This document shows, piece after piece, positions 1-34,637 of a DNA stretch of 34,637 nucleotides (positions are counted from its first letter, which is position 1; the number at the start of each line of letters is the position of its first letter). The notes beneath the pieces are model-generated. The model saw nothing but the letters and a program-made list of their open reading frames with translations. It did not search any database and was not told where the DNA came from. The stretch covers positions 1 to 34,637 of the forward strand of contig JAUTXM010000331.1 in NCBI GenBank assembly GCA_030838025.1. Reading direction: 5' to 3'. The position numbers and the translations under genes are program-made. The DNA comes from Acidimicrobiaceae bacterium (GTDB taxonomy: Bacteria > Actinomycetota > Acidimicrobiia > Acidimicrobiales > Palsa-688).

Positions 1-201
1 CAGCACGGCGGCGACCACCGCCACGCTCACCAGGACCGACAGCACCTGCCGCCGGCGGATGACGATCTGCACGCTCGGCGCGCCGAGTCCAGCGCTCCCA
101 GCGCTCCCGGCGCTCCCGGCGGTCGTAGTGGTCGCGCCGAGTCCGGCGCTCCCGGCGGTCGCAGTCCCCTCAGCGGTCGCAGCGGTCCCAGCGGTCAACA
201 T
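1..201 (-). CDS. Partial CDS (5' part only, runs off left edge): putative membrane or secreted protein with Gly/Ser/Ala-rich N-terminus followed by a hydrophobic segment
   Basis: Minus-strand reading from ATG (CAT at 199-201): MLTAGTAATAEGTATAGSAGLGATTTTAGSAGSAGSAGLGAPSVQIVIRRRQVLSVLVSVAVVAAVL; no stop to the window edge; strong GGGAGGAGG Shine-Dalgarno immediately upstream. Not in the ORF track because it is open at the edge. Confidence 0.6.
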   Translation of the reverse strand, partial: MLTAGTAATAEGTATAGSAGLGATTTTAGSAGSAGSAGLGAPSVQIVIRRRQVLSVLVSVAVVAAVL

Positions 202-335
202 ACCGGCCTCCTCCCTCCCCGCCGCCACCACCCTTCGCGGCCTCGGGGATCCCAGGTGGACCGAGACCGTAACACTGTCTCAGGGCCGTGACCAGCCGCG
301 ATGCGCCGCGGAGCAATCGTGCCGGGAGTGCAAGT

Positions 336-1592
336 ATGGAGGTGATGGCGCTGACCCGGTTGATCCACCACGTCCAACGCGTCGCACTGGGCGCGCGAAC
401 GACCTTCGCGGACGGCGAGCTCGTGGTTTCGACCGACGAGGCCGAGGGCATCATGGCCCACCCGGCGCTCGCCTCGGTGCGGCTCACCTGGGTCTCACCC
501 GGCGAATCGGCGCGGATCGTCAAGGTCCTCGACGCCGTCGAACCCCGTACCAAGGGCCCGGGTGGCGCCGGGATCTTTCCCGGCTTCGTCGGGCCTGCCC
601 GGACCCAAGGCGAAGGTGAGACCCACGTACTGCGCGGGGCGGCGGTGGTGGCGGCCGGTTTCCTGCCGAGGGCCCAGGAGGCACTGGTCGACCTGAGCGG
701 CCCCGCCGCCGCGCTGTCGCCGCTGGGCGCGACCCACAACTTGGTCGTCGAGTTCACCCCGGCGCCCGATGCCGGCTGGGAACACGTCGACGCCGCCCTC
801 CGCGCGGGTTCGCTGCGGCTGGCGGCTCGGCTGGCGGAAGCGGCGCTCGACGCCGAACCCGACGAGATCGAGGAACTCCCGTCGCCGTCGCCCATCCGTG
901 GCGACCGGCCTCGCATCGGCGCCGTCACCAACCTGCAGACCCAGGGCTTGTTCAAGGACGTCTTTGTCTACGGACGCAGTTTCGGCTCGTCGCTGCCCAC
1001 CCTGCTCGACCCCGGCGAGCTCGACGACGGCGCCGTGGTGAGTGGCCAGTTCGGCCATCCGGCCCTGAAGAACCCGACGTACATGCACCAGAACCACCCG
1101 GTCGTCAACGAGCTGCGCCGCCGCCACGGCCATGACCTCGACTTCGCGGGCCTGGTGATCTGCCCGGAACCGGTCAACCAGGCCGCCAAAGAACTGGTCT
1201 CGGCCTTCGCCGCCAAGGTGTGCGCCGCCGCGGGGTTCGACGCCGCCCTGGTCACCAAGGAGGGGGGCGGCAACGCCGACGCCGACATGGCCCTCAAGAT
1301 GGACGCGCTGGCCGACCTCGGGATCGAGGCGGTCGGGCTCTATGCCGAGATGGCCGGGATCGACGGCACCGGCCCATCCATCGTCGTGGCACCGGAGAAG
1401 GCAACCGCCATGGTCAGCACTGGCAACTACGACCACCGGCTGCAACTCCCCACGATGGACAGAGCACTCGGGGGCGACGAGTTCGCGCTGGTGCACGCTC
1501 CGGCCACATCGGCATTCGAGGTCCCCACGGCGGTGGTGTACTGCGCCCTCAGCCCGCTGGGCTGGGGACGGGTGACCGCCCGGGCCGGTTGA
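336..1592 (+). CDS. Glycine/sarcosine/betaine reductase component B alpha-like subunit (GrdE/GrdG/GrdI family), divergent
   Basis: Motifs of the GrdE family: DDGAVVSG..KNPTYMHQNHPVVNELRRRHG, ALVTKEGGGNADADMALKMDALADLGIEAVG, STGNYDHRLQLPTMDRALGG. Start taken at ATG 336 (GGGAG upstream); 288 and 345 are alternatives. Confidence 0.85.
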   Translation: MEVMALTRLIHHVQRVALGARTTFADGELVVSTDEAEGIMAHPALASVRLTWVSPGESARIVKVLDAVEPRTKGPGGAGIFPGFVGPARTQGEGETHVLRGAAVVAAGFLPRAQEALVDLSGPAAALSPLGATHNLVVEFTPAPDAGWEHVDAALRAGSLRLAARLAEAALDAEPDEIEELPSPSPIRGDRPRIGAVTNLQTQGLFKDVFVYGRSFGSSLPTLLDPGELDDGAVVSGQFGHPALKNPTYMHQNHPVVNELRRRHGHDLDFAGLVICPEPVNQAAKELVSAFAAKVCAAAGFDAALVTKEGGGNADADMALKMDALADLGIEAVGLYAEMAGIDGTGPSIVVAPEKATAMVSTGNYDHRLQLPTMDRALGGDEFALVHAPATSAFEVPTAVVYCALSPLGWGRVTARAG

Positions 1593-1605
1593 GTACCGTC
1601 TGACT

Positions 1606-2952
1606 GTGGCGAACATCGTCCATTACATCAACCAGTTCTTCGCCGGCGTCGGGGGCGAGGACTCGGCCGGCTCCGGACCCACCCTCGTCATGGGACCGGT
1701 CGGCCCGGGACGCCGGCTGGCGGAACTGCTCGGTCCCGAGCACGAGATCGTGGCGACGGTGTGGTGCGGCGACGATGTCGCGTCGGGCATCGTCCCCGCA
1801 ATCATCGACCTGATCCGGTCCGTGGACGTGGACGGCGGTGTGGGCAGTGACGTGGACGGCGGTGTGGGCGGCGGTGTGGATCTGGTCGCGGCCGGGCCCG
1901 CCTTCACCAGCGGCCGCTACGGCCTGGCGTGTGCCCGGGTGGCCGCCGCGGCTCACGACGCGGGCTGGCTGGCCGTGGCCTCCATGCACGAGGACAACCC
2001 GGGACTGGACGAGGCGGGCGCCACCCCGGTCGTCGCCAGCGGCGAGGTGGCCCGCCGCATGGCGCCATCGCTCGACCGCCTCGCCGGCGCCGTAACAAAG
2101 CTTCTCCGCCACGAACCCCTGACCGCGGCCGACGGCCGCATCGGCAAGCTGGCCCGACTGACGGTCATGGCCGACGCCCGCGCGGCCGAACGGGCTGTCG
2201 ACCTGGCGCTGGTTCGTCTCGCCGGCGACCACACGGCCACCGAGATCCCGCTGCCCCGGTTCGACCAGGTGACGCCCGCGGCACCGGTGGAGGACCTGAC
2301 GACCGCGATGGTCGCCCTGGTGACCGAGGGCGGATTGGTCCCCGACGACAATCCCGGCGCCCTCGAGTCGGCCCGGGCCACCCGGTGGTTGCGTTACCCG
2401 ATCGGAAACCTCGACGCCCTGATGGCGGGGGAGTGGCGGTCGATCCACGGTGGGTTCTCCACCGCGTATGCCAACGACGATCCCCACCGCATCCTGCCGC
2501 TCGACGTCGGGCGCCAGCTAGTGGCCGACGGCGCCGTCGGTTCCCTGTTCGCCGAGTACTTCGTGACGACCGGCAACGGCACCTCGGTGGCCAACGCCCG
2601 CCGTTTCGGCATCGAATGGGCCGCCGACCTCCGCCACTCCGGGGCCCGGGCCGCCATCCTCACGGCCACGTGAGGAACGGGCACGCGTTGCGGGGCAACG
2701 CTGGCGAAGGAACTGGAGCGGGCGGGTATCCCGACCGTGCTGCTGTGCAACCTGATCTCGATCGCCGAGCGGGTCGGGGCACCACGCATCGTGCCCACGC
2801 GTGGTATTCCGTACCCGACGGGCGACCCGTCCCTCACTCCCGAGGCCGAGAAGGCGTGGCGTCGCCGCCTGCTCGATCGGGCCCTGGAGGCGCTGGCGAC
2901 GACCGTCCATCAACCCACCGTGTTCGAAGTGCCCGAGGAGGCCCGTGCCTGA
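1606..2952 (+). CDS. Glycine/sarcosine/betaine reductase selenoprotein B-like (GrdB/GrdF/GrdH family), selenocysteine at in-frame UGA 2671-2673
   Basis: GTG start; N-term ANIVHYINQFFAGVGGE is typical of GrdB. The frame reads ...AAILTAT-U-GTGTRCGATLAKELERAGIPTVLLCNLISIAERVGAPRIVPTRGIPYPTGDPSL... through TGA 2671-2673 to TGA 2950-2952. The track's 1606-2673 and 2737-2952 ORFs are the two halves in the same frame. Confidence 0.9.
2671..2673 (+). other. Selenocysteine-encoding in-frame UGA codon (GrdB-like)
   Basis: Family-conserved Sec position (T-U-GT.TRCGAT); the downstream 92 codons in the same frame keep GrdB C-terminal homology. Confidence 0.9.
2685..2701 (+). promoter_or_regulatory. Candidate bacterial SECIS hairpin downstream of the GrdB-like UGA
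   Basis: GCGTTGC-GGG-GCAACGC, perfect 7-bp stem (or 6 bp with a 5-nt loop CGGGG); loop about 21 nt after the UGA, within the spacing expected for bacterial SECIS elements. Confidence 0.65.
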
Positions 2953-4360
2953 TGTCGTGATTTCGGCCGCTGCCCAGGTGCTGGCCCATGTTCCGTTGCT
3001 GGCTCGCCACGGATCCAAGCCCCGTCGTGAGCTGCCCAAGGACCCGAACGTGGCGGCGGCGTTCGCAGCCGCGCTGCGCCCCTTTTCCCAGGCCCTGGCC
3101 TATCCGGCCAACCAGGCCTACATCAACGCCCTTCACCCACGCGACCTTCCGGCCCGGCCGTGGAGCGACCTTGCCGGGGCGACGCGCTGGAGCCGCGCAG
3201 GCGAGATCATGCCCGAGGAGGAGTTCCTGGGGTTGCTGGCGGCAATGGACGACTTCGACCTGCTGACCCTGTCGAGCGACGCCGCGGCCCAGGCGGCGGC
3301 GGCGCTGGCCCGCCACCCGCTGGCCAAGCGCCTCGACCTCGAGCGCGTCGAGCGGGCCCAAGGTGATGTGCACGCCGTGGCCTCCGAAGCGGGCGCCCTC
3401 GACGTGATTGCCGACCGCGCCGCCTTCCGGTGCGGCCAGGTTGGTGACGAGGCGCTGTCGGCGCACGTGCTGATCGACAACCTGGCGGCCAAGGCGACCG
3501 CGACGCTGGCCCTGTTGCATCTCCTGGAGAGCAGCGGGATCGACCCGGCGTCGGTGGACTACGTGCTGGGTTGCGGTGAGGAGGCCATCGGGGACCGTTA
3601 CCAGCGTGGCGGGGGCAACATGGCCAAGGCGGTGGCCGAGGCGGCAGGCCTCAGCGAGGCGTCGGGGGCGGACATCAAGAACTTCTGTGCCGCGCCCGTG
3701 CCCGCCCTCGTCATCGCCGCCAGCCTGGTCTCCTCCGGAGTGTTCCGGCGGGTGGCGGTGGTCGGCGGTGGGTGCATGGCGAAGCTGGGGATGAAGTTCC
3801 AGGGTCACCTCAAGGCGGGAATGCCGATCCTGGAGGACGTGCTCGGCGGCGCCGCCGCCCTGGTGCAGGCCGACGACGGCGTCTCGCCCCGAATTCGCCT
3901 CGACGGGGTAGGTCGCCACAAGGTGTCGGCGGGCGGTTCCAACCCCCAGGTCATGGAGGCGCTGGCGGGTGTGCCGCGCACCCGCCTCGGCCTGGCCATG
4001 ACCGACGTCGACGACTACGCCACCGAGTTGCACAACCCCGAGGTCACCGAGCCCCAGGGCTCGGGCAACGTTCCCGAGCGCAACTACCGGACCATCGCCG
4101 CCCTGGCGGCCCGCAAGGGCGACATCGCCAAGGACCAGATCCCGGCGTTCGTGGCCGAGCGCGGGATGCCCGGTTTCAGCCCCACGCAGGGCCACCTGGC
4201 GTCGTCGCTGTGTTACCTCCCCCACGCCGTGGACCGCCTAACGACGGGCGGGGCGAATAGAGTGATGCTCATCGCCAAGGGAAGCTTGTTCCTTGGGCGG
4301 GTGTGCCAGTTGTCCGATGGAATGAGCGTCCTGCTCGAAAGGAACGGCCGCCTTCAGTGA
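2945..4360 (+). CDS. grdC: Glycine reductase complex component C subunit beta (GrdC)
   Basis: GTG start at 2945 with GAGGAGG upstream, overlapping the GrdB-like end by 8 bp. Motifs IKNFCAAPVPALVIAASLVSSGVF, KLGMKFQGHLKAGMPILEDVLGG, DDYATELHNPEVTEPQGSGNVPERNYR, MPGFSPTQGHLASS, LFLGRVCQLSDGMSVLLE. Confidence 0.88.
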   Translation: MPDVVISAAAQVLAHVPLLARHGSKPRRELPKDPNVAAAFAAALRPFSQALAYPANQAYINALHPRDLPARPWSDLAGATRWSRAGEIMPEEEFLGLLAAMDDFDLLTLSSDAAAQAAAALARHPLAKRLDLERVERAQGDVHAVASEAGALDVIADRAAFRCGQVGDEALSAHVLIDNLAAKATATLALLHLLESSGIDPASVDYVLGCGEEAIGDRYQRGGGNMAKAVAEAAGLSEASGADIKNFCAAPVPALVIAASLVSSGVFRRVAVVGGGCMAKLGMKFQGHLKAGMPILEDVLGGAAALVQADDGVSPRIRLDGVGRHKVSAGGSNPQVMEALAGVPRTRLGLAMTDVDDYATELHNPEVTEPQGSGNVPERNYRTIAALAARKGDIAKDQIPAFVAERGMPGFSPTQGHLASSLCYLPHAVDRLTTGGANRVMLIAKGSLFLGRVCQLSDGMSVLLERNGRLQ

Positions 4361-4370
4361 GAAGAGCGTC

Positions 4371-4721
4371 ATGAGCGACACAGAAGGCGCCACCGCCGTC
4401 GTCGAGGCGACCCGGGACAACTTCAAGGATCTGGTGGCCGAGGGCACGGTGCTGGTCGACGTCTGGGGCCCCGACTGCCGCCCCTGCCTGGCGCTGAACC
4501 CCCATGTCACGACCCTGGCCGAGAAGTACGCTGGCCGGGTCAAGGTCGTCAAGCTCGAGGCGCCCAAGGCCCGGCGGTTGTGCATGGAACTCAGCATCAT
4601 GGGCATGCCCGCCTTCCTCTTGTTCCGTGACGGCAAAGAGGTGGCCCGCCTGGCCGACCCGGCGCTCACGCCATTGCGACTCAACCAATGGGTCGACGAA
4701 CAAGCGAAGGGGGTGAGTTGA
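4371..4721 (+). CDS. Thioredoxin-family protein with WGPDCRPC active site, Grd-associated
   Basis: Thioredoxin fold sequence: VLVDVWGPDCRPCLALNPHVTTLAEKYAGRVKVVKLEAPKARRLCMELSIMGMPAFLLFRDGKEV; lies between grdC and grdA. Confidence 0.85.
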   Translation: MSDTEGATAVVEATRDNFKDLVAEGTVLVDVWGPDCRPCLALNPHVTTLAEKYAGRVKVVKLEAPKARRLCMELSIMGMPAFLLFRDGKEVARLADPALTPLRLNQWVDEQAKGVS

Positions 4722-5179
4722 GACCCGTGCTCAAGGACCGGTTGGTGATCGCCCTTGGTGAGCGCGACGGCATCTCGGGGCTGGCCATTGCGGCCTGCGC
4801 CACCGCTGCGGGGGCCCAGGTGGCCTTCGTAGCCACCGAGTGCTTCGTCTGAACTGCGTCTGGAGCCATGGACCTGCAGAGCCAGGAGGCAATCTTCCGG
4901 CTCGCCCAAGCCAACGACCCCAAGTCGCTGCTCGTACTGCTCGGCGCTCCTGACCCGGAGGCGGCCGAGATCTCAGCCGAGACGGTGATCCTGGGGGACC
5001 CGGCCTACGCAGGCGCCCTGGCTGGGGCCCAGTTGGGCCTCGACGTGTACCACGTGCTGGACGACGACGTGAAGGCCGACGTGCCCGACGACGTCTGGGA
5101 GGAGCAGATCGGCCTCATGGCCGATGTGCTCGACGCCGACGCCCTGTCGGCGGCGGTGCGCTCGATGCACCAGACCTGA
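4718..5179 (+). CDS. grdA: Glycine/sarcosine/betaine reductase complex selenoprotein A (GrdA), selenocysteine at in-frame UGA 4850-4852
   Basis: LVIALGERDGISGLAIAACATAAGAQVAFVATECFV-U-TASGAMDLQSQEAIFRLAQANDPKSLLVLLGAPDPEAAEISAETVILGDPAYAGALAGAQLGLDVYHVLDDDVKADVPDDVWEEQIG. The ECFVUTA(A/S)GAMD Sec motif is the hallmark of GrdA. TTG start at 4718 (after AAGGGGG, overlapping the Trx stop) or GTG at 4727. The ORF track shows only the post-UGA part (4868-5179). Confidence 0.92.
4850..4852 (+). other. Selenocysteine-encoding in-frame UGA codon (GrdA)
   Basis: GAG TGC TTC GTC TGA ACT GCG TCT GGA GCC ATG GAC = ECFV-U-TASGAMD, the CxxU redox motif of GrdA. Confidence 0.92.
4854..4879 (+). promoter_or_regulatory. 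Candidate SECIS hairpin of grdA
   Basis: CTGCGTC ... GAC-ct-GCAG: a 4 bp + 3 bp stem with a 2-nt bulge and 10-nt apical loop right after the UGA. Weaker than the GrdB-like hairpin. Confidence 0.4.
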
Positions 5180-5183
5180 GCTC

Positions 5184-5570
5184 ATGCGGTGGCTGGTCGA
5201 CGGCATGAACGTCATCGGTTCGCGCCCCGACGGGTGGTGGCGCGACCGGGCGGGGGCGGCTCGGCGGTTGACGGCCCGGCTGCAGGAACTGGCGGCCGAC
5301 AGTGGCGATGAGATCGCGGTGGCATTCGAAGGGGGAAAAGTCCCCGATCTCCCGCCGGGGCGCCATGGGGGGGTCGAGGTCCTCTACGCCCGGAGGAATG
5401 GCCCGAACGCGGCGGACGACCGCATCGTCGAGGAAGTGGGGGCCGACGCCGACCCCGGGACGCTCACCGTCGTCACGTCGGACCGCGACCTGGTGCGGCG
5501 GGTCCAGGAACTGGGGGCGTCGGTCGTCGGCCCAGGTGAGCTCCTGCGCCGGATGCGACCGGCAAAATAA
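5184..5570 (+). CDS. YacP-like NYN domain protein (putative ribonuclease)
   Basis: MRWLVDGMNVIGSRPDGWWRDRAGAARRLTARLQEL...FEGGKVPDLPPGRHGGVEVLYARRNGPNAADDRIVEEV...LTVVTSDRDLVRRVQELGASVVGPGELL; starts 4 nt after the grdA stop. Confidence 0.8.
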   Translation: MRWLVDGMNVIGSRPDGWWRDRAGAARRLTARLQELAADSGDEIAVAFEGGKVPDLPPGRHGGVEVLYARRNGPNAADDRIVEEVGADADPGTLTVVTSDRDLVRRVQELGASVVGPGELLRRMRPAK

Positions 5571-5660
5571 AACCGGAAAATCCCGCCTGCCCTCCTACAG
5601 ATCTGGGGAGACTGCGCCGAAGCCTCACCGTCGGGGTGTCTCTAGATAGGTGGTGCAATT

Positions 5661-7382
5661 TTGGGCGCTCAGGGGTCGACGGGCAACGCTCGCCATTCGC
5701 GGCCGCTTTCGGGCCTTGGTCGAATGTTCGGGCGTCGTCGCTCGGCGGTCACCGCCGCCGCCATGGCCTTGGCCATGGTCATTGTTCCCCTGTCGCCCGC
5801 GCCGGCGTCGGCGTCGGCGAGCCTCCTGGGGTTGCCCACGAGCCGGGTCATCGTCACGGGACCGGGCATCGCCGGTGCCAGCACCCTCGTGACCGGCCTC
5901 GGTGGCCAGGTCGTCAACGCCCTCCCGGTTGTCGGCGGAATCGTCGCTGACGTCCCCTCGGTCCTCCTCGGTGCGCTGGGGGCCATTCCTGGCGTGGTCG
6001 TCACTCCAGACGTGCCGGTCTCGGTCGCTGAGGGTGGCACGGGCAGCCCCGGCCGGCCGCCGGCCGCCGTGTACCCCGCCGCGACCGGTGCCAGCCAGCT
6101 CGCCGCCAGTGGCAACACCGGCCAAGGGGTCCGAGTGGCGGTGCTCGACACGGGCGTCGCCAACCTCCCCGACTTCGCGGGACGCCTGGTCGGTGGCGTC
6201 GACCTGAGCGGCGAGAACAATCCCTTCCGGGACAGCTACGGCCACGGGACCTTCGTCGCCGGGCTCATCGCGGGCAACGGTGCGTCCTCCGGGGGCCAGT
6301 ACTCCGGTGAGGCGCCGGGAGCCGACCTGGTGTCGGTGAAGGTGGCGGGGTCGTCGGGAAAGACGGATTTGGCGACCCTCCTCCTGGGCGTCGGCTGGGT
6401 CGTCGACCATCAGGCCAGTGATCACATCGGGGTGCTGAACATGTCCCTCGGCGCCGCCCCGTTCGCGTCGACGGTGCTGAACCCCCTCGACATGGCGGTC
6501 GAAGCGGCTTGGCGCAGCGGCGTTGCGGTGGTCGCGTCGGCCGGGAACGCCGGGCCGTTCAACGGCACCATCCTCACTCCGGGCGATGACCCGCTCGTCA
6601 TCACGGTGGGCGCGCTGGACGACCACGGCACCGCCAGCGTGGCCGACGACACGATGGCGGACTTCAGCAGCGTTGGTCCCACCACTCCCGACGGCTGGTT
6701 CAAGCCCGACCTGGTGGCTTCGGGACGCTCCGTCGTCAGCCTCCGGGTTGCCGGCTCCACCCTCGATCGGGCGTACCCCTCGGCCCGCATCGGCAGCGCC
6801 AACTTCGTCGGTTCCGGTACCTCGTTCAGCGCCGCCATCACCAGCGGCGCGGCGGCACTGGCGCTCCAGGACGGGACGATCGCCCATCAGCCCGATGCCC
6901 TCAAGGCCAAGCTGCTAGGAGGGGCGACCAACGGGCCGGTGGGCAACCCGTTCGTCGATGGCCATGGCTCGCTCAACGCCTATTGGGCCGCGCTGGCGCA
7001 AAACGTCAGCCTGCAGCAGACCGCCCCGCTGCTTCCGGCACTGCCCCTGATTCCCGTCTCGCTCGCGACCACGTGGAGCGGCTCGGCGTGGAATGGCAGC
7101 GCCTGGAACGGGTCGGCGTGGAACGGGTCGGCGTGGAACGGCAGCGCCTGGAACGGGTCGGCGTGGAACGGGTCGGCCTGGAATGGGTCGGCCTGGAACG
7201 GGTCGGCCTGGAATGGGTCGGCCTGGAATGGCAGCGCCTGGAATGGCAGCGCCTGGAACGGCTCGGCGTGGAACGGGTCGGCGTGGAACGGTTCCGCCTG
7301 GAATGGCTCGGCGTGGAACGGGTCCGCTTGGAACGGGTCGGCATGGAACGGTTCCGCCTGGAATGGCTCGGCGTGGAACTGA
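5661..7382 (+). CDS. Secreted subtilisin-like (S8) serine protease with C-terminal SAWNG pentapeptide repeat domain
   Basis: Signal peptide (FGRRRSAVTAAAMALAMVIVPLSPAPASASA); catalytic motifs VAVLDTGVANLPDFAG (Asp), SYGHGTFVAGLIAG (His), GSGTSFSAAITSGAAAL (Ser); 20 SAWNG-type repeats to the stop. Start TTG 5661 or ATG 5724. Confidence 0.88.
   Translation: MGAQGSTGNARHSRPLSGLGRMFGRRRSAVTAAAMALAMVIVPLSPAPASASASLLGLPTSRVIVTGPGIAGASTLVTGLGGQVVNALPVVGGIVADVPSVLLGALGAIPGVVVTPDVPVSVAEGGTGSPGRPPAAVYPAATGASQLAASGNTGQGVRVAVLDTGVANLPDFAGRLVGGVDLSGENNPFRDSYGHGTFVAGLIAGNGASSGGQYSGEAPGADLVSVKVAGSSGKTDLATLLLGVGWVVDHQASDHIGVLNMSLGAAPFASTVLNPLDMAVEAAWRSGVAVVASAGNAGPFNGTILTPGDDPLVITVGALDDHGTASVADDTMADFSSVGPTTPDGWFKPDLVASGRSVVSLRVAGSTLDRAYPSARIGSANFVGSGTSFSAAITSGAAALALQDGTIAHQPDALKAKLLGGATNGPVGNPFVDGHGSLNAYWAALAQNVSLQQTAPLLPALPLIPVSLATTWSGSAWNGSAWNGSAWNGSAWNGSAWNGSAWNGSAWNGSAWNGSAWNGSAWNGSAWNGSAWNGSAWNGSAWNGSAWNGSAWNGSAWNGSAWNGSAWNGSAWN
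7083..7379 (+). repeat. In-frame 15-bp tandem repeat array (about 19.8 units) encoding SAWNG
   Basis: Units of the type TCG GCG TGG AAC GGG with synonymous variants (AGC GCC TGG AAT GGC, TCC GCC TGG AAT GGC); 19 complete pentapeptides plus a terminal SAWN. Confidence 0.95.
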
Positions 7383-7421
7383 CCCCCGCGTCGAGTGCCG
7401 GCTGTCCTCGTTAGGAGTGGT

Positions 7422-9989
<2,568 letters not shown>

Positions 9990-10781
9990 CTACGCGACGA
10001 CGTCCACGGGGGTGCCGACCGGCACCACCTTGATGGCATTGATGGTCTCGGGGCTGACCCGGACGCAGCCGTGCGACGATGCCACGCCCCTGGTGGATCC
10101 GGGGTCGGAGGGATACCCGTGGATAGCCACCGTGCCATCCCCGCCATCGAACTCGGTGAACACGTTCGAATGCGTCCCGAGGATCAGGACCGTCGGGCCG
10201 TAGATGTACTGCTGGCGCTTGGGCGTCGCCACGATGGCATCGACGAACGAGGCACCGGTCGGCGTCGGCCACTGCGGCCGGCCCACCCCGACGGGCGCCG
10301 AATACACCGGGAGCGCCCCTTGATACAGGGTCAGGTTGCGTTGGCAGACCGAGATGACGATGTGGTACGGGGTGGTGCTGAACGTCAGACTTTGGGCGGG
10401 CACCCAACCAGACGAACCGTTGGGACGGCTGTCGAGCCGGAGCTGGATCCAGCCGTTCTGTTGGCCGAGCACCGGCCGGGTCGATGGACCGCCCCACGGC
10501 TCCTTCAGGTGTCCCACGGCCGGCCCACCGGGTATGGCCGAGTACGCCAGGGCGGCCGCGGTGGGCGTCGCCAGCTGGGTCAGCGAATCGCCGGTCGTGG
10601 TCGTCGCCTCGGGACACCCGGGAATCGTGGTGCTCGTGGTGCTGGTGGTGCTGGTGGTCGGCGGTACCGTCGTCAGCAGGGCCGAGTCTTGGGAAACCTC
10701 GACGGAATGGGCGCAGCCCGCGGCCAGGACGATCGCCAGCGCGATGCCTGCCCCCCTGATTGCCGCCCCCCTCACAGCCAC
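9990..10781 (-). CDS. L,D-transpeptidase (YkuD) lipoprotein
   Basis: Lipobox-like AIVLAAGC; Thr/Ser/Pro-rich linker; YkuD motif VAIHGYPSDPGSTRGVASSHGCVRVSPETINAI. Confidence 0.88.
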   Translation of the reverse strand: MAVRGAAIRGAGIALAIVLAAGCAHSVEVSQDSALLTTVPPTTSTTSTTSTTIPGCPEATTTTGDSLTQLATPTAAALAYSAIPGGPAVGHLKEPWGGPSTRPVLGQQNGWIQLRLDSRPNGSSGWVPAQSLTFSTTPYHIVISVCQRNLTLYQGALPVYSAPVGVGRPQWPTPTGASFVDAIVATPKRQQYIYGPTVLILGTHSNVFTEFDGGDGTVAIHGYPSDPGSTRGVASSHGCVRVSPETINAIKVVPVGTPVDVVA

Positions 10782-10785
10782 GAAA

Positions 10786-11331
10786 TTACACCTGTTTGCG
10801 GTCGCCGGATTCGCGGAATGGCGTCGGAGCGTCGCCGAGCAGGACCTGGGCCCGCATTTCTGTCACAAACCATCGCCGGAGATCGGCCACGACCGGCATC
10901 GGGGGTTCGGTCAACAGCACGCCGATACGGCAATAGTCGTCGAGTTCTTCCATCATGGCCAAGAAGGCGACCGCCGCCTCGACCGACGCCTCGCTCGGTT
11001 GGGGCCAGCGTCCCTCGAGCTCGACGTGGGTCGTCCCGCCGGCTCGGGCCTCGGCGACCACCTCCCGGTAGCCCTCACGGGCGGCTGCGAAACGCCCGGA
11101 GAGCCGAATGGCCAACTCGAGGAGCCGAGCCGGCATGTCGGCCGGGGCCGGCTCCAAGGCGGCGATCAGCTCGCATTCGCGAACCACGGCGTCGTTCCAC
11201 TCCTGTAGCGCCAGATAGGCGTCGATCGGCACGCCGAGGAAGTGCACGACCGCCGGGTCAGTGCCGGTCGGGGGGGTGCCGGTCGCCTCGCTCGCCGGCT
11301 CGGCCCCGTCAAATCTCGATGTCTCCATCAC
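10786..11331 (-). CDS. Protein of unknown function; apparent C-terminal remnant of an RsbW/anti-sigma-like HATPase protein
   Basis: ORF METSRFDGAEPASE...VVHFLGVPIDAYLALQEWNDAVVRECELIAALEPAPADMPARLLELAIRLSGRF; the same frame upstream encodes HATPase-like sequence interrupted by a stop (see pseudogene). Confidence 0.5.
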   Translation of the reverse strand: MMETSRFDGAEPASEATGTPPTGTDPAVVHFLGVPIDAYLALQEWNDAVVRECELIAALEPAPADMPARLLELAIRLSGRFAAAREGYREVVAEARAGGTTHVELEGRWPQPSEASVEAAVAFLAMMEELDDYCRIGVLLTEPPMPVVADLRRWFVTEMRAQVLLGDAPTPFRESGDRKQV

Positions 11332-11534
11332 GCTGGCGGGCGAATCGCGGATCGAGATGTGGACGGCGCGCCCATCAGAGGAGAGCCCGAGGAGCTACGG
11401 CGGGGCGGCGTGGAGGAGGGCATTGGATGCCAACTCGGTCGCCCCGATCGCAGCCCGGTAGGCCCACGCGCCCGATGGTCAAGCCGGCTGGCCGCGTCGT
11501 CGGGCACCGCCCACTGCTCCTCATGTGCGGTCAC
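11332..11534 (-). pseudogene. Degraded anti-sigma/RsbW-like HATPase N-terminal region (frameshift plus in-frame TAG)
   Basis: Minus-strand frames give MTAHEEQWAVPDDAAS (one frame), then WAYRAAIGATELASNALLHAAPP*LLGLSSDGRAVHISIRDSPAS (another frame, continuous with the 11331 ORF). GATELASNALLHA resembles the N-box of RsbW-like kinases; TAG at 11395-11397 (reverse strand). Confidence 0.5.
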
Positions 11535-11576
11535 GGCGCTCGATGATATGCAGGCCTCTTGCCAGGAACCCAGGGT

Positions 11577-12926
11577 TCAGCGATCGACGTCGCCCATGAC
11601 CGGGTCGATGCTGGCGATAACCGGCACCGCATCGGCGATCAACCCGCCGCGCAGCATGGGCGGCAGGGCCTGCAGATTGGTGAAGCTGGGCGCCCGGATG
11701 TGCAACCGGTACGGCTTGTTGGCACCCTCGGACACCAGGTAGCACCCGAGCTCGCCCCGGGGCGACTCGATGGGCACATACGTCTCGCCCGGCGGCACCC
11801 GGAAGCCCTCGGTGAACAGCTTGAAATGGTGGATCAGCGCTTCCATGGACTCGTCGATTCGCGACCGCGGGGGCGGCGTGACCTTGCGGTCCTGGACGCG
11901 GTAGTCGCCCGCGGGCAGCAGATCGAGGATCTGGCGGGCGATGTGGACCGACTCGCGGATCTCGTTCAGCCGGATGAGGAACCGGTCCCAACAGTCGCCG
12001 GCGCTGCCGACGATCACGTCGAAGTCGACCGAGTCGTAGGCCAGGTAGGGCAGGTCCCGCCGCAGGTCGGAGGGCACGCCGGTCGAGCGGAGGATGGGGC
12101 CGCTGGCACCGAGGGCGATGGCCTGCTCGGCCGTGATGGCCCCTACCCCCGACAGTCGCTGGTGAAAGAGCGGCTGCTGGGCGACGAAGGTGTTGTACTG
12201 GTCGAGCCGCTTGTCCATGGTGTCGCAGATGGCCTGCACGTCGTCTCGCCAGCCATCGGGAAGATCGGCGGCCACGCCCCCGGGCCGGATGTAGTTGTGG
12301 TTCATGCGCAGCCCCGTGACCTTCTCGAAGAACGAGAGGATCAGCTCCCGTTCCCGGAAGCCCACGATCATGACCGTCGTGGCACCGAGTTCGGCCCCCA
12401 TGGTGGCGATGGAGACCAGGTGCGACGTGACCCGGTTGAGCTCGCACATGAGCATCCGGATCCACGTGGCTCGAGGCGGGATCTCGACATCGAGCAGTCG
12501 CTCGACGGCCAGCGAGTAGGCCAGTTCGTTGTAGAACGGCGAGAGATAGTCCATCCGGGTGACGTTGGTCGAGCCCTGGATGTACATCAGCTCCTCGGCG
12601 GTCTTCTCCATGCCCGTGTGCAGGTACCCGATCACGGGCTTGCTGCGCAGGATGTTCTCGCCTTGGAGTTCCAGCATCAACCGCAGGACGCCGTGCGTCG
12701 AGGGGTGCTGGGGCCCCATGTTGATGATCATGGTCTCGTCTTCGCGCACCTCGAAGTCGACGTCTTCCATGTCGAGCACGTGGCCCTCGGCCAGGCGCAG
12801 GACGGCGCCCGACTCCTCCTGGAGAACCTGGGGCGGGGTGGCCGCGCGGGGCGCCATTTCCTGGGCCCCTTCCCAGGTCAGCCGGCCGATCTGACTCGAA
12901 GTCGGGACATCGGTCACGTCGCTCAT
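11577..12926 (-). CDS. nuoD: NADH-quinone oxidoreductase subunit D
   Basis: MIINMGPQHPSTHGVLRLMLELQGE, PVIGYLHTGMEKTAEELMY, RMDYLSPFYNELAYSLAVERLL, SPRGELGCYLVSEGANKPYRLHIRAPSFTNLQALP. ATG at 12924-12926 overlaps the kinase stop. Confidence 0.95.
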   Translation of the reverse strand: MSDVTDVPTSSQIGRLTWEGAQEMAPRAATPPQVLQEESGAVLRLAEGHVLDMEDVDFEVREDETMIINMGPQHPSTHGVLRLMLELQGENILRSKPVIGYLHTGMEKTAEELMYIQGSTNVTRMDYLSPFYNELAYSLAVERLLDVEIPPRATWIRMLMCELNRVTSHLVSIATMGAELGATTVMIVGFRERELILSFFEKVTGLRMNHNYIRPGGVAADLPDGWRDDVQAICDTMDKRLDQYNTFVAQQPLFHQRLSGVGAITAEQAIALGASGPILRSTGVPSDLRRDLPYLAYDSVDFDVIVGSAGDCWDRFLIRLNEIRESVHIARQILDLLPAGDYRVQDRKVTPPPRSRIDESMEALIHHFKLFTEGFRVPPGETYVPIESPRGELGCYLVSEGANKPYRLHIRAPSFTNLQALPPMLRGGLIADAVPVIASIDPVMGDVDR

Positions 12927-14386
12927 TGATCGGATGCTACTGCCGCGTCGCCGCTGGTGGCGGGTGCCGCCGCAGCCGCGGCGCCGACGTCGGCCGGTGC
13001 CGCCGCTTCGGGGACCGTCGGCAGCCAGACCGTGAATGTGGCGCCTCCGCCGGGGGTGGCGGTGGCAGCCACCGTGCCGCCATGGGCGGCGACGATGGCG
13101 GCGACGATCGCCAGGCCCAACCCCGCCCCGCCGTTCTGCCGCGATCGCGACGGGTCGGCCCGGTAGAAGCGTTCGAAGACCTGGCCGCCGCTGTCGGTCG
13201 GCAGTCCCGGACCGTTGTCCGACACCTCGATGACCCCCGACCCGGTACGGGCGCCCACCCGCACCAGGGCGGCCGTGCCAGGCGGGGTGTGGGCCCGCAC
13301 GTTGGCCAGCAGGTTGTCGACGACCTGGCGCAGCCGGGCGGCGTCGCCGGTGACCTCCACGGTGTGGTTGGCCTCCAGTCGAACGGGCCACCGCGGTCCC
13401 ACGGCGGCGGCGGCACCGACCGCTTCGGCCACCAACCCGACCAGTTCGACCGGCTGTTGCTCGAGCGGGCGACCCTCGTCCAACCGGGCCAGGAGCAACA
13501 GGTCCTCCACCAGCTCGCCCATGCGCACCGTCTCGCTGCGGATACCCGACAGCACCCGGGCCAGATCCTCGGGACGGTTGGCGGCGCCGCGCTCGAACAG
13601 CTCGGCGTAGGCGCCGATGGCCGCGACTGGGGTGCGCAGCTCGTGGGAGGCATCGGCGACGAAGCGGCGGAGCCGTTCTTCAGACTGCCGGAGCTGGTGC
13701 TCGGTGGTGTCACGAGCCGAGAAGGCGTCCTGGATGCGGGTCAGCATGACGTTCAAGGTGCTCGCCAGTCGACCCACCTCGGTTGCCTCGGTGTCGCCGG
13801 GGACCCGGCGGGACAAATCGCCATCTGCGATGGCCGCGGCAGTCTGTTCCATGTCCTCCAACGGGCGCAGGCTCAAGCGGATCAGCCACCAGCCGAGGGT
13901 GACGACTCCGAACAGGGCGAGAACGGTGACCGCGAAGTCGACGCGCGCCTGGTGGTGGAGGGTGATGGCCACCTGGTCGAGCGGCAGGGCCGTGATCAGC
14001 TGGCTTCCGTCTGGGTATTGCGAGGCGAGCACCCGGTAGCTGCGATGGGGAGACTGCACCGAGGGTGCGTTGAACCACACCTCGGCGCGGTGACTGCTCC
14101 CCGACGTCGTGAAGTCCGAGATATGGGCGGGCAGGTTGGGCTCGTCCGGCCCTTCGGGGATCACCTTGACGGGGCGGTCGGCGGCGTTGCGGATCTCGAC
14201 GAAACCACCGACCAGGCCGACCGAGACCGAAGTCGTCTCCGCCGTCGTGCGGAACGATTCCAACCGGGCGTCGACCTGGCTGTACAGGTTGGACCGCAGC
14301 TGCGAGTAGGTGGCGAAGTCGGCGACGACCAGGGCGATTGCCACCATCGCCGCGGCTGCGAGCAGCAGCCGGCCGCGCAGCGACAT
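12923..14386 (-). CDS. Two-component sensor histidine kinase (HAMP, HisKA, HATPase_c)
   Basis: N-terminal TM and periplasmic region, HAMP (LRPLEDMEQTAAAIADGDLSRRVP), H-box RRFVADASHELRTPVAAIGAYAELFERG, N-box VVDNLLANVRAHTP, VSDNGPGLP, GAGLGLAIVAAIV. Confidence 0.93.
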   Translation of the reverse strand: MSLRGRLLLAAAAMVAIALVVADFATYSQLRSNLYSQVDARLESFRTTAETTSVSVGLVGGFVEIRNAADRPVKVIPEGPDEPNLPAHISDFTTSGSSHRAEVWFNAPSVQSPHRSYRVLASQYPDGSQLITALPLDQVAITLHHQARVDFAVTVLALFGVVTLGWWLIRLSLRPLEDMEQTAAAIADGDLSRRVPGDTEATEVGRLASTLNVMLTRIQDAFSARDTTEHQLRQSEERLRRFVADASHELRTPVAAIGAYAELFERGAANRPEDLARVLSGIRSETVRMGELVEDLLLLARLDEGRPLEQQPVELVGLVAEAVGAAAAVGPRWPVRLEANHTVEVTGDAARLRQVVDNLLANVRAHTPPGTAALVRVGARTGSGVIEVSDNGPGLPTDSGGQVFERFYRADPSRSRQNGGAGLGLAIVAAIVAAHGGTVAATATPGGGATFTVWLPTVPEAAAPADVGAAAAAAPATSGDAAVASDQ

Positions 14387-15076
14387 CTAGGGCCCCGGTT
14401 CGCGCAGGGCGTAGCCGACGAGGCGGATGGTGTGGATGAGCGGTGGTCCGAGCTGATCGAGCTTCTTGCGGAGATAACTCACATAGGTCTCGACCACATT
14501 GGAATCACCGCCGAAGTCGTAGTGCCAGACGTGGTCGAGGATCTGGGTCTTCGACAGCACCCGCTTCGGGTTCTGCAGGAAGAACCGCAGCAGGCTGAAT
14601 TCGGTGGCGGTGAGGTTGATCGGGACTCCGGCGCGCCAGACCTGATGGGTGTCCTCGTCCATCACCACGTCGGCGAAGCGCAAGGACCGGTCGTCGGTGT
14701 CACCCTGGGTCCGGCGAAGGATGGCGCGGGTTCGGGCCACCACCTCGGCCAGCGAGAACGGTTTGGTCACGTAGTCGTCGCCGCCGATGGCGAGCCCGGC
14801 CAGCTTGGCGTCGATGCTGTCGCGGGCGGTGAGAAACAGGATCGGCACCTTGATGCCGTCGGCCCGCAGCCGTCTCGTCACCTCCAAGCCGTCCAGATCG
14901 GGCAGCATGACGTCGAGCACGATCAGGTCCGGCGGTGCCTCCTGGGCGGCGCTGAGTGCCGATCGGCCGGTGCCCGCCACCCGGACCTCGAATCCCTCGT
15001 AGCGCAGGGCCGTGGCCACCGCGTCGACGATCGACGGTTCGTCGTCGACCACCAGGATCTGTTGGCTGCGGCTCAC
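14387..15076 (-). CDS. OmpR/PhoB-family response regulator
   Basis: Receiver QILVVDDEPSIVDAVATAL...LIVLDVMLPDLDGLEV...FLTARDS...GGDDYVTKPFSLAEVVAR and winged-helix NLTATEFSLLRFFLQNPKRVLSKTQILDHVWHYDFGGDSNVVETYVSYLRKKL. Confidence 0.95.
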   Translation of the reverse strand: MSRSQQILVVDDEPSIVDAVATALRYEGFEVRVAGTGRSALSAAQEAPPDLIVLDVMLPDLDGLEVTRRLRADGIKVPILFLTARDSIDAKLAGLAIGGDDYVTKPFSLAEVVARTRAILRRTQGDTDDRSLRFADVVMDEDTHQVWRAGVPINLTATEFSLLRFFLQNPKRVLSKTQILDHVWHYDFGGDSNVVETYVSYLRKKLDQLGPPLIHTIRLVGYALREPGP

Positions 15077-15099
15077 CGGTTCACCTCTCGAGGCGCGCG

Positions 15100-15115
15100 A
15101 CGGGTACGTACCCGT
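15100..15115. promoter_or_regulatory. 16-bp perfect palindrome upstream of the response regulator gene (candidate operator)
   Basis: ACGGGTACGTACCCGT is identical to its reverse complement; 24 bp upstream of the regulator start codon. Confidence 0.45.
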
Positions 15116-15227
15116 TTACCATCGCACGTCGGGCATTGCCGTTGCTGGGAATGCACTGTGCTTTGGCTGTGAGGTGGGCTCGCTCCGAGACCGGCTACCC
15201 CTTTTCCCAGAATTGCGAGGTGACAAG

Positions 15228-15599
15228 GTGCCATTCGAGAAGTCGCCTCCCGAACTGGTCGCCCGTTTCGACGAACTGGCCGAACTGGCGCCCGAGGCCA
15301 CTCGCAAGCAGATGTTCGGATATCCGAGCCTGGTGCTGGGCGGCCACATGTTCATGGGCCTGTTCGCCGATCATCTGGTCCTTCGCCTGGCTGACGAGGA
15401 TCGCGCTGCGCTGTTCGAGCTGGGCGGCCAGGTGTTCGAGCCCATGGCCGGACGCCCCATGAACGGCTATGTGGTCGTGCCCGATGCCCTGGTGGCCGAC
15501 ACCGACGCCGTGTCCGTGTGGGTGGAGCGGTCGTTGGGCCACGCCCGGAGCATGCCACCCAAGCAACCGAAGAAGCCCAAGGCGCCGAAAGGCCGCTAA
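15228..15599 (+). CDS. TfoX/Sxy N-terminal domain family protein
   Basis: LVARFDELAELAPEATRKQMFGYPSLVLGGHMFMGLFADHLVLRLADEDR...PMAGRPMNGYVVVPD; GTG start preceded by GCGAGGTGA. Confidence 0.75.
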   Translation: MPFEKSPPELVARFDELAELAPEATRKQMFGYPSLVLGGHMFMGLFADHLVLRLADEDRAALFELGGQVFEPMAGRPMNGYVVVPDALVADTDAVSVWVERSLGHARSMPPKQPKKPKAPKGR

Positions 15600-15660
15600 C
15601 GGTGCGGCCCGCGGTCGGCCGGCGGGCGGGCTGTGGGCTGGGCGACCCGGCGGTCCGGCT

Positions 15661-16485
15661 CTAGGCAGTGCGGCGGTAGCGGCCGACGGCCAGGGCGGCG
15701 AAGACGACGGTGATGCCGGTCATCCAGGCCAACGCCACCAGGACGGGTCGGGTCGTGGCCCCGCCGCCGGCCAGGGCCCGCACCGCCGAGTTGACGGCGC
15801 TGACCGGTTGGTGGTCGGCGTAGGCCCGCAAAAGACGGGGCATCCGGTTGGTCGGCACGAAGGCATTGGATGCGAATACCAGCAACGCCATGAACGGGAA
15901 CGCCCCGGCCTGGGCCGCTTCGGCGTTGCCGGCCGACAACCCGATCAGAGCCATGATCCACGACATGGCGAAGCCGAAGCCGAGCATGAGCAGAACTGCG
16001 CCGATGAAGGGGATGACGCCGGCGTGGATGCGGAAGCCGACGAGGAAGCCCATGGCCACCATGAGGATGATGACGAAGAGGTTGCGGACGACGTCGGCCA
16101 GGGTCCGGCCGGCCAGCACCGCCGAGCGGGCCATAGGGAGGGATCGGAAGCGCTCGATGATCCCGGTCTGCAGGTCGGTTGCCAAGCCGACGCCGGTGTT
16201 GACCGAGCCGAAGGTCACGGTCTGCACGAAGACACCCGGCATCAAGTAGTCGACGTAGGACATGCCGGGCGGAGCCTGGATGGCGCCGCCGAAGACGTAG
16301 CGGAAGAGGAGCACGAAGATGATCGGCTGGATGGTCGAGAAGACCAGCGTGGTCGGCGTGCGAACCAAGGCGATGAGGTTGCGGTGGGCGATGGCCAGCG
16401 CATCGGCGACGATGGCGCTCGCCGGCGGTCGGTCCTGGAGGCCAAGGTCCTCGGCCGCGGGGCTCGGGGGGGAGAGCGTGGTCAC
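15661..16485 (-). CDS. ABC-2 type transporter permease (DrrB-like)
   Basis: IAHRNLIALVRTPTTLVFSTIQPIIFVLLFRYVFGGAIQAPPGMSYVDYLMPGVFVQTVTFGSVNTGVGLATDLQTGIIERFRSLPMARSAVLAGRTLADVVRN; GTG start overlaps the ATPase stop (GTGA). Confidence 0.88.
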   Translation of the reverse strand: MTTLSPPSPAAEDLGLQDRPPASAIVADALAIAHRNLIALVRTPTTLVFSTIQPIIFVLLFRYVFGGAIQAPPGMSYVDYLMPGVFVQTVTFGSVNTGVGLATDLQTGIIERFRSLPMARSAVLAGRTLADVVRNLFVIILMVAMGFLVGFRIHAGVIPFIGAVLLMLGFGFAMSWIMALIGLSAGNAEAAQAGAFPFMALLVFASNAFVPTNRMPRLLRAYADHQPVSAVNSAVRALAGGGATTRPVLVALAWMTGITVVFAALAVGRYRRTA

Positions 16486-17531
16486 GCGGCACCTCGTTCC
16501 CGGCGCGCCGACCGCTTGCCCGAGGCCGCCTTCGCACCGGGGGGAGGGACCGGCTCGCCGGTTTCCGCCTTGTGCCCGGTGAGCTGTAAGAACACGTCGT
16601 CCAAGGTCGGCTCCCGCACGATGATCGATTCGGGGAAGAGTCCGGTGCTGTCGAGTTGGCGGACCACCTCCAGGACCGCCGGCCCTGCGTCGGCGACGGT
16701 CACCGAGATGGTGCGACGGTCGTCGAGCACCTCGACCGCCCCGATCGGGGCCAGCTGTGTGCTGGCGGTCTGCGCCGCCGCGGCGTCGGGGAAGCGGACC
16801 TCGACGACTGTGGTGCCCAGGCGGCTCTTCAGTTGCGACGCCGACCCCGACGCCACGATTCGGCCGCCGTCGATGACGATGATGTTGTCCGACAAGCGGT
16901 CGGCCTCTTCGAGGTACTGGGTGGTCAGCAGAAGCGTCGTTCCGTCTGCGACCAGCTCGCCGATGAGGGCCCACAGATCGCTGCGCCCGGGCGGGTCGAG
17001 ACCCGTCGTGGGTTCGTCGAGGAACAGCACCCGGGGCCGGTGGACGAGCGCCGCCGACAGGTCGAGCCGTCGGCGCATGCCGCCGGAGTAGGTACGCACC
17101 GGGCGGTCGGCGGCGGCGGAGAGTCCGAAGCGTTCGAGGAGTTCGTCGGCTCGTTGGTGGATGGTGGGGCCGGGTTGGTGGGTCAGGTGGCCGATCATGC
17201 GGAGGTTCTCGCGGCCCGTGAGGGCCTCGTCGACCGCCGCGTATTGCCCCGCCAGGCCGATCACCGAGCGAACGGCGTGCGGGCGGCGCACGACGTCGAG
17301 GCCGAGGACGCTCGCCCGGCCCTCGTCGGGTCGCAGGATGGTCGTCAGCATGCGCACGATGGTCGTCTTGCCGGCGCCGTTGGGGCCGAGCAGGCCGAGG
17401 ACCGTCCCGGTCGGCACGGTGAAGTCGACGCCCGCCACCGCGACCACGTCGCCGAAGCGCTTGACCAGGCCCTCGACGACGATGGCGGGGCCTGCGTTCA
17501 TCGGTGCCACGCTCATGGGTGCCACGCTCAT
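16482..17531 (-). CDS. ABC transporter ATP-binding protein (DrrA/daunorubicin-resistance type)
   Basis: Walker A GLLGPNGAGKTTIVRML, signature YSGGMRRRLDLSAAL, Walker B VLFLDEPTTGLDP. Start uncertain: three ATGs in a MSVAP-MSVAP-MNAGP repeat (17531, 17516, 17501); ORF open to 17567. Confidence 0.9.
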   Translation of the reverse strand: MSVAPMSVAPMNAGPAIVVEGLVKRFGDVVAVAGVDFTVPTGTVLGLLGPNGAGKTTIVRMLTTILRPDEGRASVLGLDVVRRPHAVRSVIGLAGQYAAVDEALTGRENLRMIGHLTHQPGPTIHQRADELLERFGLSAAADRPVRTYSGGMRRRLDLSAALVHRPRVLFLDEPTTGLDPPGRSDLWALIGELVADGTTLLLTTQYLEEADRLSDNIIVIDGGRIVASGSASQLKSRLGTTVVEVRFPDAAAAQTASTQLAPIGAVEVLDDRRTISVTVADAGPAVLEVVRQLDSTGLFPESIIVREPTLDDVFLQLTGHKAETGEPVPPPGAKAASGKRSARRERGAA

Positions 17532-17553
17532 CGGCCCAGCCTGCCTTCGGAGA

Positions 17554-17572
17554 TTCACTGAAGTCAAGTGAA
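17554..17572. promoter_or_regulatory. Inverted repeat in the divergent ABC transporter / MarR promoter (candidate MarR operator)
   Basis: TTCACT-GAAGTCA-AGTGAA, perfect 6-bp arms. Confidence 0.45.
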
Positions 17573-17629
17573 ATTTTGATGTTGGTCAATGATTGCGCCG
17601 GGTGAAGCTTACGGCGTATCGTTTCCTGC

Positions 17630-18094
17630 GTGGGTCGAGCGGGGCGTGAGGCGTGGAAGATCATCCAGGACCTGATGATGGAAGGGGAGGCTCACGACCG
17701 CGTGCATGGGATCTGTGCGAGTTTCGGCCTGACACCCGGACTGGCCAAGGCATTGGTCCATCTGTCGCCCGGGCCGGGGATCGCCATGCACGAGCTCGCC
17801 GAACAATGGGGATGCGACGCGTCGTATGTCACGGCATTGGTCGACGGCTTGGAGCAGCGGGGGCTTGCCGAACGGCGACCCAGTCCGCTCGACCGCAGGG
17901 TGAAGGCGGTGGCGTTGACCGAGGCTGGCGCCGGGGCCAAGTCCGAGGTGCTCGACCGTCTGCGGGAGCCGCCGAAGGCGTTCGAGGTGCTGAGTCCGGC
18001 TGAGCAACGCCAGCTACGGGACTTGCTGGCCAAGTTGGCGTCCGCCGACGCCCGATTGAGCGAGGCCCGGGCCCGCAGCAGGCACATCGGCTAG
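17630..18094 (+). CDS. MarR-family transcriptional regulator
   Basis: LTPGLAKALVHLSPGPGIAMHELAEQWGCDASYVTALVDGLEQRGLAERRPSPLDRRVKAVALTEAGA, a MarR wHTH; divergent from the ABC exporter. Confidence 0.88.
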   Translation: MGRAGREAWKIIQDLMMEGEAHDRVHGICASFGLTPGLAKALVHLSPGPGIAMHELAEQWGCDASYVTALVDGLEQRGLAERRPSPLDRRVKAVALTEAGAGAKSEVLDRLREPPKAFEVLSPAEQRQLRDLLAKLASADARLSEARARSRHIG

Positions 18095-18143
18095 CCGGCT
18101 AGCCGGCGTTTTGTGTCTCTCGCAAGAACCGGCCGGACGCCGG

Positions 18144-18653
18144 TCAGGCGATATCGGCGTGGTCCGCGATCGCCCGGGTCACGGCGAGGATGATCTCGTC
18201 GGTCGAGGCGCCCGGGGTCAGTACCGCGGCCACGCCGAGGTCCTTCAGCGCTGCGCCATCGGCAACCGGGATGATTCCCCCGATTACCACGGGGATGTCG
18301 AGTCCTTGGCTTCGCAGGGTGTCGAGGATCCTCGGCACCAGCGTCATGTGGGCGCCCGAGTGGAGGGACAGGCCGATCAGCTCGACATCCTCGTCCCGCG
18401 CCGCCGCCACGACCATCTCCGGGGTCTGCTGCAAACCGGTGTAGATCACCTCGAAGCCGGCGTCGCGCAAGATCCGACCGACCACCTTGACACCGCGGTC
18501 ATGGCCGTCGAGCCCGACCTTGGCGACGAGCACCCGGTGCCGCGCACCCGGGCCGAGGCCGCCTTGGGCGTCGAGGTTGAAGCGGGGATCAAGGTCGGTG
18601 CGGGGATCGAGGTCGGTGCGGGGATCGGGGTTGGCGCGGGGATCGGTGGTCAT
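18144..18653 (-). CDS. Methylmalonyl-CoA mutase cobalamin-binding (small) subunit
   Basis: [73 protein letters not shown]...VVIGGIIP: B12-binding DxHxxG motif. Confidence 0.92.
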
Positions 18654-18667
18654 GCGGGGACCGGGGG

Positions 18668-20395
18668 TCACAGGGCCGCTCGTTCGACGTAACGGCCGAA
18701 CACGTCGGCCATGGCGCCCATGACCTCGCCGATCGTGGCGTAGGCCCGGACGGCGTCGATGATGGCGGGCATCACGTTGGCGGTTGGATCCGCCGCCGCC
18801 GCCCTCACCCGGGCGAGGCCCTCCTCGACCGGCACGGTCGCACGGTGGCGACGCAACTCGGCCAGCCGCTTGCATTGCGCCTGCTCCACCTCGGGCCCGA
18901 TCGAGAGTAGCGGCACCGCATCGCCGCCGGGCTCGCGGTTGGTGAACCGGTTGACTCCGACCTGCACCCGCCGGCCCGCCGCCAGGTCGCGCTGGAAGGC
19001 GTACGCCGCCTCGGCGATTTCGGACTGGAACCAGTTGGACTCGATGCCCGCAAGCACACCTTCCAGGATCGAGCCCCGCCCCCAGTCATCGAGTTTGGCG
19101 AAGATGGCCTCGGCCTGGCGCTCCATCTCGTCGGTCAGCCACTCGAGGTAGTGCGACCCGCCGAGGGGATCGGCGACGGTGGGCGCTCCGGTTTCGAAGG
19201 CGACGACCTGCTGGGTGCGAAGGGCCAGCCGGGCCGCTTTTTCTGTCGGCAGGGCCAGCGCCTCGTCGAAGGCGTCGGTGTGCAGGCTCTGGGTCCCGCC
19301 GAGCGCCGCCGCCAGGGCCTGGATGGCGACCCGGGCGATGTTGAGTTCCGGTTGCTGCGCCGTCAGGGACACGCCGGCGGTCTGCGTGTGGAACCGCAGC
19401 TGGAGCGATCGCGGATGCGTCGCGCCGTAGCGCCCGCGCATCCATCGGGCCCAGATTCGGCGGGCCGCCCGGTACTTCGCGATCTCCTCGAAGAAGTCGA
19501 TGTGGGCATTGAAGAAAAAGCTCAACCGGGGCGCGAAGTCGTCCACCGCGAGCCCCGCTGCCATCACCGCCTCGACGTATGCGAACCCGTTGGCCAGCGT
19601 GAACGCCAACTCCTGGGCGGCGGTCGAACCGGCCTCCCGGATGTGGTAGCCGGATACCGATACGGGGTACCACCGGGGCATCTCGGCGGCGCAGAATCGG
19701 ATCACGTCGGAGACCAGGCGCACCGAGGGTCGGGGCGGGAACACGAACTCCTTCTGGGCCTGATACTCCTTCAAGATGTCGTTCTGGAGGGTCCCACCGA
19801 GCGCCCCGCGAGCGATCCCGCGATTCTCGGCCGCCGCCACGTAGAGGGCCAGCGCCACCGGAGCGGGGGAGTTGATGGTCATGGAGGTGGTGACCTGGGC
19901 CAGGTCGATCCCTGCGAAGAGATCCTCGAAATCGGCGAGCGAGTCGACGGCCACGCCGGCCTTTCCGACCTCGCCGGCGCTGCGCGGATCGTCGGAGTCG
20001 CGGCCCATCAGCGTCGGTAGGTCGAACGCCGTGCTGAGCCCGTCACCGCCGGCCCGGAGGATCTCGCGGAAGCGGGCGTTGGTGTCCTCGGCCGTGCCGA
20101 ACCCGGCGAACATCCGCATCGTCCACAGCTTCGATCGGTACATCGAGGCGTAAGGGCCTCGGGTATAGGGGAACAACCCCGGGAACTCCCCGTCGTCGGG
20201 GCCGTACACCGGCTCGAGCGGGATACCCGAGATGGTGGACGCGTCGAGTTCCCGCAGACGTGATTCCGCATACAGCTCGCGCCAATGGTCGCCGTTGAGG
20301 CGTCCGACGCGCTCGCCCTCTGCGCCATCTGCGCTGTCAGGGTCGTCGGCGCCGCTGGCGTCGCCGGCTTCGGGGTTGGTAGTGCCGGTGCTCAC
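18668..20395 (-). CDS. Methylmalonyl-CoA mutase large (catalytic) subunit
   Basis: [149 protein letters not shown]. Confidence 0.93.
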
Positions 20396-20418
20396 AACGC
20401 CACATGATACTTGGACTT

Positions 20419-20444
20419 CCGACTATCTGTCGACCAATAGTCGG
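20419..20444. promoter_or_regulatory. Inverted repeat in the divergent mutase/MarR intergenic region (candidate operator)
   Basis: CCGACTAT-CTGTCGACCA-ATAGTCGG, perfect 8-bp arms. Confidence 0.5.
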
Positions 20445-20461
20445 CTATCCTTTCATTTGTC

Positions 20462-20965
20462 ATGGTCGGCCGCCTGCTGCCTCTGGACCCGATCGAGGAA
20501 GCGCGCCGCCAGTGGGACCAGCGATGGCCGGGCGGGGCGACGATGGCCGCGGCCACATCGATCATGCGGGCCCAGCAGATCGTGCAGGCGTCGGTCGACG
20601 AGGCCCTGAAGCCCTATGGGCTGACCTTCGCCCGCTACGAGGCGTTGGTGCTGCTGGCATTCAGCCAGCGCGGTTCGCTCCCGATGGGGAAGATGGGTGA
20701 ACGGTTGATGATCCACCCGACCAGTGTCACCAACATTGTCGACCGTCTCGAGGGTCAGGGGTTCGTACGCCGCCGGCCCCATGAGCGCGATCGTCGCACC
20801 ACGCTGGTGGAGATCACCGACGCCGGTCGGGAGGTCATGGATGAGGCGACCGGAGCGGTGGTCGCTTGCCGGTTCGGCCTCGATTTCCTGTCCGAGGCGC
20901 AGTTGGACCAGCTGACCTCCCTGATCCGCGCCGTTCGCGTCGGGAGCGGCGAGGTACCGGCGTAG
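20462..20965 (+). CDS. MarR-family transcriptional regulator
   Basis: ALKPYGLTFARYEALVLLAFSQRGSLPMGKMGERLMIHPTSVTNIVDRLEGQGFVRRRPHERDRRTTLVEITDAGREVM. Confidence 0.9.
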   Translation: MVGRLLPLDPIEEARRQWDQRWPGGATMAAATSIMRAQQIVQASVDEALKPYGLTFARYEALVLLAFSQRGSLPMGKMGERLMIHPTSVTNIVDRLEGQGFVRRRPHERDRRTTLVEITDAGREVMDEATGAVVACRFGLDFLSEAQLDQLTSLIRAVRVGSGEVPA

Positions 20966-21024
20966 GAGGCTGCTTGCCCAGTGCGACCGGCCGGCTTGCC
21001 GGCAATCGCGGAAGCTACGTGTTG

Positions 21025-21046
21025 TGGGAGCACAAGTTGGCTCCCA
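21025..21046. terminator. Hairpin between convergent genes (candidate bidirectional terminator)
   Basis: TGGGAGC-ACAAGTTG-GCTCCCA perfect 7-bp stem between the marR (ends 20965) and pirin (ends 21085) stops; no clear T-tract. Confidence 0.4.
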
Positions 21047-21084
21047 GACGCCCGCCTCTCGCCGCCGCCGCCGCCCGCTCGTCT

Positions 21085-22050
21085 CTAGTCGCCGATGTGG
21101 TCAGCGGGGATGGTGCCCATGCGGCCGGCCCGGAAGTCCTCGAACGCACGGGCCAACTCGCCCTGGGTGTTCATGACGAACGGCCCGTACCAGGCCACGG
21201 TCTCGCCAATCGGCCGGCCACCGAGGAGCAGCACCTCGAACGCCGGCGAACGGCTCTCCTGGGTCGGGGCGCCCGTGAGGACCACCGCGTCGCCCCGGTC
21301 GAACACCGCCAGCTGGCCGGGGCCGATGGGCCGGTGCTCGGGACCGGCGTTGCCATAGCCACTCAGCACATAGGCGAGGGCGTTGAAGTCGGGCCGCCAG
21401 GGCAGCCGCAGCTCTGCTCCCGGCTGGATCGTGGCGTGCACCATGGTGATCGGCGTGTGAGTGACGCCGGGCCCCTCGAAGTCGCCGAGCGTCCCTGCGA
21501 TGACTCGTACAAGTGCGCCCCCGTCAGCCGATGCCAGCAGCGTGACGCGCTCGGCGCCGATGTCCTGATACCGGGCGTCGACCATCTTGTCGACCGCCGG
21601 CAGGTTCACCCACAGCTGGATCCCGTGGAACAGGCCGCCGCTCACCACGAGTGATTCCGGTGGGCGTTCGATATGCAGGATGCCCTTTCCTGCGGTCATC
21701 CACTGCGTGGCACCGTTGGTGATCAGCCCGCCCCCGCCGGTCGAATCCTGGTGCTGGAAGGTGCCGTCGATCATGTACGTCACCGTTTCGAACCCTCGGT
21801 GCGGATGCCACGACGTGCCCTTGGGCTCGCCCGGCCCGTACTCGACTTCGCCCATCTGGTCCATGTGGATGAACGGGTCGAGCAATCGCTGGTCGACGCC
21901 GGCGAACGCCCGGTGCACGGGGAAGCCTTCGCCTTCAAAGCCTCGAGGGGCGGTGGTCACGCTGCGCACGGCGCGGTCGACGGCGCCTTCACCGGTCGGT
22001 CCGGCGATCCTCGGGAGACTCAGGGTGTCCTCGACGGTAACTGCGGGCAT
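21085..22050 (-). CDS. Pirin family protein
   Basis: LLDPFIHMDQMGEVEYGPGEPKGTSWHPHRGFETVTYMIDGTFQHQDSTGGGGLITNGATQWMTAGKGILHIERP. Confidence 0.93.
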   Translation of the reverse strand: MPAVTVEDTLSLPRIAGPTGEGAVDRAVRSVTTAPRGFEGEGFPVHRAFAGVDQRLLDPFIHMDQMGEVEYGPGEPKGTSWHPHRGFETVTYMIDGTFQHQDSTGGGGLITNGATQWMTAGKGILHIERPPESLVVSGGLFHGIQLWVNLPAVDKMVDARYQDIGAERVTLLASADGGALVRVIAGTLGDFEGPGVTHTPITMVHATIQPGAELRLPWRPDFNALAYVLSGYGNAGPEHRPIGPGQLAVFDRGDAVVLTGAPTQESRSPAFEVLLLGGRPIGETVAWYGPFVMNTQGELARAFEDFRAGRMGTIPADHIGD

Positions 22051-22167
22051 GGCGCTCCTCCTTGGTCACCACTGAACAACAAGTTGAGAGTTCAAATATT
22101 CCGTACGCTAACGAACTCTGGTTCGATGTCTCGCCCCGGCCGGCCGTCGGCTATTTCAATAGACAGT

Positions 22168-22923
22168 ATGGACTGGGTCGCGATCGCAGCCATCGGTGCC
22201 GCGGTGGGGTTTCTGGCGGGAATGTTCGGCAAGGGCGGCTCGGCCATCGCCACGCCCTTGTTGCACGCCGTCGGCGTCCCCGCCATCGTGTCGGTCGCGG
22301 CGCCGCTCCCGGCGACCATCCCGTCCACGCTCGTAGCCTTCTCGGCCTACTGGCGCCGTGATCTCGTCGACCGACAGGTCCTGCGTTGGAGCGTCGGGAT
22401 CGGTGTGCCGGCCACAGTCGTCGGTGCGCTGGCGACGCTCTGGATCGGGGGCGGGCCGCTGGTCACGGCGACCGATGTGGTGGTTGCCGTGCTTGGGTTG
22501 CGGATCTTGCTAGGGCCCGACGCGGCCGATGACGCCATCGGCGACGCAGAACGCGACAGCCTGGGTTTCCGCATCCGGTTGGGGCTGGTGTCGGCCGTGG
22601 TCGGCCTGGCCGCCGGGTTGCTGGCCAACAGCGGCGGATTCCTGCTGGCCCCGCTATACATCGCAGTGTTGCGGATGCCGCTCAAGCCGGCTTTCGCGTG
22701 CTCTTTGGCCGTCGCGGCCGCCCTGGCGGTCCCGGGCACGATCGTCCACGCCGCCCTCGGGCACATCGATTGGGCGGTCGTGGCGGTGTTCGGACTCACC
22801 AGTGTCCCCTTCTCCTACTGGGGCGCTCGGGTCGCGGTGCGCTCCGACGCCCGATGGCTGGGGCGGGCCTACGGCGTGGCGCTCGTAGTTCTCGGCGTGG
22901 GGTTCCTCGTCTTCGGCCGCTAG
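22168..22923 (+). CDS. TSUP (TauE/SafE) family membrane transporter
   Basis: MDWVAIAAIGAAVGFLAGMFGKGGSAIATPLLHAVGVPAIVSVAAPLPATIPSTLVAFSAYWRRDLVDRQVLRWSVGIGVPATVVGA; two half-repeats of hydrophobic helices. Confidence 0.85.
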   Translation: MDWVAIAAIGAAVGFLAGMFGKGGSAIATPLLHAVGVPAIVSVAAPLPATIPSTLVAFSAYWRRDLVDRQVLRWSVGIGVPATVVGALATLWIGGGPLVTATDVVVAVLGLRILLGPDAADDAIGDAERDSLGFRIRLGLVSAVVGLAAGLLANSGGFLLAPLYIAVLRMPLKPAFACSLAVAAALAVPGTIVHAALGHIDWAVVAVFGLTSVPFSYWGARVAVRSDARWLGRAYGVALVVLGVGFLVFGR

Positions 22924-23143
22924 GGTTCACCCGCAGCGTCGGTGAGTCCGACCTCGGGCGGCGGACCTTGATCGGGTTTCGCCCAGGTGGGACAAGGCTC
23001 GTCGTCACCTCGCCGCCGACACGCATACCTGTCCAACTGACCGCAAGAACGACGTCGCCGACGATGCGAGCGTGGAACTCGCAGATCCATTCGGGCACGC
23101 GTGCTTGCGTCGGCCGATCCCGTCGGGGAGGCTGAGCCCGTGC

Positions 23144-24280
23144 ATGGGGCGCCGCGTGGCGATTGAGATCCGACCGGTGACGGGGCGCCGGGGTCGATCG
23201 CAGTTCGTGGACGTCGCGTTCCGGCTGTTCGGGGACGATCCCGCGTGGGTGCCCCCGTTGCGGATGTCGGTGCTCGACCGTATTTCGCCCAAGAATCCGG
23301 CCAACGAGCATCAGGTCACCAGGCTGTGGATTGCCTACCGCGAGGGCGAGCCGGTGGGGCGCATCGGGGCCTGCGTCGACAGCTTCTTCAACGAGTACCA
23401 GGGCGTCCAGTGGGGATGGGTCGGTTTCTTCGAGGCGGCCGACGACGCCGAGGCGGTGGCGGCGTTGTTCGACGTGGCCTGGCGTTGGCTCAAGCTGCAA
23501 GGCGCGACCACGGCGGTCGGCCCGGCGTCGTTCACGACCAACGACGACATCGGCTTGCTGGTCGAAGGATTCGACGACCCGCCCTACTTCCTCTGCGTCC
23601 ACAACCCGCCGTACTACGAGCAGCACTGGGTCGCCAACGGCTGGGAACAGGCGATGGACCTCTGGGCCTGGAAACTGGTCCGCGGCGACATCGGGCTGGA
23701 CGAGCGCCAGCGCAAGACGCTGGCGAGACTCCGGGAGCGGGCCAAGATCACCATCCGGCCCATGCGTATGAAGGACTTCGACGCCGAGGTCGGCCGCCTG
23801 TTCGAGGTGTACAACGCCGCCTGGAGCAAGAACTGGGGTTTCGCCCCCATGCCCGAAGCCGAGATCAAGCACCTGGCCAAGTCCATGAAGCAACTGATCG
23901 ACCCCGACCTGACCCTGGTGGTCGAGAAGCCCGATGGCGAGCCGGTGGGGGTGGCCATCATCCTCCCCGACGTCAACCAGGTCATGCCCAAGCTGCGCTC
24001 CGGCCGGCTGCTGCCCTTCGGCTGGTACCACCTGCTCCGGGGCGTGCCCAAGGTGACGAGGGTCCGTTACTTCGCACTCGGCATCAAGCCCCAGCACCAG
24101 AACCTGGCCCTGGGCCCGATCATCTATCAGGAGGGCCTGGACCGGCTCATGGCCCGCAGCCACATCGTCGAGGCCGAGGCGTCGTGGATCCTGGCGTCCA
24201 ACGACCGCATGAACAAGGCGATCGAAACCCTCGGGGGCACCCGCTCGCGGGTCTGGCGGCTCTACCAGCGCGCCCTCTAG
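23144..24280 (+). CDS. GNAT-like N-acetyltransferase family protein
   Basis: IEIRPVTGRRGRSQFVDVAFRLFGDDPAWVPPLRMSVLDRISPKNPANEHQVTRLWIAYREGEPVGRIGACVD...VEKPDGEPVGVAIILPDVNQVMPKL; family resemblance only. Confidence 0.65.
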   Translation: MGRRVAIEIRPVTGRRGRSQFVDVAFRLFGDDPAWVPPLRMSVLDRISPKNPANEHQVTRLWIAYREGEPVGRIGACVDSFFNEYQGVQWGWVGFFEAADDAEAVAALFDVAWRWLKLQGATTAVGPASFTTNDDIGLLVEGFDDPPYFLCVHNPPYYEQHWVANGWEQAMDLWAWKLVRGDIGLDERQRKTLARLRERAKITIRPMRMKDFDAEVGRLFEVYNAAWSKNWGFAPMPEAEIKHLAKSMKQLIDPDLTLVVEKPDGEPVGVAIILPDVNQVMPKLRSGRLLPFGWYHLLRGVPKVTRVRYFALGIKPQHQNLALGPIIYQEGLDRLMARSHIVEAEASWILASNDRMNKAIETLGGTRSRVWRLYQRAL

Positions 24281-25032
24281 CCCAACCGCTGCGGATCGGC
24301 CGCGGGCGGGGAACCGGCCGAGGCGGTGGGCGGTTGGCGAAGGTCCGGTAGGGCCAGGATCCGCAGGTCGAGCAGGGCATGGATCACCATGGCCGGAAGC
24401 AGGCTTCCGGTGGACAGCACCAGCCAGGCCAAGTACGCGCCGACCAGCCCGGTCAGGACGACCCCCCGAGGACCCTGGTACAGGTGGACCAGCCCGAAGG
24501 CGGTCGAGGTGATCACGATCAGCCACAGGCGCGTGGCGCCGGGCCACAGCCACTGGACGTAGGCGACGGCGAAACCTCGCAGGAGCAGCTCCTCGCAGAT
24601 CCCCGCGGTCACGGCCAGCACGGCGAACACCTGCCGCTCGCGCCGGTCCCTCGGCAGCAGCGCTTCGAACCCCCGGGCCTGGCGCCGCAGGCCCTCACGG
24701 ATGCCTCGTCCGCCGAAGCGGAACACGAGGGCGCTGACGCCCAGGAACGCCGCCACCTCGGCGACCAGCGCGGCGCTGGCTCCTGGGTGAGGTCCAGCGT
24801 GCAACCTGATGGAGGACGCCCCGCGTCGCGCCAGCAGTCCGATCAGCGCCACGACCCCGACCGTGGCCCACTCGCCGATGATGCCCCGCCGAAAGTGGCG
24901 CATCCGAGCACCGGGATTAGCGGCCACGGTGGCGAGGAGCCGCCGGTAGCGACGCCGACCCGCCCACGGCTGCACGACGATCAACGCAGCCGCCAAGGCG
25001 GTGGCGAGGACGGCTGCGATGGCTCCGGTCAT
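24277..25032 (-). CDS. CPBP-family intramembrane metalloprotease
   Basis: Hydrophobic protein with AGICEELLLRGFAVAYVQW (EExxxR motif), TSTAFGLVHLYQG and ILALP C-terminus. Confidence 0.85.
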   Translation of the reverse strand: MTGAIAAVLATALAAALIVVQPWAGRRRYRRLLATVAANPGARMRHFRRGIIGEWATVGVVALIGLLARRGASSIRLHAGPHPGASAALVAEVAAFLGVSALVFRFGGRGIREGLRRQARGFEALLPRDRRERQVFAVLAVTAGICEELLLRGFAVAYVQWLWPGATRLWLIVITSTAFGLVHLYQGPRGVVLTGLVGAYLAWLVLSTGSLLPAMVIHALLDLRILALPDLRQPPTASAGSPPAADPQRLG

Positions 25033-25076
25033 CGGACGCAGGGTACGGGGCCCGAGGGCGGGCTTACAGTGTTGCC

Positions 25077-25565
25077 ATGTCCACCGGAGCGCCGTCGGTC
25101 GCGCTGCATCCCGATGTCGCGGTGCTCGAGTTTCTGCTCGGAACGTGGGTTGGCGAGGGGCAGGGCCACTACCCCACGATCAACGCCTTCGGCTACGGCG
25201 AGGAGGTCCGGTTCTGGCATGTCGGCAAGCCGTTCCTCGCCTACAGCCAGCGGACGTGGGCGCTCGAAGACGGGAAACCCCTGCACGGCGAGGCCGGCTA
25301 TTGGCGCCCCAAGCCCGACGGCGTGGTGGAGCTCGTCATCGCCATGCCGACGGGGCATGTGGAGGTCGAGGAGGGCACCCTCGAGGGCACGACGCTGTCG
25401 CTCGCCAGCCGGCTGGTCGGGGCCACCTCCACGGCCAAGGCGGTGACCGCGATCACCCGGCGGGTGCAGGTCGACGATGACGTGCTGCACTATGTGATGT
25501 CGATGGCCGCTGTGGGCGCGCCGCTCCAGGAGCACCTGACCGCCGAGCTTCGCAGGGTTGCCTAG
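25077..25565 (+). CDS. Nitrobindin / THAP4-like heme-binding beta-barrel protein
   Basis: LHPDVAVLEFLLGTWVGEGQGHYPTINAFGYGEEVRFWHVGKPFLAYSQRTW...LHGEAGYWRPKPDGVVELVIAMPTGHVEVEEG. Confidence 0.85.
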   Translation: MSTGAPSVALHPDVAVLEFLLGTWVGEGQGHYPTINAFGYGEEVRFWHVGKPFLAYSQRTWALEDGKPLHGEAGYWRPKPDGVVELVIAMPTGHVEVEEGTLEGTTLSLASRLVGATSTAKAVTAITRRVQVDDDVLHYVMSMAAVGAPLQEHLTAELRRVA

Positions 25566-25622
25566 GCCGAGCGCGTCCAGCGCCGGCCCCCGACCCACGC
25601 GGGCCACTCGTCAGCCCACGAC

Positions 25623-26525
25623 CTAAGCCGCCTTCTCCAGTAGCTGGCGCAGGGCCGGCTCGAGTTCGGAGAATGCGAACTTATAACCGCTGTCCAAGAG
25701 CTTCCTCGGCATGACCCGCTGCCCCGCGAGGAGCACCTCGGTGACGAGTTCGTGGCCGAGCACCGCCGAGAGCCCGAACTTCGGGGCCGCCACCAAGGTG
25801 GGCCGGCCGAGCACCGAACCCAGGGTCTTGGTGAACTGGGCGTTGGTCACCGGATTCGGCGCCGTGAGGTTCAGCGCCCCGGACAGCGATTCGTTTTGGA
25901 GGGCATGGATGATCCCGCCCACCTCGTCGTGGATCGAGATCCAACTCTGGTACTGCTCGCCGGTACCGAGGCGTCCTCCCATGCCGACCCGAAACAGGGG
26001 CAGCTGCTTTTTCAACGCCCCTCCGTCGGCGCTCAGCACGATCCCGGTACGGATGTGCACCACCCGGATACCGGCGGCCTCGGCCGGCGCCGTGGCTTCC
26101 TCCCAGCGCTGGCACACCTCGCTCAGGAACCCCGCGCCCGCGGGACTGCGCTCGTCGACGACGTCGTCACCGCGGTCGCCGTAGTACCCGATCGCCGAGC
26201 CGCTGATCAGCACCGACGGTCGCGGCTGGGCCTCGGCCAGTCGCCGTGACAACAGGTCCGTCGACGCCACCCGGCTTTCGAGGATGCGCCGTTTCTGGTC
26301 GGCGGTCCACCGCTTCTCGGCGATCGGCTGGCCGCCGAGGTGGACCGCGGCGTCGACACCTGCCAGGGCCGTCGCGTCGAGCTGGCCCGCCTGCGGGTCC
26401 CACGCGATGTCGCCCGGTCCCGCCGACGACCGCACCACGGCGACGACCTCGTGGCCCTGACGCGCCAGTTCGGCCACGAGGGCCGCGCCGATCAGGCCGT
26501 GACTTCCGGTGACGGCGATTCGCAT
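25623..26525 (-). CDS. TIGR01777-type NAD-dependent epimerase (SDR family)
   Basis: MRIAVTGSHGLIGAALVAELARQGHEVVAVVRS, VHLGGQPIAEKRWTADQKRRILESRV, ISGSAIGYYGDRGDDVVDERSPAGAGFLSEVCQRWEEAT, LLDSGYKFAF. Confidence 0.92.
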   Translation of the reverse strand: MRIAVTGSHGLIGAALVAELARQGHEVVAVVRSSAGPGDIAWDPQAGQLDATALAGVDAAVHLGGQPIAEKRWTADQKRRILESRVASTDLLSRRLAEAQPRPSVLISGSAIGYYGDRGDDVVDERSPAGAGFLSEVCQRWEEATAPAEAAGIRVVHIRTGIVLSADGGALKKQLPLFRVGMGGRLGTGEQYQSWISIHDEVGGIIHALQNESLSGALNLTAPNPVTNAQFTKTLGSVLGRPTLVAAPKFGLSAVLGHELVTEVLLAGQRVMPRKLLDSGYKFAFSELEPALRQLLEKAA

Positions 26526-26574
26526 GCGGTCAGTCTTACGTGGACCAGCGGCCTACGGGCTGCAACAGGAGGGA

Positions 26575-26814
26575 TCAGGGCTTCTCGGCGGCCTCGCCGT
26601 AGGGCTGGCCGGCCTCGTCGTAGCAGTCGGCGTGGTAATGCTCGACCCGTATCCAGTTGCCCTCTTGGTAGACGTTGGCGATGACCTGGCGCAGCTGCAT
26701 GCGGGCGGCGAACTTGATCGGCGCGCCACAATGGGCGCAGTTGGCGGTGTTCCCCGGCTCTACCTGTCGAAGCACCGCTCGGCTGATCATCATGGCTCTG
26801 GACGTTCCCTGCAT
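26575..26814 (-). CDS. Small conserved protein with Cys/His zinc-binding-like motif
   Basis: MISRAVLRQVEPGNTANCAHCGAPIKFAARMQLRQVIANVYQEGNWIRVEHYHADCYDEAGQPYGEA (CxxC...HxxC). Start 26814 or an internal ATG. Confidence 0.65.
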   Translation of the reverse strand: MQGTSRAMMISRAVLRQVEPGNTANCAHCGAPIKFAARMQLRQVIANVYQEGNWIRVEHYHADCYDEAGQPYGEAAEKP

Positions 26815-26855
26815 GGGCAGTGCGTCGGCGTGGAACGCGCCGGCCTGAAGCAAAA

Positions 26856-27293
26856 CTAGTGCGAGCCGTCCTTCACCGGACGCAGCGGGGCCAGGATTCG
26901 ACCCAATCGCACCGCTTCCCCGACCAGCTGGCGGACAGCCGCCTCGTCGGCGCCGGCGGCGATCATTGCCTGCACCTGACCCTCCACCAACTCCGCCAAC
27001 GCATCGACGTCGACCTCCCCACCAGCGGTCTCTGTCGACCCGCCCGGCCCCGCCCCGCCCGGCCCCGCCCCGCCTGGCACCACGCCCGGCCCCACCTGGC
27101 CACCAGCCAGCCGTCGCTCGGCGTCGGCCGCCACCGCCTTGGCCACCATGGAACACAGCACGGCCACGGCGGTGACGAGGCCGAAGGTCACCGCGGCGCC
27201 GTTGTGGTTGAGGATGGACGTCACGATCATGCCTGCGATCCCGGCCACGCAGACCACCAGCGCCGCCGTCCTGACCACCCCGACGCTGATCAC
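26856..27293 (-). CDS. Putative membrane protein (2 TM) with Gly/Pro-rich linker and C-terminal helical region
   Basis: VISVGVVRTAALVVCVAGIAGMIVTSILNHNGAAVTFGLVTAVAVLCSMVAKAVAADAERRL-(GGAGPGG)n-VDVDALAELVEGQVQAMIAAGADEAAVRQLVGEAVRLGR; GTG start proposed. Confidence 0.6.
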   Translation of the reverse strand: MISVGVVRTAALVVCVAGIAGMIVTSILNHNGAAVTFGLVTAVAVLCSMVAKAVAADAERRLAGGQVGPGVVPGGAGPGGAGPGGSTETAGGEVDVDALAELVEGQVQAMIAAGADEAAVRQLVGEAVRLGRILAPLRPVKDGSH

Positions 27294-27297
27294 CGGC

Positions 27298-28977
<1,680 letters not shown>

Positions 28978-29035
28978 GTGGGGCACGGTACAAGGCCGGT
29001 GTGACTGCGAGGTCGCCCGGTACTCTGGAGGGGCG

Positions 29036-32000
29036 ATGTCGAGCGAATCCAACGCCGACGACCGGCGGTGGCTAGGCCCCAACGCCTGGTTGGTCGACGA
29101 GATGTACGAGCAATACCGGCAGGACCCGTCTTCGGTGAGCGAGAGTTGGCAGGAGTTCTTCGCCGACTACCACCACCGCGGCCTAGTGGCGACGAGGCCC
29201 GAACCGTCGGGCGCGCCCGACGGGGGGGTCGCCCCGGCCCCGGTCGCCGAGCCCGCGGCGGTATCGGTCCCCACCCCTGCGGCGCGCACCGGCATCGACG
29301 GTGACGGCGCGGGCGCAGCCGGGGTCGCTGTTGGCGCCCCTGCTGCTGGCGCCGCTGCTGCTGGCGCCGCTGCTGCTGGCGCGGGTGCTGGTGCGGGTGG
29401 CGGCGCCGGTGCCGGCGAGGAGGTCGTGGTGCTGCGCGGGGCTGCGGCTCGCATCGCGGCCAACATGGAGGCCAGCCTCCGCGTGCCCACCGCAACGAGC
29501 GTGCGGGTCGTCCCCGCGGGCCTCCTCGAGGTCAACCGCCGGATCCTGAACAACCAGCTGGCCCGGGTGGGCGCGGGCAAGGTGAGCGTCACCCACTTGA
29601 TCGGCTTCGCCGTGGTCAAGGCATTGCAGGCAGTACCCGCCCTGAACTCGTCGTTCGTCGCCGGGGAACCTCCGGGCGTGGTCCACCACGCGCATGTCGG
29701 CCTGGGCTTGGCGGTGGACCACAAGAAGGCCGACGGAAGCCGGACCCTCCTCGTGCCGGTGATCAAGGGGGCCGACACCTTCGAGTTCCGGGCCTTCTGG
29801 GCGGCCTACGAGGAGCTCATTCGCAAGATTCGCACCGGCAAGATCAGCCCCGACGACTTCGCCGGGGCGACGGTGACACTCACCAACCCGGGCACCGTCG
29901 GCACCGTCGGCAGCGTGCCGCGCTTGATGCCCGGCCAGGGCGCCATCGTGGCCGTCGGGAGCCTCGACTATCCGGCCGAGTGGCAGGCCGCGGACCCCCG
30001 GACGCTGGCCGCCATGGGGTTGTCGAAGGTCATGACGCTCACCTCGACCTACGACCACCGGATCATCCAGGGTGCCGAGTCGGGCACGTTCCTCGCCCGG
30101 GTACATGAGCTGCTGATCGGCGAGCACGGCTTCTACGACGAGGTCTTCCGCTCGATGGGCATCCCCTATGAGCCGGTCCGCTGGCTTCGCGACATCAACG
30201 ACCCCGCGGGAAGCGACGCCGCCCACACCTCGCAGATACAAAAGCAGGTGCACGTCCAGACGCTGATCAACATGTACCGGGTGCGGGGGCACCTGATCGC
30301 CCACCTCGACCCCCTCGACTGGCGAGAGCCCCACACCCACCCCGAGCTCAACACCACGACCTACGGGCTGACTCTGTGGGACCTGGAGCGGGAGTTCCTG
30401 ACCGACGGACTGGCGGGCAAGGCCAGCATGAAGCTGGGTGACATCCTGGGCGTGCTGCGCGACGCCTACTGCCGCACCGTCGGCGTCGAGTACATGCACA
30501 TCCAGGAACCGGACCAGAAGAAGTGGATCCAGGAGCACGTCGAGGGCGTTTCGATCCATCTGCGCCCCGAGGAGCACCGCCACATCCTCACCCGGCTCAA
30601 CGCGGCCGAGGCGCTGGAGCGCTTCTTGGACACCAAGTACATCGGTCAGAAACGCTTCGGCCTCGAAGGGGCCGAGTCCGCCATCGCCCTGCTCGACGCG
30701 GTGCTCGACCAGGCGGGTGAGGCGGGGATGCAGAGCGCGGTGCTCGGGATGGCCCATCGGGGGCGCCTGAACGTGCTCATCAACATCGTGGGCAAGAGCT
30801 ACGGCGAGCTGTTCCAGGAGTTCGAGGGCAACCTCGACCCCGATACCACCCAGGGCTCGGGCGATGTCAAGTACCACAAGGGCTATCACGGCAAGTTCAC
30901 CGGCTTGTCGGGCATCGAACTCGACGTCCACCTCTCGTCGAACCCGTCGCATCTCGAGGCGGTCGATCCGGTCGTGGAGGGCATGACCCGCGCCTACCAG
31001 GACCTGAGTGAGACCGACAGCGGGCGACCCGTCCTGGCCGTGCTGGTGCACGGTGACGCCGCGTTTGCCGGGCAGGGGGTCGTGGCCGAGACGCTCAACA
31101 TGTCCGCCCTGCACGGCTACACCACCGGGGGCACGGTGCACCTGGTCATCAACAATCAGCTGGGCTTCACCACCAACCCCGAGTCGGCCCGCTCCTCGGT
31201 GTATGCCACCGACGTGGCCAAGATGGTCCAGGCGCCCATCTTCCACGTCAATGGCGACGACCCAGAAGCGTGCGTGCGCGTGGGCCGACTGGCGTTTCAG
31301 TTCCGCCAGGCCTTCCACAAGGACGTCGTCATCGACATGGTGTGCTACCGGCGGTTCGGGCACAACGAGCAGGACGACCCGAGCCTCACCCAGCCCCGGA
31401 TGTACGACCTGATCAAGATTCACCGCAGCGTGCGCAAGATTTACACCGAAACCCTGGTGCGCCGCGGTGACATCACCATGGACGAGGCGGAGGCCGCGCT
31501 GAAGGACTTCAGCACCCGCCTCCAGGCGGCGTTGGACGAGACGAGGGCCACCGCCCCGCCCCGACCGACCAGGCTTCAGGCGCGACTCCCGCCGGCACCC
31601 GTCCTGCCTCCGATCCCGACGGGTGTCCCGATCGAGACGCTGGACCGCATCGCGTCGGTGTTGCACAACCCGCCCGAGGCGTTCACGGTGCATCCCAAGT
31701 TGATCCGGGTGTTCGACAACCGGGCCAAGTTGTGGGCCGGGGGAGAGGCGGACTGGGCGCTCGGTGAGGCCTTGGCGTACGGGACGCTGTTGCTGGAAGG
31801 ACACGACGTCCGGCTGGCCGGCCAGGACACCCGGCGAGGCACCTTCGGCCACCGCAACGCGGCGTTGATCGACGTCCGCACGGGATCGGAGTGGATCCCG
31901 CTGCAGCACCTGCAGCCGTCATATGACGTCGAGGCTCAAGTCGAAGTCGCAGCCGCAGCCGGGGCCGATGTCAACGGGTTCGGCGGGCCCGAAGGGTCGA

Positions 32001-32878
32001 GACCCTCGCCGGGCCGGTTCTTCGTGTACGACTCGCTGCTTTCGGAATACGCCGCCCTGGGCTTCGAGTACGGGTATTCGGTCGTGCAGCAGGATGCCCT
32101 GGTGGCCTGGGAAGCCCAGTTCGGCGACTTCGTCAACGGCGGCCAGGTGATCATCGATCAGTTCCTGGTGGCCTCACGGGCCAAATGGGGCCAGACCTGT
32201 GGCCTCACGCTGTTGCTCCCCCATGGCTACGAAGGGCAGGGGGCGGAGCACAGCTCGGCGCGCGTCGAGCGGTTCCTGCAACTCTGCGCGGGAGACAACA
32301 TCCAAGTCACCAATCCGACGACGTCGGCCCAGCTGTTCCACCTGCTGCGCCGCCAGGTGCACCGCAGCGCCAAACGGCCGTTGATCCTGCTCACCCCGAA
32401 GAAATATCTCCGGGCCCGCGAGGCGTACAGCAAGGCGGAGGAGTTTTCGAGCGGGCACTTCCGGGAGGTGATCGACGACGGCGTCGCCGATCCGACGTCG
32501 GTGCGGCGCGTCATCCTCGCCTCGGGCAAGATGGCGTTGGACCTCGCGTCCTACCGCCTGCGCACCGGAGCCGGGGCGGCCGCCCAGAGCGACGCCGCCG
32601 TCGTCCGGGTCGAGCAACTCTACCCATGGCCCGACGGCCAGATCGCCGCCGTCCTGGCTCGCTACCCGAACGCGACACAGGTGATCTGGGCCCAGGAGGA
32701 GCCGGAGAACATGGGCGGGTGGTGGTTCGCCCGCGCCAAGCTGCAGAAGCTGCTCGGCGAGGACGGCCGGTTGTCATCGGTGGCCCGACTGCCGTCGGGT
32801 TCACCGGCCACGGGAAGCGCCGCCCTGTCGACGCTGGAAGCCGACGACCTCATGCGTCGAGCGTTCGGAGACCGGTAG
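29036..32878 (+). CDS. kgd: Multifunctional 2-oxoglutarate decarboxylase/dehydrogenase E1 with fused E2-like domain (actinobacterial Kgd type)
   Basis: N-term PNAWLVDEMYEQYRQDPSSVSESWQEFFADY, Ala/Gly linker, E2-like core ...STYDHRIIQGAESG, E1 motifs GMAHRGRLNVLINIVGKSY, GDVKYHKGYHG, HGDAAFAGQGVVAETLNMSALHGYTTGGTVHLVINNQLGFTT, CYRRFGHNEQDDPS, LLPHGYEGQGAEHSSARVERFLQLCA. Confidence 0.95.
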   Translation: MSSESNADDRRWLGPNAWLVDEMYEQYRQDPSSVSESWQEFFADYHHRGLVATRPEPSGAPDGGVAPAPVAEPAAVSVPTPAARTGIDGDGAGAAGVAVGAPAAGAAAAGAAAAGAGAGAGGGAGAGEEVVVLRGAAARIAANMEASLRVPTATSVRVVPAGLLEVNRRILNNQLARVGAGKVSVTHLIGFAVVKALQAVPALNSSFVAGEPPGVVHHAHVGLGLAVDHKKADGSRTLLVPVIKGADTFEFRAFWAAYEELIRKIRTGKISPDDFAGATVTLTNPGTVGTVGSVPRLMPGQGAIVAVGSLDYPAEWQAADPRTLAAMGLSKVMTLTSTYDHRIIQGAESGTFLARVHELLIGEHGFYDEVFRSMGIPYEPVRWLRDINDPAGSDAAHTSQIQKQVHVQTLINMYRVRGHLIAHLDPLDWREPHTHPELNTTTYGLTLWDLEREFLTDGLAGKASMKLGDILGVLRDAYCRTVGVEYMHIQEPDQKKWIQEHVEGVSIHLRPEEHRHILTRLNAAEALERFLDTKYIGQKRFGLEGAESAIALLDAVLDQAGEAGMQSAVLGMAHRGRLNVLINIVGKSYGELFQEFEGNLDPDTTQGSGDVKYHKGYHGKFTGLSGIELDVHLSSNPSHLEAVDPVVEGMTRAYQDLSETDSGRPVLAVLVHGDAAFAGQGVVAETLNMSALHGYTTGGTVHLVINNQLGFTTNPESARSSVYATDVAKMVQAPIFHVNGDDPEACVRVGRLAFQFRQAFHKDVVIDMVCYRRFGHNEQDDPSLTQPRMYDLIKIHRSVRKIYTETLVRRGDITMDEAEAALKDFSTRLQAALDETRATAPPRPTRLQARLPPAPVLPPIPTGVPIETLDRIASVLHNPPEAFTVHPKLIRVFDNRAKLWAGGEADWALGEALAYGTLLLEGHDVRLAGQDTRRGTFGHRNAALIDVRTGSEWIPLQHLQPSYDVEAQVEVAAAAGADVNGFGGPEGSRPSPGRFFVYDSLLSEYAALGFEYGYSVVQQDALVAWEAQFGDFVNGGQVIIDQFLVASRAKWGQTCGLTLLLPHGYEGQGAEHSSARVERFLQLCAGDNIQVTNPTTSAQLFHLLRRQVHRSAKRPLILLTPKKYLRAREAYSKAEEFSSGHFREVIDDGVADPTSVRRVILASGKMALDLASYRLRTGAGAAAQSDAAVVRVEQLYPWPDGQIAAVLARYPNATQVIWAQEEPENMGGWWFARAKLQKLLGEDGRLSSVARLPSGSPATGSAALSTLEADDLMRRAFGDR

Positions 32879-32929
32879 GGCCCCTGCTTCGTGGCCGCCT
32901 GACCGGGCCCATCTTGTGACGCTTTCTGT

Positions 32930-32950
32930 GAGGAATGGCGACATTCCCTC
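32930..32950 (+). other. Short hairpin in the kgd/NYN intergenic region
   Basis: GAGGAATG-GCGA-CATTCCCTC: 6-bp perfect GGAATG/CATTCC stem, extended with one bulged C; not followed by a clear T-tract. Confidence 0.3.
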
Positions 32951-32986
32951 AATTGGTTCAGCCACGATGCTTGACTCTTAATCGAA

Positions 32987-34637
32987 ATGGCAGCCCGCCA
33001 CGTCGTCGTCGACGGTTCCAACCTGGCCACCGAGGGCCGTTCCATGCCCAGCCTGGCCCAGCTTGACCAGGCGGTGCGGGAGTTCCTGCTCGAGAACCCC
33101 GAGGACGTCGTCACCGTCGTCGTTGACGCGTCGTTCGGCCATCGGATCGACAGCAGCGAGTTCAAGATGTTCGAGGAGGCGGAGGCGGCGGGCGAGTTGG
33201 TGTCGCCACCCGCCGGGGCGATCGGCCGGGGCGACGCCTTCCTCCTGCGCATTGCCGACAAGACGGGCGCCACCGTCTTGTCAAATGACTCGTTCCAGGA
33301 GTTCCACGGGGACTACGACTGGTTGTTCGAACGAGGACGCCTGATCGGCGGCAAGCCGGTGCCCGGGGTCGGGTGGATCTTCACCCCCCGCACGCCGGTG
33401 CGAGGCCCGCGGTCGCGCGAAGCGGTGAAGGAAGCCAAGCGCAAGACCAAGGGCGAGCCGGAGTCCGCCATGCCCGGCCTTGATCTGGCCGCAGAACGCT
33501 CGCGGACCAAAGGGAAGGGGAAAAAGAACGTCGAGCGCGCCATCGCGGTGGCGCTCGAAGAGGTCGTGGCGCCCAAGGACAAGCCGCGTCGGCGCCGCAA
33601 GGGCGGGTCACCGCCCGCAGATCCGGTGAATGACCCGTTGTCGTTCATCACCTTCATCGCCGCCCATCCGCTGGGTGCCGAGGTGACCGCAACGGTGGAT
33701 TCGTTTGCGTCTCACGGGGCCTTCGTCGACTGCGAGGGCGCGCGGTGCTACGTGCCGTTGTCGGCGATGGGGGAGCCCCCGCCGAAAAGCGCCCGGGAGA
33801 TCTTCTCCAAAGGCGAGCAAGTCCGCTTGATCGTGCAGGCGCTGGACCCACAGCGGCGGGGCGTCGAGCTGGCGTTGCCCGGCTTCGCCAAGATTGCCGG
33901 CGCCCCGACCGAGGAGACGGTGGCCGCCGAGATCGAGGCGGCCGAGGGCGAGGTCGACGCAGCTTCGGAGGGGGCGGCCGCGGGTGGTGCGGCGGCAGTG
34001 GCGCCGGTGCGGCGAAGCCGGAAGAAGGCGGCCCCGGCCCTGGCGACAGCCGACCGGGGCGAGGCCGGCGAGGCGCCCGCGCCGGTGCCGGCGAAGAAGG
34101 CAGCCGGCCCGGACAAGCCCCCGGCCGCGGCGGACACGGGCGAGGCCGACGAGGCGCCCGCGCCAGCGCCGGCGCCGGTGCCGGCGAAGAAGGCAGCGGG
34201 CCGCCGCCGTGGGTCCACCGCGGCCGCCTCAGCGCCGGCCGTGGCGGATGGGGATCTGGCGGCGGCTGCCGGTTCGCCGGGGTCGGATGCGCCGGCGATG
34301 AAGGCCGCGCCGCGCCGGCGGGGCCGCCCGGCTGTCGACGCGACCTCAGCCGCGGCTGCCGTTACGGATGCGGGTACCGGTACCGGCGCCACCAAGGAGG
34401 CGGCGGCAAAGCGACCTCCCCGGAAGCGCTCCCGGCCCGCGCCGGCGGAGGTGCAGGCCGAAGCGCCGGCTGAAGCGCCTGCCGCGGTGCCGGCGGCCAC
34501 CAAGCCGGCGCCCCGCCGGCGCGGCCGCCCAGCGCCAGAAGCTTCGCCGCCGAATGCCGAGTCCCATCAGGCCCCGCCGGAGGCGCCGGCAACCGAGGCA
34601 TCCCCGGTGACGGCCCCGCCAACGCCGACGAAGGCCG
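32987..34637 (+). CDS. Partial CDS (runs off right edge): NYN/PIN-like RNase domain + S1-like domain + long Ala/Pro/Lys/Arg-rich tail with AT-hook-like RRRGRPA motifs
   Basis: MAARHVVVDGSNLATEGRSMPSLAQLDQAVREFLLENPEDVVTVVVDASFGHRID...GRGDAFLLRIADKTGATVLSNDSFQEFHGDYDWLFERGRLIGG; S1-like HPLGAEVTATVDSFASHGAFVDCEGARCYVPLSAM...GEQVRLIVQALDPQRRGVELALPG; tail with PRRRGRPAVD and PRRRGRPAPE. No stop before the window end, so it is missing from the ORF track. Confidence 0.8.
   Translation, partial: MAARHVVVDGSNLATEGRSMPSLAQLDQAVREFLLENPEDVVTVVVDASFGHRIDSSEFKMFEEAEAAGELVSPPAGAIGRGDAFLLRIADKTGATVLSNDSFQEFHGDYDWLFERGRLIGGKPVPGVGWIFTPRTPVRGPRSREAVKEAKRKTKGEPESAMPGLDLAAERSRTKGKGKKNVERAIAVALEEVVAPKDKPRRRRKGGSPPADPVNDPLSFITFIAAHPLGAEVTATVDSFASHGAFVDCEGARCYVPLSAMGEPPPKSAREIFSKGEQVRLIVQALDPQRRGVELALPGFAKIAGAPTEETVAAEIEAAEGEVDAASEGAAAGGAAAVAPVRRSRKKAAPALATADRGEAGEAPAPVPAKKAAGPDKPPAAADTGEADEAPAPAPAPVPAKKAAGRRRGSTAAASAPAVADGDLAAAAGSPGSDAPAMKAAPRRRGRPAVDATSAAAAVTDAGTGTGATKEAAAKRPPRKRSRPAPAEVQAEAPAEAPAAVPAATKPAPRRRGRPAPEASPPNAESHQAPPEAPATEASPVTAPPTPTKA

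What the first reader, a model, noticed from the sequence alone, without database searches (positions are those of the whole stretch)
1035..1100. GrdE-like subunit has lost the pyruvoyl-forming Asn-Cys processing site
Canonical GrdE/GrdG proproteins are cleaved before a Cys that becomes the pyruvoyl group, in a region I recall as DGA(I/V)VSGNCVSACDKNTTY. Here the aligned segment is DGAVVSGQFGHPALKNPTY: both Cys of that segment are gone and no Asn-Cys dipeptide occurs anywhere in the protein. Without pyruvoyl, Schiff-base activation of an amino substrate is not expected, implying a different substrate or mechanism.
Basis: partly seen in the sequence, partly recalled or inferred. Interest (0 to 1): 0.78.

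Follow-up and report, generated by a model that had tools for sequence, protein, structure and literature searches.

The report
Pyruvoyl-less glycine-reductase-type selenoenzyme
A selenium enzyme related to glycine reductase, found across respiring soil actinobacteria, has replaced the cysteine that normally becomes its built-in pyruvoyl cofactor with an invariant Gln-x-Gly-His-Pro motif, so it probably attacks a different small acid than glycine; similar cofactor loss was already known in the betaine and fluoroacetate reductases.

Summary
The GrdE-like protein (336-1592) aligns without gaps to GrdE/GrdG; at the processing site SGN-C-VSAC it reads SGQ-F-GHPA (1026-1082), and no Asn-Cys occurs anywhere.

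It is not decay. All 51 loci of one scan (window included), all actinobacterial, carry SGQ[F/Y/L]GHPxL[K/R]N and form one fully supported branch. The operon is E-B-C-(thioredoxin)-A with in-frame TGA (Sec) in GrdB and GrdA; the genome holds tRNA-Sec and selB. GrdD was not found.

Losing this cysteine is not new in itself: betaine GrdI reads SGSFMPCSSK, and fluoroacetate FarE is reported to lack both cysteines. In glycine reductase the GrdE pyruvoyl may not even be the substrate-binding carbonyl.

Better support for an unusual substrate comes from the partner GrdB: the Asp of HGGxD, conserved in the glycine, sarcosine and betaine types, is Ser/Ala in 39 of 39; the Ser before Sec is Ala in 35 of 39; the first Cys after Sec is Gly in all.

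Best reading: a pyruvoyl-free protein B for an X-CH2-COO- substrate needing no Schiff base, feeding GrdA/GrdC, probably to acetyl-CoA. Substrate unknown. New variant of a known kind.

The parts
336..1592 (+). GrdE-like subunit of protein B (418 aa), QxGHP type, predicted not to be a proprotein
   Evidence: Pfam PF09338 335 bits; NCBIfam GrdG 240 bits (cut-off 780), FarE 130 bits (cut-off 675)
1026..1082 (+). Former processing site: DGAVVSGQFGHPALKNPTY, with Q238 (1047-1049) and F239 (1050-1052) in place of Asn-Cys, and H241-P242 (1056-1061)
1606..2952 (+). GrdB-like selenoprotein subunit of protein B (448 aa with TGA read as Sec)
   Evidence: PF07355 325 bits, TIGR01918 395 bits over cut-off 65; TGA at this position in 44 of 45 loci where it is covered
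2455..2460 (+). GrdB F284-S285 (HGGFS), where the other Grd types have Asp at 285
2665..2691 (+). GrdB Sec site ATUGTGTRC: Ala354 in place of Ser, Sec356 (TGA 2671-2673), Gly359 in place of Cys, Cys362 kept
2685..2701 (+). 7-bp hairpin 11 nt after the TGA, a possible bacterial SECIS (not tested against a SECIS model; folding z-score of the region only -1.2)
2945..4360 (+). GrdC (protein C subunit beta), GTG start; thiolase-type Cys247 of P0003 kept
   Evidence: NF040746 545 bits over cut-off 450; Cys column invariant
4371..4721 (+). Thioredoxin with a CRPC active site
   Evidence: PF00085; ThioredTrxAClost 87 bits, below its cut-off of 140
4718..5179 (+). GrdA selenoprotein, Sec45 = TGA 4850-4852 in ECFVUTASGAM
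   Evidence: NF040748 182 bits over cut-off 130; PF04723; TGA in 41 of 41 loci

Best explanation
The protein is the large, uncleaved subunit of a glycine-reductase-type protein B that works without a GrdE-derived pyruvoyl group. Shown by sequence: the processing Cys is replaced by F/Y/L inside an invariant QxGHP motif, within a Sec-encoding E-B-C-Trx-A operon conserved across Actinomycetota and without GrdD. Inferred: the selenolate of GrdB displaces X from an X-CH2-COO- substrate whose X leaves without being turned into a Schiff base (the Gln/His of the motif possibly helping to bind the substrate or protonate X). The carboxymethyl group then passes to Sec of GrdA, and GrdC turns it into an acetyl thioester that, without GrdD, most likely ends as acetyl-CoA rather than acetyl-phosphate. 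Thioredoxin restores the reduced selenoproteins. The substrate is probably not glycine, and the loss of the conserved Asp in GrdB suggests that X may not be a cationic amine.
For: Gap-free alignment and motif; F/Y/L at the position in every member. The QxGHP group is one side of a branch at 100/100 in the GrdE tree and 99 in the GrdB tree. Strong conservation at the site. Operon and both TGA codons conserved; tRNA-Sec and selB in the genome; selA/selB/selD-like families beside the operon in other members. GrdB changes: D285 to S/A 39/39, S354 to A 35/39, C359 to G 39/39. No GrdD over cut-off in 8 genomes or in the flanks. Acetate kinase in only 5 of 14 genomes of the clade. Catalytic-type Cys of GrdC invariant. 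Precedents for pyruvoyl-free members: GrdI, FarE (PMC10838667).
Against: No substrate, activity or protein has been observed. The role of the GrdE pyruvoyl in substrate binding is itself disputed. What the Asp of HGGxD does is inferred, not known. The window's own genome does have an acetate kinase. No transporter or substrate gene is conserved next to the operon. No solved structure of this fold was found.
Confidence: 0.6

Rival explanations
1. It is still a glycine or sarcosine reductase: the substrate-binding carbonyl sits in GrdB, and the pyruvoyl of GrdE is dispensable for catalysis, so its loss changes nothing about the substrate.
For: Published view that the GrdE pyruvoyl only keeps GrdB active, with a separate carbonyl in GrdB (PMC9908766). 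GrdA and GrdC are canonical. Window GrdB retains the YxNx(6)GGE, CGD and TxGNxTxV elements of the published glycine motif (motif from PMC9751293).
Against: GrdB lacks the AHGGxD and GPxF[NF]A parts of that motif in all members. The proposed Ser carbonyl source is Ala in 35 of 39. The site is replaced by a different invariant motif rather than drifting.
Confidence: 0.2
2. It is a betaine reductase (GrdI/GrdH type) that has diverged within Actinomycetota.
For: GrdI also lacks the Asn-Cys site (SGSFMPCSSK), and a quaternary amine cannot form a Schiff base (chemistry).
Against: GrdI and the QxGHP group are separate branches. GrdH keeps the Asp and UxxC that this clade lacks. GrdH model score 356 against cut-off 775. 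No BCCT transporter in the flanks.
Confidence: 0.12
3. A carbonyl cofactor is still formed, but from a different residue of GrdE (for example a conserved Ser or Thr) or by another enzyme.
For: Several Ser/Thr are invariant in the clade, and Ser-derived pyruvoyl enzymes exist (general knowledge).
Against: No Cys is conserved across the whole clade, and no gene family other than selenium genes is widely conserved beside the operon.
Confidence: 0.06
4. The gene is a decaying or mis-assembled copy.
For: It lies 336 bases from the end of a MAG contig.
Against: 51 loci share the motif, and most show the whole operon with both Sec codons.
Confidence: 0.02

Closest known systems
Glycine reductase / sarcosine reductase protein B (GrdE-GrdB, GrdG-GrdF)
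   Same: Same Pfam families PF09338/PF07355, adjacent E-B genes, Sec in GrdB, dedicated GrdA, GrdC and thioredoxin
   Different: No Asn-Cys processing site; GrdB lacks the Asp of HGGxD and the first Cys of UxxCxxC; no GrdD; 33% identity
Betaine reductase protein B (GrdI-GrdH)
   Same: GrdI lacks the Asn-Cys site and is described as not a proprotein (PMC10838667)
   Different: Different replacement motif (SGSFMPCSSK versus SGQFGHPALK), separate branch, GrdH keeps Asp and UxxC
Fluoroacetate reductase FarE-FarB (Synergistota)
   Same: FarE lacks both processing Cys and FarB lacks the CxxC; works on an acetate with a non-amine leaving group (PMC10838667)
   Different: Only 130 bits to the FarE model against a cut-off of 675; the rSAM and antiporter of the far operon are not seen as conserved neighbours; the FarE sequence itself could not be aligned here
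D-proline reductase PrdA
   Same: Distant homologue around the processing region (42 bits)
   Different: PrdA of Terrisporobacter has Thr-Cys at the corresponding region; here no Cys
Other actinobacterial GrdE-like groups (SGVYVYACYK and CGWNAIACMRE types)
   Same: Also lack Asn-Cys; their GrdB also has Gly (one Ser) in place of the first Cys
   Different: Separate branches; GrdB keeps the Asp of HGGxD; operon E-B-C-A or E-B alone

Membership tests
Gly_reductase (PF09338) superfamily, component B subunit | Full-length match to the profile | tested here: met
   335 bits over 2-425 of 426
Canonical GrdE/GrdG proprotein | Asn-Cys processing site that yields an N-terminal pyruvoyl | tested here: not met
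   SGQF at SGNC; no NC in the protein
Canonical GrdE/GrdG proprotein | NCBIfam GrdG model cut-off (780 bits) | tested here: not met
   239.7 bits; note that glycine GrdE of A. noterae, 665 bits, also misses this sarcosine-specific cut-off
Canonical GrdE/GrdG proprotein | Observed cleavage into two chains with a carbonyl N-terminus | not testable with these tools
   needs protein
Glycine reductase (full complex) | GrdA and GrdB selenoproteins | tested here: met
   in-frame TGA in conserved contexts, GrdA and selenoprotein B models over cut-off, tRNA-Sec and selB in genome
Glycine reductase (full complex) | Protein C made of GrdC and GrdD | tested here: not met
   GrdC present; GrdD not over cut-off in any of 8 genomes; the window genome is 79% complete but others are up to 97%
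Glycine-type GrdB | Published motif with AHGGxD and GPxF[NF]AGRYG (PMC9751293) | tested here: not met
   IHGGFS and GPAFTSGRYG
Betaine reductase GrdH/GrdI | NCBIfam betaine_GrdH cut-off and grouping with GrdI | tested here: not met
   356 bits versus 775; separate branch
Fluoroacetate reductase FarE | NCBIfam FarE cut-off (675 bits) | tested here: not met
   130.5 bits; best member of the clade E 2.2e-45
Fluoroacetate reductase FarE | Absence of both processing Cys | tested here: met
   the FarE statement itself is from PMC10838667

The most novel reading that the evidence does not exclude
A widespread but undescribed Sec-dependent reductase of respiring soil Actinomycetota that removes a non-amine group from a substituted acetate (for example a halogenated or oxygen-, sulfur- or phosphorus-substituted acetate) without any carbonyl cofactor, and delivers acetyl-CoA through GrdC alone, without GrdD.
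Probability: 0.3. Interest if true: 0.78.

Novelty: new variant of a known kind. Interest (0 to 1): 0.52.

Why it matters
Glycine-reductase-type enzymes are known mainly as anaerobic energy-conserving systems of fermenting bacteria. Here a coherent, pyruvoyl-free, GrdD-less version is spread over Actinomycetota, and all 14 genomes checked also carry haem-copper oxidases. If the substrate is not an amine, the family would give a natural test of what the GrdE pyruvoyl does, an open question in glycine reductase, and might reveal an overlooked route by which soil bacteria break C-X bonds in small acids. The UGA codons also mean that ordinary gene calling can truncate GrdB and GrdA in these genomes.

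Tried and rejected
Decay or assembly error: rejected, 51 conserved loci. Processing Cys elsewhere in the protein: rejected, no NC and no Cys conserved across the clade. Ser/Thr-derived pyruvoyl at the same place: rejected for that position, which is F/Y/L. Betaine reductase by orthology: not supported. PDB homologues by sequence or fold: none, so the pocket could not be examined; AlphaFold models were good for GrdE (pLDDT 84, pTM 0.88) and weaker for GrdB (pTM 0.54), but coordinates are not readable here and no complex could be modelled. Viral contigs: no relatives. Neighbour genes as substrate clue: nothing widely conserved beyond sel genes; Pfam was not run on the neighbours. PrdA as outgroup: branch too long, so the trees are unrooted and the direction of change (loss or gain of the Cys site) is not settled.

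Full report
What was checked. The ORF 336-1592 (418 aa from ATG 336) is a full-length PF09338 protein. The quoted peptide lies at residues 231-249, 1026-1082. It aligns gap-free with GrdE of Acetoanaerobium noterae (SGNCVSACDKNPTY), GrdG of Peptoclostridium acidaminophilum (SGNCVAPCDKVTTF) and a Photobacterium homologue (SGNCVSACDKNTSF), and reads SGQFGHPALKNPTY. The A. noterae record is unannotated; I call its gene GrdE because it sits in a Trx-E-A-B-C-D cluster. The window protein has three Cys (276, 296, 403), none next to Asn.

Surroundings. The gene heads an operon with GrdB (1606-2952, in-frame TGA 2671, context ILTATUGTGTRCGAT), GrdC (2945-4360), thioredoxin (4371-4721) and GrdA (4718-5179, TGA 4850, context TECFVUTASGAM). 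GrdC and GrdA pass their NCBIfam cut-offs. The genome has a tRNA-Sec over the gathering score and selB just over cut-off. No GrdD reaches its cut-off in this genome or in seven others with GrdE-like genes; the weak hits are at most 31 bits against a cut-off of 350, and the same search also rings in 7 of 14 control genomes.

Relatives. A scan of GTDB representative genomes found 50 loci, all titled as actinobacterial MAGs (Acidimicrobiia, Thermoleophilaceae/Solirubrobacteraceae, Pseudonocardiales and others); the phylum-wide search added ten loci of the same type, some of them the same genomes. The scan used two short exact peptides, so its restriction to this phylum is not proof. The order E-B-C-(Trx)-A and the two TGA codons are conserved: TGA at the GrdB site in 44 of 45 loci (the exception, L042, is a split frame) and at the GrdA site in 41 of 41. 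All 51 sequences of the scan plus window carry GQ[F/Y/L]GHP, as do the ten further loci. The site is jointly the most invariant stretch of the protein. The group is one side of a branch with 100/100 support in GrdE and 99 in GrdB.

Partner changes. In the GrdB alignment the Asp of HGGxD is present in all 16 sequences of the other groups, including betaine GrdH, and is Ser (29) or Ala (10) in all 39 of this group. The Ser before Sec is Ala in 35 of 39. The Cys three after Sec is Gly in 39 of 39, as in nearly all of the other actinobacterial groups, while the second Cys is kept. PMC10838667 names that Ser as a candidate source of a formylglycine carbonyl and reports loss of the CxxC in FarB.

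What it means. Loss of the pyruvoyl site is known for betaine GrdI (seen here in Enterococcus gilvus and A. noterae, beside GrdH and a BCCT transporter) and is reported for FarE. Glycine reductase may not use the GrdE pyruvoyl to bind glycine at all (PMC9908766). All 14 clade genomes tested have COX1 and only 5 have acetate kinase, which fits acetyl-CoA formation in a respiring cell better than acetyl-phosphate fermentation; the window's own genome is among the five with the kinase, so this is suggestive only.

Limits. No substrate is shown. The trees are unrooted and hold few canonical sequences (three GrdE/GrdG, two GrdI). No structure of this fold was found in the PDB by sequence or fold search. 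The window's genome is 79% complete and the operon begins at a contig end, so its own upstream neighbour is unseen; other loci show no widely conserved neighbour except selenium genes, which I named from their sequences, not from a profile search. I found no paper describing this actinobacterial clade in the open-access library, which does not hold most subscription journals.

Noticed in passing
window 2945-4360, GrdC residue C422 of P0003: A Cys specific to this clade (42 of 44) stands where canonical GrdC has Pro, near the C-terminal end; it could compensate for a missing GrdD acetyl-thioester Cys. The other GrdD-less actinobacterial group keeps Pro.
   Followed up: partly
L092, L093, L095-L098 (other actinobacterial group): E-B-C-A operons without adjacent GrdD or thioredoxin, processing site SGVYVYACYKNPT, Sec codons kept.
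   Followed up: partly
L099-L103 (actinobacterial family f45): Stand-alone E-B pairs with site CGWNAIACMRE and GrdB with UGTGTRS, both Cys after Sec lost; no GrdA or GrdC nearby.
   Followed up: partly
L053 and L057 (flanks): selA- and selB-like genes (and selD-like in L053) lie next to the operon, suggesting that the Sec system and this operon may travel together.
   Followed up: partly
window 7060-7382: C-terminus of a subtilisin-like protease made of about 20 copies of the pentapeptide GSAWN.
   Followed up: no
window 2671 and 4850: The two in-frame TGA codons make ordinary ORF calling truncate GrdB and start GrdA at an internal Met.
   Followed up: yes
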